Source: a virus
Virus record (IMG/VR): IMGVR_UViG_3300034272_000238
Coordinates: 1-44,707 of that record
DNA: 44,707 nt
Reading direction: 5' to 3' (one strand)
Numbering within the stretch: position 1 is the stretch's first letter; each line of letters opens with the position of its first letter. Below the pieces are notes generated by a model. The model ran no database searches. It had not been told where the DNA came from and saw only the letters and a list, made by a program, of their open reading frames with translations. Position numbers and translations under genes: made by a program. Positions 1-44,707 of this stretch are shown here, one piece after another.

Positions 1-1413
1 TCTTCCGTCAAATCTTCCGATGCCAGGTGTTTGGGTCGACGAGTTACCAATAGTAGAAGAATACGTGACCGAAACAGCTTGAATACCATTTACATAGACT
101 CTAATAGTAGAACCGCTTCTTGCAATCGCTATGTGAGACCACGTGTTTACACTAATGCTTCCGGTAGAATAATTTACACTGGTAGAATTGCCGTAATGCA
201 TAGCCCCAACAGACAGCACCAACCCAGTGTCGCCGGAAGTCTCAACATTATTCCAATCGGCGTTGGCACTTAGCGTGAAAAGCCCATCTAAGGTATTATT
301 GATTACGGTTGGATATGCCAAACACTCAACAGTAAAATCTGCGTTAAAAACAAAGTCACTACCAGCAGGTAAAGTTAAATAATCTCCTGTGCCATCAAAA
401 TATCCACTGCTTCCGTAGAACTTGCTTTGCGCTGTGCTGGTTTTGGTATCGCCGTTGCGGGTGATACTTTTAGCACTACCACTCCCCTTAATCGTCGCGC
501 TCTCATCCGTGAACGTCGTGCCGTTGTTGGCGCCATCCATTGCTACAGCCAACACAATCGAGCTGCTGTTGCTGTCCGTGCGGGTGCCAGTGCCTTTGGT
601 TGTGCCGTAGGTGTCGGTGGTGTTATAGATCGGCAGCGCACCAGATGCTGCAGCGACGGATGTAGGACCGCCGGTACTCGTGCTGAGATTAAATGGAGTC
701 CAGTTATTGCCCGCCCCAGAAGAGTCCGTCCCTAATGCGGCGGCGGTGCTGTTATCGGAGAAATCGAGGTGGAAACCGTTGGTGCCGTAAGAACCGCTAT
801 ATGCCTTGGGTTGCCAGATGCCGTTGGCGTCGAACTCACCGAAGCTGGTGGGGTCTAGGGCTTGGCCGTCGATGAAGTGGATGTCGGCGAGGTAGCCGTT
901 GAAATAGTTCCCGTTATACGCACCTTGCCTACCTATAGCCGAAAAAACAGCCCTGTTCCAAAACCCATCTAAATTTTGATTAGGATACGATCCTGTAAGG
1001 GCCGCTTGAGCCCCGTTCACGTATAGCTTAAATCGATTGGAAGCAGTTGCCTGCGTTGTATCGTAGGCAATGATCATGTGATACCAAGCACTGGGGTCTC
1101 TAAATACGGCAAGCGCGCTTAAAGCAGCTCCACCGCTTAAGGCGTACTCTTCAAAGAAGAAGGTGCCACCATTAAAACCCGAATACAGTCCAGAACTATT
1201 TGCTGCATTCATATCCGACAGCAAATTATTGGTTGCTGTCAGCTCACTCCGCTTCACCCACCCCGCCCAGGTCCACGTCTTGCGGTTGCCGGCTGATGCG
1301 GGGGTGCGACTAAAAAAGGCTGAATCCGGTGCATTCAGGCGAACGGACCTGGAGATGCTGTACCCACCACCACCTTCCTGCCCCAACAGGAGGCTGTTAT
1401 TCAAGGCGCTCAT
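1..1413 (-). CDS. Large lectin-like (LamG/ConA-fold) tail adhesin, 3' end outside window
   Basis: An open frame starts at the ATG at 1413 and stays open to base 1, giving 471 codons without a stop. Its start overlaps the tail-fibre stop as ATGA. I see two jelly-roll lectin-like segments. The first is at about residues 15-190 and contains WTWAGWVKRS, SNRFKLYVNG and YLADIHFIDGQALDP. The second is at about 345-470 and contains YFDGTGDYLTLP, FTVECLAYP, WSHIAIARSG and IRVYVNGIQ. These phrases are typical of LamG/pentraxin-like domains in cyanophage tail proteins, which are thought to bind host surface glycans. The linker (GTDSSGAGNNWTPFN) is also common in such proteins. The stop codon is not in the window; the fragment at the right end is probably the C-terminus of this or a related gene. 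Domain identity is fairly sure; exact receptor role is inferred. Confidence 0.8.
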   Translation of the reverse strand, partial: MSALNNSLLLGQEGGGGYSISRSVRLNAPDSAFFSRTPASAGNRKTWTWAGWVKRSELTATNNLLSDMNAANSSGLYSGFNGGTFFFEEYALSGGAALSALAVFRDPSAWYHMIIAYDTTQATASNRFKLYVNGAQAALTGSYPNQNLDGFWNRAVFSAIGRQGAYNGNYFNGYLADIHFIDGQALDPTSFGEFDANGIWQPKAYSGSYGTNGFHLDFSDNSTAAALGTDSSGAGNNWTPFNLSTSTGGPTSVAAASGALPIYNTTDTYGTTKGTGTRTDSNSSSIVLAVAMDGANNGTTFTDESATIKGSGSAKSITRNGDTKTSTAQSKFYGSSGYFDGTGDYLTLPAGSDFVFNADFTVECLAYPTVINNTLDGLFTLSANADWNNVETSGDTGLVLSVGAMHYGNSTSVNYSTGSISVNTWSHIAIARSGSTIRVYVNGIQAVSVTYSSTIGNSSTQTPGIGRFDGR

Positions 1414-2822
1414 TTCACGTCACCAATGAAGCGGACCGCAATGCGAGTCGTTGTCTCGCAGTGGTAGGCCAGTAGATCCACAGCATTGGCCGTTGTGGTG
1501 AGCGTCGGTGCCGTGCCCCCAGGGAACTTGAAGACACTGTTGTAGGCGAGTGTCCTGCCTCCCGAACCGTCTTGGACCACACGGATCACACCGCTCTGAC
1601 CAGCGACAACATTCGTCGGGGCACCAAGGGTGCGGTTGCCACCGAGGGTGACCTGGAACTGGTTACCAAGGCTCAGGTCCGTGGCAATCGTTGCTGCATC
1701 GGTGAGCGTGACGTAGGCGCCGCGTTGAGCTTTGGTAAACGTCTGAGCAGTGTCAGTAACAGCGTTATTAGCGTTGTATGCCTGAACGGTCGTACCGATG
1801 GCAGACGTTGGGACATAGCTGCTCATACCAGCTTGGGTCTGGTAGGTGCTAGCAGCGTTAGCCGTTGTCAGGTAGCTGCTCATCCCCGACTGGGTTTGGT
1901 AGGTGGAGGCAGCGTTTGACTGAGTGAGATAGGTAGACGCAGCAGTAGTAACATCCAACTTCTGAGTATCAAGACCAAGAATGTCAGATTGTGCCTGCGT
2001 CATATCAGCAGCCGAAGCATACCGATTCTCAGGATCACCAGCGTAATAACGCACCCACACCCAAGTGGATGTTGAGCTGCTGTAGTAGATCTCCACAGTC
2101 AGACCAGCATCACCAACAAACCCGACAGGCTTGCCACTCAACGGAGTGAAGCTTTGGATACCAGTCGAGTTGGTAACGCGGATAGCATCACCGTTGGTTG
2201 GTGAAGCAGGAATTGCAGCGACGTTAGCTACAACGGTATAAGCAAGAGCCTCTGCAGCAGCATTCAACGCAGCAGTGGCGTTAGCGTTAGCCGTGTTAGC
2301 TGTAGAGACAGCACTTGCAGCAGAAGCAGACGCAGCATTGGCAGTGGTAACAGCAGATGCTGCAGAAGCAGACGCAGATGCAGCCGAAGCAGTAGCAGCA
2401 TTAGCCGTAGACACAGCAGAGTTAGCTGTTGCTGTAGCAGCATTAGCGGTGCTTACAGCACTGTTAGCCGTGACCGTAGCTGCATTAGCCGTGGTGATAG
2501 CTGAGGCAGCATCCCTATTCGACTCCTGCGTCACATACAGGTTCTGAGTGAAGTTATCATTCAGATCCTGAGAACGAATAGCAGAACCCGGATAGAACTG
2601 AGCAGCAAGAGCCGCATCATCAGTTACACGATAAATCCGAATGGCAACACCATTAGCAGGTGCTGTGTTGAATTGGATCGTGGTAGCGTTGGCTAAGGTG
2701 TATGCAGTTGTAAGCGTACCGTTCAAGGAGACCTTGATGTCGGTAGTCTCAAGATATGGGAAGGTAAAAGAAAAGAGGACGGTGGTTCCGTCCCCTGTGT
2801 AGGTATTCTGAGTGACAGCCAT
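1410..2822 (-). CDS. T7-like tail fibre protein (gp17 type)
   Basis: This 470-residue protein attaches the fibre to the tail and probably reaches the host surface. Residues 1 to about 110 match the T7 tail-fibre N-terminal domain, which binds the tail: the start is MAVTQNTYTGDGTTVLFSF, followed by FPYLETTDIKVSLNG and IRIYRVTDDAALAAQFYPGS and then QDLNDNFTQNLYVTQE. Residues ~107-195 are Ala/Thr/Asn/Ser repeats (TANAATATANSAV type) that would form a trimeric coiled rod. After a small beta-rich module (~200-265) come two repeated NAASTYQTQ.GMSSY units. The C-terminus (TIATDLSLGNQFQVTLGGNR... to LAYHCETTTRIAVRFIGDVK) resembles the beta-domain found at the end of many phage fibres. It is shorter than T7 gp17 (553). 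The following adhesin overlaps its stop by ATGA. Confidence 0.93.
   Translation of the reverse strand: MAVTQNTYTGDGTTVLFSFTFPYLETTDIKVSLNGTLTTAYTLANATTIQFNTAPANGVAIRIYRVTDDAALAAQFYPGSAIRSQDLNDNFTQNLYVTQESNRDAASAITTANAATVTANSAVSTANAATATANSAVSTANAATASAASASASAASAVTTANAASASAASAVSTANTANANATAALNAAAEALAYTVVANVAAIPASPTNGDAIRVTNSTGIQSFTPLSGKPVGFVGDAGLTVEIYYSSSTSTWVWVRYYAGDPENRYASAADMTQAQSDILGLDTQKLDVTTAASTYLTQSNAASTYQTQSGMSSYLTTANAASTYQTQAGMSSYVPTSAIGTTVQAYNANNAVTDTAQTFTKAQRGAYVTLTDAATIATDLSLGNQFQVTLGGNRTLGAPTNVVAGQSGVIRVVQDGSGGRTLAYNSVFKFPGGTAPTLTTTANAVDLLAYHCETTTRIAVRFIGDVK
1808..1933 (-). repeat. Tandem 21-residue repeat in the tail fibre
   Basis: Two adjacent copies encode NAASTYQTQSGMSSYLTT and NAASTYQTQAGMSSYVPT. 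The DNA copies share blocks such as agctgctcat and tgggt(c/t)tggtaggtg. Internal duplication in the fibre shaft is the simplest reading; such repeats can expand or contract and alter fibre length. Confidence 0.7.
2250..2510 (-). repeat. Degenerate TAN/SAA coding repeats (fibre rod)
   Basis: Short units reading TANAA(T/S)(A/V)(T/S)A or SAASA recur about a dozen times within residues ~105-195 of the tail fibre. The DNA is rich in gcagc/gcatt repeats. They explain an alanine/valine-rich open frame on the opposite strand (2275-2547), which is not a gene. Confidence 0.8.
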
Positions 2823-2827
2823 GACGC

Positions 2828-5800
2828 TTATTTAGCGATAGAAAGGATTTCCTCAATGTTGTTGGCTTGGCTACGATCTCCCTGTTTGCGAAGCTTACCG
2901 GAGAGTGCCTCAAGCCGTGCCTTATTATTCAGCTCTTGAAGGTCGGTGGAGTCATTCATCAGCTGAGCCCAAGCAGTTGTCTTTGCGTTCTTCAGAACTT
3001 GTTCAATCAGTGGAACATGGAAGGTCTCTGACGCTTCATAACGACGACCTGCAGCACGATCTTCTTCCATGTCTAAAATTGACTGCACAACCTGACGATC
3101 TTTGAATAGGTTTTCTAGTTGGGCTTCAATGTTCTGCTGGCTTACATAGTATTGCCACTTGGATTTCAGGTCAGGACGACCTTCCAGTGACTCATTGTTT
3201 GGGCCAGTATTAAATGTGAGTTTCAGGTCAACTCCACTACGGAACAGCAGTTCACGAGTGGGGTTGGTTGCTGGGTTGACGTAGAACGGGTTCACCGAGT
3301 TCATCATCCGTACCAACGGCACGTTGTCGTTCAACGGACGACCATTCAGAATGTCGTAGCGGTATGGAAGCTTTCCATCCTTACCAGCAAGAAGATCAAT
3401 GTACAGGTTACGGTTTCGGATGCCATCAACAAAACCATTTTCCAGTTCTCGCATCCCAGGACTAAACAGCTTGCCCAGCTCATTCCGCATACCAGCAAGC
3501 GGTACTTGGTTGTTGACAAGGTTTGCAGCAATGGAAGGAATGCGTTGCCCGTTACTCGTGAACAGCTCCTGCAGCTGGAAGATACCAGCCATGAATGTTT
3601 TGTTGGTAATGTTCTGAGCAATTAGGTAAGACAGCTTGCCGAGATTGTTGCCGACCCATTCATCACCCATCACCTTCTGAGAGTCTGCCACGTCAGCAAT
3701 GAAGCTGAGCATCAGGTTGAATGGTTCTAGTGATTCGTAGCTCACATATGTATCTCCAACCTTGATGGAGCGAGGCTTCCATCCAAATTGTTTCCAAGAC
3801 TCACGCAGCTCACGATCCGGTGGACCGTTGCCAGTGATCTGACCGTTCAGTGCCATCATGGCAGCTGTACCGACCACACCGTATCCAACAGCCACACGAC
3901 CACGCATTGTTGCGCGTGCAATCTCTAAATCATTAGCTGACTTGATTCCGTACTGAAGCATCGCTGGGTCATCCCAGTTCTTGCTCATAATGTCGGCATG
4001 TTCCTTGACAAACCGATTCAGAACAGGAGTATGCTTTGCAGTCATTTCCAAAGCATTCACGCCTGTCTTGATGAACAGCATGAAAGGCTTCAGGTAAGGA
4101 GCCTTGTCAAACGCATGGTCAATAGCCTTGGCAAAGCCTGTCAACTCTTTGGTCAACTTGGCTTCATCAGCAGCGTATTGAGCCATCTCATCAGCAATCT
4201 GACCATCTGCATCAAAGACCTTACTTTCAAACTTGCGTTCTGCTTCACGGACCAGTCGATCCATATCAGCATCGGAAACAACCTTGTTAGCAGCTTTTAG
4301 TTGTTCATAGGTGTCAAGGTATGCAAGCTGACGCATCCGACCACGACCGATCAGTTGTGAGAAGAATGTATCTCCTGCAGCCATGATCCTAGGACCATAG
4401 TTGAAGATAGGTAGTTTGTTCAGCTTATGGATGGAGTCAACAACTGTCATCATTGCCTTGTCTCCATCGCTACCGTATTGGTAGTGGAAGGCTTTCAGTG
4501 CTTCAAACTCATAATCTCTGGTAGACATGGTGATACCACGCCAGCCTTCAGCATTCTGATTGTATGCACGGAAGTCCATGACAGCTTTCTGCCATGCTTC
4601 CCCAAGCGACTCCATCATGCCGCCAAGAGCAGCAAAGGAGCTTCGAGTGATAGCAGGGTCAGTTGTACCCCCAAGGGATCCGATGATTGTGGATACCGGA
4701 CGCATAATGGTGCCAAGACCAGTACCTACAACAGCACGTACAGGAGTCTTGGGACCACTCAGGATGCTATTGACACCCATAATCTGCATCTCATTGATCA
4801 GCTGATTACGGTATTGGGTATCTCCTTCACGATATCCATGCAGCTTGCGACGCATGAATTCCTGAAGATCCTTGAATGTCTGAGGCTTATTGCCACCAGT
4901 AGCAGAGAAGTGCAAGAAGGTCTGCAGCAGACTGTCATCTACATCGTCACGAAGTAATGTCTTTAGTGTCTCTACTTCAGCAGCAACAGCATCAGAAGCA
5001 TCAGTTCTTACTGTTACATCATCAATGGTCGTCTCTACTCCATCCTTGAACCTACGAAGGTTCCAGCTCGACATCATGCTGGTCTCTTTACGCATACGAG
5101 CAAGCGTTGCGTATCGAGCCATGATGCCATCCAGGATGCTTCCAGGTGCTGCAACATCAACCTGATCAGAAACTGACAACGCTGCTCTTGCAAGGTCACG
5201 AGCACCAGTGAGTAGTTGACCCATTACAAGGTCAGTTGCTACAAGCTGTGCATGGTTCAGGACGTTGATGCCTTCAATCTTGCTTCCCTTATCAGCTCCG
5301 TCCACAAACCGTAGAGAGTCAATGAACTCCGTTAGCTGTTCTGGTGACGCATCAATCATGCGACTGTGACCAGAGTCATCAAGAAAGTCTTGAACGACAC
5401 CGGCCATTTCCTTGAAGTCTTCTTTGATGTCTGACGGTGTGTTGCGACCGCCATACAACTCCTGATACATCGGATCAGCAGCAAAGCCTTCAGCTAGTTT
5501 GTCGATCTCCTCTTGAGTCATGCCTGGAGCTGCGTACTCCATGCGACGGATCTGAGCAGCACTCAGAGGACCACGGGGAGCACCATCCCGTTGCGGCCAT
5601 TCATTACGAATTCGTATCTGATCTCGGACCCCTTTGAGAGGAACGCTGGTGTTGGTGAGTTCTTGGTGGTCTGTTACATCTCCACCCTTCATGTAGGCAG
5701 GGTTCTCACGAGGTGTACCAACTTCCAAGTCATCAAGGAGTTGTTCCTCAGCAACCTCAAGGTTCGTAGCACCTTGCTTCTCAGCACGACGTGTGAAGTC

Positions 5801-6949
5801 CCGCTCACCCCAATCAACACCTTTGGTTCCAGCTAGAGCCTTTGTTTGAGCTAGTTGTTCAGCTTCATCAAGCTTGTTCCAAGGGTTGCTCCCATTCTTA
5901 TTGACAAACTTACGCCATTCAGCGACCGACGTAACCTTGCCTTCCAGGTTCACAGGAAGAGCACCCTCTTCTACCAGCTTGTTGTAAGTAGCTTGCTCAT
6001 AATTCTGACGTGCTTCTGCCATGAGTACTTGACCCTTGCGGTTGTACTCAAGTTCAGCAGTACGATCAACAGCTTCCGAGATCTTACTAACATTGGTCGA
6101 TTGGGCTGGATCAGTGATCCGTGCCTTTGCCTTGCCAAGGTTTGACTTAACACCCCTAGCAGCGGCTCCAACACCTTCCATTGCTACGTCAGCAATAGCA
6201 CCAAGACCAAGCCCTTCAAAGACGTTGTAGAAGCTTCTCTGTGCTGGAGACATGTCATCTGTCGTGGCAATCGGTGCCAAGACACTCGACCACTCAGGCT
6301 TCACTTCCAGGATGGCAGCAGCAACGTTACTTTGCTGTGATTGGTTGCTGATTACATCGTAAGTAGCACCAGCAGCGGCACTACCAGCAATACGTCCAGC
6401 GGTCGTTGCCTTACCGGCAGCATTAACAAGACCACCAGCTTTGGCTAATCCCTGTACACCTTTGATGCCCCATCCAATTTTACCAACACCAACAGCACCA
6501 CCAATGAATTCAACACCTGTACGGATGACGTTACCCCAAACTGTCCGAGTGATCGGTTTGTCGGTAATCAACCAAGGTGCTTTGAATTCGTATGGATTCT
6601 CTGGGTTGTCTTGCTTGTAGAAGTTGGGATCAAAGAACTTTGGGATTGAACCAATGCTGTTGTAAATGTCAACTGCACCGCCTACAACTGCATTGCCAAG
6701 TTCCTGAGCATTCTCCATTACTCCAAACTTCTTCGGATCCATCGTCTCTTGCGACGATTTCATCGTTCCGTCTGGGTTCATCTTTGATTTGTACTCAGCC
6801 TGTGCAGCTGCTTCCTGTTGTGCTGCTTTCTGTTTTTCTTGTTCAGCAGCAGCTTCTTCTTGTTTTACCTTTTCGGTTACATTGTATTGGTCTAACGCCT
6901 GTTGGCTTACCTCAAGGTCGTTAGGTCCATCAATTCCATAAATGTTCAT
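2828..6949 (-). CDS. Internal virion (core) protein, gp16-like
   Basis: At 1373 residues this is the longest gene, close to T7 gp16 (1318), and sits in the gp16 position between the gp15-like gene and the tail fibre. In T7 this protein leaves the capsid and helps form the trans-envelope channel for DNA entry. The N-terminus (residues ~35-60) is a Gln/Glu/Ala-rich, probably coiled-coil segment (EEAAAEQEKQKAAQQEAAAQ). Gly/Ala-rich stretches follow at ~140-200 (VIRTGVEFIGGAVGVGK; AGRIAGSAAAGATYD), and there are further hydrophobic helices near ~1065 (GVVGTAAMMALNGQ). I see no lytic transglycosylase motif, which T7 gp16 carries at its N-terminus; in this phage a lysozyme-like domain is in the preceding protein. 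The start overlaps the previous stop by ATGA. Confidence 0.9.
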   Translation of the reverse strand: MNIYGIDGPNDLEVSQQALDQYNVTEKVKQEEAAAEQEKQKAAQQEAAAQAEYKSKMNPDGTMKSSQETMDPKKFGVMENAQELGNAVVGGAVDIYNSIGSIPKFFDPNFYKQDNPENPYEFKAPWLITDKPITRTVWGNVIRTGVEFIGGAVGVGKIGWGIKGVQGLAKAGGLVNAAGKATTAGRIAGSAAAGATYDVISNQSQQSNVAAAILEVKPEWSSVLAPIATTDDMSPAQRSFYNVFEGLGLGAIADVAMEGVGAAARGVKSNLGKAKARITDPAQSTNVSKISEAVDRTAELEYNRKGQVLMAEARQNYEQATYNKLVEEGALPVNLEGKVTSVAEWRKFVNKNGSNPWNKLDEAEQLAQTKALAGTKGVDWGERDFTRRAEKQGATNLEVAEEQLLDDLEVGTPRENPAYMKGGDVTDHQELTNTSVPLKGVRDQIRIRNEWPQRDGAPRGPLSAAQIRRMEYAAPGMTQEEIDKLAEGFAADPMYQELYGGRNTPSDIKEDFKEMAGVVQDFLDDSGHSRMIDASPEQLTEFIDSLRFVDGADKGSKIEGINVLNHAQLVATDLVMGQLLTGARDLARAALSVSDQVDVAAPGSILDGIMARYATLARMRKETSMMSSWNLRRFKDGVETTIDDVTVRTDASDAVAAEVETLKTLLRDDVDDSLLQTFLHFSATGGNKPQTFKDLQEFMRRKLHGYREGDTQYRNQLINEMQIMGVNSILSGPKTPVRAVVGTGLGTIMRPVSTIIGSLGGTTDPAITRSSFAALGGMMESLGEAWQKAVMDFRAYNQNAEGWRGITMSTRDYEFEALKAFHYQYGSDGDKAMMTVVDSIHKLNKLPIFNYGPRIMAAGDTFFSQLIGRGRMRQLAYLDTYEQLKAANKVVSDADMDRLVREAERKFESKVFDADGQIADEMAQYAADEAKLTKELTGFAKAIDHAFDKAPYLKPFMLFIKTGVNALEMTAKHTPVLNRFVKEHADIMSKNWDDPAMLQYGIKSANDLEIARATMRGRVAVGYGVVGTAAMMALNGQITGNGPPDRELRESWKQFGWKPRSIKVGDTYVSYESLEPFNLMLSFIADVADSQKVMGDEWVGNNLGKLSYLIAQNITNKTFMAGIFQLQELFTSNGQRIPSIAANLVNNQVPLAGMRNELGKLFSPGMRELENGFVDGIRNRNLYIDLLAGKDGKLPYRYDILNGRPLNDNVPLVRMMNSVNPFYVNPATNPTRELLFRSGVDLKLTFNTGPNNESLEGRPDLKSKWQYYVSQQNIEAQLENLFKDRQVVQSILDMEEDRAAGRRYEASETFHVPLIEQVLKNAKTTAWAQLMNDSTDLQELNNKARLEALSGKLRKQGDRSQANNIEEILSIAK

Positions 6950-9900
6950 TGAACAGCTGTCCCATGAAGGAAGTTAAATCGACGACCATCAGGCAACGCA
7001 ATTGTTAGCTGATCACCGTGCTCTGTCCTACGTGATGCAATCATTCGTGCACCATTACGCAGTACCACTGGCGTACCAGCATCAACTGCATAATCCCAGC
7101 CGTTGTGAGATCCATAGCTCCTTGCAGCTCCAAATCGACCGCCAGGAACGGTTACTCCTGCCGACAAAGGCTTCAAACCCTTCGGTGTTTGGAATGCAAT
7201 AAAGTTGTCAAGTGACTCACGACCGAAGTACGCACCAGAGTCTTGTTTTACATCGAGATGAGCGCCAGTCGAAGTGGGTCCAATGTTCCCTACCTTGTAG
7301 ACAATCTCTTCTCGCATGTTGTTTACGTCAAAGCGAGGGTTGTTTATGTTGGCTCGTGTTTGATTCAGCGCAGCAGCGACCTGAGCAGGAGGAAGGTATT
7401 GAAGACCAATCCAGATCTGACCCATTCCCCGTACAGCATTGTTGACATCACCGCCACGGAAGAACGAACCAACACGCTCGTGCATGTACTTAATTGCTAG
7501 TCGATCTTGTGTAGATTCATCAAAGCGATCACTCCGACTTACGACACCACGATCAACCAACCCTTTCAATGTACTGCCAATGAATTGGTAGCGACCAACA
7601 GCATGAAGATCACCATTGGCTTGCATGTCCATGATTTCTCCAACCGTCATTTGCAAGAGAGGTCGGTTGAACTGGGCAGTACCAGTACTTGAACCAATCG
7701 CTACATGACCGTTGGCACGACCACCACGATTCAAAGCATCGTACCCTTTGTACTTACGATCAGTGCCTTGTGATTCCTTGCTAGCGATCAGGTCAAGGAT
7801 TGGCTTGTATGGTTGGCCTCCGTCACCACCACCAGCCGTCAGGTAGGAAGCACGAGCTGTCCTTGCAAGAGAGGGACGGTTAGTAAGAAGACGCTGTAGT
7901 TCTGGACGAACATATTGCATCATGTTCATCTCAGGAGGACGTGTTAGCTTGGGCTTACCCGCAAGTTCCAGTTGACGGTCCATGATCTCGAATGGATCAA
8001 GACCTGGGTACATCGAAGAGAGTTGCCAGATTGCAGGGGGAATTGATCCACCGTTACCGACTGCTTGGACTGACTTCAACTCAGCAGAATTCAGGATTAG
8101 GCGGTTACGTACAGCATTCCTATCTGCATTCACAGTATCCCGAAGCTCACCTGCACGTGCACGTTGAGCACGCTGACCAGTGTCGTTACCGAGAATTGTG
8201 AAGCCTGCTCCATTACCGACAATCGGTTGACGTGAGTTCGGGTCTAGTTTGCGAGCATATCGACCCTGACCTTGTACGCCTCTGTTGATCTCAGCAACAA
8301 CCTCTTGCCCTGCTTTCTGGTAAGCAGCAGCAGGGTCTGCTCCTTCAGCAATCATCCGACGAGCACGTTCTTCCACATCTTGGTGGACATACCCTTTCAT
8401 CAGATGGAACAACGACCCTTGATTAGCTGCTGCAAGAGTCCCTAGTGTCTCTTTCAGAGCACCTTCACCAGCAGACTTTGCCATTGCAGAGAACTCCTTG
8501 TTGGAACTCTCCTGCTGCTTAGCTTGTTCTCGGTAAGCGAGGCGGAGCTTTGTGGAGAATCGCCCACTGTTCAGGTACGTCATTGTCAGACGACCATCAG
8601 CAACCATTGCATCAAGTACCTGCTTTCCATTCTCATCCGCCAACTCTTCAGTTGACTTCATGGATTGGATCCAGCCAGGGGCAGGTTCTAAGAATCTTGT
8701 TTGCCACTCTTGCTCGATGGCATCTACTTCGGTCTGACTGTAAGGACCACGTTCAGCTTGCAGACGCATGATTTCCTCTTGCATTTGCTTCTGTGCCATC
8801 TCCTTGTCTACCTGACCGTCACGGTATACACCAAGGTTGTATTCGCGGAGTGCTTTGCGGAGACTACCTACTTCACCCTTGTACAGGTCACCAAAGCGCT
8901 GTGCCTTGCTAGAGCCGTTGAGTGTGACTTCTAGATTCTCAAGGTCAGTCAGATCATTGATGGTGAACTCACCGTTGCCAATGGCATCCTTTAGGTGCTC
9001 CATTGCAGCCAACCGTTGGTTGCGTAGGCCCACCTTTGTTCCACCACCTGTTCGCTGAATCCAATTCAGAACACCCTGAGCACCCTCAGCACGCCAATCT
9101 GTGTACAACTCAGATCGCAGTTGATCTTGATATTCAGCCGCTAGAGCCTTCTGCCGTTGATTTGCGAATGCTGTCTTTTCTTGAGCTTCTGTTTGACGCA
9201 TACCTGGAAACAGGTATTTGTCGAGAAACTTGTTATCAATACCTTTGTACTGAGCTAGGTACTCAGTTCTGATCTGTGCATTGATTGCAGCCCATACTTC
9301 AGGACCGGCATTCACAGCTGTCGTCAGCGTGAACTTCTGACCATCAATGTCAAACTCTCTGTCTGCATTCTCAGCACGATAGCTGGCATATCCATCAGCA
9401 CCATCAAGTGCCCATGCTTGCATAGCGCCATACCAGCGCCTACCTGACAAGCCACGAACAGCAGCAATTTGTTCTGCAGACACACCCCTTTCTTGCAGCT
9501 GTGCCGCAAGGTTGTTGTATGCCTGATCCTTTGCATCCAGCTGAGCTTCGCCAGCTCGAAGCTGCATTGCTTCTTGATAACTGATACCGCTGTCAAAGAC
9601 AACGTTCTTACCAGCTAGTTCATCAGCCTCTGCACGTTTCTCACTGTAGTTCGTGACCATCTTGCCAATCGACTCAGACAGGCCAGCGAGACTACGCATG
9701 TTTCGCTCTACCTGATTGGTATCACGATTGGCGTCTTCAATTCTTGTCTGATAGTTCTGTAGTGCTGCCTTCTGATATTGAGACCTGAAGCTATCCTCCA
9801 GGTTCTTGTTGGCATCACGTTGTTTCTGTTCGTTAGCGTTCTTCGATTGAAGAGCCGACAAATACTCTGACCTATTTCGCCTATCCTGTTCTTGGACGGC

Positions 9901-10017
9901 TCTCATGCCACTTATGACACGTTGCCCTTCCTGAAAGATTCGTGCTGTTTGATCAGGTGCTTTAATCGGATCAAAACCAGTACGTTGGGCGTACCCTTTG
10001 TACGATACTTGTTCCAT
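6946..10017 (-). CDS. Internal virion protein, gp15-like, with lysozyme-like and half-M23 C-terminal segments
   Basis: This protein has 1023 residues, against about 750 in T7 gp15. Residues 1 to ~730 are Gln/Glu/Arg-rich helices typical of core proteins (for example YQKAALQNYQTRIEDANRDT). A lysozyme/transglycosylase-like segment begins at ~736: ILDLIASKESQGTD places a candidate catalytic Glu at ~748, followed by AIGSSTGTAQFNRP and AVGRYQFIGSTLKGLV. The last ~65 residues read like the start of an M23 peptidase: GSHNGWDYAVDAGTPV supplies an HxxxD motif (H971, D975). The chain then stops at FLHGTAVQ, before the HxH motif such enzymes need. Local peptidoglycan opening during DNA injection is a reasonable role. 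The extra length is due to this C-terminal region. Its stop overlaps the next start by ATGA. Confidence 0.88.
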   Translation of the reverse strand: MEQVSYKGYAQRTGFDPIKAPDQTARIFQEGQRVISGMRAVQEQDRRNRSEYLSALQSKNANEQKQRDANKNLEDSFRSQYQKAALQNYQTRIEDANRDTNQVERNMRSLAGLSESIGKMVTNYSEKRAEADELAGKNVVFDSGISYQEAMQLRAGEAQLDAKDQAYNNLAAQLQERGVSAEQIAAVRGLSGRRWYGAMQAWALDGADGYASYRAENADREFDIDGQKFTLTTAVNAGPEVWAAINAQIRTEYLAQYKGIDNKFLDKYLFPGMRQTEAQEKTAFANQRQKALAAEYQDQLRSELYTDWRAEGAQGVLNWIQRTGGGTKVGLRNQRLAAMEHLKDAIGNGEFTINDLTDLENLEVTLNGSSKAQRFGDLYKGEVGSLRKALREYNLGVYRDGQVDKEMAQKQMQEEIMRLQAERGPYSQTEVDAIEQEWQTRFLEPAPGWIQSMKSTEELADENGKQVLDAMVADGRLTMTYLNSGRFSTKLRLAYREQAKQQESSNKEFSAMAKSAGEGALKETLGTLAAANQGSLFHLMKGYVHQDVEERARRMIAEGADPAAAYQKAGQEVVAEINRGVQGQGRYARKLDPNSRQPIVGNGAGFTILGNDTGQRAQRARAGELRDTVNADRNAVRNRLILNSAELKSVQAVGNGGSIPPAIWQLSSMYPGLDPFEIMDRQLELAGKPKLTRPPEMNMMQYVRPELQRLLTNRPSLARTARASYLTAGGGDGGQPYKPILDLIASKESQGTDRKYKGYDALNRGGRANGHVAIGSSTGTAQFNRPLLQMTVGEIMDMQANGDLHAVGRYQFIGSTLKGLVDRGVVSRSDRFDESTQDRLAIKYMHERVGSFFRGGDVNNAVRGMGQIWIGLQYLPPAQVAAALNQTRANINNPRFDVNNMREEIVYKVGNIGPTSTGAHLDVKQDSGAYFGRESLDNFIAFQTPKGLKPLSAGVTVPGGRFGAARSYGSHNGWDYAVDAGTPVVLRNGARMIASRRTEHGDQLTIALPDGRRFNFLHGTAVQ

Positions 10018-10035
10018 TTAGTTTAGCTTAGTAAG

Positions 10036-10866
10036 TTAACCCCAGTTTATATTTTCTACCAAGCTTGCCGACATTGTTCCTGCCGCTCTATATAGATCTG
10101 CCGTAAGAGATCCTGAAGCAGATCCACGAATCGGCTTGGGTGGTTTGCGTGGTTTCTGTGGCTTCTGGAAGATAGATCGAGGAAGCGGTATCGGTTTGGG
10201 TAGAGCAGGTGCAAGTTCAGGCTTAACCATCCTGTTAGCTTCTGCAGCAATATCAGCGCCGTACTTGTCAGCAGCAATCTTACGAAGATTCACGTTGTAC
10301 TGCTTCTCAGCACTGACAAGAGTTTCTGCAAGAATTGCTTGATTCCTTCCTACTTGTGCCAAGACGGCTTGAATCGTTTTTCCAGCAGACCTACCGGCTT
10401 GTCCTCTCGCTGCAGCCTTACCCTCAGCTTCCAACGCTTGAACAAACAGGTCTTGATTCTCGAAGGCTGTTGCAATGCTCTGCTCTTCAAGGAACCTGTT
10501 CTCTGATTCCATTGCCACTTGTGCAGCGATGTTGTTGAAGTTTAGCTGCTGCCTAAACGTCTGCTCCGACTTGTTGTAGGCTTTCATCTGCATGTTGTAT
10601 TCGTAATTACGAATCGCCATGCCATGGTTGTAGTCGTTTGTTGCGGTAGCCTCGCGCCAACCAAGCTCCGCATTCTCATTTCTTATTGCAATATCGCGTG
10701 ACCGCCGGGCATACCTATAGTCCCGCTTTGCCTGATTCCAGTTGTATTTGTAGACTCTGGTATCATAGATATATTTCTTGTCAAGTGCAGCCTGCTCGGC
10801 CTTCCTTTCTGCGTCTCCAGCAAAGAGACCAAATACTGTCTTTAGGCCATCTGACAATATCGACAT
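10036..10866 (-). CDS. Internal virion protein, gp14-like
   Basis: This 276-residue protein lies immediately after tail tube B and before the gp15-like gene, the place of T7 gp14 (196 residues). The N-terminus (MSILSDGLKTVFGLFAGDAE) is followed by a long helical region rich in Arg, Tyr and Asn (YRYARRSRDIAIRNENAELG). A Gln/Ala-rich section (FNNIAAQVAMESENRFLEEQ) follows, then a Pro/Lys-rich tail (PKPIPLPRSIFQKPQKPRKP). This composition is usual for cyanopodovirus gp14 homologues, which are ejected and embed in the outer membrane in T7. Function is taken from position and composition; there is no catalytic motif. Confidence 0.82.
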   Translation of the reverse strand: MSILSDGLKTVFGLFAGDAERKAEQAALDKKYIYDTRVYKYNWNQAKRDYRYARRSRDIAIRNENAELGWREATATNDYNHGMAIRNYEYNMQMKAYNKSEQTFRQQLNFNNIAAQVAMESENRFLEEQSIATAFENQDLFVQALEAEGKAAARGQAGRSAGKTIQAVLAQVGRNQAILAETLVSAEKQYNVNLRKIAADKYGADIAAEANRMVKPELAPALPKPIPLPRSIFQKPQKPRKPPKPIRGSASGSLTADLYRAAGTMSASLVENINWG

Positions 10867-10867
10867 G

Positions 10868-13270
10868 TTATGCCCTCCTATAGAATCGTGGTGAATAAGA
10901 TCCTTCCCACATCATCGAAGTAAGAGAGATCGGGAATGGTGAATCACTAAAGACCTTTAGGTCAAAGTTAGAATTACGTTGATGAATAGGTAATGTGTAC
11001 ACGGTCTGTTCATTCAGAGGAACGTCATCAGCCAAGTAATAGTCAGCATCTTGGATCGACTGAACGTCATACCATTCGGATTGACCTTTTGCTTTCAGCT
11101 TGAAGCCAACGTTGCTGGAAAGACCAACTGAGAACTTAACCCGAGCAACAGTCAGATTTGCTGTGTAATCAGATCTGTTCTCCCCAATCTGATAGTAGAT
11201 CGTTGGGAGTTGGATGTCAAAGTCATACTTGAATCCAAGGTAGACCTTATTTGCTTGTGCTGAGTAATCATCACCGACAAACTCAAAGTAAGGACCAGTT
11301 AAATCACTACCACGAGTAGGAGTCACAGTGAAGCCAGACTCACCAGTGTTGGTTGGGTCAGCAATGATGACTGCAGGGCTTAAGGTCGTGATGTCTTTAT
11401 ACCGGAGGTAGCAACGATTAACCTTCGTAGTAGCGTTGTAGGAGACGCTAGAAGGCGTTGCGTATTGGTCCAGGCATAGTTGCACCACCTGACCGCTATC
11501 GGCTCTCAGAATGGCATCGTCGGGGGTCTGAGTGAGGTTCGCTTTGCAGAGGGTATACTGACCAGACTGATACGTGACAATGTACGTGTCATCACTATCG
11601 ACAGTAAAGAACTGGACATTACCTTGCATCTTCCAGTTGAACCATGTCTGCATTGCTGTCTCTTCACCAACTGTGTAAGTCCTAAAGAAGTAAACGTATT
11701 GTGAAGACGGACCATACATCGCAAAGAATGAGTTCTGAGGCGATGCAATGAGATCTGCTACGGAATCAGGAACCCATTCAGATACCACTCGGCCAATGTC
11801 CAACACATCAGGGTTTTCTTGCTGACCACGAGTAGCCATTGCGTAGATACGGGTATAACCTGGAGACTTGCTCAGGAATACCATGTTTGTACCAACGTCT
11901 ACTGGAGGGATCAGTTCCTCATTCTCATAGTTGGAGATGGTCCTGATGACTGAAGTCTTAGGGGTAAGGATACCGTCATCTGAATACATCAAGAACTGCT
12001 GACTCTTACTGAACAGCACAAGACCCTGAGCAGCAGGAAGTACTGAGTGAAGAACAGCAGGTCGCAAGCTGGAGCAACTGATGTCAATGGGATCGTTGTC
12101 AGCTTGTGTAAGTGCAGAGACGTGGTAGAAGTTGTAGAACTCACCACTTTGACTCATCGACACATTGTCACCAGTCAAGAAGCCAAGGCGGTTGTTGTGG
12201 AAGAAGACCTGTTGGATCTTTTTTCCAACAAAACTTGGGTGCTCATTGGTGTCATTGTCGCCAACAAGACGCTCTTCCCAAGTGATGGGTCGAAGTTCAA
12301 AGGTGTTGAGTGCGGTGTTCACCAGCTCATGCGGCATGGTGGATGCAGTCAAACCCTTAGATACGTTCGGTGCTACGGTCTCCTGCCAGCTACCTTTACC
12401 AGAGACACCGTTCTCTGCGATAAAGGTTGCGTAGTAGGAGTCCTCCTTTGCAACAGTATTGTTGATCTTGATCACTCGACCCTGAACGCTTTCAGCAGGC
12501 AGTTCAGAGAAGTTGTTGGCTTCATCTTGAAATGCTCTCAGCTCTTCACCGCTGATACCACCACGAGCTTCAATAGTGAAAGCAGATGACCCAGAGAGTT
12601 CGATGCTACCTTTGCATTTGGTCTTAGTGACACCAGCAGGAAGGGAGATGTTTGTAAAGATCTGATCGAGAATGTCAGTTGCATTCAAGACCTTGTTCGT
12701 CGTCGTATTGGTGTTGGCAGGGTCTTCTGTGTTCTTGGTGGTGAAGCTATAAGCTGCAGCAGAACCTACCTTGACGTAATACTCGGCGCCGTACTCCGCA
12801 CTGTAAAGACGGATGGTTGCCTTTGACTTTGCAGTGAAGCTTGGTGCTGCTTGGGTTGTTACAGTGACTTGGTTATTAGCGACAATCGTTGTATCTTGTA
12901 CAGTCAGTACTTGAAGACTGTTCTTGGCATTTGAACTACCGTAGGTCAGATAGCTGCTACCAGTGTTGGTTACAGTGACAGTCGCTGCTGGGTTGTTGAC
13001 ATTCCAGATCTTGATGCTGGTCCCATAAATCACACCGATGTACTTCTCAGTATCATCTCGGTTGATGTAGAACCACTTACCATTCTGGAATTCATTCGTG
13101 GTAGACGAAAGGTTGCCTAACCACTTGGTGCCAGGCCGCTTTGACAATCCATAGGTAGGATCTGCGTAAGCATTGATTGCTTCTACAACCTGCCCTGGAA
13201 GCTTCTTGTCGTCTGGCTGCTTGGATACACCACCAAGAAAGTTAGGTATTAGTTGAGTTACACTTGCCAT
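10868..13270 (-). CDS. Tail tubular protein B (gp12-like nozzle)
   Basis: This 800-residue protein matches T7 gp12 (794) in length and position. The N-terminus MASVTQLIPNFLGGVSKQPD is the characteristic start of the family ('QxxPNLxGGVSxQPD'), followed by ...SKRPGTKWLG. It forms the hexameric tail nozzle and fibre attachment ring. The ATG overlaps the stop of tail tube A within TGATGG. Mostly beta-rich, with no signal peptide. The C-terminus ends SMMWEGSYSPRFYRRA, also typical of the family. Confidence 0.95.
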   Translation of the reverse strand: MASVTQLIPNFLGGVSKQPDDKKLPGQVVEAINAYADPTYGLSKRPGTKWLGNLSSTTNEFQNGKWFYINRDDTEKYIGVIYGTSIKIWNVNNPAATVTVTNTGSSYLTYGSSNAKNSLQVLTVQDTTIVANNQVTVTTQAAPSFTAKSKATIRLYSAEYGAEYYVKVGSAAAYSFTTKNTEDPANTNTTTNKVLNATDILDQIFTNISLPAGVTKTKCKGSIELSGSSAFTIEARGGISGEELRAFQDEANNFSELPAESVQGRVIKINNTVAKEDSYYATFIAENGVSGKGSWQETVAPNVSKGLTASTMPHELVNTALNTFELRPITWEERLVGDNDTNEHPSFVGKKIQQVFFHNNRLGFLTGDNVSMSQSGEFYNFYHVSALTQADNDPIDISCSSLRPAVLHSVLPAAQGLVLFSKSQQFLMYSDDGILTPKTSVIRTISNYENEELIPPVDVGTNMVFLSKSPGYTRIYAMATRGQQENPDVLDIGRVVSEWVPDSVADLIASPQNSFFAMYGPSSQYVYFFRTYTVGEETAMQTWFNWKMQGNVQFFTVDSDDTYIVTYQSGQYTLCKANLTQTPDDAILRADSGQVVQLCLDQYATPSSVSYNATTKVNRCYLRYKDITTLSPAVIIADPTNTGESGFTVTPTRGSDLTGPYFEFVGDDYSAQANKVYLGFKYDFDIQLPTIYYQIGENRSDYTANLTVARVKFSVGLSSNVGFKLKAKGQSEWYDVQSIQDADYYLADDVPLNEQTVYTLPIHQRNSNFDLKVFSDSPFPISLTSMMWEGSYSPRFYRRA

Positions 13271-13878
13271 CAGCGATACAATGCCTTATAGGGTTCATAG
13301 CTGTTGTAGTAGTTGGCTCCACGAGGATGACCAAAGAAGGTGTAGTCTCCTTGGTTGCATTCATACTCAAGAGCCATTGCACGGGTGTATGCTTCCTTTT
13401 GTTGGAGCATCTGGTACTGAGTACTGTCACCAACAATCCGTGAGGATGTGATACTGGCAGCTCGTGCAACGATGTAGTCTTTGATTGGTGTCGGAAGATC
13501 GACCCAATCAAACAACCACACCACATCACACAGCACCTGTTCGGTGAAGGTGTACGAGTGAGCAGTGCGGTCATACAGCTTCCCACTACGACGTACAACA
13601 TCCCGATCCCTGTAGCTAGGAGTTAGATCTAGTTGGAGTACGTTGTTGGGAATGAGAATCTGGTTGTTGTTGTCGGGAGTAAACGGGTATTCATACTCCC
13701 GGTTAAAGGTCCATCCTTCTGCCTGAACCTCCCGTGACACCTGTTGAAGGGTGTCGTACGCAATCGCAACGTCCGGGTTGGTTTGATCAAGGGTGGTTAC
13801 AGGCGCCTGACCAACTGACGCCAGAATTTCATTAACAGCTTGAAGCTCAGTCTGAGCGTTAGTGGTAGGGAACGGCAT
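13270..13878 (-). CDS. Tail tubular protein A (gp11-like)
   Basis: I chose the ATG at 13878 (MPFPTTNAQTELQAVNEILA, 202 residues). The longer GTG-initiated frame to 13920 would run through the terminator hairpin at 13904-13932. T7 gp11 is 196 residues. The family signature is visible at the start (ELQAVNEILASVGQAPV), in the middle (REVQAEGWTFNREYEYPF) and later (DVVWLFDWVDLPTPIKDYIV). It forms the dodecameric gatekeeper ring between portal and nozzle. Confidence 0.93.
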   Translation of the reverse strand: MPFPTTNAQTELQAVNEILASVGQAPVTTLDQTNPDVAIAYDTLQQVSREVQAEGWTFNREYEYPFTPDNNNQILIPNNVLQLDLTPSYRDRDVVRRSGKLYDRTAHSYTFTEQVLCDVVWLFDWVDLPTPIKDYIVARAASITSSRIVGDSTQYQMLQQKEAYTRAMALEYECNQGDYTFFGHPRGANYYNSYEPYKALYR

Positions 13879-13903
13879 AACAGAAGTGTTGTATGCGATG
13901 GAT

Positions 13904-13932
13904 AAAAAAGAGGGGACCACAAAGGATCCCCC
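13904..13932 (-). terminator. Rho-independent terminator after the capsid module (T-phi position)
   Basis: On the minus strand GGGGATCC-TTTGT-GGTCCCC forms a stem (one bulged T) followed directly by TCTTTTTT. It lies 6 bp after the 59-residue gene downstream of the capsid gene and before tail tube A, the place of T7's T-phi terminator that lowers expression of gene 11 onward relative to capsid. Confidence 0.85.
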
Positions 13933-13938
13933 AATGAA

Positions 13939-14118
13939 TCAGACGTTAGCGATGTTGCACTCAACGCCAGGATAAGCAGTACGCAGACCCTTGGTGGTCG
14001 AAGCCACAGCAGAGTCAGCGACAGCAGAGCCATAACCAAAACGAGTCTTGGCTACAGAAATACGAACGGCATCAGTGGTGCAAGCACCGTTGTTGCCAGC
14101 AGCTACAGAAGCAGCCAT
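13939..14118 (-). CDS. Small conserved-looking protein downstream of capsid, unknown
   Basis: This 59-residue frame begins MAASVAAGNNGACTTDAVRI and ends LRTAYPGVECNIANV. It is rich in Ala, Thr, Val and Gly, like a structural protein, and uses the same GCT/ACC-rich codons as the capsid genes. It sits between another small capsid-linked gene and the terminator, so it is in the most strongly expressed segment. A capsid decoration or accessory virion protein is a guess from position only. Confidence 0.7.
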   Translation of the reverse strand: MAASVAAGNNGACTTDAVRISVAKTRFGYGSAVADSAVASTTKGLRTAYPGVECNIANV

Positions 14119-14133
14119 GATGTTTTACCTCAA

Positions 14134-14331
14134 TCAGGGAGTAGGAGCGACGTAAGGCAGCTTGCCGTCTACGTCATCAGTCTTCACCTTGTCGAGGCGA
14201 ATGCCCTGACCCGAAGCCACAGTCCGACCAAACTCCACAGGAGTCAGCGGATTCTGAGTTTGCGAGTTGGTAATACTACCAATGGCATTTCCTTCAACAA
14301 GGATCACCGAAGTGCCAGGAACAATAGACAT
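14134..14331 (-). CDS. Small protein after the major capsid gene, unknown
   Basis: It has 65 residues (MSIVPGTSVILVEGNAIGSI... DGKLPYVAPTP), starting 15 bp after the capsid gene stop. Beta-rich composition and capsid-like codon use suggest a virion or capsid-accessory protein. I do not recognise the family. Confidence 0.75.
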   Translation of the reverse strand: MSIVPGTSVILVEGNAIGSITNSQTQNPLTPVEFGRTVASGQGIRLDKVKTDDVDGKLPYVAPTP

Positions 14332-14346
14332 GTGTCTTGCTCCTTA

Positions 14347-15366
14347 TCAGGAACGAGCAGACTGCAGCTCGATAGCGCAGGCAGGGTTCAGGGTGCCGCA
14401 ACCCATGGCAAGACGACCCACAATGATGTCACCTTGATACATGGTGCGAACGTCAGAACCAGTGGTCTGCACTTGAGGACCAATGGCCTCAACCACACCA
14501 GCAGCATCTTTGTGGTAGATCAGACCGCAGTGGGTGCTGAAGTTACCGGAGTAGTCGTTGTTCTCACCGTTCACAGCAGCAACAGTACCGGCCAGGAAGG
14601 GCAGGTTGTTGGAGCGCTTGATGGGAATACCAGCGATCTCATAGAGACCCTCACCGGACTGCAGGCTACCGGAGGTGTTACCGAAGTCACGGTTCAGGAT
14701 GTTGCTGTCAACCTGGCTCACCAGTGCGTAGTACTGACGAGGGGACAGCACAGCCATACGACCCTGCTTGGGCAGGTTCTTCTCATCCATGATGGAAGCA
14801 GCTTCAAAGAAGGCATCCACCAGAGCTTGAGCGTCGTACTCTTTCTGCACACCCAGTTGGATGATGCTACCGCCGGGCTCAGGGCCAGGAGCAGCAGTGA
14901 TCGGGTGAGCTTCACGAGCAGCCTTAGCGATCTGACGGAAGATCTTCTTGTCGTAAGCCTCAGCCAGAGCGTGGCCGATCTTAGCGGCGATCTCAGAACG
15001 CAGGCTGTAGTGAGCCAGGGTCTCATCGAGATCGTACACAAAGGCAGAACTTACGAGAAGGTCGTCACAGACGATGGTCTTCTCAGCCACCGGGGGATCA
15101 CCAGAACCCAGGATCGGAGTACCGGGTTCGTGGTACGAAGCCTCCATACGGCCCGTGAAAATGAACTGCATCGCCTTCCCATTTTTCAGGGTACGGCTCT
15201 GCACAGTGCCTTTGGCGATAGTGGCGCTTTCATACGCCTTGAACATTTCGCCCGAGAACAGTTTCAGATAAGTTGCATACTTGGTATCGTAAGCAGTACC
15301 AAGAGCAAGAGGAGTGGCCGACGTATTATTTACGCGACCAATAGAAGTTACGGTAGTGTTAGCCAC
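14347..15366 (-). CDS. Major capsid protein (gp10-like, HK97 fold)
   Basis: This 339-residue protein (T7 gp10A is 345) is in the capsid position after scaffold. Family features include SPRQYYALVSQVDSNILNRD, IAGIPIKRSNNLPF, VGRLAMGCGTLNPACAIEL, and the HK97-type N-arm region YLKLFSGEMFKAYESATI. The start is GTG (GTG GCT AAC ACT ACC); no in-frame ATG lies near. A 216-base structured leader precedes it. I see no frameshifted 10B-style extension before the next gene. A long open frame on the opposite strand (14260-15411) is a codon-bias shadow. Confidence 0.95.
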   Translation of the reverse strand: MANTTVTSIGRVNNTSATPLALGTAYDTKYATYLKLFSGEMFKAYESATIAKGTVQSRTLKNGKAMQFIFTGRMEASYHEPGTPILGSGDPPVAEKTIVCDDLLVSSAFVYDLDETLAHYSLRSEIAAKIGHALAEAYDKKIFRQIAKAAREAHPITAAPGPEPGGSIIQLGVQKEYDAQALVDAFFEAASIMDEKNLPKQGRMAVLSPRQYYALVSQVDSNILNRDFGNTSGSLQSGEGLYEIAGIPIKRSNNLPFLAGTVAAVNGENNDYSGNFSTHCGLIYHKDAAGVVEAIGPQVQTTGSDVRTMYQGDIIVGRLAMGCGTLNPACAIELQSARS

Positions 15367-15582
15367 AATAGTAAAGAGAGAAGTTTGTGTTCGTTCTCTC
15401 TAAGCGCTTAGAGAATCACATGGTTAAACATGTGCTCATTAAAGTTTTGTTTGATGTCGTCTCTCCGACTGTCATGGCATTGGTTGTCGGCGTACCGGCC
15501 AGTGCCAATAAGAGTAGGGTCCGACTCTGAGGTGCCCTACTCCAACCACATCGCTGTGGATTTCAGCCCGAGTTAGCGGGAA
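15367..15582 (-). promoter_or_regulatory. Highly structured leader of the capsid gene
   Basis: This 216-base non-coding stretch holds five clean hairpins, in minus-strand order: CCCG-CTAACT-CGGG (15567-15580); CCACA-GCGA-TGTGG with a GNRA-type loop (15546-15559); an 8-bp stem GAGTAGGG/CCCTACTC (15512-15542); CACATG-TTTAAC-CATGTG (15417-15434); and the 18-base palindrome TCTCTAAGCGCTTAGAGA (15397-15414). Segments AGTCGGA occur twice. A phage promoter should lie here by analogy with T7 phi10. The GGGCACC in the third hairpin loosely resembles the core of the published Syn5 promoter, but this is weak. No reading frame fits. Confidence 0.6.
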
Positions 15583-15726
15583 CTATTTCTTGTCAGTCTT
15601 TGCTGCTTTCTTAAATTGTGCCGCAGTCGGCGCACCACTCGATCCAGCCTTCCTCATCTTCTCACCAGAACCATTCTTGATGCGAAGACGTTTGGCGTGG
15701 ATGTTGGCGTAGAGACCGGGTTTCAT
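15583..15726 (-). CDS. Small basic cyanophage protein (GLYANIHAKR family)
   Basis: This 47-residue frame begins MKPGLYANIHAKRLRIKNGS and continues with GEKMRKAGSSGAPTAAQFKK. I recognise the GLYANIHAKRxRIKxGSGEKMRKxG pattern as a short basic protein widespread in marine cyanophages; function unknown. Its ATG overlaps the stop of the preceding 15-residue frame (TGATG). It lies between psbA and capsid. Confidence 0.88.
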   Translation of the reverse strand: MKPGLYANIHAKRLRIKNGSGEKMRKAGSSGAPTAAQFKKAAKTDKK

Positions 15727-15773
15727 CAGCAGCCTTTTTTGCCGCCGCCACCCTTACCACCTTTGCCTTTCAT
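15726..15773 (-). CDS. Candidate 15-residue Gly/Lys peptide
   Basis: The frame reads MKGKGGKGGGGKKGC and stops at TGA, whose last base begins the next ATG (TGATG). It starts 2 bases after the stop of the upstream 58-residue gene. The tight TGA-TC-ATG and TGATG junctions suggest a translated, coupled mini-gene. The composition could also be a by-product of a spacer, so only moderate confidence. Confidence 0.45.
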   Translation of the reverse strand: MKGKGGKGGGGKKGC

Positions 15774-15775
15774 GA

Positions 15776-15952
15776 TCAGGCAGGCCAGGCAGCACCACCG
15801 GCTTGAACCTTCGTACCTTTCGGGCTCAGTTCAGTCAGGGTTTGAGCAGTCTCGCCGTAAGCACTAATGAATGCCTGGCTGTTTGCAGTAGGGGTTACGT
15901 ACTGCACAGTCACCGAAGAGACCTTCGGATCAAAGGGATTTGCTGTTGCCAT
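15776..15952 (-). CDS. Small protein downstream of psbA, unknown
   Basis: This 58-residue frame begins MATANPFDPKVSSVTVQYVT and ends KGTKVQAGGAAWPA. It starts 2 bases after the psbA stop. Ala/Thr/Val-rich, with no cysteine and no membrane segment. Its capsid-like composition and place just before the capsid gene suggest a structural or capsid-accessory role; I do not recognise the family. Confidence 0.75.
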   Translation of the reverse strand: MATANPFDPKVSSVTVQYVTPTANSQAFISAYGETAQTLTELSPKGTKVQAGGAAWPA

Positions 15953-15954
15953 TG

Positions 15955-17037
15955 TTATCCAATAGAAGGAGACACCAGCGCCACAGGGGTGGTTTCAGCA
16001 CTGGCAAGGTCAAGGGGGAAGTTATGGGCATTACGTTCGTGCATTACCTCAAAGCCAAGGTTAGCACGATTGAGAATGTCAGCCCAAGTATTAACGACAC
16101 GACCATTGTTGTCGAGCAGTGATTGGTTAAAATTGAAGCCGTTCAGGTTAAACGCCATTGTAGACACACCAAGAGCAGCAAACCAAATACCAACCACAGG
16201 CCAGGCAGCAAGGAAGAAATGAAGCGAGCGGCTATTATTAAAAGAAGCATACTGGAAGATAAGCCTCCCAAAATAGCCATGAGCTGCAACAATGTTATAA
16301 GTCTCTTCCTCCTGCCCAAACTTGTAACCATAGTTCTGACTTTCCTGTTCAGTAGTCTCACGTACAAGCGAGGACGTAACAAGGGAGCCGTGCATAGCAC
16401 TGAATAGCGACCCGCCGAAAACCCCAGCGACACCCAACATATGGAAGGGGTGCATTAGAATGTTATGTTCGGCTTGGAACACCAGCATGTAGTTGAAGGT
16501 TCCTGATATACCCAAAGGCATCGCGTCGCTAAAAGAACCTTGGCCAAAGGGGTAGACGAGGAAAACTGCAGATGCCGCTGCAACGGGTGCTGAGTAGGCA
16601 ACACAAATCCAAGGGCGCATCCCTAGTCGATAGCTAAGTTCCCACTCGCGTCCCATGTAAGCATAGATGCCAATGAGGAAGTGGAAGACCACAAGTTGGA
16701 ACGGTCCCCCGTTGTAGAGCCATTCATCAAGTGAATTAGCTTCCCAAATTGGGTAGAAGTGAAGTCCGATGGCATTGCTGCTCGGAACGACGGCTCCCGA
16801 TATGATGTTGTTTCCATAGAGAAGGCTCCCTGCGACAGGTTCGCGGATGCCATCAATATCAACTGGTGGAGCCGCAATGAATGCAATTACAAAGCAGATG
16901 GTGGCTGCAAGGAGACACGGAATCATCAGTGTCCCAAACCACCCAACATAAAGACGGTTGTTGGTCGAAGTGACCCAGTTAGTAAAAAGCTCCCAGGAAG
17001 ACTCCTGAGAGCGGGAATCTGCAATAGCAGTTGTCAT
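15955..17037 (-). CDS. psbA: Photosystem II reaction-centre protein D1
   Basis: This is a full-length D1 of 360 residues, starting [20 protein letters not shown] and ending with the processing region [20 protein letters not shown]. Hallmarks are the five membrane helices, the tyrosine-Z/His region ([20 protein letters not shown]), the QB loop ([20 protein letters not shown]) and the manganese-ligand tail ([14 protein letters not shown]). Phage D1 replaces damaged host D1 and keeps light energy flowing during infection. No frameshift, intron or missing ligand was seen. The start lies 5 bp after the RlpA-like stop, so the two genes are probably co-transcribed. Placement between scaffold and capsid matches other cyanopodoviruses; origin is cyanobacterial. 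Confidence 0.99.
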
Positions 17038-17042
17038 TGAAG

Positions 17043-17339
17043 TTAGTTAAGTCGAGTTACTTTTACCCGTCCAACTCCAGAGCCAGTGAGACCGATTATA
17101 TCAGCCGCACCTTTACTGAGATCGAGTGACCTTCCATGCATGTAGGGGCCACGATCATTTACCCGAACAACGGCACACCTCTTGAAACAGACCTGTAGGC
17201 GTGTTCCAAACGGGAGTGTCTTGTGCGCTGCAGTAAGGGATTGTTGATTGAACCGTTCACCATTAGCTGTTAGGTTACCGTTGAAACCCGGCCCATACCA
17301 CGAGCTAATTACTGACAGAGTAGTTAGAATAGGAATCAT
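17043..17339 (-). CDS. RlpA-like double-psi beta-barrel protein
   Basis: This 98-residue protein is little more than one DPBB domain. Diagnostic phrases are [57 protein letters not shown] and [10 protein letters not shown], in the order found in bacterial RlpA. In Pseudomonas, RlpA is a lytic transglycosylase acting on denuded glycan strands. The N-terminus [12 protein letters not shown] is at most a very short hydrophobic leader, so export is uncertain, and the SPOR domain of bacterial RlpA is absent. It lies between scaffold and psbA, 5 bp before psbA. Possible roles are a virion-associated muralytic factor or an accessory lysis protein. Family assignment is strong, role is inference. Confidence 0.88.
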
Positions 17340-17381
17340 AATAATAAAGCGAAGGACTTTATATTGCCAACTCCTACTAGC

Positions 17382-17410
17382 CCCGCTAATAAACGCGCAT
17401 TAAAAGCGGG
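17382..17410 (-). promoter_or_regulatory. Hairpin upstream of the rlpA-like/psbA pair
   Basis: CCCGCT and AGCGGG (6 bp) enclose a 17-base A/T-rich loop containing GCGCG. There is no T-run after it, so it is not a classical terminator. It occupies the 97-base gap after scaffold, where a late promoter or RNA-processing site would be expected. A second small dyad, ATAAAG/CTTTAT, lies just before the gene start. Confidence 0.4.
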
Positions 17411-17436
17411 ACTTATAAGTTAAAAGAAGTCGAGAA

Positions 17437-18198
17437 CTAGAAGTTAAGATCAGATGCCTCAAGCTTTGCTGCAACATCTGCACGGTATGCAGGGTCGTTG
17501 TCATAGCGAGGATCACTCATGGCACGCACAAGTTCTGCTTGGCTACGGAACCCTTGCTGTTGAGCAGCAGGAGCCTTGCCAGTCAGCATCTGACCGTCAT
17601 AGCCTTGCGCTTCTTGGAAGCGGAATGCCAGTGCATTCACAGCGAAGTAACAGGCAAGAGGATCACCACGCTCCATAACAGAATCGTACATCTCAATCTC
17701 CTGCTCAGACAGTGACTCTTGTGCCCAAGCCATCATCTGTCCATACTGCTCTTCACCGCCAACAATACCCTGAAGACTGGATACATCTTCTGCATTGATG
17801 GTTTCTGTCTGTCCTCCTTCCTCTACTTGAGATCGGAAGTCCAAGTACATCTGAGCAAGATCAGCAGGATCCATGCTCTGCAGTTGTTGCAGTGTCTCTT
17901 CAGAGTAGTCAGTCTGAGATTCTTCCCACAGTCGATCCAAGAAGCTTGTGTCCACTTCTTGTTCAACTTCTTCGACTGGTTCTTGTTCAGTCTCTTCGGG
18001 CGTTACCTCTTCTCGATTGCCTAGCTTTCGTTGCAGCTCAATGTAGGCTTGTTCGAGATCCTCTGCATCTTTGAATTTACCAGCAAGTAATTGTTGCTGT
18101 TGTTCTTCAAGAGCCTCACCCACTTGAAGTGAGTCAAGTTCTTCTGCAGAGAACTCACCGTCTTGAGCTTCAGTTGGGTCGTACGTCAGTGTAGCCAT
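17437..18198 (-). CDS. Capsid assembly scaffolding protein (gp9-like)
   Basis: It has 253 residues and is strongly acidic and Gln/Glu-rich (EELDSLQVGEALEEQQQQLL; TPEETEQEPVEEVEQEVDTS). The conserved C-terminal half reads IVGGEEQYGQMMAWAQESLS ... YFAVNALAFRFQEAQGYDGQ ... FRSQAELVRAMSDPRYDNDP, typical of podovirus scaffolds. It shapes the procapsid and is removed before packaging. It sits between portal and capsid modules, and its start overlaps the preceding small gene. Confidence 0.93.
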   Translation of the reverse strand: MATLTYDPTEAQDGEFSAEELDSLQVGEALEEQQQQLLAGKFKDAEDLEQAYIELQRKLGNREEVTPEETEQEPVEEVEQEVDTSFLDRLWEESQTDYSEETLQQLQSMDPADLAQMYLDFRSQVEEGGQTETINAEDVSSLQGIVGGEEQYGQMMAWAQESLSEQEIEMYDSVMERGDPLACYFAVNALAFRFQEAQGYDGQMLTGKAPAAQQQGFRSQAELVRAMSDPRYDNDPAYRADVAAKLEASDLNF

Positions 18199-18397
18199 TG
18201 GTGGTAATTACTTTCAGATTTCCAAGACCAACTCGTTCCACACGGTTGGGGACTCCAACGGTTGGTTTGCCGATCTTGGTACGTGGTGCGTATTTGTTGC
18301 CGGACTCATCAAAGAGTTCCCTGTCTTCAACCGATAACGGGGGTGTTACTGGCTTGGTTTTCTGTTTCTGGGGACGGCTGGGTGTTGCCTTGTCCAT
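18170..18397 (-). CDS. Small Pro/Lys-rich protein between portal and scaffold, unknown
   Basis: This 75-residue frame begins MDKATPSRPQKQKTKPVTPP and ends LGNLKVITTNGYTDVRPN. It overlaps the portal C-terminus by 71 bases and the scaffold start by 29, in different frames. Small genes of this kind between portal and scaffold are usual in cyanopodoviruses. Function unknown. Confidence 0.7.
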   Translation of the reverse strand: MDKATPSRPQKQKTKPVTPPLSVEDRELFDESGNKYAPRTKIGKPTVGVPNRVERVGLGNLKVITTNGYTDVRPN

Positions 18398-19940
18398 TGA
18401 TCATCTCCATTGCTTGTGGGTTCTTACTTGGATCCAGTAGCGGTGTCTTTGCCAACTGACCAATCTGTTGAGTAAGCATCATGTCTTTCTGCATACTCAT
18501 GTTCTGCATTTGTTCTTGCTTCATCTCTTCAACACTCTTGACAAGGTTCAACACGTCGATGCCTTGAGCAGCAGCCAGACGTTTAATTACTTCATCACTG
18601 TTGATGTACTTCGCAAGAGCTTCAGGCCCCATCGTTTGTGCAATGGTCTGCAGGAACGAACCCAGACTTTCTCGATCTTGTCCTCGACCCAGTGCATTAA
18701 CACCAGCAACAATAGTAGGCTTAACAATGTCCTTTGGAAGACGTGGAATCTGACCAGTCTTTTGGAAGACATTGAGCTTACGGTTCAGATACGGAACAAG
18801 GAACTCAGTTGTCAGCAAACTGAACAGTCCACCAAGTTGTTGTTCCAGTTCCATTTGAGTCATCCGTACTTCTTCAGCAGTCGTACGTTCAGACTGCCTT
18901 ACAGAAAGGATGAGGAATGCTTCAGACAACCGACGTTCCAACTGCTGCATCATTTCAAATGCAGTTCGGAAGTCAGCAGTCTTTCCTACCTGAATGACAC
19001 CAATGTCATCCGGTCTTCCTTGAACGATGGCACCGTTGCCTGCCTGGGCCAGTGTGGCCGGTTTGGTAGTGCTTGAGGGTGATACTACGAAGACAACCTT
19101 AGCGGCTGCTGCAGAGCCTTCTACGAGGGCCTGAGAGAGTGCTTCAAGGGAACGTAAATCTCCGATGAATTCCTCTACTCGACCACGACCATAGACCTCA
19201 CCATCAACAGTATTGAATCGAAGAACAAGCCACGGGTTCGCTTCGATGGGTGCTTTGCCCATTGACCCCGGAATGATCTTGTCTTCGTATTCTTGATGCC
19301 AGACAAACCTGTTGTTGTCTCGGCGGATGTGAGTGTAGATGTCTGCCTCGTCATTCCGTTCTGCCTCAGTGCCTGCCACATCATTGGGCACAGCCATGGG
19401 GAGAACCTTCATGAGAAGCTTCTTTGAGATGCGTTCTTTTGTGACTATTTCAAGCACATTACCGTTGCCATCTCTTTCTACAACGTAGCGATTCAAGGGG
19501 TACAGCTTGAGCTGCTTCTCTCCCATGAAGACCAACGCATTACCTGTCACCACTAGATGCTTCAGTGCTTGGTGTACAACGACACGATCACTGGAAGCAG
19601 CAATTGATTCAAGGATAGTACGTTCGATCTTCGCAAAGGAAAGATCCAACTCAGAACGAACTTCCGGAGGGAAGTCTGTACCCAGTGCACTGTCATCCAC
19701 CTGAAGCTTAAAGAAGCTGGTTTGAGGAGGCAGTAGTGCCAGCATCAACTTAGATGCCAGAGTGACTACCCCCTTTGCACCAACGCTTTGCCATGGTGTA
19801 GGTAGATGACGTGCTCCTTTGACCCACTCCTCTTCACCACGATTGAGGTACGGAAGAGTAAGGTCAGCGGCTTGTCTTGCTACGTTTAGAAAGTTTGAAC
19901 GGTCACTTGCTAAATAGTCATACCGTGATTTGGCTGACAT
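18327..19940 (-). CDS. Portal (head-tail connector) protein, gp8-like
   Basis: This 537-residue protein (T7 gp8 is 536) starts MSAKSRYDYLASDRSNFLNV and shows the family pattern ARQAADLTLPYLN, QSVGAKGVVTLASKLMLALL, LAQAGNGAIVQGRPDDIGVI and IRVSQSERTTAEE-like SVRQSERTTAEEVRMTQMEL. It makes the dodecameric vertex through which DNA is packaged and ejected. The C-terminus is Met/Gln-rich (VEEMKQEQMQNMSMQKDMML). Start is 2 bases after the preceding gene. Confidence 0.96.
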   Translation of the reverse strand: MSAKSRYDYLASDRSNFLNVARQAADLTLPYLNRGEEEWVKGARHLPTPWQSVGAKGVVTLASKLMLALLPPQTSFFKLQVDDSALGTDFPPEVRSELDLSFAKIERTILESIAASSDRVVVHQALKHLVVTGNALVFMGEKQLKLYPLNRYVVERDGNGNVLEIVTKERISKKLLMKVLPMAVPNDVAGTEAERNDEADIYTHIRRDNNRFVWHQEYEDKIIPGSMGKAPIEANPWLVLRFNTVDGEVYGRGRVEEFIGDLRSLEALSQALVEGSAAAAKVVFVVSPSSTTKPATLAQAGNGAIVQGRPDDIGVIQVGKTADFRTAFEMMQQLERRLSEAFLILSVRQSERTTAEEVRMTQMELEQQLGGLFSLLTTEFLVPYLNRKLNVFQKTGQIPRLPKDIVKPTIVAGVNALGRGQDRESLGSFLQTIAQTMGPEALAKYINSDEVIKRLAAAQGIDVLNLVKSVEEMKQEQMQNMSMQKDMMLTQQIGQLAKTPLLDPSKNPQAMEMINGQGNTQPSPETENQASNTPVIG

Positions 19941-19942
19941 TG

Positions 19943-20866
19943 TTATTTGTTAAGAGCATTGCCGTATTGCAGTCCGCGACCAAGCAGACCAGTTCCACGT
20001 CCATAGATACCAAGTTGACGAAGACGTGATTTAGCACGATTGAGTTTGTTGGCACCAAGAGCACCAAGTCCTCCACCAGCCATCATGCCAGGACCAGGGT
20101 CAGATGTTGAAGCGACGGGATCTGTTGTCACAGGATCCTGTACGGTTTGATCGTTATTTACCTGATTTGGTACATAACCTTCACCACCAATAGGATTTTT
20201 GATTACTTTTTTTTCTGGCTCATCAGGCTTCTTAATGGTAAGAGGATTCACCCCCCCTACATTCTTCCGTCCAAAGAGGCCAGGACCATCCTTAACAGCT
20301 ACTCCTTGATAGGTGTAGCCCTTATTAACTTTCTGGTTACGCATTGCAGCCAACGGATCTTGACTGGCAAGGAGCTGCCCATAGAAACTATCTGGAGCCG
20401 TCATCATTGGCAGGCTCCGATTGTAACTCTTATTAGATCGGTTGACAGCCTTAGCACCTACATCAAACCCAAGGCCAACGCCTTTGGCAAGAACTTGATC
20501 AAATGTCTTTCCTGTATTCTTGGCAATTTTCATTGCCTCCTTATTGCTGATTGTAGAGTTGGCACCAATAGCCAGACCTTGACGAATGTTGTTGATACTC
20601 TTGTAAGGATCTGTTGGACCTGTAGCAATAGGGTTTGATGCAGCATTTGGATTTGAAGGAAGCGGAACATAACCAGATGCCAGCGGTCCAGCAGTAGGTG
20701 CTGCACCAGTCATCGGCATGTTGGTTGCATTGTATGGACCAGAACTGGATGAGCTACGGCTCACAATGTTGCGAGCAGCTTGTGCTGTTACACCAGTTGC
20801 TTGGCGGATTTCTTTGGCGGTTGCTCCCTTTGCCGCCATCTTGGTAGCTTTTTCACGATTAGCCAT
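19943..20866 (-). CDS. Gly/Ala/Pro-rich protein with N-terminal HTH-like segment, unknown
   Basis: This 307-residue protein begins MANREKATKMAAKGATAKEI. Residues ~15-35 (ATAKEIRQATGVTAQAARNI) look like a short helix-turn-helix. The rest is low complexity (Asn, Pro, Gly, Thr), with a Gly/Met patch PGPGMMAGGGLGALGANKLN near the C-terminus. A gene of this type precedes the portal in related phages. A minor virion or head-completion protein is possible, but I do not recognise a defined family. Confidence 0.75.
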   Translation of the reverse strand: MANREKATKMAAKGATAKEIRQATGVTAQAARNIVSRSSSSSGPYNATNMPMTGAAPTAGPLASGYVPLPSNPNAASNPIATGPTDPYKSINNIRQGLAIGANSTISNKEAMKIAKNTGKTFDQVLAKGVGLGFDVGAKAVNRSNKSYNRSLPMMTAPDSFYGQLLASQDPLAAMRNQKVNKGYTYQGVAVKDGPGLFGRKNVGGVNPLTIKKPDEPEKKVIKNPIGGEGYVPNQVNNDQTVQDPVTTDPVASTSDPGPGMMAGGGLGALGANKLNRAKSRLRQLGIYGRGTGLLGRGLQYGNALNK

Positions 20867-21056
20867 TGTTATCTTCAGTGAGACGATGGTTGATCCACTC
20901 GACCACTGAACGTTGGCCAGAGCGGTACATTATGAGATTAGTTGGATCATCCGGGTGGGGATTGACTGGTGGAAAGTTATCCTCCAATTCCTGAAGGATA
21001 GCTTGAAGCTGGAGACCAGAGGTCTCAAGCATACTGAGGTAGGTTGGTGTTTGCAT
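20859..21056 (-). CDS. Small protein between nrdB and the pre-portal gene, unknown
   Basis: It has 65 residues from the ATG at 21056 (MQTPTYLSMLETSGLQLQAI ... YRSGQRSVVEWINHRLTEDN). It overlaps the nrdB 3' end by 32 bases and the next start by 8. Amphipathic helices, no cysteine or membrane segment. The tight overlaps support translation; function unknown. Confidence 0.75.
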   Translation of the reverse strand: MQTPTYLSMLETSGLQLQAILQELEDNFPPVNPHPDDPTNLIMYRSGQRSVVEWINHRLTEDNNG

Positions 21057-21741
21057 GTTCAAAGAACGCTGGCATTCTTCCTCTACGTGTGTCAGACAAT
21101 TCAGGTGCTTTGCCTTGATACATCAGAGAGTCACTCGAATCCAGCCAAAATTTTCTGTCCAGATATTTGACCTCAGTATTTTTACCTAGAGGTTCAAGCA
21201 CCCAATTAACGGTTGCCTTCCTGAGGCGATCGAGAGAAGGACTCCAATCGAGACCAAGCTCAGTACATACCAGGCTATTCGCTGCCACATGGACTTGTTC
21301 ATCACGAGAGATATCAGCGCTTACTGTTCGGAGACCAGCATCACCGCAAAATCTGAAGAATGGGAGGAGCACAAAGAAAATTGCACGCTCGGCAACAAGT
21401 GCCTTGAGGATCGTGTGATCTGGATGAGCAATCCAGGCGTCCCGAAGACGCTTTGCTTCGGCTTCAGCCTTTTCATCAACGCCGATAGCGTTGGCGATGT
21501 AACCGAGTGCAAGGTCGTGATTTTCCTCGTCCTTGATATTGGATTGAAGGAGATCCCTCGCCAGGTCTGGAACTTCATTCTTCAATGCATCAGTAATAAA
21601 ATCTCCAACGGGAAGTTCCATGTGGCGGATTGCCAAGGCACGGTAGATTGTTTCTTCTGCTCCTTCACGAAGCTTCCCAGCTGTGGTCTGTACCGGAGAC
21701 CACTTCCGTTTACGATCTAGTAGTTTTTGATAGGGGTTCAT
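21025..21741 (-). CDS. nrdB: Ribonucleotide reductase beta-like subunit (ferritin-like, no tyrosyl-radical Tyr)
   Basis: From the ATG at 21741, which forms an ATGA overlap with the nrdA stop, this encodes 238 residues. Di-metal ligands can be matched to E. coli R2: E42, E72xxH75 (DEENHD), E118 (VAERAIFF) and E148xxH151 (DEQVHV). The position four residues after H75, Tyr122 in E. coli R2, is Leu79, so no stable tyrosyl radical can form there. Harrison and colleagues re-annotated the P-SSP7 enzyme in this position as class I with an unusual beta subunit, and this sequence fits that picture. It generates the radical for NrdA, supplying deoxynucleotides for phage DNA. It is shorter than bacterial R2 (~375). 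Confidence 0.9.
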   Translation of the reverse strand: MNPYQKLLDRKRKWSPVQTTAGKLREGAEETIYRALAIRHMELPVGDFITDALKNEVPDLARDLLQSNIKDEENHDLALGYIANAIGVDEKAEAEAKRLRDAWIAHPDHTILKALVAERAIFFVLLPFFRFCGDAGLRTVSADISRDEQVHVAANSLVCTELGLDWSPSLDRLRKATVNWVLEPLGKNTEVKYLDRKFWLDSSDSLMYQGKAPELSDTRRGRMPAFFEHANTNLPQYA

Positions 21742-23129
21742 TCGCCGCAATTACAATCAGGAGCAGGATCATTAAGAAGAGACTCCAGGTATGCGGTAAC
21801 GTCACCATCATCCAATGCGGCATAGGCATCAGACTTGTCTTGAACGTCACCCATTACCTGGAGACTGTAGTAAAGAGAAGTCTGTGGACTTGCCAACCAA
21901 TCTTCGATGAATTGCTCATCATAGGTAACCACATCTGACCAGCTGTTAAAGGAGTATCCATGCAACAAGCCGGTGCTATCGAGCAGACGAACGATGCCGT
22001 CCACTACTCGTTTGTATGACTCCCAGCCAACTTCAGACGCGATCTCAACAGGACCGTAGTCAAAGCTCTGGACGCCAAACGTACCGCTGTCACGGTCCAC
22101 TTGACGGGCAATGGGAGGAGCGATCTCAGGACAGGTTGTGTACCCACCGAGATCGGTGTATCGGTAACTGCACGAGGCAGTCGGAGCAATGGCAAAGGCA
22201 CGCTCCATTTTGTTGAACTTGGCAACCTCAGCAGCTTGACGAATACCTGAGCTGATCTCATGAGCCAGTACCGCAGCAGGAGTTCGCTCATGAGGACGGT
22301 TGTTGTTGATGTTCTCCAACGCCTCACCAAACTCTTTGTAGCTCACCACTTGCTGTCGGAGCAAGTTGGCAAGCCCAAGAAGTCCAAGACCCACTTGACG
22401 ATCTGTTGACGGAGGGAGATATTCTCCACTGCTATCGACATTTGTCTTACCATGGAGTTCACACAGCTCGGACATTCCGTTGACAAATGCACGTTGTATG
22501 TCTCCGACTTCACATGCGCCAAGGTTGACATGTTGAAGCAGACATGTGCCCCGTGAGGGCAGATATACCTCAAGGCAGACGTTCCCCCGGATTCGATTTC
22601 CATTTCGATCTACCTTTGTTTTGTTGAGCCAGATGTCTCCCTTGCGGATGCCATCCAGCAATGCAGTCTTCACTTCACTCGTGGTTTGTTCCCACCAGTG
22701 GTCGTTAATGTTGACGCAACGCTTAACCCAAGGCAGCTCAGAACGAGAAGCAGTAATGAACTCAAGCACATCAGGATGGTTGAGATCAAGGTGACATACA
22801 ACAGCTCCATTCTTGTATACTCCTCCGCGCCTCAGGATTTCATTGAGGGTTGAGTAGATCTTGGCAAAGGACACAGGACCAGATGCCACAAGACCTTTGC
22901 CGTTCTCAGCACCTTTGGGACGGAGCTTAGAGAGGTGTACGGCTACACCCGCACCGTACCTCAATGCGTGACTCACAAAGCGCCACGAGGCTTCAATACC
23001 GTTCTCCCCTTCCATTGTGTCTTCCACCACGAACACGGTGCAAGAAACGGGGAGACGGCTGGTGGGATCATCAATCCAGGACTGCACACGCCCAGTACGG
23101 GCGATCAGTTCTTTGGTGGTTGCAGACAT
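21738..23129 (-). CDS. nrdA: Ribonucleotide reductase alpha subunit (short class I type)
   Basis: This is a 463-residue catalytic subunit. Matches to E. coli NrdA: C30 (LPVSC, equivalent of C225), N183-x-C185-x-E187 (NVCLE, the N437/C439/E441 site), C196 (C462), Y420-Y421 (TSLYYS, the Y730/Y731 radical-transfer pair), and C459/C461 (CNC, the C-terminal redox pair). The YY pair means the radical comes from a partner subunit, so this is class I, not the B12-dependent class II it has been labelled in relatives. The N-terminal ATP-cone is missing, implying no overall allosteric shut-off. It follows the MazG-like gene by 2 bases and overlaps nrdB by ATGA. Confidence 0.93.
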   Translation of the reverse strand: MSATTKELIARTGRVQSWIDDPTSRLPVSCTVFVVEDTMEGENGIEASWRFVSHALRYGAGVAVHLSKLRPKGAENGKGLVASGPVSFAKIYSTLNEILRRGGVYKNGAVVCHLDLNHPDVLEFITASRSELPWVKRCVNINDHWWEQTTSEVKTALLDGIRKGDIWLNKTKVDRNGNRIRGNVCLEVYLPSRGTCLLQHVNLGACEVGDIQRAFVNGMSELCELHGKTNVDSSGEYLPPSTDRQVGLGLLGLANLLRQQVVSYKEFGEALENINNNRPHERTPAAVLAHEISSGIRQAAEVAKFNKMERAFAIAPTASCSYRYTDLGGYTTCPEIAPPIARQVDRDSGTFGVQSFDYGPVEIASEVGWESYKRVVDGIVRLLDSTGLLHGYSFNSWSDVVTYDEQFIEDWLASPQTSLYYSLQVMGDVQDKSDAYAALDDGDVTAYLESLLNDPAPDCNCGE

Positions 23130-23131
23130 TA

Positions 23132-23521
23132 TTAAACGAGATCAGTAAGAGTAGGAGGTTGATAGTTCGGTCCTTTCAGAACCTTGCCGTCTTCACGGCG
23201 GATCGGTTGTCCGTCTTCCCCGAGCTTTGACATATTGCTCAGGTGGACACGGTTGAGAGCTTCATCGAGATCCCAACTCAAGTTTTCTGCATACTGGTAG
23301 CAGACATATACAAGATCAGCGAGTTCCTTCAGACAGTCAGCTGCATTCACCCGCAGACCCATGATCAGCTGATTCTCTGCATCAAGAAATTCTTTGAACT
23401 CCTCAACGATCAAAGTCCGCTGCATAGTCCGTGAAGCTGGCGTCGTACTGTTCCTCACTTGGAAACCAGCTCTGAACTCCTTTGCTTGCTGACTGATAAA
23501 GGATTTCGTTTTCGAGTTCAT
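23132..23521 (-). CDS. MazG-like NTP pyrophosphohydrolase
   Basis: It has 129 residues. The all-alpha NTP-PPase pattern is visible: EEFKEFLDAEN (E-E-x-x-E) followed by CLKELADLVYVCYQYAENLS (E-x-x-D), the two halves of the metal-binding site. The C-terminal HLSNMSKLGEDGQPIRREDG is common in phage MazG-like proteins. It may hydrolyse non-canonical nucleotides or influence alarmones and the nucleotide pool, consistent with its place directly before nrdA. Overlaps the preceding gene by 119 bases in another frame. Confidence 0.87.
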   Translation of the reverse strand: MNSKTKSFISQQAKEFRAGFQVRNSTTPASRTMQRTLIVEEFKEFLDAENQLIMGLRVNAADCLKELADLVYVCYQYAENLSWDLDEALNRVHLSNMSKLGEDGQPIRREDGKVLKGPNYQPPTLTDLV

Positions 23522-23702
23522 TCTGTAGATAGTGGATTGCTTTAGTTAGATCTTGCGTCTTGCTGTCTTTATGTCCAGCACGACATATGTATTTGATGGC
23601 GTTACCCAGATGGAAATTCAGGTCTTGGTCTCGGATGAAGTCCCAAACTTGAATACTTCCCCGTCTGTAGTACGACGGTCCTGTGGTATTTGAGTCGGCC
23701 AT
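23403..23702 (-). CDS. DUF3310-type protein
   Basis: This 99-residue protein has the DUF3310 core IQVWDFIRDQDLNFHLGNAI followed by KYICRAGHKDSKTQDLTKAI and HYLQNELEN. This small family is widespread in phages, usually in nucleotide or replication modules, with no established reaction. It overlaps both neighbours in other frames, typical of this compact stretch. Confidence 0.85.
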   Translation of the reverse strand: MADSNTTGPSYYRRGSIQVWDFIRDQDLNFHLGNAIKYICRAGHKDSKTQDLTKAIHYLQNELENEILYQSASKGVQSWFPSEEQYDASFTDYAADFDR

Positions 23703-23905
23703 TTCTTAACTAGGTTGGATAGTGAATTGCTAAGGACAAAGTTCTGATGCTGCAGCGCAAGAAACACTGTGATCACATCTTCTAGTTTTGTTTCTGGATC
23801 ACGCAGTGCGTTTTCAATCCGCTTCAACTTGAACTGTTGCTCCATCGTCATTTCGACTATCGGAGCTGGGAGACCAAAGTCTTGGTTCTTGATTGGTGAA
23901 ATCAT
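23618..23905 (-). CDS. Small cyanophage protein after the exonuclease, unknown
   Basis: From the ATG at 23905 the frame encodes 95 residues (MISPIKNQDFGLPAPIVEMT, then EQQFKLKRIENAL, EDVITVFLALQHQNFVLSNS, LSNLVKKWP). I recognise the PAPIVxMTxEQxFKLxRIE and VFLALQxQxFVLxN phrases from other marine cyanophages. The start overlaps the exonuclease 3' end by 92 bases; a later start (MTMEQQ, 23851) would overlap by 38. Helical, no catalytic motif. Confidence 0.8.
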   Translation of the reverse strand: MISPIKNQDFGLPAPIVEMTMEQQFKLKRIENALRDPETKLEDVITVFLALQHQNFVLSNSLSNLVKKWPTQIPQDRRTTDGEVFKFGTSSETKT

Positions 23906-24581
23906 AATTTTCCACTTGAAGGATCTTTGCGAGGCGTGCATTCTTCAGTGCATCTTCCTCAGTGAGACCCTTCTCAAGAAAAGTCTCCAATACGGTCTTC
24001 CAGGTTGCACCCCTTTCCGTCAGGATTGCGTCTGCTCTCTTGACTCCGATGGTGGGTACACCGGCATAACCATCTGTCTGGTCACCCGCCATCGTTTGGA
24101 TCAGGTGCCAGCGATCACCTTCTTCCTTGGTGATTGTCACTACACCTTCGGATAGGTCGTAGAGATCACCTGGAATCTGGCGCATGTCCTTATCCGGACT
24201 GCAGATGATGTGACCCTGTTCTTTAGTTGCGTAGATACCGATAGCATCATCCGCTTCTAATTTGGGCATCACAACAACGTGGTAGTCCTCCTTGAGTTTG
24301 TTGATGACCCTTTTGTAGCCGCACGGCTTTTTTCGGTTTCGATGTCCTTTATAGTCTGAATCAATAGACTTACGGAAGTTGATAGAATCAGAAAAGAACA
24401 GAACAGAATCATCAAAGCATCCGAGATCGGAGGCAATGTTGCTGAGTTCTCGTTCAACGTACTCGTAAGCTTCGCTGAACTTGGAGGTGACGACGATGAG
24501 ATCGTCCCCAAAGTTGACTTCGGTTTCAGTGGCAGCACAGCATTTATAGACAATGAAATCAGCATCAATGAGAAGGCTCAT
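23814..24581 (-). CDS. 5'-3' exonuclease (T7 gp6-like, FEN family)
   Basis: This 255-residue protein has the acidic clusters of the PIN/FEN fold: MSLLIDADFIVYKC (D6, D8), MPKLEADDAIGIYA (E-x-D-D), IICSPDKDMRQI (D-x-D), and the helix-hairpin region MAGDQTDGYAGVPTIGVKRA. The family degrades duplex DNA 5'-3', removing RNA primers and recycling host DNA for phage synthesis. Position just after DNA polymerase matches T7 gene 6. Its ATG overlaps the previous small gene's stop by ATGA. Confidence 0.95.
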   Translation of the reverse strand: MSLLIDADFIVYKCCAATETEVNFGDDLIVVTSKFSEAYEYVERELSNIASDLGCFDDSVLFFSDSINFRKSIDSDYKGHRNRKKPCGYKRVINKLKEDYHVVVMPKLEADDAIGIYATKEQGHIICSPDKDMRQIPGDLYDLSEGVVTITKEEGDRWHLIQTMAGDQTDGYAGVPTIGVKRADAILTERGATWKTVLETFLEKGLTEEDALKNARLAKILQVENYDFTNQEPRLWSPSSDSRNDDGATVQVEAD

Positions 24582-24715
24582 TTCCCTTGTCCTCTGCTTA
24601 GTTTCCTACCTTTCTTCGGTAGAGAGCGTGTGCCGTTACCTTGATGAGTGTGTTTGAACTTGGCCCGTGATTGAAATTCAACCCGACCGAGTGATGTTTT
24701 AGATTTGGTGGCCAT
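24578..24715 (-). CDS. Small very basic protein between polymerase and exonuclease
   Basis: This 45-residue frame begins MATKSKTSLGRVEFQSRAKF and ends KHTHQGNGTRSLPKKGRKLS + RGQGK. It has no acidic residue except one Glu. It starts 2 bases after the polymerase stop and ends with ATGA overlapping the exonuclease start. Strong basic charge suggests nucleic-acid binding. The exact fit into the gap and the coupling make it a likely real gene. Confidence 0.8.
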   Translation of the reverse strand: MATKSKTSLGRVEFQSRAKFKHTHQGNGTRSLPKKGRKLSRGQGK

Positions 24716-24717
24716 AG

Positions 24718-26043
24718 TTAATGTACTTCGCTCCAATCCATGCCTGATTTCGCATCAGCAGCGATTGGAACTCTTAGGTCGTAATACTCTCCTGCATGAG
24801 CTGCTGCCCATAGGAGTGCAAACTTAAGATCTTCAACACTTGATGTTGTAGTTTCAAACTGCAGTTCGTCATGAACGAATGCCAGTTGGTGAGCCTCAAT
24901 GTCGGCTCTGATAATTGCTTCATGGGTCAGAACCATCCACCGTTTGGCGATGACACCAGCTCCACTCTGCAGTAAATAGTTCAGAGCCTTATGCCCCGAG
25001 TCAACGCTGATATGCCTACCGTCGATGCTCCTGATATAACCTCGTTCAGCAGCTTTCTTGGTAGCTTCCACAAGCTTCTGAAGGCCAGGAATAGCATCCA
25101 TGTAAGCTTGACGAATCTCCTTTCCTTTTTGTTTTGCCTTGTCCGGGGAAAGGCTTTGGTCATAACTCTCACCTATGCGCTGATCTCCAGCGCCATAAAG
25201 AAATGCATAAGTTACTGTCTTAACTAACCTTCTGCTGATCCCTATCTTCTCTGCGTTTTCCTGATGAATGTCGCCGTGGAGAAGAATGTCTCCGTAGCGG
25301 CCTCCATCATATCGAGCCAAGTAGTGTGCAAGCATCCGTAGTTCAATGCCTGCGAGATCAGCACCAACCATGACATAGCCAGGACTAGCTCGAAATAACT
25401 TTCTAAATTCAGATTCATGTGGAACCTGGCCTAAGTTGGGTTTACGGTGTGCACATCTATGTGTGCTTGTTGCCACTGAACAGTGGTGATGTATTCGATT
25501 GTTTCTGACTAGCTTCAACCAAGCATTGATACCTTCCGACAACATGCCAAGCTGTTTGGTCAGTTCAAGACACCGGAAGAACTGAAGCGAGATCTCTGTG
25601 TTGATCTCCTTCAGTACCACTTCATCAATCGTGGCCTTCCCTTTGTCTGTGAATTGAGTCGGTGTCCAGCCGTAGTGAGTCTGCATCACCCATGCGATGT
25701 GATCTCTACTGGTTGGATTTAACTCCTTCAGTCGAGTGAAAGTAGCATCTGTGATGTAGCCTTGGGTTTTGTTAGGTCGTCTAGGAGTAAACTCCGACCC
25801 CGCAATGAGAGGATGCCGGTCTCGTAGTACTTGACTAAGACCCTCAAGCTCTCTTCTGAGAGTTGATTCAAGTTCCCATGCAGCAGGCTCATCAAAGTAC
25901 CATCCATGAAGTTCCTGTGTTGTTAGTATCTGAGCAGCTCTGTGCTCTAACTTCACCCAGTCAGGTATTTGTGGAAGTGTTTCCAAAGCTTTCTGGTAAC
26001 GTTGACATCTTGTAGCATGTAATCCTGCATATCCTGTGACCAA
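24718..26043 (-). CDS. DNA polymerase I-type, polymerase domain (downstream half of a frameshifted gene)
   Basis: This frame encodes the T7 gp5-like polymerase domain. Motif A is VMVGADLAGIELRMLAHY, motif B is RRLVKTVTYAFLYGAGDQ, and motif C is LAFVHDELQFE. Homology begins at PDWVKLEHRAAQILTTQELH, which matches the T7 segment right after the exonuclease domain. The first codons of the open frame (26043 to ~25990) read an out-of-frame version of exonuclease codons and have only a TTG start, so there is no credible independent start. The domain should be reached by joining to the upstream frame. Stop is 2 bases before the next gene. Confidence 0.88.
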   Translation of the reverse strand: MVTGYAGLHATRCQRYQKALETLPQIPDWVKLEHRAAQILTTQELHGWYFDEPAAWELESTLRRELEGLSQVLRDRHPLIAGSEFTPRRPNKTQGYITDATFTRLKELNPTSRDHIAWVMQTHYGWTPTQFTDKGKATIDEVVLKEINTEISLQFFRCLELTKQLGMLSEGINAWLKLVRNNRIHHHCSVATSTHRCAHRKPNLGQVPHESEFRKLFRASPGYVMVGADLAGIELRMLAHYLARYDGGRYGDILLHGDIHQENAEKIGISRRLVKTVTYAFLYGAGDQRIGESYDQSLSPDKAKQKGKEIRQAYMDAIPGLQKLVEATKKAAERGYIRSIDGRHISVDSGHKALNYLLQSGAGVIAKRWMVLTHEAIIRADIEAHQLAFVHDELQFETTTSSVEDLKFALLWAAAHAGEYYDLRVPIAADAKSGMDWSEVH

Positions 26044-26465
26044 TCCTTCCAGTCAGTCGTCTTACCAAAGCATCCTTTGTATTCACCTAATCGGTAGCCG
26101 TAGGCTTCCAGTGAATGGCGACCATAGAGCTGGAGTGGCATTTGATTCCACTTTCGCTTTTGATCTGTCTTGAGGATGTCTGCGTGATAGAGACGACTGA
26201 GGAGGAGTGTGTCTACAACCTCCCCTCTTGGTTCAAACCAAGGGAAGAGTTTCTTAATGACTGGTAGGTCGTAGCCAATGATGTTGTGACCGATAATCCG
26301 ATCAGCATCCTCAAGCCTTTGTATTGCTTTCGTAATTGGTTCTTTATCGCCTTGGTCGTTGTATGCCAAGGTCTGATCAGCTTCCTGATCGTAGATACCA
26401 ACGCAGTGGATGCAGGTAACATCATTGTAAAGTCCGTCAGTTTCAATATCAAAGATAAGCATCAT
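25953..26465 (-). CDS. DNA polymerase, 3'-5' exonuclease domain (upstream half of a frameshifted gene)
   Basis: This 170-residue frame carries the proofreading domain: Exo I MMLIFDIETDGL (Asp, Glu), Exo II IIGHNIIGYDLPVIKKLF, and Exo III YMLQDVNVTRKL. It ends 12 codons after Exo III at TGA (HKYLTG stop). The polymerase domain continues in the -1 frame from about 25980-25990. One extra base in the CTTTGG or GGAAAC run would restore a single ~590-residue gp5-like protein (VTRKLLETLPQIPDW or a close variant). No canonical slippery heptamer is present in the right phase. A sequencing error, a real mutation, or an unusual frameshift are the options. Confidence 0.88.
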   Translation of the reverse strand: MMLIFDIETDGLYNDVTCIHCVGIYDQEADQTLAYNDQGDKEPITKAIQRLEDADRIIGHNIIGYDLPVIKKLFPWFEPRGEVVDTLLLSRLYHADILKTDQKRKWNQMPLQLYGRHSLEAYGYRLGEYKGCFGKTTDWKDWSQDMQDYMLQDVNVTRKLWKHFHKYLTG

Positions 26466-26562
26466 TCCAATGCCTGATTACCCCAGCTACAATGAACACG
26501 TTTGTAATGGCAATCATCCATTCAAGAAGGTTTAGTCGTTGTAGTAGTGTTCTGCCAGACAT
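26449..26562 (-). CDS. Small single-pass membrane protein before DNA polymerase
   Basis: This 37-residue frame, MSGRTLLQRLNLLEWMIAIT + NVFIVAGVIRHWNDAYL, has one hydrophobic segment (residues ~15-29) after a basic N-terminus. It overlaps the polymerase start by 17 bases and the preceding candidate frame. Small membrane peptides are common between replication genes of T7-like phages. Moderately supported by packing. Confidence 0.55.
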   Translation of the reverse strand: MSGRTLLQRLNLLEWMIAITNVFIVAGVIRHWNDAYL

Positions 26563-26626
26563 AGGTCTTATCAATAAACTGTGCTTTCGCTACAGCTTCC
26601 GGTGATGCAGGAGTGGGTCGCTTCAA
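26522..26626 (-). CDS. Candidate 34-residue peptide after primase-helicase
   Basis: The frame starts with TTG 1 base after the primase-helicase stop and reads (M)KRPTPASPEAVAKAQFID followed by KTYVWQNTTTTTKPS. Protein-like composition and close spacing support it; the rare TTG start and short length weaken it. Function unknown. Confidence 0.4.
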   Translation of the reverse strand: MKRPTPASPEAVAKAQFIDKTYVWQNTTTTTKPS

Positions 26627-26627
26627 C

Positions 26628-28226
26628 TCAGAAGTCAGTTGTTGCGTCGAACTCGTCTTCTGCTTCTGTTTCATAGAACTTACAGGTGGATAGGTCGTAG
26701 CTCAGTCGGCACGCGATGCCAACCTCGCCTGAATAGCGATTCTTAAGGACTCGCACAGTCGTATCACTTCCTCCAGATGCGCTCTGCTGGTTTCTTTCGA
26801 GTGCAATAACTCCGTCAGAGAGTTGTGCAATGGCCGCAGATCCTCGCAACTGTCCCAAAGTGACGCGGGCACCCTCTTCATGGTTCTGGTCACTTGATGT
26901 ACGTCGTAGATGTGAGACAAGAAATAGTGCGATGCCTGTCCTCTCTACCAATGAACGCAGACGTGTCATTGTCTGATCAATCATCTTGCGCTCATCACCA
27001 TCAAGTCCACTCAGAAGAATGGATAGGTGATCTAGAAAGACGACCCTTGTATCAAGACCTGCTGCCAGGTACTCAATTCGGTTGTAGATGATATCAGGAT
27101 CAAAAGAACCAAAGCCATCGAAAAGAAAGAGATTCCAGTTAGCAAGAGTTGCTTGATACGCTTCGGTGAGGGTAGATCGGTCATGTTCGCCTAGGTGGAG
27201 TGATTTACCGACAGCAGCGGACATCAGTCCTAAGGCTGTACGGCGATTGGATTCTTCAAGAGCTAAGTAGCCAACACGCTCTCCCTTTTGGAGAAGATGT
27301 GTAGCAAGTTCACGACATACGGACGATTTCCCCACACCAGATCCAGCGGTCACCGTCACCAGCTCGCCATACCTAATCCCCCGCAGTTTGCTGTTGAGCC
27401 CTGCAAATGGGTAGTCATGGTCAGCTGGTGGTGATGGAGTAGTTACAAGGTCAAGGAGAGACTTCCCATCAACGATCCCATCTGGACGGTAAGGTTTCGC
27501 ATCCCAAATAGCGCGACGAATCGCTTCAGGGTCATTGGCAGAGAGGGCGTCTGACGCATCTTTGTAATCACCTTGGAGCGATGCAATCTTGCACTTGCCA
27601 GGTGGTAATACGCTTGCTGCTTCCTCCGTCGCCTTACGGCCTGCCTCGTCATTGTCGAAGAACAGGACAATCTCCTCATAACCCTGCAGCCATTCGTAAG
27701 CCCGTTGAACCGACTTTTTGGCCGCTGCGGCACCGCTAGGAAGAGAGACCATCGGCCACCCCGACATAACTTCTTGACATGAAGCCGCATCGAGTTCCCC
27801 TTCGGTGATAACGACTCGTTTTCCAGTGGCGGGAAACAAATGTTGTCCAAAGAGTGTCCCAGGAACTTCTCCTTCATAGCTGAATACTTTGTTCTTGGTC
27901 TTTACTTTGCAGCCTTTAAGGATTCCAGAGCCGTCGAAATAATGGAAGCGTAGAATGTCTCCGTCTCGGTAGATCTTGTACTGTTGGCAGACCTTTTCGG
28001 AGATGCCACGCTTTGGCAATCGTTCTGCTGATCCTTTGAGTTGGACATTGGTGGACATGCGATGATTGTGAACAACCTCTTCGGTATGGCCGTAGGTCTG
28101 GCAGGCGAAACAAAAAGTGTGGCCATCTGAGTACAAGCTGTTTGCATCAGATGACCCACAGGTTTCACACGGCAAGTGCCTGATGAACTCGCTTTCGGAG
28201 TTCTGCGTAGGCTCGTGTTTGGGCAT
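26628..28226 (-). CDS. Primase-helicase (T7 gp4-like)
   Basis: I place the start at the ATG at 28226 (MPKHEPTQNSESEF), 532 residues, because the zinc motif then lies where it does in T7 gp4; a GTG 75 bases upstream is open but not needed. Zinc-binding cysteines are C20/C23 (CETC) and C39/C42 (CFAC). TOPRIM primase motifs are VVITEGELDAAS (~139) and VLFFDNDEAGRKA (~187). The RecA-like helicase has Walker A AGSGVGKSS (~294), VVFLDHLSIL and LVSHLRRT. It synthesises RNA primers and unwinds DNA as a ring at the fork. Confidence 0.96.
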   Translation of the reverse strand: MPKHEPTQNSESEFIRHLPCETCGSSDANSLYSDGHTFCFACQTYGHTEEVVHNHRMSTNVQLKGSAERLPKRGISEKVCQQYKIYRDGDILRFHYFDGSGILKGCKVKTKNKVFSYEGEVPGTLFGQHLFPATGKRVVITEGELDAASCQEVMSGWPMVSLPSGAAAAKKSVQRAYEWLQGYEEIVLFFDNDEAGRKATEEAASVLPPGKCKIASLQGDYKDASDALSANDPEAIRRAIWDAKPYRPDGIVDGKSLLDLVTTPSPPADHDYPFAGLNSKLRGIRYGELVTVTAGSGVGKSSVCRELATHLLQKGERVGYLALEESNRRTALGLMSAAVGKSLHLGEHDRSTLTEAYQATLANWNLFLFDGFGSFDPDIIYNRIEYLAAGLDTRVVFLDHLSILLSGLDGDERKMIDQTMTRLRSLVERTGIALFLVSHLRRTSSDQNHEEGARVTLGQLRGSAAIAQLSDGVIALERNQQSASGGSDTTVRVLKNRYSGEVGIACRLSYDLSTCKFYETEAEDEFDATTDF

Positions 28227-28374
28227 CGTGATAGTCAAACCATTCATCAATGGCTTTGTAGAATCCTTCGAGAATGGCGTCTGCTGTAGCAGGGTTCTCA
28301 CCTTCTACATCAGCAAGAATGTCGCCAAAACAATCTGCGTAGTATTCAGGTGTGCCGTACTTGAGATGACTCAT
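28165..28374 (-). CDS. Small protein upstream of primase-helicase, unknown
   Basis: This 69-residue frame (MSHLKYGTPEYYADCFGDIL ... RAYAELRKRVHQALAV) is joined to the previous 49-residue gene by an ATGA overlap and overlaps the primase start by 62 bases. Acidic, helical; both this and the upstream gene contain the phrase DAILEGF / DIIEGFEDAL. Related small helical proteins may have arisen by duplication. Function unknown. Confidence 0.78.
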   Translation of the reverse strand: MSHLKYGTPEYYADCFGDILADVEGENPATADAILEGFYKAIDEWFDYHDAQTRAYAELRKRVHQALAV

Positions 28375-28520
28375 TTCTGTTGGTGGAGTGTGTTGATCAG
28401 ATCTTCGTAGCCATCCAAGGCATCCTCGAATCCTTCGATGATGTCGTTTGATGACGCGTGTTTATCCAGTGCCATGATCAAGTTCATGGCCAGATCCTTG
28501 ATCAGTTCTAGGTCAGCCAT
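28371..28520 (-). CDS. Small acidic protein between endonuclease I and primase, unknown
   Basis: This 49-residue frame, MADLELIKDLAMNLIMALDK then HASSNDIIEGFEDALDGYED and LINTLHQQK, overlaps the endonuclease I stop by 13 bases and the next start by ATGA. It is helical and acidic. The two-sided overlap supports a real gene. I do not recognise the family. Confidence 0.78.
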   Translation of the reverse strand: MADLELIKDLAMNLIMALDKHASSNDIIEGFEDALDGYEDLINTLHQQK

Positions 28521-28861
28521 TCAATAGGGATCGAGTGATAGGCGCAGTATTGAATCCCGTTCTTTTCGCACCACATTGCGTAGGTGGTCTTTGAACGTTT
28601 TTCAATCTTGTTATGAGGTGCCTGAAAGACCATCCGAATATCAAGATCCGGATTCGCTTTCTTAACTGCAAGCATCTTGCGGCGATCCTCAGGAGTAAAG
28701 TGGCCCTTGGTTTCTAGGTAGACACCATTGGGCAATAGAAAATCTGGGGTGTAGTTACACTGAAGAATATAAGGAACCTTAGTGGACTCATATTCAAACT
28801 TCACGCCCAGGCTCTTCAGCAGATCAGCAACCTGCCTCTCAAGACCAGAGCGATAGTTCAT
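28508..28861 (-). CDS. Endonuclease I (T7 gp3-like Holliday-junction resolvase)
   Basis: It has 117 residues against 149 in T7. The fold's active site is clear: SGLERQVADLL (Glu), YTPDFLLPNGVYLETKGHFT (Asp, then E-x-K), which match Glu20, Asp55, Glu65 and Lys67 of T7 endonuclease I. It resolves branched DNA before packaging and helps degrade host DNA. ATG overlaps the SSB stop by one base (TGATG), and the gene follows SSB as in T7 (2.5 then 3). Confidence 0.95.
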   Translation of the reverse strand: MNYRSGLERQVADLLKSLGVKFEYESTKVPYILQCNYTPDFLLPNGVYLETKGHFTPEDRRKMLAVKKANPDLDIRMVFQAPHNKIEKRSKTTYAMWCEKNGIQYCAYHSIPIEWLT

Positions 28862-29427
28862 CAGAAGTCTTCGTCGTCGTCACTCGTGGTTGCGGTCACA
28901 TTTGGTTCACCTGTTTTGAAACCTTTGGTCTGACCAAACAGGGCAGCGACTTCGGTTTCATCCATGTCACCTGTGTCCACACCAGCGCCGCTGCTCAGTG
29001 CGACCAGCTGGAGGCCCACCAATTTGACGGAGGTTCCATACGATCCATCCGGCATGGTGTAGGGCTTTTGACGGAAGGCCAGCTTTACCTTCGAGCCGCC
29101 GTAGATCGGCGTGTTCTCATCGGTGATAGGTGTGCCTTCGGTATCAACCACCGGAGGTTCTTGACCCGGCTTCCACGAGAACTTCAAGACATAGGAATCA
29201 CTGTCGTGCTCTTCCCAAGGCTCAGGCTTGAGGATGGCCCGCTTGGGATTCTTCAGCTTCGATTCCGCCCACTTCAGTAGCTCTGCGCGTTCTTCTTCCA
29301 GGCGATCAATCAGCTTGCTGTCAACCACAGCCTTCAGGCCAAACGACCCAAACTTGGATGGTTTCAGCACCGCTTGATAGCCCTCAAGAACAACAGGCTC
29401 TTGCGTGACGTGAATATTCTTAGCCAT
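28861..29427 (-). CDS. Single-stranded DNA-binding protein (T7 gp2.5-like)
   Basis: This 188-residue protein begins MAKNIHVTQEPVVLEGYQAV. It has an OB-fold core (PKSKVKLAFRQKPYTM-like KVKLAFRQKPYTMPDGSYGT) and a very acidic C-terminal tail ending TTSDDDEDF with a final aromatic residue, the hallmark of gp2.5 through which it contacts polymerase and helicase. Length is shorter than T7 (232) but usual for cyanophage relatives. Followed without gap by endonuclease I. Confidence 0.93.
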   Translation of the reverse strand: MAKNIHVTQEPVVLEGYQAVLKPSKFGSFGLKAVVDSKLIDRLEEERAELLKWAESKLKNPKRAILKPEPWEEHDSDSYVLKFSWKPGQEPPVVDTEGTPITDENTPIYGGSKVKLAFRQKPYTMPDGSYGTSVKLVGLQLVALSSGAGVDTGDMDETEVAALFGQTKGFKTGEPNVTATTSDDDEDF

Positions 29428-29448
29428 ATACAGTAGTGGATAGGTGGA

Positions 29449-30291
29449 TTAGTTAAAACGCGGGCGCTTGTAGCCCTGATCAAAGCGGGGGAAGAATTCG
29501 TCCAGCCCTTTGATGATGAAGTCCATGTTGTACCAACCATCTCGGCGGACATTGCCAATCATCATCATGATGGAGGGCACCAGGGCGTTACGCACTTCAG
29601 CCGGCAGGTACTGCCATGTCGTGCCCCCTTGCTCCCCCTTGAGGCGGTTGACTTCTTTGATGACACCAGCTTGAACACGGGAATAGATCCCCTCATTCAG
29701 CACACTGGCAAACCAGCGACCAAACCTCGTTGAACAATCGGCTGGTACTTCTTTCGCCTTTGGCCGGCCATAGTAAGAGCGGTAGCACTCCAACTGCAGC
29801 AGGCCCAGTGGACCTTCGTAAGCTTTGGCTGTGTCGGGGAAGGATCGCAGGATGGAGTTGTTGACCTCCTTCGCTGCCTCCTCGTGCATTAGACCTGCTT
29901 CCTTGCGGAGGATCAGATCCAGCGACACGCCAATCAGCTTGTCTGTGATCTCATCGGCATACCGTCCAGCCCGTGTGTTCTTGCCCCGGTAGAGCTTGAG
30001 CAGGGACTTGAACGTGTCTTGGGTCATGGCCAAGGCTTCTTGTTTGCCCCCTTGCGGGCGGTCAAAGCAGACCGGAGAAATTCCGACAAAATCGCTGAGA
30101 TCGACTGCTGTGCCTTGGGTTTGGAGACCGGAGGTTTTTGCCAGCTGAGCCCTCAGGGAGCGCAGGGACTCACCACCAGTGTTTCCGTACAGCGTCTTGG
30201 TCGCCCCGGTGATGGAAAAGTGGGGGACACCCTCCACCACCAAGCAGTCCGTGTTGAAGAATTCCGAGAAGAAAGGGGTGGCCGTCTTCAT
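29449..30291 (-). CDS. Conserved cyanophage protein after RNA polymerase, possibly P63C-like
   Basis: This 280-residue soluble protein lies 1 base after the RNA polymerase stop. The C-terminal region (RFGRWFASVLNEGIYSRVQA ... RNALVPSIMMMIGNVRRDGW ... IIKGLDEFFPRF) reminds me of the P63C domain of bacterial and plasmid proteins, but I cannot verify this. The N-terminal half has no motif I know. The middle phrase GPLGLLQLECYRSYYG may be a structural helix. Being co-expressed with RNA polymerase and ahead of SSB, it may act early on host functions or replication; that is inference. Confidence 0.75.
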   Translation of the reverse strand: MKTATPFFSEFFNTDCLVVEGVPHFSITGATKTLYGNTGGESLRSLRAQLAKTSGLQTQGTAVDLSDFVGISPVCFDRPQGGKQEALAMTQDTFKSLLKLYRGKNTRAGRYADEITDKLIGVSLDLILRKEAGLMHEEAAKEVNNSILRSFPDTAKAYEGPLGLLQLECYRSYYGRPKAKEVPADCSTRFGRWFASVLNEGIYSRVQAGVIKEVNRLKGEQGGTTWQYLPAEVRNALVPSIMMMIGNVRRDGWYNMDFIIKGLDEFFPRFDQGYKRPRFN

Positions 30292-30292
30292 G

Positions 30293-32635
30293 TCAACAAA
30301 AGAAATAGGTGGATTCGATCACGGATTCCGGTTCAAGGTCTCCGATGATCGGGGGTTCGCTCTCTGCACCGATCTGGCGGGCAAAGTCGCGTAGGTAGTC
30401 GTGCTCGGCAAACAGGTGCATGTATGTCTCGCGTACCAATGTGGATAGAACGGACATGTCAGTCGCCCTGCACAGCACGGAGTCGTGGATCAATGCAATC
30501 GGTGCATCGAACCGCAAAGTGGACAGGTGGAGCAGCGCTGCATCCAATGAATGGATCAGATTTGGGCTCGTTGCATTCTTGTGGTGGTTGAGGTCCACCT
30601 TGTCGGTGTCACCTGTCGCCACAGACAACTTGCACTCACCCAGCAGTTGCAGCTCAATGCGGACCACCTCTTTCTTCATCAACTTTTGGTTGACGACAAA
30701 GCCAGAGGGTGTAGTCCACTGCAGCTTTTCTGCCCCGCGCTTGATGGCATTGGCCACTTCTTCCTCAATCCAACGCATGACACGCATGGGACCAGGGAAG
30801 ATCTCCTCCATCGCTGCTCGAACGGCAGCAACGGTTTCCGTTAGGTCTTCTTTGGAGACCTCAACGCCTTTCTCGGCCAACGCTTCACGGATGTAGGAGC
30901 GATTGGAATAGGGTTTGGCATTGTAAGGAATCGTTAAACATGTGCGCTTGGTGACTTTCCGATCCATGTGGTCTCGAATGGACGCAGGACAGTTTGGTTT
31001 AGCGGCTTCGGCCACCACCTTGTACGCATCCTGCGGTTGATCACTCGGCACCACATTGACCATCTTTGCTGTTGATTTACAGCGACACAGCCCAGCCAGG
31101 ATCTGGAGTCCTGAGCAGGTGGCGTCTGTGGCCACCATCAGCCCTGTGAATTGCCGATCCGCTGCAATGACGCAGTGGTAGTACTCCTCACAGGCGGCCA
31201 AGAACTGCCATGGTTCATCGGCTACTTCCCACTCAGGTAAACACCCAATCGGATCTGTAGCGACACGCGTGATGAGTGTGAGGTTATCCGCCGTCCACTC
31301 CAAGCGCTCCGCCATGGTGGCTTTGTCCAAGCCGTAGGTGGTCGCAACCTGGAACGACAACCATTGCTCTGCTTCAGGAGTCATGAACGACTCATCGGCA
31401 AAGCGCAGAAGAGACTTTCCAAAATCAGTATCCTGCGGGGTCAAGAATGCGGGAATTGGATAAGCTCTCCCGCGATAATCCATCGACCACGGACAATGGA
31501 AACGCTCAACCTTCTTGAACCGACGCACCGCTTCCATCGTCATGCGTGTCCGGCATGATCGCTTGAACTCTTGGGCATTCAGGTTCATCGTCTCTGCTGC
31601 ACGTCTTCGATAATCCTTCCGGCTATCGTAGTTCTCAGCAATGTCCACGGGCTTTGGTGGTAGCTCGTGATGCACGATGGGTCTGAACTTCCCAACAGGT
31701 CGTTGCAGGCGCTCTAGCTCTTCTGCCACCTCCACAATGAAGGGATTGAGGCGAAAGGCAACCTTCTGAATCTTGTTCAGAAAAGCCAGGGGCACTTCCC
31801 CCTGTATAGATGTCGGATCTCCACGGCGTACCAAATCATGACCGCGCATCACCTCATTGAGTAGGTAGCCACCAGCGCGTTCGTTGGTCCAATCGTTGGG
31901 TTCAATCAACATCGGCCACGCCAACGGCGCGAACAGTTCTGAATCGCTGATCACCTTGTCTTTGATCGCCAAGAACTCTGGGGTCGGTGCGATGAACTGC
32001 ATCTTTCTGCGTCCCTCTTGACGCACGATGCGATCAAACCAACCGCTGCTTTGGATGATGCACTCCAGCAGCCAGCCCCCCAGCTTGACCCGATTGGAGG
32101 ATCCCCAGGTCTTCCAGGGTTCCACCTCGCAGCGGTTCATCAGGGTGCGGATCACCACCAATTTTTGATGGGTGCCGATGGAACGGTGCCAGTAGTTCTG
32201 TTTCAGTGTGTTAAGCAGTCCTGGGGCGTTGCGTTCGTAGTGGCGCATCTGGCATTCCGCCTCCACTGCAGCCCCCACCGCTTCACAGACAGTGGTGACC
32301 TGATCGCTCCCTTTCTTGGTGCTGAACACCTTGTCAAAGGTCACCTTCAGGGCAATGGCCCCGGCGGCTTTGGCGTCTAGGTCCGTCAAGTACTGATGGA
32401 TTTCCTTGAAGGCGACCCCGGTTTTGCCGCGTTTGATCGCGTATTCGACCGTGGACTCGATTTGCGTCACCAACTTCGGCAGCAGCGCTTCGATGGACGC
32501 GGCGCCATAGACCGTGGCACTGGCGTAGCTCTGGTCTTCGAGCTTGCGCGTGTTGTCACGCAGCTTTTGGAGACCGAGCCGGATTTGATCGCGCTCCAGT
32601 TGGATCTGCTCATCAATTTGAGCGGGTGTGGGCAT
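30293..32635 (-). CDS. T7-like single-subunit RNA polymerase
   Basis: This is a 780-residue polymerase (T7: 883). Catalytic residues align with T7: D504 in VATDATCSGLQI (D537), K563/R564 in VTKRTCLTIPYN (K631 region), Y571 (Y639, which selects ribonucleotides) and D718 in LIHDSVLC (D812). The chain ends TYFFC rather than the FAFA of T7. It transcribes the middle and late genes from phage promoters. Directly upstream are a terminator and a hairpin of the recurring CCGTATG type, so it may be transcribed from its own promoter rather than simply with the integrase. Confidence 0.97.
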   Translation of the reverse strand: MPTPAQIDEQIQLERDQIRLGLQKLRDNTRKLEDQSYASATVYGAASIEALLPKLVTQIESTVEYAIKRGKTGVAFKEIHQYLTDLDAKAAGAIALKVTFDKVFSTKKGSDQVTTVCEAVGAAVEAECQMRHYERNAPGLLNTLKQNYWHRSIGTHQKLVVIRTLMNRCEVEPWKTWGSSNRVKLGGWLLECIIQSSGWFDRIVRQEGRRKMQFIAPTPEFLAIKDKVISDSELFAPLAWPMLIEPNDWTNERAGGYLLNEVMRGHDLVRRGDPTSIQGEVPLAFLNKIQKVAFRLNPFIVEVAEELERLQRPVGKFRPIVHHELPPKPVDIAENYDSRKDYRRRAAETMNLNAQEFKRSCRTRMTMEAVRRFKKVERFHCPWSMDYRGRAYPIPAFLTPQDTDFGKSLLRFADESFMTPEAEQWLSFQVATTYGLDKATMAERLEWTADNLTLITRVATDPIGCLPEWEVADEPWQFLAACEEYYHCVIAADRQFTGLMVATDATCSGLQILAGLCRCKSTAKMVNVVPSDQPQDAYKVVAEAAKPNCPASIRDHMDRKVTKRTCLTIPYNAKPYSNRSYIREALAEKGVEVSKEDLTETVAAVRAAMEEIFPGPMRVMRWIEEEVANAIKRGAEKLQWTTPSGFVVNQKLMKKEVVRIELQLLGECKLSVATGDTDKVDLNHHKNATSPNLIHSLDAALLHLSTLRFDAPIALIHDSVLCRATDMSVLSTLVRETYMHLFAEHDYLRDFARQIGAESEPPIIGDLEPESVIESTYFFC

Positions 32636-32685
32636 GGGCGTCTCAATAAGAATTGTTTCGTCGGTGAGACTCGATCTTCATCTAT

Positions 32686-32701
32686 CCACATACGGCTGTG
32701 T
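32686..32701 (-). promoter_or_regulatory. CCGTATG-type hairpin upstream of RNA polymerase gene
   Basis: Minus strand reads ACACAGCCGTATGTGG: a 4-bp stem CACA/TGTG around loop GCCGTA. The 10 bases CCGTATGTGG are identical to the element at 35756-35771. It lies 51 bases before the RNA polymerase start and just after a terminator. Confidence 0.5.
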
Positions 32702-32719
32702 ACAACCGTGAGACCCAAT

Positions 32720-32739
32720 AAAAAAGGGCCGGTTGGCCC
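32720..32739 (-). terminator. Rho-independent terminator between integrase/attP and RNA polymerase
   Basis: Minus strand GGGCC-AACC-GGCCC followed immediately by TTTTTT. The compact GC stem and six T's make a strong terminator. It would separate the integrase transcript from the RNA polymerase gene. Confidence 0.9.
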
Positions 32740-32775
32740 TGATGAGTGTGAGATGTGGACAGACCTAGACGTCAC

Positions 32776-32815
32776 ATTTTGAGTCGAGTCCGTCTACCAA
32801 TTCCGGCACGCTCCC
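32776..32815 (-). other. Candidate attP: 40-base copy of the 5' half of a tRNA-Leu gene
   Basis: On the minus strand the 40 bases run from GGGAGCGTGCCGGAATTGGT to AGACGGACTCGACTCAAAAT. They contain the tRNA-Leu hallmarks: U8, D stem CCG/CGG, D-loop GAATTGGTAGA, then stem strand CTCGA and anticodon loop CTCAAAA (anticodon CAA). The expected closing strand TCGAG is replaced by TGTGA, so tRNA identity ends right after the anticodon loop and no functional tRNA is made. It lies 85 bases from the integrase stop. P-SSP7 has a comparable 42-base tRNA-Leu match downstream of its integrase. Confidence 0.88.
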
Positions 32816-32857
32816 ACAGGGATTCCAGCCGATCTCATCGCTGAGATCTGCCCTGTG
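32815..32857 (-). promoter_or_regulatory. Nested inverted repeats between integrase and attP
   Basis: Outer arms CACAGGG/CCCTGTG (7 bp) enclose a perfect GATCTC-AGCGAT-GAGATC hairpin. It abuts the tRNA-Leu-like sequence. It could be an integrase arm-type or accessory binding site, or simply a structure at the end of the integrase mRNA. No T-run follows. Confidence 0.5.
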
Positions 32858-32900
32858 AAATCACCATAGCAGGTTGTGGCGGGACTGGCGTAGACAACCA

Positions 32901-33818
32901 TTAGATGTTGTTGGCTGTGCTCAAAACGGCGTCCTGTGTGTTATGGACGTACCGCTCGGTGGTCTCCACTCGCTTGTGGCCCATAGCGGCCTTGACGTGC
33001 ATCAAGGGTGCACCGGCTGCGATCTGCCACGTCCCGAAGGTGTGACGCAGTGTGTGGAAGACATACGATTCATCAATGTAGGGATCCAATCGGATCGCCT
33101 TGTCCCTCACTTTGTTGAAGTGACGGTTGATGATCTGACGGCTGTACCACACCTCACCAAAGACCAGATCCATTGCGTCCTTGCCATGGAGTCGCCGTTG
33201 GAGCATCTCCACGATCTTGTCGTTGATGCCCACCTGGCGGTAGTTCTTGGCCTTGGTCACTGAGTCAGGTGTACCACCGATGTGAATGACAGGCTGTTGC
33301 GGCCTGAAGTCCACGTCCCTGACCTTGAGTTTGCGTAACTCTGCTTGCCGTGCTCCGGTATACACCGCTGCACGAATCAGATCAGCCAACTCGAAGTCAC
33401 CCCGTTCACAGGCCAAGTTGGTGAGCAACGTCACCTGCTCTTTGGTGAACCAGTTGGTGCGTCCTTCCCCTTCCTTGTAGCGTTGAATGACAGGAATGGC
33501 GTTGATGTACCCGTCCCTGGCTGCGATCTTGAGGACCATGCTAATCGTTGAAATGAAACGATTGGCAGAACCATTCGACCAACTGTAGCTGTCTACAGCA
33601 TCTTGAACCACCGCTTTAATGAACGGTGTGTTGATGATTGTGAGGGCAGGATCACCAGCGATTTCTTCAAACTGTTTGGCGTGACGAATCACGTTCATAC
33701 CGTTTGCTGTCTTGGGATCCCATTGCTGGGTCAAGGCATGTTCAAACGCTTGGCTAAACGTCTTGATCGACGTTTTCTTGGGGATGCGGTCAAGGATGCG
33801 TTGGGTTCGCTTATCCAT
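32901..33818 (-). CDS. int: Tyrosine-family site-specific integrase
   Basis: This 305-residue recombinase has all catalytic residues: R157 (YTGARQAELRKL), K190, H255-x-x-R258 (FHTLRHTFGTWQ), H281 (MGHKR) and Y290 (ETTERYVHNT). The N-terminal SAM-like core-binding domain spans ~15-115. The gene is intact. It overlaps the MarR-like stop by 8 bases and is followed by the tRNA-Leu-like attP. It would recombine attP with the host tRNA gene, although lysogeny of such phages has rarely been seen; the alternative is a relic or rare integration. Confidence 0.97.
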   Translation of the reverse strand: MDKRTQRILDRIPKKTSIKTFSQAFEHALTQQWDPKTANGMNVIRHAKQFEEIAGDPALTIINTPFIKAVVQDAVDSYSWSNGSANRFISTISMVLKIAARDGYINAIPVIQRYKEGEGRTNWFTKEQVTLLTNLACERGDFELADLIRAAVYTGARQAELRKLKVRDVDFRPQQPVIHIGGTPDSVTKAKNYRQVGINDKIVEMLQRRLHGKDAMDLVFGEVWYSRQIINRHFNKVRDKAIRLDPYIDESYVFHTLRHTFGTWQIAAGAPLMHVKAAMGHKRVETTERYVHNTQDAVLSTANNI

Positions 33819-34164
33819 AGAGGGTTGATTCGATTTGTCGGATTAAATCGTGGCCTCGTTTGGTTAACCGTAGAGTCAACCTTTTTCTGTCGATAGGGTC
33901 TACCTCCTTGGTGATAAGATCCATCCCTGGCTTACCTAGATAATGCTCACTTGTCAGTCGAGCAATGTTTCGACTGCTGCTCGCAGTAGTGAGTCCTAAG
34001 TCCTCCTCTAATGCTTGCTTGTGGCAATTATCGTGGCTTGCAATGTAGAAAAAACAAGCCAAAGCTTGGGCTGGTACTGATCGGTCAAGTACCCTCAACA
34101 ATTCCATGACCCGAAGCATCCGCTCCATGTCTGGATTAGTGCGGGTCCTCCGTAATGGGTCCAT
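33811..34164 (-). CDS. MarR-like winged-helix regulator
   Basis: This 117-residue protein has a central winged helix: ALACFFYIASHDNCHKQALE, LGLTTASSSRNIARLTSEHY (recognition helix ~58-77) and the wing DPIDRKRLTLRLTKRGHDLI. The start ATCATGGACCCA has a preceding AAGGATC that may serve as ribosome site. It is directly upstream of integrase and overlaps it by 8 bases, so the two are probably co-regulated. It may control early promoters or integrase expression; no ligand pocket can be judged. Confidence 0.88.
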   Translation of the reverse strand: MDPLRRTRTNPDMERMLRVMELLRVLDRSVPAQALACFFYIASHDNCHKQALEEDLGLTTASSSRNIARLTSEHYLGKPGMDLITKEVDPIDRKRLTLRLTKRGHDLIRQIESTLYG

Positions 34165-34239
34165 GATCCTTGTATTGGATACAGTCCCATTCTAGACGCA
34201 GCCTACCGAAGTGGATAATCCATGCAGTGGTGGTACGCC

Positions 34240-34277
34240 ATATGTGCTGGAAGCTTGCGTCATCCAGCCCCACATAT
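34240..34277 (-). promoter_or_regulatory. Long bulged hairpin upstream of the MarR-like gene
   Basis: Minus strand ATATGTG-(ggg)-CTGGA-loop-TCCAG-CACATAT: 7 bp plus 5 bp of pairing interrupted by a 3-base bulge. It lies 76 bases before the regulator's start. Possible RNase III-type processing site as between T7 early genes, or an operator dyad for the regulator. Confidence 0.5.
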
Positions 34278-34299
34278 AGGCGACCGAAACTGATTAGCG

Positions 34300-34452
34300 T
34301 CACTGATGGGCCTCCATGAGGTCTTGCGTCAGCACAAACGTATCATCCACAAGCTGCTCATGGGCGAGTTTGAACAGCTCATCTCGATGCGGATGCTGCA
34401 TAATTTGATCTTTGAGTTGAGCGAGGCGGCGCTCAAAGGTGGTTTCACTCAT
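34300..34452 (-). CDS. Small early protein, unknown
   Basis: It has 50 residues from the ATG at 34452 (MSETTFERRLAQLKDQIMQH ... VLTQDLMEAHQ). It overlaps the preceding stop by 8 bases (CGATGAGT). Helical, charged, no motif. T7-like phages use many such small early proteins to inhibit host enzymes; that is analogy only. Confidence 0.72.
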   Translation of the reverse strand: MSETTFERRLAQLKDQIMQHPHRDELFKLAHEQLVDDTFVLTQDLMEAHQ

Positions 34453-34759
34453 CGGTGACGGTGTGTGGATAGAGGTAGTGGATAGATTCGTCATCAGCCA
34501 CAACAAACTCAATGTCTGGTGTGTTGATTAACTCGTTGACCTTGGCCTGAGCAGCATGGTGTTTTTGATACACATACTCCTTGACCTTCTTGGTCTTGAG
34601 GTTTGTTGCACGAATGATGCAACATACAGAACTCGGTAACTCCCATCCCCCAACCTTCCAAGACATCACTTCTTCAAAGGTGTGAGGAATGAAGTCGCTG
34701 TCGTCTGCGTCCTTGTACTCTTGCCAGTTATTTGGATAGTAGGGCTTCTTACCACTCAT
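34445..34759 (-). CDS. Early cyanophage protein with KVGGWELPSSVCCIIR motif, unknown
   Basis: It has 104 residues from the ATG at 34759 (MSGKKPYYPNNWQEYKDADD). I recognise the combination PYYPNNW, MSWKVGGWELPSSVCCIIRA and KVKEYVYQKHHAA from other marine cyanophages. Function is not known to me. The frame is open 111 bases further upstream, but the inner ATG fits the family's N-terminus and overlaps the preceding gene by only 11 bases. Confidence 0.8.
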   Translation of the reverse strand: MSGKKPYYPNNWQEYKDADDSDFIPHTFEEVMSWKVGGWELPSSVCCIIRATNLKTKKVKEYVYQKHHAAQAKVNELINTPDIEFVVADDESIHYLYPHTVTDE

Positions 34760-34934
34760 CAGACTTAAATACTTGGATAGTTTGTGTAGATAACTGAGCA
34801 CCGGACAATTCATAACAAGCCAAAAGGGCACGTTCTTGATTGGCGGCCATGACGTGGTAGACCTGGCCACTGGCTGCTACACATTTGAATTGTTGGAGAC
34901 TACCCGTATAATCTGATGGGAGAAAAATAGACAA
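34749..34934 (-). CDS. Small early protein, unknown
   Basis: It has 61 residues (MSIFLPSDYTGSLQQFKCVA ... STQTIQVFKSDEW). It starts 2 bases after the preceding gene and overlaps the next by 11. Beta-rich (QVYHVMAANQERALLACYEL), similar in feel to a DUF-type small fold found in phage early regions. Function unknown. Confidence 0.75.
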   Translation of the reverse strand: MSIFLPSDYTGSLQQFKCVAASGQVYHVMAANQERALLACYELSGAQLSTQTIQVFKSDEW

Positions 34935-34936
34935 AC

Positions 34937-35098
34937 CTACTTCTCCACATCAAATGTGAACAGGGAGTCCAGTTCAAGCCAGATAGCGCTCTCAATGTCC
35001 TGTTGAAGTAACATGTTCTCTACGTCATGACGACGTAAACCAGCTGTTACTCCGCGTTCGATACACTCAGACACAATGGCGTAGATGTTTGGTTGCAT
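34937..35098 (-). CDS. Small early protein, unknown
   Basis: It has 53 residues from the ATG at 35098 (MQPNIYAIVSECIERGVTAG ... WLELDSLFTFDVEK). The phrase LRRHDVENMLLQQDIESAIW is helical. Its start lies 44 bases after the terminator at 35142-35167, so it begins a new transcription segment or depends on read-through. Confidence 0.72.
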   Translation of the reverse strand: MQPNIYAIVSECIERGVTAGLRRHDVENMLLQQDIESAIWLELDSLFTFDVEK

Positions 35099-35141
35099 GA
35101 ACTGCGTCCTTGCTTTGATGATTGTGAACAAAGGTGGGCAC

Positions 35142-35167
35142 AAAAAAACACGGGTGTTATCCCGTGT
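35142..35167 (-). terminator. Rho-independent terminator inside the early region
   Basis: Minus strand ACACGGG-ATAACA-CCCGTGT followed by TTTTTTT. It is a 7-bp perfect stem and a 7-base T tract, 9 bases after the 61-residue membrane-type gene. It would attenuate transcription of everything downstream, including integrase. Confidence 0.9.
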
Positions 35168-35176
35168 CTATTGTTA

Positions 35177-35362
35177 TCACTGACGATAGATGCAATAGGC
35201 ATCATCAATCAGTGATAGTTTGGCCTCATCAACGCAGCCAATGTATTGCAGATGCCTAGACATAGCAGCTGTAGCTGATAGACAGCCAACAGTCGCTAAA
35301 GAATAGACACCACAAGCAGCAGCAAAGATACCAAGCTTCTTGAACACTTGATGTGCGTCCAT
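35177..35362 (-). CDS. Small early protein with a hydrophobic segment
   Basis: It has 61 residues (MDAHQVFKKLGIFAAACGVY + SLATVGCLSATAAMSRHLQY...). Residues ~11-34 are hydrophobic, with a basic lead, so it may be membrane-bound or carry an uncleaved signal; four cysteines are present. The start context ATCATGGACGCA resembles those of two other early genes. Followed by a strong terminator. Confidence 0.72.
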   Translation of the reverse strand: MDAHQVFKKLGIFAAACGVYSLATVGCLSATAAMSRHLQYIGCVDEAKLSLIDDAYCIYRQ

Positions 35363-35367
35363 GATTG

Positions 35368-35439
35368 TTAGCGGTGGAGAAAGTAAAAGGAGATTGCTAG
35401 GGCAATCAATGCAGGGAAGGGAAGGAGAATGATGGTCAC
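35368..35439 (-). CDS. Candidate 23-residue membrane peptide
   Basis: The GTG start overlaps the previous gene's stop as GTGA. The frame reads (M)TIILLPFPALIALAISFYFL then HR and TAA. It is almost entirely one hydrophobic helix with a basic end. The coupled start and 5-base spacing to the next gene support it; it is too short to be sure. Confidence 0.45.
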   Translation of the reverse strand: MTIILLPFPALIALAISFYFLHR

Positions 35440-35705
35440 TCTTTCTCTTCCTTGAGGTACTCAGTCAGTGCGTCCCTGATTTCAGTCAGTGACCTGATTT
35501 GATGTTCACAGAGTTTTGCCTTGGCTGTGTTCTTGATGTCCACAACAAGGAAATTCCTAGAACAACGAATCATGTCATCTGTACCGACTCCAAAGATTTC
35601 GAGTTGCTCGTCATCTGTGGTGTAAACAGTCAGAGAACCATCGCCGCTGTAATAGCCAACATGTGCGATGTTCGCGTGAATGCTGTAGTTGGTGGAGAGT
35701 TTCAC
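35436..35705 (-). CDS. Small early protein, unknown
   Basis: It has 89 residues, starting at GTG (GTG AAA CTC TCC; MKLSTNYSIHANIAHVGYYS). An N-terminal beta-rich part (SLTVYTTDDEQLEIFGVGTD) is followed by a helical, charged C-terminus (SLTEIRDALTEYLKEEKE). It starts 21 bases after structured element A. Function unknown. Confidence 0.72.
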   Translation of the reverse strand: MKLSTNYSIHANIAHVGYYSGDGSLTVYTTDDEQLEIFGVGTDDMIRCSRNFLVVDIKNTAKAKLCEHQIRSLTEIRDALTEYLKEEKE

Positions 35706-35725
35706 GTTGTGCTTGTGAAGTGAAC

Positions 35726-35782
35726 GAGGGTGAGTCCCTCAGAAAGCCCATCCCACCACATACGGATGCGGACAGAATGGGC
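35726..35782 (-). promoter_or_regulatory. Structured early element, copy A
   Basis: Minus-strand order: arm GCCCAT, inner hairpin CCGCAT-CCGT-ATGTGG (35756-35771, one G-T wobble), arm ATGGGC, the shared GGCTTTCTG, then a second hairpin GAGGG-ACTCA-CCCTC (35726-35740). A 19-base stretch (35759-35777) is identical to copy B at 36410-36428. Stems are kept while their sequences change, which points to an RNA structure. It lies between two early genes. Confidence 0.7.
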
Positions 35783-35794
35783 AATAGGAGAGAG

Positions 35795-36079
35795 TCAAAG
35801 GTCTGCCTGTTCCTGGCAGTAGTTCTCAACAACAAGCCACACCATCTTGTTGATCAGTTCCATGACAGAATCTGTGTTGACATCAACCAGATCCCTGATA
35901 TCAAGACCAAGATCAGCAATGGTGTTCTCGATGTCGTCTTCGTGTTCGTTGAAGAAGTCCCTGATTTCCTTGTAGTAAATGAAACCAGAGACACCACCAG
36001 AGCAGCCATATTTGGCTACATCCTGGATCTCATCAGCATCGGTGAACCGTGCTGCGAGTGCGTCAGTAAGACGAGTCAT
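35795..36079 (-). CDS. Early protein (CSGGVSGFIYY motif), unknown
   Basis: It has 94 residues from the ATG at 36079 (MTRLTDALAARFTDADEIQD). The phrase YGCSGGVSGFIYYKEIRDFF followed by acidic helices (EHEDDIENTIADLGLDIRDL) occurs in a small family of phage proteins of unknown role that I think is annotated as a DUF. The upstream in-frame extension crosses a hairpin and is unlikely to be translated. Confidence 0.77.
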   Translation of the reverse strand: MTRLTDALAARFTDADEIQDVAKYGCSGGVSGFIYYKEIRDFFNEHEDDIENTIADLGLDIRDLVDVNTDSVMELINKMVWLVVENYCQEQADL

Positions 36080-36129
36080 TGTGTGTACCAAGGTGGACAG
36101 AGTAAGTAGCACTGTGAAGGCTACAGAAA

Positions 36130-36150
36130 GGGAGACACATGGTGCGTCCC
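36130..36150 (-). promoter_or_regulatory. Hairpin between two early genes
   Basis: Minus strand GGGA-c-GCAC-CAT-GTGT-c-TCCC: two 4-bp stems around one C/C mismatch, with a GT wobble. It lies 51 bases before the start of the 94-residue gene. Fits an early-region processing-site pattern together with elements A and B. Confidence 0.45.
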
Positions 36151-36162
36151 TGAGTGTAGGCA

Positions 36163-36351
36163 TCAAGCGGCCTCTTCTTCGCTTGCTTCAATCTCTTCTA
36201 CCCAACGAATTGATAGATCTTCAAGTTGATCTTCATCTATGTATTCTCCAAGGTAGATTTGGAGATCAGAGACGAGACCTTCTAGATCATCGTTGTCTAG
36301 ATAGTATTTGAAAGCAGCGGTCAGATGCACGTCTGTGTACGTGGTCTGCAT
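36163..36351 (-). CDS. First early gene: small acidic protein, unknown
   Basis: It has 62 residues from the ATG at 36351 (MQTTYTDVHLTAAFKYYLDN ... RWVEEIEASEEEAA). It is very acidic (about a third Asp/Glu). It is the first gene after the non-coding leader and element B, so it would be among the first expressed, like T7 gp0.3, an acidic DNA mimic; that comparison is only suggestive. A longer upstream frame crosses element B and is not credible. Confidence 0.7.
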   Translation of the reverse strand: MQTTYTDVHLTAAFKYYLDNDDLEGLVSDLQIYLGEYIDEDQLEDLSIRWVEEIEASEEEAA

Positions 36352-36376
36352 GGTGTTGCGTCCATGATCAGGTGAA

Positions 36377-36440
36377 GCAGTGCGAACACTGCAGAAAGCC
36401 TTTGCACCGCATACGGATGCGGACAGAAGGCAGAGTGCAA
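36377..36440 (-). promoter_or_regulatory. Structured early element, copy B
   Basis: Minus-strand order: arm TTGCAC, inner hairpin CCGCAT-CCGT-ATGCGG (36407-36422, perfect), arm GTGCAA, shared GGCTTTCTG, then hairpin GCAGTG-TTCG-CACTGC (36377-36392). The 19-base core equals copy A. It lies 25 bases before the first early gene. Confidence 0.7.
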
Positions 36441-36575
36441 TGATCAAACAAAGCGTGTTGCTCCGCTTGCTACTGCTTGTGCACCTCACGGTCAGGAACC
36501 CACGCCGTTGGTCGCCATCACCAGTTGATCTGGTAGCGGTGCTGCTCTTCGGTTGTCGATGTTCGATGGGCTGAC

Positions 36576-36602
36576 TGTATACCAGAGCGGATACAGCGTC
36601 AA
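36576..36602 (-). promoter_or_regulatory. Candidate host sigma70-type early promoter
   Basis: Minus strand TTGACG (36597-36602), 15-base spacer, TATACA (36576-36581); TACAGT two bases further gives a 17-base spacer. A weaker TTGCCA-15-TATATT pair lies upstream near 36727-36753. They point toward the early genes. Sequence only, no experimental support. Confidence 0.45.
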
Positions 36603-36806
36603 GGTTGGTGTGCCACTTGTTCTGGTGGCTGCAGATAGGTGATGGATCTGCCCAGCATTCGCGCTGGTTCGCATCGCCTGGGTGCAGTATAGCTACCGAT
36701 GTGGATAGGACGTGCTGGAACCGTAATATACTGTCACAATGTGGATGGCAACGGCTGAGATCCGTTGGTATGACTGGTGCTATGAGTTCGTATCAAGAGA
36801 AGGCAG

Positions 36807-36837
36807 AACAGATGTGTTCACATGACATACGTCTGTT
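36807..36837. promoter_or_regulatory. Inverted repeat, possible operator
   Basis: AACAGA/TCTGTT arms enclose ATGTG-TT-CACAT. The inner 12-base dyad is near perfect, a size typical of a dimeric repressor site. It lies upstream of the candidate early promoters and could be bound by the MarR-like or ribbon-helix-helix protein; inference only. Confidence 0.35.
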
Positions 36838-36957
36838 ATTGCGAACCATTCTCAATAAGCGATGCCTGCGGCCTATGCTGACGCCTGTTTGGTAGCGCAG
36901 TGATACACAACAGCACTCGATTTCCTATCTAGTGGCGCCAATATCCAGGGAAAGAGA

Positions 36958-36970
36958 CCCCATACGGGGG
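36958..36970 (-). promoter_or_regulatory. Fourth CCGTATG-type hairpin
   Basis: Minus strand CCCC-CGTAT-GGGG. It shares CCGTATGNGG with the hairpins at 32686, 35756 and 36407 and is preceded on the plus strand by GAAAGAGACC, similar to the CAGAAAGCC next to copies A and B. Confidence 0.4.
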
Positions 36971-37031
36971 TGCTGTGGCCTCCCTCCCTAGGCGATAGTC
37001 TTCTCAAATTTCTGCCAAAATTTCATCAAGG

Positions 37032-37037
37032 TATAAT
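37032..37037 (+). promoter_or_regulatory. Perfect -10 box (TATAAT) upstream of the plus-strand gene
   Basis: A consensus TATAAT lies 62 bases before the ribbon-helix-helix start. The -35 region (TTTCTG at 17-base spacing) is poor, so this may be a weak or activator-dependent host-type promoter. Confidence 0.4.
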
Positions 37038-37099
37038 GTGGTGGGCCAGCGTAGTTGGAGCTACCTGACCCGTGACCAACTCAACCATGGATTGAGCTG

Positions 37100-37303
37100 A
37101 TGACCTCATTCTCACGACAACCAAGCAATCAGCAAGGTTTGTCTCCTTTTACAACACCATTAACACGCAAACCAAGCCGTGTAACAGTCACCATTCCATG
37201 GTCATTACGACAAACACTGGAACAACGAAGTGACAAGGAAGGTAGAAGCCTCAGTAACCTCATCGCTTACCTTTTAGAACTGTCTTCTGAGAAGCCTCTG
37301 TAA
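37100..37303 (+). CDS. Ribbon-helix-helix (CopG-like) DNA-binding protein, only plus-strand gene
   Basis: This 67-residue protein has a basic, flexible N-terminus (residues 1-25) and then a classic RHH: strand SRVTVTIP (26-33), helix WSLRQTLEQRSDKEG and helix SLSNLIAYLLELS. The second part resembles many cyanobacterial RHH proteins, suggesting a host origin. It has its own TATAAT box and is divergent from the early genes and convergent with the late block (5-base gap to the next stop). It may repress phage transcription, act as an antitoxin-like protein without a visible toxin, or influence integration; I cannot choose. Confidence 0.82.
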   Translation: MTSFSRQPSNQQGLSPFTTPLTRKPSRVTVTIPWSLRQTLEQRSDKEGRSLSNLIAYLLELSSEKPL

Positions 37304-37308
37304 GCCCC

Positions 37309-37605
37309 TTATTTCTCATCATACGTCTCAATATACCACGGAGCCGTTAGACGCATCTCAGGGAGGCTTGTAGACGTGTCTGACGGCTTTTCTGTGTAGA
37401 TTGGAGTGACATAATCAGGTGCAGGTGGTTGAAGCGTTTCCCATTCCTTAATCGCTTCATCCAACTCAACCTTCACGCGGTTGTTGATGAGCTTCTCCTC
37501 CAACCAAACCAGAAGACCAAGCAGTAGATGATCTACCCATGGGATTTTTGTCTTCCATGCTTTGTACAGAGCTTTGAACTCATTCAGCCTAAGTCTTTGT
37601 TCCAC
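37309..37605 (-). CDS. Hypothetical protein after thyX
   Basis: It has 98 residues if GTG at 37605 is the start (a TTG at 37617 is also possible; there is no ATG). It overlaps the thyX 3' end by 22 bases. The phrase WVDHLLLGLLVWLEEKLINN is amphipathic to hydrophobic and may contact a membrane; the C-terminus is Pro-rich (WETLQPPAPDYVTPIYTEKP). Function unknown. Confidence 0.65.
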   Translation of the reverse strand: MEQRLRLNEFKALYKAWKTKIPWVDHLLLGLLVWLEEKLINNRVKVELDEAIKEWETLQPPAPDYVTPIYTEKPSDTSTSLPEMRLTAPWYIETYDEK

Positions 37606-38231
37606 ATTGCTGCACAAACATTAGGAAGGAATTGGTAGAGCAAATCTTGAATCTGACCAGCAATCACAGCATGTTCCTTCTGAGTACCATGACCAGTCCT
37701 CAGATCACAGTAATGTAACCAAGACCTGATTGAACCATTCATGTACAACTTAGTCGGAGCTGCCATTGGTAACACTTCTCGTGCACACTCCTTAGCAACA
37801 CCGGCTGCTACTAGTTCTTTGTAGAGACCATAACAGTCAGAGTAAAGACTACCAATCCTGAATTGGAAGTGTTTCTTCAACACCTCATCCAGATCATCAA
37901 TGGAGTTCTGACGGTTCTTTTGATCCTGTCTCCGTAGCTCTGGAATCCCGGCATGTTTCTCTACCTTGGCATACCGTTGAGAGAACTCCTGAAAGGAGAA
38001 CGACCTATGCCGAAGGATCTGTGCTGCAATACTCCGTGTAGTCTCAATAGACACACACATGTTTACCATTTCAAATGGAGACCAGTGTTGATGATCAATG
38101 AGATACTTAATTAACCTAGCACTTGTCTGAGTGTTGGATTGATTGGAAGGATTAGAGACTCTTGCCATGTAAGCAATGAGATCTTCTGCATCAGGAGTGA
38201 TGTGTACAAGTGATGCTTGGTGGATGGTCAT
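37584..38231 (-). CDS. thyX: Flavin-dependent thymidylate synthase
   Basis: This 215-residue protein has the ThyX signature RHR-x7-S (R74-H-R76 ... S84, in LRHRSFSFQEFSQRY) and the C-terminal NGSIRSWLHYCDLRTGHGTQ, where the Arg/Ser for substrate binding lie. It converts dUMP to dTMP using methylene-tetrahydrofolate, FAD and NADPH. It supports phage DNA synthesis with the nrd genes. Its place after terminase, at the far end of the late block or near the genome end, separates it from the nucleotide genes at 21-23.5 kb, suggesting separate acquisition. Confidence 0.96.
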   Translation of the reverse strand: MTIHQASLVHITPDAEDLIAYMARVSNPSNQSNTQTSARLIKYLIDHQHWSPFEMVNMCVSIETTRSIAAQILRHRSFSFQEFSQRYAKVEKHAGIPELRRQDQKNRQNSIDDLDEVLKKHFQFRIGSLYSDCYGLYKELVAAGVAKECAREVLPMAAPTKLYMNGSIRSWLHYCDLRTGHGTQKEHAVIAGQIQDLLYQFLPNVCAAMWNKDLG

Positions 38232-38280
38232 TGGTGGGTAGAATGGTGGTTCTAAGTTGTTGTTATATACACTTGGTGCG

Positions 38281-38320
38281 GGATGATCTGTTGGTCACTC
38301 ATTGACCATCTGTATCATCC
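38281..38320 (-). promoter_or_regulatory. Two-part hairpin upstream of thyX
   Basis: GGATGAT (7 bp with ATCATCC) and TGGTCA (6 bp with TGACCA) are separated by a near-symmetric internal loop (CTGT/TCTGT), with a 5-base apical loop. The size and internal loop resemble T7 RNase III processing sites. It lies 50 bases before thyX. Confidence 0.55.
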
Positions 38321-38373
38321 ATCACCAGTCTTTTAGAAGGCAGTGAGGAGGTGGTTAGAAGATTGGTTGGATC

Positions 38374-38475
38374 TGTACTATTGGTACAATCGGGATGTGC
38401 TTCCATCGCACATCAGTACTAACAGTAAAAGGGGAGGACTAACATCAGTTGATGTTTGTCTTCCCCCTTCGGGGG
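38374..38475. other. Cluster of four inverted repeats downstream of terminase
   Basis: Four dyads lie in 102 bases: TGTAC-TATTG-GTACA (38374-38388), GATGTGC-TTCCATC-GCACATC (38394-38414), AACATCA-GT-TGATGTT (38441-38456) and CCCCC-TTC-GGGGG (38463-38475). None has a T-run. With 38232-38373 this is the whole 319-base gap between terminase and thyX, where no convincing gene exists. It may hold a genome end, packaging signal or late regulatory RNA. Confidence 0.5.
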
Positions 38476-38577
38476 TCCGGTCCACCCTTCCATTCCCCCT
38501 TATTGATGTCGGATCTGCCAAATCCATTGCAGGAGAACGGATTTGAAGGATTAGACCCAAGTTGGTGTTTGTCTTCC
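38436..38577. repeat. Imperfect ~29-base direct repeat at the terminase 3' end
   Basis: Copy 1 at 38436-38464 and copy 2 at 38548-38577 share GTTG(A/G)TGTTTGTCTTCC (16 of 17 bases) and a diverged GGA(C/T)TA start. Copy 2 encodes the last residues of terminase (RQTPTWV stop). A short duplication of the gene end is the simplest reading. Confidence 0.6.
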
Positions 38578-40290
38578 TTTAGACCCGCCCCTGGCCTGTT
38601 TTCGTTGGTCTAACGAGAAGCCCATCACGAGGTGATCTGTAGCACTTTGAGGGTCATCAATAAATGCTTCCAGGAGGTCTTGCCAGTCTTCCATCCGACG
38701 TTGTTTGACGGTTTCATAGGCCGAGATGGACATGGCATCAGTGAAGTACTTCACCCCCTGAGCAAGACTGTCCAATCTGTCGTCATGTTTGACGGCACCT
38801 TTTTCACGACACATGCGACTCATCTGGTAGAAGAGCATGTACAGGAGTCGTTCCTCAGGTGCTGCGTCTTTATTGGAGCTGTAGTCCCATTCCACTACCG
38901 ACTTATCAATGATGAGCCGGTGTTGGTTCATCACAGGTTCAAGGGCATCAATGATGCGGTCTTCCTTTCGGACATTGGCACGGACTTCTTCCACGTCAAT
39001 GGCTTGTTTGGTCTGTTGCAGATGCTTCTTGAACAGCTCAGCCACGATGCCATCACCGAAGTTGGTCTCAATAAGGAGCTTAGTGACGTTGTACTTCTTA
39101 CAACCTCTAAGGATATCAAGAAGGGTGTTGTCGCTGTAACCATCACGGTAAGCACGCACTTCATGGACGTACAGGAAGCCGTTCTTCTGTGAGATGTATG
39201 TCGCTGCTGTCTCGTCAGAACCACGACCAGAGGGGTCTATCGAGCAGATGGTCTCGGTGTATGGACTCCATTCCCCTTGGAGTTGCATCGGGGAGTAGAA
39301 GTAATCACCCGGTAGGCCAACCGTAGGCAGATCTTTGAGAACATTACGAGGGTCACTGCACCACACAGCAGCATCCGGCGCTTGAGTCGGATTAACGGAG
39401 GTAATGATGAGGTCTGAGAACTTAAGTGGGAACTTTTCTGCATCACTCAACGTAGTATCCAGCATGAACTGCAACATGAAGTTGCTACGACCCATGGCTG
39501 CTTCTCGTTCCAACAGGTCATCGGATTGGAAACGGTCAGGGTCTGTTGGAGACCACTCCTCAGCACCCATCTCGATGTCTTCTACGATCTGTGGTGCTAG
39601 CAGATTCTCGTATTGACTGAGCTTGTCCTTACGTGGGTAGCGAGCAGGCCAAACAAATGGTCGGTAGTTACGTTCGGCTAGCTTGCGGTAGATGGTGAAG
39701 GTAGTTTGGGGTGTCCCTAGGTACATAATGCGGCTATCCTTCTTCGGTGTGAGGATGGACTCCGCTTCTGTACAGAGCTGCAGCAGCTTCTCCCGCATCA
39801 TCTCCGTCATCGAGTTACCAGGCACTTCAATGTCATCGAGAATCATCAGGTCTGCACGAGAACCCGTGAGCTGACCTGTAATACCGACTGACTTGACTGA
39901 TGGTGCTTGGTGAGGAGAGCAGTTCACATCAAAGGAGATCCGAGACCACCGGGCATCATCCGACTTCGGTCTTAGATGACTTAGCCATGGTGTTTCAATG
40001 ATCAGCTTTTGAAGGAAGATGGACATGTTATCTGCACGCTCTTTTGAAGCGGAGATGATCATGATCTTCTTTTCTGGGTTGTTGAACAATGTCCACAACA
40101 CAAAGGCACCAGTGATCCAGCTCTTACCAACTCCTCGAAAGGCTTGGATCTGTAGTCGTTTTGGTCCTAGTTGGAGGTAATCTGCAATGGCATACTGCGC
40201 TCTTGTCGGAGAAGGCAGATCTAGTTGTTGCCACAGTGCTTGAAGAAAGAGCTTAAAATCGCCCCGTAAAGCCTCTAAAATATTATTCAC
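38551..40290 (-). CDS. Terminase large subunit (gp19-like packaging ATPase/nuclease)
   Basis: This 579-residue protein (T7: 586) has Walker A FRGVGKSW (51-58), Walker B LMILDDIE (~148-155), and nuclease-domain acids in CSIDPSGRGSDETA, ETNFGDG and DDRLDSLAQGVKYF. The start is GTG (GTG AAT AAT ATT), 21 bases after a strong terminator, so it needs read-through or its own promoter. It powers DNA packaging and cuts concatemers. The last gene of the T7-type late block, as expected. Confidence 0.96.
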   Translation of the reverse strand: MNNILEALRGDFKLFLQALWQQLDLPSPTRAQYAIADYLQLGPKRLQIQAFRGVGKSWITGAFVLWTLFNNPEKKIMIISASKERADNMSIFLQKLIIETPWLSHLRPKSDDARWSRISFDVNCSPHQAPSVKSVGITGQLTGSRADLMILDDIEVPGNSMTEMMREKLLQLCTEAESILTPKKDSRIMYLGTPQTTFTIYRKLAERNYRPFVWPARYPRKDKLSQYENLLAPQIVEDIEMGAEEWSPTDPDRFQSDDLLEREAAMGRSNFMLQFMLDTTLSDAEKFPLKFSDLIITSVNPTQAPDAAVWCSDPRNVLKDLPTVGLPGDYFYSPMQLQGEWSPYTETICSIDPSGRGSDETAATYISQKNGFLYVHEVRAYRDGYSDNTLLDILRGCKKYNVTKLLIETNFGDGIVAELFKKHLQQTKQAIDVEEVRANVRKEDRIIDALEPVMNQHRLIIDKSVVEWDYSSNKDAAPEERLLYMLFYQMSRMCREKGAVKHDDRLDSLAQGVKYFTDAMSISAYETVKQRRMEDWQDLLEAFIDDPQSATDHLVMGFSLDQRKQARGGSKGRQTPTWV

Positions 40291-40310
40291 GGTAGATTGT
40301 GCCTAAATAG

Positions 40311-40348
40311 AAAAAGAGAGGCGCTACAGACGCTTGTAGCTACCTCTC
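40311..40348 (-). terminator. Long-stem terminator before terminase large subunit
   Basis: Minus strand GAGAGG-t-AGCTACA...TGTAGC-g-CCTCTC followed by TTTTTCTATTT: two stems of 6 bp with a single-base mismatch between and a 7-base loop. It lies 15 bases after the Lys/Ala/Pro-rich gene. Confidence 0.9.
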
Positions 40349-40362
40349 CGTGCGTTATTGAT

Positions 40363-41334
40363 TTAAGCCATGCCTGACTGACGGCGACGACGCATCCGTT
40401 CAGCAAGGGTCATGCCTTTTTCAGATTTGTTTTTGTCAGCAGGCTTCAGGTTGCTGGCATAACGGTCACCATCCTTGACAGGACCAACACCCTTTGTGCT
40501 GTTCTTTACATCGGCTGCATACCGAGCACCATCTTTGACAGGACCAACGCCAGCAGCATCTTCCCTTTGACGCATACGAGCCTTCATTGATTCGTCGATC
40601 ATTGGGTTATTGGTACGGCTTGTCCCGTAATTACCTGCTTCACGGTTAGCAGTGGCTGCGGAGACACGGCGATCCTTAGGTGCCGCAGGGTTTTTAGGAG
40701 AAGCAGGTGCTGCAGGGCGACTAGGCTGACTTCCTGCAGGACGGGTTGCTTGAGGTTTAGGTGCAGGAGGCTTTGGAGCTTTTGGCGGATTACCTACACC
40801 CTTGAGACGCTCCCGTTCAGCTGCAATTTGTTTGTTGCGGTAGTCGTTGTATTGCTGGCTACCAGTTGGTGCTGCCTTGTAGTCTCTCTGGTTCTCCTTG
40901 TCGGAAATACGTACACCAGTGCTGCTGCGATTGTTTGCATCCTTCTTTACTGGTTTTGCTGCTGAACCATAGCCGCGATCTTTTAGTTCAGCGCTTACGC
41001 GATTCCATTCTTTAGGATTAGCTGCTTTTCCAAGTACTTCAGCTGCTTTTGCTGCTGCAGCGGTCAGTAGGGCTCCACTTAAGCCTGTTTTAGCACCACG
41101 AACGGCTACATTTGCCTGTGGTTTTCCTCCAATGACGCCACGTACTGCTGCATTAGGATTAGGCTTGCCAGAGGTATATGGATTCGGTTTGGTTGCTGCT
41201 GGTTTAGCAGCAGGTTTAGCAGGAGCAGGTTTGGCGCTTGGTGCAGTAGGCTTCGTCCTTCCTGCCCGTTCCCATTTACCTGTCTTGCTATTAAAGCGTT
41301 CCAAATAGCCTTGGCGACGGCGAGTACGTTCCAT
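40363..41334 (-). CDS. Ala/Pro/Lys-rich repetitive protein, unknown
   Basis: This 323-residue, strongly basic, disordered protein begins MERTRRRQGYLERFNSKTGK. It contains AKPAPAKPAAKPAATKPNPY, PKAPKPPAPKPQATRPAGSQ and a repeated GVGPVKDG.RYA unit near the C-terminus (two copies), then MTLAERMRRRRQSGMA. Such proteins occur next to terminase in cyanopodoviruses; a DNA-associated or virion role is possible. I recognise no enzyme motif. Confidence 0.8.
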   Translation of the reverse strand: MERTRRRQGYLERFNSKTGKWERAGRTKPTAPSAKPAPAKPAAKPAATKPNPYTSGKPNPNAAVRGVIGGKPQANVAVRGAKTGLSGALLTAAAAKAAEVLGKAANPKEWNRVSAELKDRGYGSAAKPVKKDANNRSSTGVRISDKENQRDYKAAPTGSQQYNDYRNKQIAAERERLKGVGNPPKAPKPPAPKPQATRPAGSQPSRPAAPASPKNPAAPKDRRVSAATANREAGNYGTSRTNNPMIDESMKARMRQREDAAGVGPVKDGARYAADVKNSTKGVGPVKDGDRYASNLKPADKNKSEKGMTLAERMRRRRQSGMA

Positions 41335-41336
41335 AA

Positions 41337-41663
41337 TCAGTTAATGTGTGAAAGAATAAGGTCTTCTCTTTGGGTAATCCCAAATGTTGCTCTCATCCAC
41401 GAGAGCCAGTTATTGCTACCTTTTGCCTGATTACACTTCCAACAACTGGGTACGAGGTTTGAAGCAAGGTCTTCGCCTCCTTTACATTTTGGTCGTACAT
41501 GATCGAGTGTAAGTTCTTGTAAGTCATAAGTTTCTCCGCAATAGACACAACGGCACTCAAAGTGCTCCTTAATAGCGCGTCTCCAAAGACGCTTTGCTTC
41601 GGGACTTGTCATTGTGATTAAGTTTTGGAGGTAGTGATCAGGCGTTGGCAGCAGTGGAGTCAT
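41337..41663 (-). CDS. HNH endonuclease
   Basis: This 108-residue protein has the HNH-type metal site: C-R-C-V-Y-C-G (zinc ribbon), LDHVRPKCKGGEDLASNLVP (H, N) and SCWKCNQAKGSNN. Phage HNH nucleases beside terminase often take part in packaging cleavage; alternatively this is a homing-type free-standing nuclease. A later ATG (MTSPEAKRLW) is also possible. Two genes separate it from terminase small subunit. Confidence 0.93.
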   Translation of the reverse strand: MTPLLPTPDHYLQNLITMTSPEAKRLWRRAIKEHFECRCVYCGETYDLQELTLDHVRPKCKGGEDLASNLVPSCWKCNQAKGSNNWLSWMRATFGITQREDLILSHIN

Positions 41664-41917
41664 GTCGCGTACTTCTTGCCAGTACGTGGTCTGCGTCGAT
41701 TGGCAGACGGATTCTCTTTTTTGCCGGTGTTTGGACCTGTATGGGATGCATCCATACCGTCTCCGTTACCGTATGTACCCAGTTCTCTGTTCAATTTGTT
41801 CGCATTAGTGCGAATCTTGAGCCCATCAGCAGTTTTGTTATATGCTTTCTGCTGTTTAAGACGCTTTGCGCGTGCTTTTGGGTTCTTTTTGTAGTAGTCA
41901 GAAGTCTTTCCTGCCAT
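41660..41917 (-). CDS. Small basic protein with SDYYKKNPKARAKR N-terminus, unknown
   Basis: It has 85 residues from the ATG at 41917 (MAGKTSDYYKKNPKARAKRL). The pattern SxYYxKNPKARxKRLxQQxAY and a DASHT segment are familiar from many cyanophage and other phage proteins of unknown role. Strongly basic, likely nucleic-acid or virion associated. It overlaps the terminase small subunit by 20 bases and the HNH gene by 4. Confidence 0.82.
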   Translation of the reverse strand: MAGKTSDYYKKNPKARAKRLKQQKAYNKTADGLKIRTNANKLNRELGTYGNGDGMDASHTGPNTGKKENPSANRRRPRTGKKYAT

Positions 41918-42149
41918 ATAACCTCGACTGAACAAGTTCTGGGTCTACTTTTGGCATGATGGAGGCCAGCTTTTCCAGTGGATTGTTGTCATAAGCCACT
42001 CCACTGATGTCATTCTTAGCCAACCAGTCACATGCTGCCTTTAATTCTTGAGCGGTGGCTTCTCCACTCTTGATTCGTTTGAGGAATTCAGTAGTAACGA
42101 GGTTATGCAGCTCGTTAAACATGTCCTCAGTGGCCTTATTCTTAGCCAT
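41898..42149 (-). CDS. Terminase small subunit (gp18-like)
   Basis: This 83-residue protein (T7 gp18: 89) is helical: MAKNKATEDMFNELHNLVTT, then FLKRIKSGEATAQELKAACD and WLAKNDISGVAYDN. The pattern matches cyanophage gp18 proteins. It recognises concatemer DNA and guides the large subunit. Separated from the large subunit by three genes, unlike T7, where 18, 18.5/18.7 and 19 are close. Confidence 0.85.
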   Translation of the reverse strand: MAKNKATEDMFNELHNLVTTEFLKRIKSGEATAQELKAACDWLAKNDISGVAYDNNPLEKLASIMPKVDPELVQSRLYGRKDF

Positions 42150-42375
42150 TTCTCAGTACAATCTGATCTAGTTTGTTTTCGATGCGGATCATGTGATCCT
42201 CCATCTTCTGAAGAGCTGTTGATAGCTCTTGTTTTTGAACGTAGTTCTCAGCAACCCTGAGTTCTACTTTGTCTACACGGCTATCCACTTCGTTAATCTT
42301 GCTGTGAAGACGACTGTGGACCGAGACAATGGCAGTGAATAGAGCAATACCTGCTGCGACACCTGCTTCAATCAT
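42142..42375 (-). CDS. Membrane-anchored coiled-coil protein, holin/spanin-like
   Basis: It has 77 residues: an N-terminal hydrophobic helix (MIEAGVAAGIALFTAIVSVH) and a long charged coiled coil (KINEVDSRVDKVELRVAENY ... MEDHMIRIENKLDQIV). It lies between endolysin and terminase small subunit, overlapping both by 8 bases. The place and topology suit an inner-membrane lysis protein (holin or i-spanin like T7 gp17.5/18.5). Not a proven assignment. Confidence 0.75.
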   Translation of the reverse strand: MIEAGVAAGIALFTAIVSVHSRLHSKINEVDSRVDKVELRVAENYVQKQELSTALQKMEDHMIRIENKLDQIVLRNG

Positions 42376-43336
42376 TTTCAGACATCAATCGAATGAGTTT
42401 CTCGGGGTAGGCTGGGTCGGTTGCATAGCCTTCCTTTTGAAGAAGACGTGCGCAGTCTTCACGAGACACTGCTCGGTTGACGCCTTTGTAGTTTTTGTAG
42501 TCTCGATACCAACGATCTACGAGATAGGAGACACAGGTTTGGAGATCAGGGAAGTCAATAAAACCTGCACGGATCGTGATCCATTTACCGTTGACGAACT
42601 CTTTGGTTTCACGTTCAGTGCCAGATCCTTTTAATCCAAATGCGTTCCATGTACCAGAAAAATGCTTCCCAAATCCGCTCTCTAATGCCCATTGAGCAGC
42701 AACTACTTCTGGATACTTTGCTCCAGCGATCTGAGCAGCAGCTTTAACTCCCTTCCAGGTGTTCTCTACAGCAGCAATAGGTCGCGTTTGTTGAACGGGT
42801 CTGAAGGTCATGAACCAACCAGTCCCTGGGCCTTCAACTTCCCAACGCTTTAACCAGTTACGCCAGGTGTATTTGACACTCTTACCACCAGAGCCAACTT
42901 TGACGTAGCCACCGTTGACGTTATCCATCTCACCGTATGGATCGTGGAAGATGCCGTGTTCTCCATCGTCACCAATCAGGAGCATCCAGTGCCCACCACC
43001 AACAGGATTGGAGACGTGACCTTTGTGGAGGACGCCAACAGCTACTGGATAGCCTGCTTTTAGTTCGTTGAGGAGTGTCTGTCTGGTTCCTTTCTGGTAG
43101 AAGGAAGCGAAAACACCGTACTGCTGACAGGCTTTGATTTGACTGGTGGATTGGGTTGTATCACCGTATTTGAGAACAGTTCTCAAGTAATCATCATCTG
43201 CATTACTACCCTTCAGAGCATCAGGACGGAAATACTTGATGGCCATAGCGCACGTCGAGCTAAAGCACATCCGATCTCCGTGACCTGTTGCACTGTCGGT
43301 TTGGGGGTAGTACTGCTTAACGTCTAGCAGTACCAT
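42368..43336 (-). CDS. Two-domain endolysin: C39-like peptidase plus glucosaminidase
   Basis: This 322-residue protein has an N-terminal papain-like C39 domain with C24 (GDRMCFSST), H115 (VGGGHWMLLI) and D131 (FHDPYGE). A C-terminal glucosaminidase/lysozyme-like domain follows, with candidate catalytic E218 (AAQWALESGFGKHF), then NAFGLKGSG and CVSYLVDRWYRDYKNY. The two activities would cut cross-bridges and glycan chains. No signal peptide, so it needs a holin. It replaces the T7 amidase and sits in the late lysis position. Confidence 0.9.
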   Translation of the reverse strand: MVLLDVKQYYPQTDSATGHGDRMCFSSTCAMAIKYFRPDALKGSNADDDYLRTVLKYGDTTQSTSQIKACQQYGVFASFYQKGTRQTLLNELKAGYPVAVGVLHKGHVSNPVGGGHWMLLIGDDGEHGIFHDPYGEMDNVNGGYVKVGSGGKSVKYTWRNWLKRWEVEGPGTGWFMTFRPVQQTRPIAAVENTWKGVKAAAQIAGAKYPEVVAAQWALESGFGKHFSGTWNAFGLKGSGTERETKEFVNGKWITIRAGFIDFPDLQTCVSYLVDRWYRDYKNYKGVNRAVSREDCARLLQKEGYATDPAYPEKLIRLMSEND

Positions 43337-43341
43337 GATGT

Positions 43342-43539
43342 TTACTTGAACGTATCTTTAACACGTTGGATCTTGTCATCCTCAGTGCGGTGAGGCTTGA
43401 TTGCCTCGATACCACGCAGAAGGATCTGGACAATGCTGTTCTCTTTGAGCTTGGAAGCACCGATGATCTCGGAGCCAATGAACAGCGCAAAGAAAGCAAG
43501 TGCCTCATAGGACACTTTAATGCCTAGAATAGTGATCAT
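43342..43539 (-). CDS. Small membrane protein upstream of endolysin, possible holin
   Basis: It has 65 residues: MITILGIKVSYEALAFFALF plus IGSEIIGASK form one membrane helix with a small N-terminal part. The basic/acidic tail is KPHRTEDDKIQRVKDTFK. It lies 5 bp before endolysin. Together with 42142-42375 it may provide holin function; a single-helix protein of this kind is common in cyanophage lysis regions. Confidence 0.72.
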   Translation of the reverse strand: MITILGIKVSYEALAFFALFIGSEIIGASKLKENSIVQILLRGIEAIKPHRTEDDKIQRVKDTFK

Positions 43540-43544
43540 TGTTC

Positions 43545-44090
43545 TTAGAAGGTAAGTGTATCGTTACCAGAACCACCGAAGATCGTGTCTCCGGTAATTA
43601 CAGTGCCGCTGGTAACACCGTCCACAACACGAATAGCGCCGTCAATCGAAGCACCACTTTCCCAGTTATTGAATGCAGCGCTTGTGACATACTCAGCAAG
43701 TTGCTCAGTGGTCTCTGTAAGGCTCAGGAAGGCCTCCTTATCGTTGCTCATGGCACGTATCAAGGAACGCCTCTCAATCACGCTCTGAGGGGCAGCTAGG
43801 CCTGTCTCAGAGGCTCGGGTGATATACCAGTCCGTCTGGGAAAGAAGGGAGCCAGCGGTAGCTTTAACTTGAGCGGTCCACGTCTTGACAAGCTCAGTGT
43901 GGTCTTTAGGGATTCCTGTATCCCAGTAGAAGCGTTGATCAACAGGAATAGGATCAGGAGTCTCGGTAATACCAATCGCTTCCCTTTCCTCTACCGTAGC
44001 TAACCGTAGCCAATTAGAAGGGTACTGAGTTCCATCTTCAGTTGTAAATGCCCGATCTGGTGAAAGGGGCTGATTGTTAAGGATAAACAT
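43545..44090 (-). CDS. Tail-associated protein with DUF4376-like core and a single RTX-type motif
   Basis: This 181-residue protein begins MFILNNQPLSPDRAFTTEDG. Middle phrases (QYPSNWLRLATVEEREAIGI ... YWDTGIPKDHTELVKTWTAQ) match the DUF4376-type or tail-fibre-assembly-like proteins seen after fibres in cyanophages. The C-terminus IFGGSGNDTLTF is one glycine-rich, calcium-binding RTX-type nonapeptide placed at the very end. It may be a minor fibre component or chaperone. Starts by overlapping the previous small gene by 14 bases. Confidence 0.75.
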   Translation of the reverse strand: MFILNNQPLSPDRAFTTEDGTQYPSNWLRLATVEEREAIGITETPDPIPVDQRFYWDTGIPKDHTELVKTWTAQVKATAGSLLSQTDWYITRASETGLAAPQSVIERRSLIRAMSNDKEAFLSLTETTEQLAEYVTSAAFNNWESGASIDGAIRVVDGVTSGTVITGDTIFGGSGNDTLTF

Positions 44091-44214
44091 GATTAGTCTT
44101 GTTCTCTAGTGGGGCGGCAAACCATTTACGCCGTATCTCCTCTTTACGCTTGTCGATGTAGTCGCGGCGCTTTTGGCTAATGTCTTTGGTGAGTTCGGAG
44201 TAGGAGCGTGTCAT
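44077..44214 (-). CDS. Small charged protein after the adhesin, unknown
   Basis: It has 45 residues from the ATG at 44214, overlapping the adhesin stop by ATGA (MTRSYSELTKDISQKRRDYI ... KTNHVYP). It is Arg/Lys/Glu-rich and helical (DYIDKRKEEIRRKWF). The coupling at both ends supports a real gene. Function unknown. Confidence 0.7.
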   Translation of the reverse strand: MTRSYSELTKDISQKRRDYIDKRKEEIRRKWFAAPLENKTNHVYP

Positions 44215-44705
44215 CGGGCGCGGTTGTTGGCGGCAAAGGGCGATTCGGCGAAGCTGCAATAAATAAAGTCCCCAGCTTCTCCCACGTAAGCGCTGCTATT
44301 AGAGCGAATCTTGAAGCCATTTGACAGAATGTCAATTTGACCCAGATAAGCGCCGCCATTTTCGGCTTCGCTAGTGTTTGGTCGCAATTCGTTGTTTGCA
44401 GCGTTATAGGTATTTCTAACGGCGTCGTAGATGATCCACGGCCCAGTTGCTGAGGTCTCCTTGATCAGCACCCACCTCGGGCGGTGATTTGTATAGACAA
44501 ACACTCCATCCGTGCTCGCAGAAGAAGTCGTGAACGAGCCCATCGAGGAGTACCCGGCTACTGCGGCGAAGCAGTAGGCAACAAAGTTGTCACCATTAGC
44601 GTTAAACCAGTTATAGGCAGCATTTACCAAGTCAATAGTCGAAGAGTTTGCGGACTGGGCAGCGGAATTTAAGGCATCAGTGGCATTGAGGAATCCGTAG
44701 AGCCA
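44211..44705 (-). CDS. C-terminal part of a lectin-like tail adhesin, 5' end outside window
   Basis: An open frame enters from the right end (first whole codon at 44705) and stops at 44211, encoding about 164 residues: FNANGDNFVAYCFAAVAGYS, RPRWVLIKETSATGPWIIYD, LSNGFKIRSNSS and FIYCSFAESPFAANNRAR. This is the usual C-terminus of large cyanophage LamG/DUF-type adhesins (DUF7483-like). It is probably the other end of the gene that runs off the left edge, since both are minus-strand and in the right order if the molecule is circular. The phase differs by direct joining, so bases are missing between. Confidence 0.85.
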   Translation of the reverse strand, partial: WLYGFLNATDALNSAAQSANSSTIDLVNAAYNWFNANGDNFVAYCFAAVAGYSSMGSFTTSSASTDGVFVYTNHRPRWVLIKETSATGPWIIYDAVRNTYNAANNELRPNTSEAENGGAYLGQIDILSNGFKIRSNSSAYVGEAGDFIYCSFAESPFAANNRAR

Positions 44706-44707
44706 AG

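Follow-up and report, generated by a model that had tools for sequence, protein, structure and literature searches.

RNA processing sites and stabilising hairpins in known systems

The closest described counterparts of the RNA elements reported here are the early RNase III sites of phage T7 (R0.3, R0.5, R1, R1.1 and R1.3), which lie between the early genes, up to and just beyond the RNA polymerase gene, and form long hairpins of about two turns with a lower stem, an internal loop and an upper stem, repeated at successive junctions. Two further systems share some traits with these elements. The 5' UTR of ompA has a 5'-terminal stem-loop that stabilises the mRNA, and the put antitermination RNAs of phage HK022 are a tandem pair of hairpins joined by a short linker in the early phage transcript. 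At T7 R1.1, the internal loop sets four nucleotides against five, and cutting yields pieces of 47 and 13 nt (PMC6121014). Every sequenced cyanobacterium has RNase III genes; in Synechococcus PCC 7002, two of the encoded proteins cleave many E. coli RNase III substrates (PMC10989914). In the cyanophage P-SSP7, pMarR increases host RNase E (PMC9692554).

Genomic setting

The window, that is, the whole 44,707-base IMG/VR virus record analysed here, comes from a T7-like cyanopodovirus. Its RNA polymerase gene (30293-32635, minus strand) shows 79% identity to the counterpart in Synechococcus phage S-CBP1. The early genes lie on the minus strand, beginning near 36,350 and continuing towards lower positions. 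Upstream of them are a leader that appears to be non-coding, thyX and the terminase gene. The protein encoded at 33811-34164 (minus strand) is 41% identical to the gp0.7/MarR-like protein of P-SSP7, and its gene adjoins a phage integrase gene (32901-33818, minus strand). The early gene for a DUF7222 protein (35795..36079, minus strand) is flanked by two of the elements described below, E3 and E1, and served as a handle for finding relatives.

Some side observations were made in this region. Relatives of the DUF7222 protein were found in large Enterococcus, Staphylococcus and Bacillus phages, one of the genes being named as terminal-repeat-encoded, which points to a widespread early protein. 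The apparently non-coding leader (36450-37080, minus strand) is partially conserved with S-CBP3 and S-RIP2, and a leader hairpin at 36486-36514 covaries between phages (ACGGC-GTGGGTTCCT-GCCGT versus AGCCC-GTGGGTTCCT-GGGCT).

Three copies of the element in the window

The conserved unit consists of strand 1 (7 nt), hairpin A set between invariant C·C and U·U mismatches, strand 2 (7 nt), a short loop and strand 3. Strand 2 can pair either with strand 1, giving a long helix of about 20-22 positions, or with strand 3, giving hairpin B; the two pairings are mutually exclusive and both covary. Three copies were found in the window, all on the minus strand. E1 (35726..35797) begins with the UGA stop codon of the DUF7222 gene (35797-35795), followed by strand 1 UCUCUCC (35793-35787), hairpin A (35782-35746), strand 2 UGAGGGA (35741-35735) and hairpin B (35740-35726); the next gene starts with GTG at 35705. 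E3 (36106..36165) likewise begins with a UGA (36165-36163), the stop codon of the ORF at 36163-36351, and comprises strand 1 GCCUACA (36161-36155), hairpin A (36151-36129), strand 2 UGUAGCC (36125-36119) and hairpin B (36124-36106), with the next gene start, an ATG, at 36079. In E2 (36377..36446), strand 1 is CAUUGCA (36442-36436), hairpin A spans 36431-36398, strand 2 is UGCAGUG (36393-36387) and hairpin B spans 36392-36377, after which the first ATG in frame is that at 36351.

A preliminary description of this DNA had reported two elements, E1 and E2. Both are real, but E3 had been overlooked; it matches our covariance model at 36101-36165 with an E value of 1e-13 and E2 does so with 4e-9, both being training rows of the model that scores them. 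E1 was not detected by the covariance model and is placed in the family by 6 of 7 pairs between strands 1 and 2 and by sequence likeness to the UGAGGGA subclass, which has seven other members (including locus L059).

Most structural details reported for E1 and E2 were reproduced. The 19-mer CATACGGATGCGGACAGAA occurs exactly twice (35759-35777 and 36410-36428, spaced by 651 nt; 0 in shuffles), the second block CAGAAAGCC is present in both elements, and both stretches fold on the minus strand (z of -4.0 for E1 and -3.1 for E2). The inner CCGCAT/ATG(T/C)GG stem is formed, including its G-U pair, and the second hairpins differ in letters while keeping their pairing. The outer arms TTGCAC/GTGCAA assigned to E2 did not hold up: TTGCA is part of strand 1, the conserved pairing is CAUUGCA/UGCAGUG across hairpin A, and in the best fold the arms of hairpin A itself are GCCUU/AAGGC. 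As for the 19-mer, it is indeed common to E1 and E2, where it falls in a hairpin A tip with 23 of 24 nt identical (35754..35777 in E1 and 36405..36428 in E2, minus strand), but this tip is phage-specific and not the conserved unit. E3 is without it. Because the core is phage-specific, searches with the 19-mer were fruitless: it had 0 matches in 2.9 million viral contigs, was absent from the elements of relatives, and was unproductive in relatives also with mismatches allowed.

Distribution of the element in cyanopodoviruses

BLAST matches were obtained for S-CBP3, S-CBP4 and S-RIP2, whose early gaps share one plan despite different letters; the S-RIP2 element is at L003 38893-38948. A profile search with the DUF7222 protein yielded 80 IMG/VR loci, and many of the gaps upstream of these DUF7222 genes repeat the order GGTTACACT, hairpin, TCTGTAGC..GCTAC, leader and ATG. 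A structural descriptor without a sequence anchor gave 2104 matches, mostly by chance; the search was therefore anchored on the pyrimidine linker, followed by a covariance model. This search, which the preliminary description had proposed, produced about 190 matches in sequences of related cyanopodoviruses; they lie on the coding strand where early genes adjoin, and the element is conserved in relatives. Across 17 records (666 kb), all 13 model sites lie in an early gap in coding orientation, and 48 more contigs found by a DNA-pattern search added 81 matches up to an E value of 0.1.

All 149 distinct contexts place the element directly 3' of an ORF (by a simple criterion, under which some frames may be chance), and start codons mostly follow 20-28 nt 3' of hairpin B. 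The elements thus sit at early-gene junctions on the transcribed strand, as T7-type sites do. The model gave no match in P-SSP7, NATL1A-7, S-B28, DSL-LC07, S-CBP1, S-SBP1 or S-TIP37, and the element is therefore limited to part of the group. A strict pattern matched only once in 84,980 host species genomes, in Oceanobacillus, which we take as chance. Rfam 15 gave 0 matches in the window at gathering score, nothing relevant at E ≤ 5 in 35400-37300 and nothing relevant at E ≤ 1 in four relatives, and no description of such cyanophage elements was found in the open-access literature. The family is a real, uncatalogued RNA family with about 150 distinct contexts, absent from Rfam.

Two exclusive helices are supported by covariation

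In the aligned copies, strand 1 GGUUACA complements strand 2 UGUAGCC, which in turn complements strand 3 GCUAC. The three strands change together in other copies, for example GAUUGCA/UGCAGUC/GACUGC, AUCUACA/UGUAGGU/ACCUAC, GAUUAUA/UAUAGUC/GACUAU and UCUCUCA/UGAGGGA/CCCUCA, and at single positions the three-strand changes include G-C-G, A-U-A and C-G-U. The first aligned rows had been chosen with pairing required. The selection was therefore redone on hairpin A, the pyrimidine linker and hairpin B, leaving strand 1 free. Pairing between strands 1 and 2 was then bimodal: 57 of the 86 distinct candidates had 6-7 of 7 pairs, and the rest, with 0-5 pairs, look like chance matches, mostly in coding sequence. 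A plain tandem of two hairpins (A + B), considered at an earlier stage, was dropped once strand 1 was found to pair with strand 2.

When 48 copies were aligned with plain MAFFT, 95.5% of the cells were paired in helix 1:2 and 96.9% in helix 2:3. Each helix had four pairs with two-sided changes and a covariation score unmatched in 500 shuffles, and the lower stem alone contained 29 two-sided cells versus 7.6 when shuffled. Since hairpin A is in the same register as helix 1:2 and columns 12-53 and 13-52 are practically never paired, 1-A-2 is read as one hairpin with a fixed mismatch loop.

A model of 1-A-2 only (model R1) had 111 matches from 82 sources, giving 85 distinct rows. In this alignment, which is fitted to the 1-A-2 structure, 90.9% of the cells of helix 1-A-2 are paired and its covariation score is 0.54, compared with 0.17 ± 0.01 when shuffled and at most 0.17 when slid. 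Changes on both sides were seen for 12 of the 15 pairs of the long hairpin among these 85 distinct copies, which bears out the earlier suggestion of RNA structure under selection. Helix 2:3, which is unmodelled in this alignment, was 98.6% paired with two-sided changes at 5 of 5 pairs (0 of 500 shuffles), figures to be read with the facts that most rows descend from a selection requiring hairpin B and that kinship of the sequences inflates covariation scores. Two mutually exclusive helices are thus both backed by compensating changes, one of the traits expected of a conformational switch RNA.

The letters of the mismatch loop are fixed, with CU/UC in 75 and CU/CC in 9 of the 85 copies. The linker between hairpins A and B is 2-4 nt long and lies inside this symmetric loop in the predicted major fold. 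The stem base is made by three more nucleotides, usually the UGA stop codon, that pair with UCA in the loop of hairpin B (UGA/UCA in 44 copies, UGU/ACA in 13), and column 3-77 is A-U in 54 copies and U-A in 29. The modal length of the long hairpin is 20-22 positions, equal to two RNA turns, and it is present in the minimum free energy structure of 81 of the 85 copies.

Comparison with T7 sites and predicted refolding

The early genomic range of the elements, up to and just beyond the RNA polymerase gene, their stem plan of about two turns and their recurrence at successive junctions are those of the T7 sites. A stretch of 13 nt (2+7+1+3) runs from the two fixed mismatches, counted on their 3' side, to the base of the stem; the small R1.1 piece has the same length. 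Unlike the asymmetric 4/5 loop of R1.1, the cyanophage loop is symmetric, ranging from 2x2 to 4x4, with invariant C·C and U·U, so that neither the letters (CU/UC) nor the asymmetry of the T7 folds were recovered. We doubt that the T7 loop letters define the class, since T7's own sites vary. The cyanophage sites also differ in often taking the stop codon as stem base and in a third strand, present in almost every copy, with which strand 2 can pair anew.

Folding was computed with nearest-neighbour parameters for 37 °C. In the ensemble of the uncut RNA, the probability of helix 1:2 is 0.93 and that of helix 2:3 is 0.06, and the long-hairpin state is favoured over A + B by a mean of 3.8 kcal/mol. 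After an in-silico cut at an assumed position in the internal loop, helix 2:3 reaches 0.94 in the downstream product, and the cut products bind each other at a mean of only -2.9 kcal/mol. E1, E2 and E3 all show the same predicted refold, with product binding of -2.5 to -4.3 kcal/mol. As a control, the five early sites of T7 were treated alike, with assumed T7 cut positions, and only the R1.1 product gave a clear 5' hairpin. Since most T7 sites are without a 5' hairpin after the cut, the refold is unnecessary for RNase III punctuation as such. The possible 5' hairpin of the R1.1 downstream product has 7 bp and lies at about 5888-5910 of the T7 record (L100).

An RNase III site had been one of several options offered in the preliminary description, and it is now the best-supported one by T7-like genomic place, stem plan and the modal 20-22 positions; the cleavage itself is what we infer. 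We consider it probable that the elements are RNase III-type processing sites at the positions of the T7 R sites, with a built-in refold. The element most likely represents the T7 kind of RNase III punctuation site, extended by a refolding step.

According to this model, the element would be a punctuation mark of the early polycistronic transcript. The comparison of copies shows that the upstream stop codon is followed by the long imperfect hairpin of strand 1, A and strand 2, about two turns in length with an invariant pyrimidine internal loop. As happens in T7 early mRNA, host RNase III would cut this hairpin on the loop's 3' side, leaving hairpin A as the end of the upstream mRNA. The downstream mRNA would start with strand 2, which would release strand 1 and pair with strand 3, and the resulting 5'-terminal hairpin, some 20-28 nt ahead of the start codon, may shield the message from 5'-end-dependent decay by RNase E or RNase J. 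The hairpin would in this respect resemble ompA-type stabilisers, which are likewise hairpins at an mRNA 5' end and expected to impede 5'-end-dependent nucleases, and would differ from them in being masked in the long transcript and predicted only after cleavage. Shielding may matter because the MarR-type regulator of P-SSP7 raises host RNase E and the phage studied here encodes a relative of it; the link to RNase E is circumstantial.

If this model is correct, marine and freshwater cyanophages divide their early transcript and protect the pieces with one compact RNA device, in cells whose RNase E is driven up by phages of the P-SSP7 type. The model would offer a specific, testable answer to how early mRNAs might evade a phage-induced nuclease, and a simple model for cleavage-coupled refolding.

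Alternative explanations

The elements might instead be co-translational switches that act without cleavage. A ribosome at the UGA would cover strand 1 so that strands 2 and 3 pair, the long hairpin would form when the upstream gene is untranslated, and the expression of neighbouring early genes would be coupled. Such a switch would fit the two exclusive covarying helices, the pairing of the stop codon within the stem, the prevalence of UGA as stop codon (123/149 contexts) and the start of strand 1 at 1 nt past the stop in 62/149 contexts. About half of the elements are further from the stop, however. In both states the 20-28 nt leader is open, and neither the start codon nor any recognisable ribosome-binding site is hidden; such a switch would also not account for the invariant mismatch loop or for a length of two turns. 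We regard this reading as unlikely.

Cleavage by another nuclease appears more doubtful still. RNase E, for example, would act on the pyrimidine linker, and the two hairpins, A and B, would be passive ends. The U/C-rich linker does sit between two hairpins, and RNase E is among the main endonucleases of cyanobacteria; P-SSP7 induces it (PMC9692554). With only 2-4 nt, however, the linker is closed within the symmetric mismatch loop of the predicted major fold, and selection for helix 1:2 would have no explanation.

An equally small chance is given to transcription control, in which the element would act on the host polymerase as an attenuator, a terminator or a put-like antitermination RNA. Each early gene has hairpins after its stop codon, attenuators typically have exclusive helices, and hairpin A of E3 is one weak terminator-like match. 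Yet the 2 terminator-like matches in the region are close to the shuffled mean of 0.9 (sd 1.1), none of them is at E1 or E2, and no U-tract follows any hairpin B. The element moreover precedes several unrelated small genes and is without a conserved ligand-sized core. It has in common with HK022 put a tandem of two hairpins, joined by a short linker, in an early transcript, and differs in its conserved 1:2 helix that excludes hairpin B and in its more numerous copies.

A promoter of the phage (also raised in the preliminary description) or of the host, be it one with TACACT serving as a -10-like box or a hairpin promoter, is highly improbable: TACACT is common at a fixed place and the element is located before genes, but there is no fixed DNA sequence, because the conserved letters change in compensating pairs (TTGCACT, CTCTCACT and TTATACT occur with matching strands 2 and 3), and the region has 1 sigma-70-like match versus 2.0 in shuffles, none at an element.

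tRNA-like elements at the same junctions

Elsewhere in the group, the junction at the leader carries a tRNA-like fold with an H1 hairpin and a T-arm with a UUYGAGU loop, both of which covary strongly across 32 sequences (L025:3570-3640 and 31 more, e.g. L014:575-640 and, on the minus strand, L003 near 39630). It is without a D-arm, has an acceptor-like stem recognised by eye, and lies at the 3' end of the non-coding leader, with a small hairpin after it. This leader element was not found in the window, where E2 occupies the site that it has in relatives; as far as that site, the leader can be aligned (GCGGAGCAACACGCTTTGTTTGATCA versus GCGGAGCCACACGCTTTGTTTGCTCA). A tRNA-like reading of E1-E3 themselves was rejected, as they have no T-loop and the wrong topology.

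A second T-loop element (CACGGGATCATAGCCCG / GCCAGGTGCAATGCCTGGC), bounded by GCTCA/TGAGC, replaces the switch element upstream of the DUF7222 gene at about 15 loci (L014:925-1018, L015:995-1073, L080 and L087-L098). It is often followed by a hairpin such as TGACAC..GTGTCA, and a small hairpin before the leader follows both types.

The tRNA-like elements thus occupy the same junctions as the switch element and likewise have, ahead of the start codon, a small hairpin and then a leader. They differ in their D-arm-less fold with a T-loop (UUYGAGU and others), which would suit RNase P or Z and not RNase III. The replacement of one fold by another at a single junction argues for a common task, and cutting suits both folds. 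We put forward, tentatively and with somewhat less than even confidence, a new class of punctuation RNA, triggered by cleavage, in which the same seven nucleotides would be half of a nuclease site and then part of a 5' cap hairpin, the cut itself creating a decay-resistant message. Two unrelated RNA folds, the one in relatives being tRNA-like, would then have arrived at this cut-and-cap logic.

Two minor features were also recorded in these phages. A small palindromic repeat like GAGTGTCTCGTTACACTCGACTG occurs in varying places (L067:1283-1363, and near DUF7222 in L026, L031, L041, L043 and L045), once within the loop of hairpin A, and looks like a mobile hairpin repeat. A glutamine-II riboswitch is present in S-RIP1 (L012:44043-44095).
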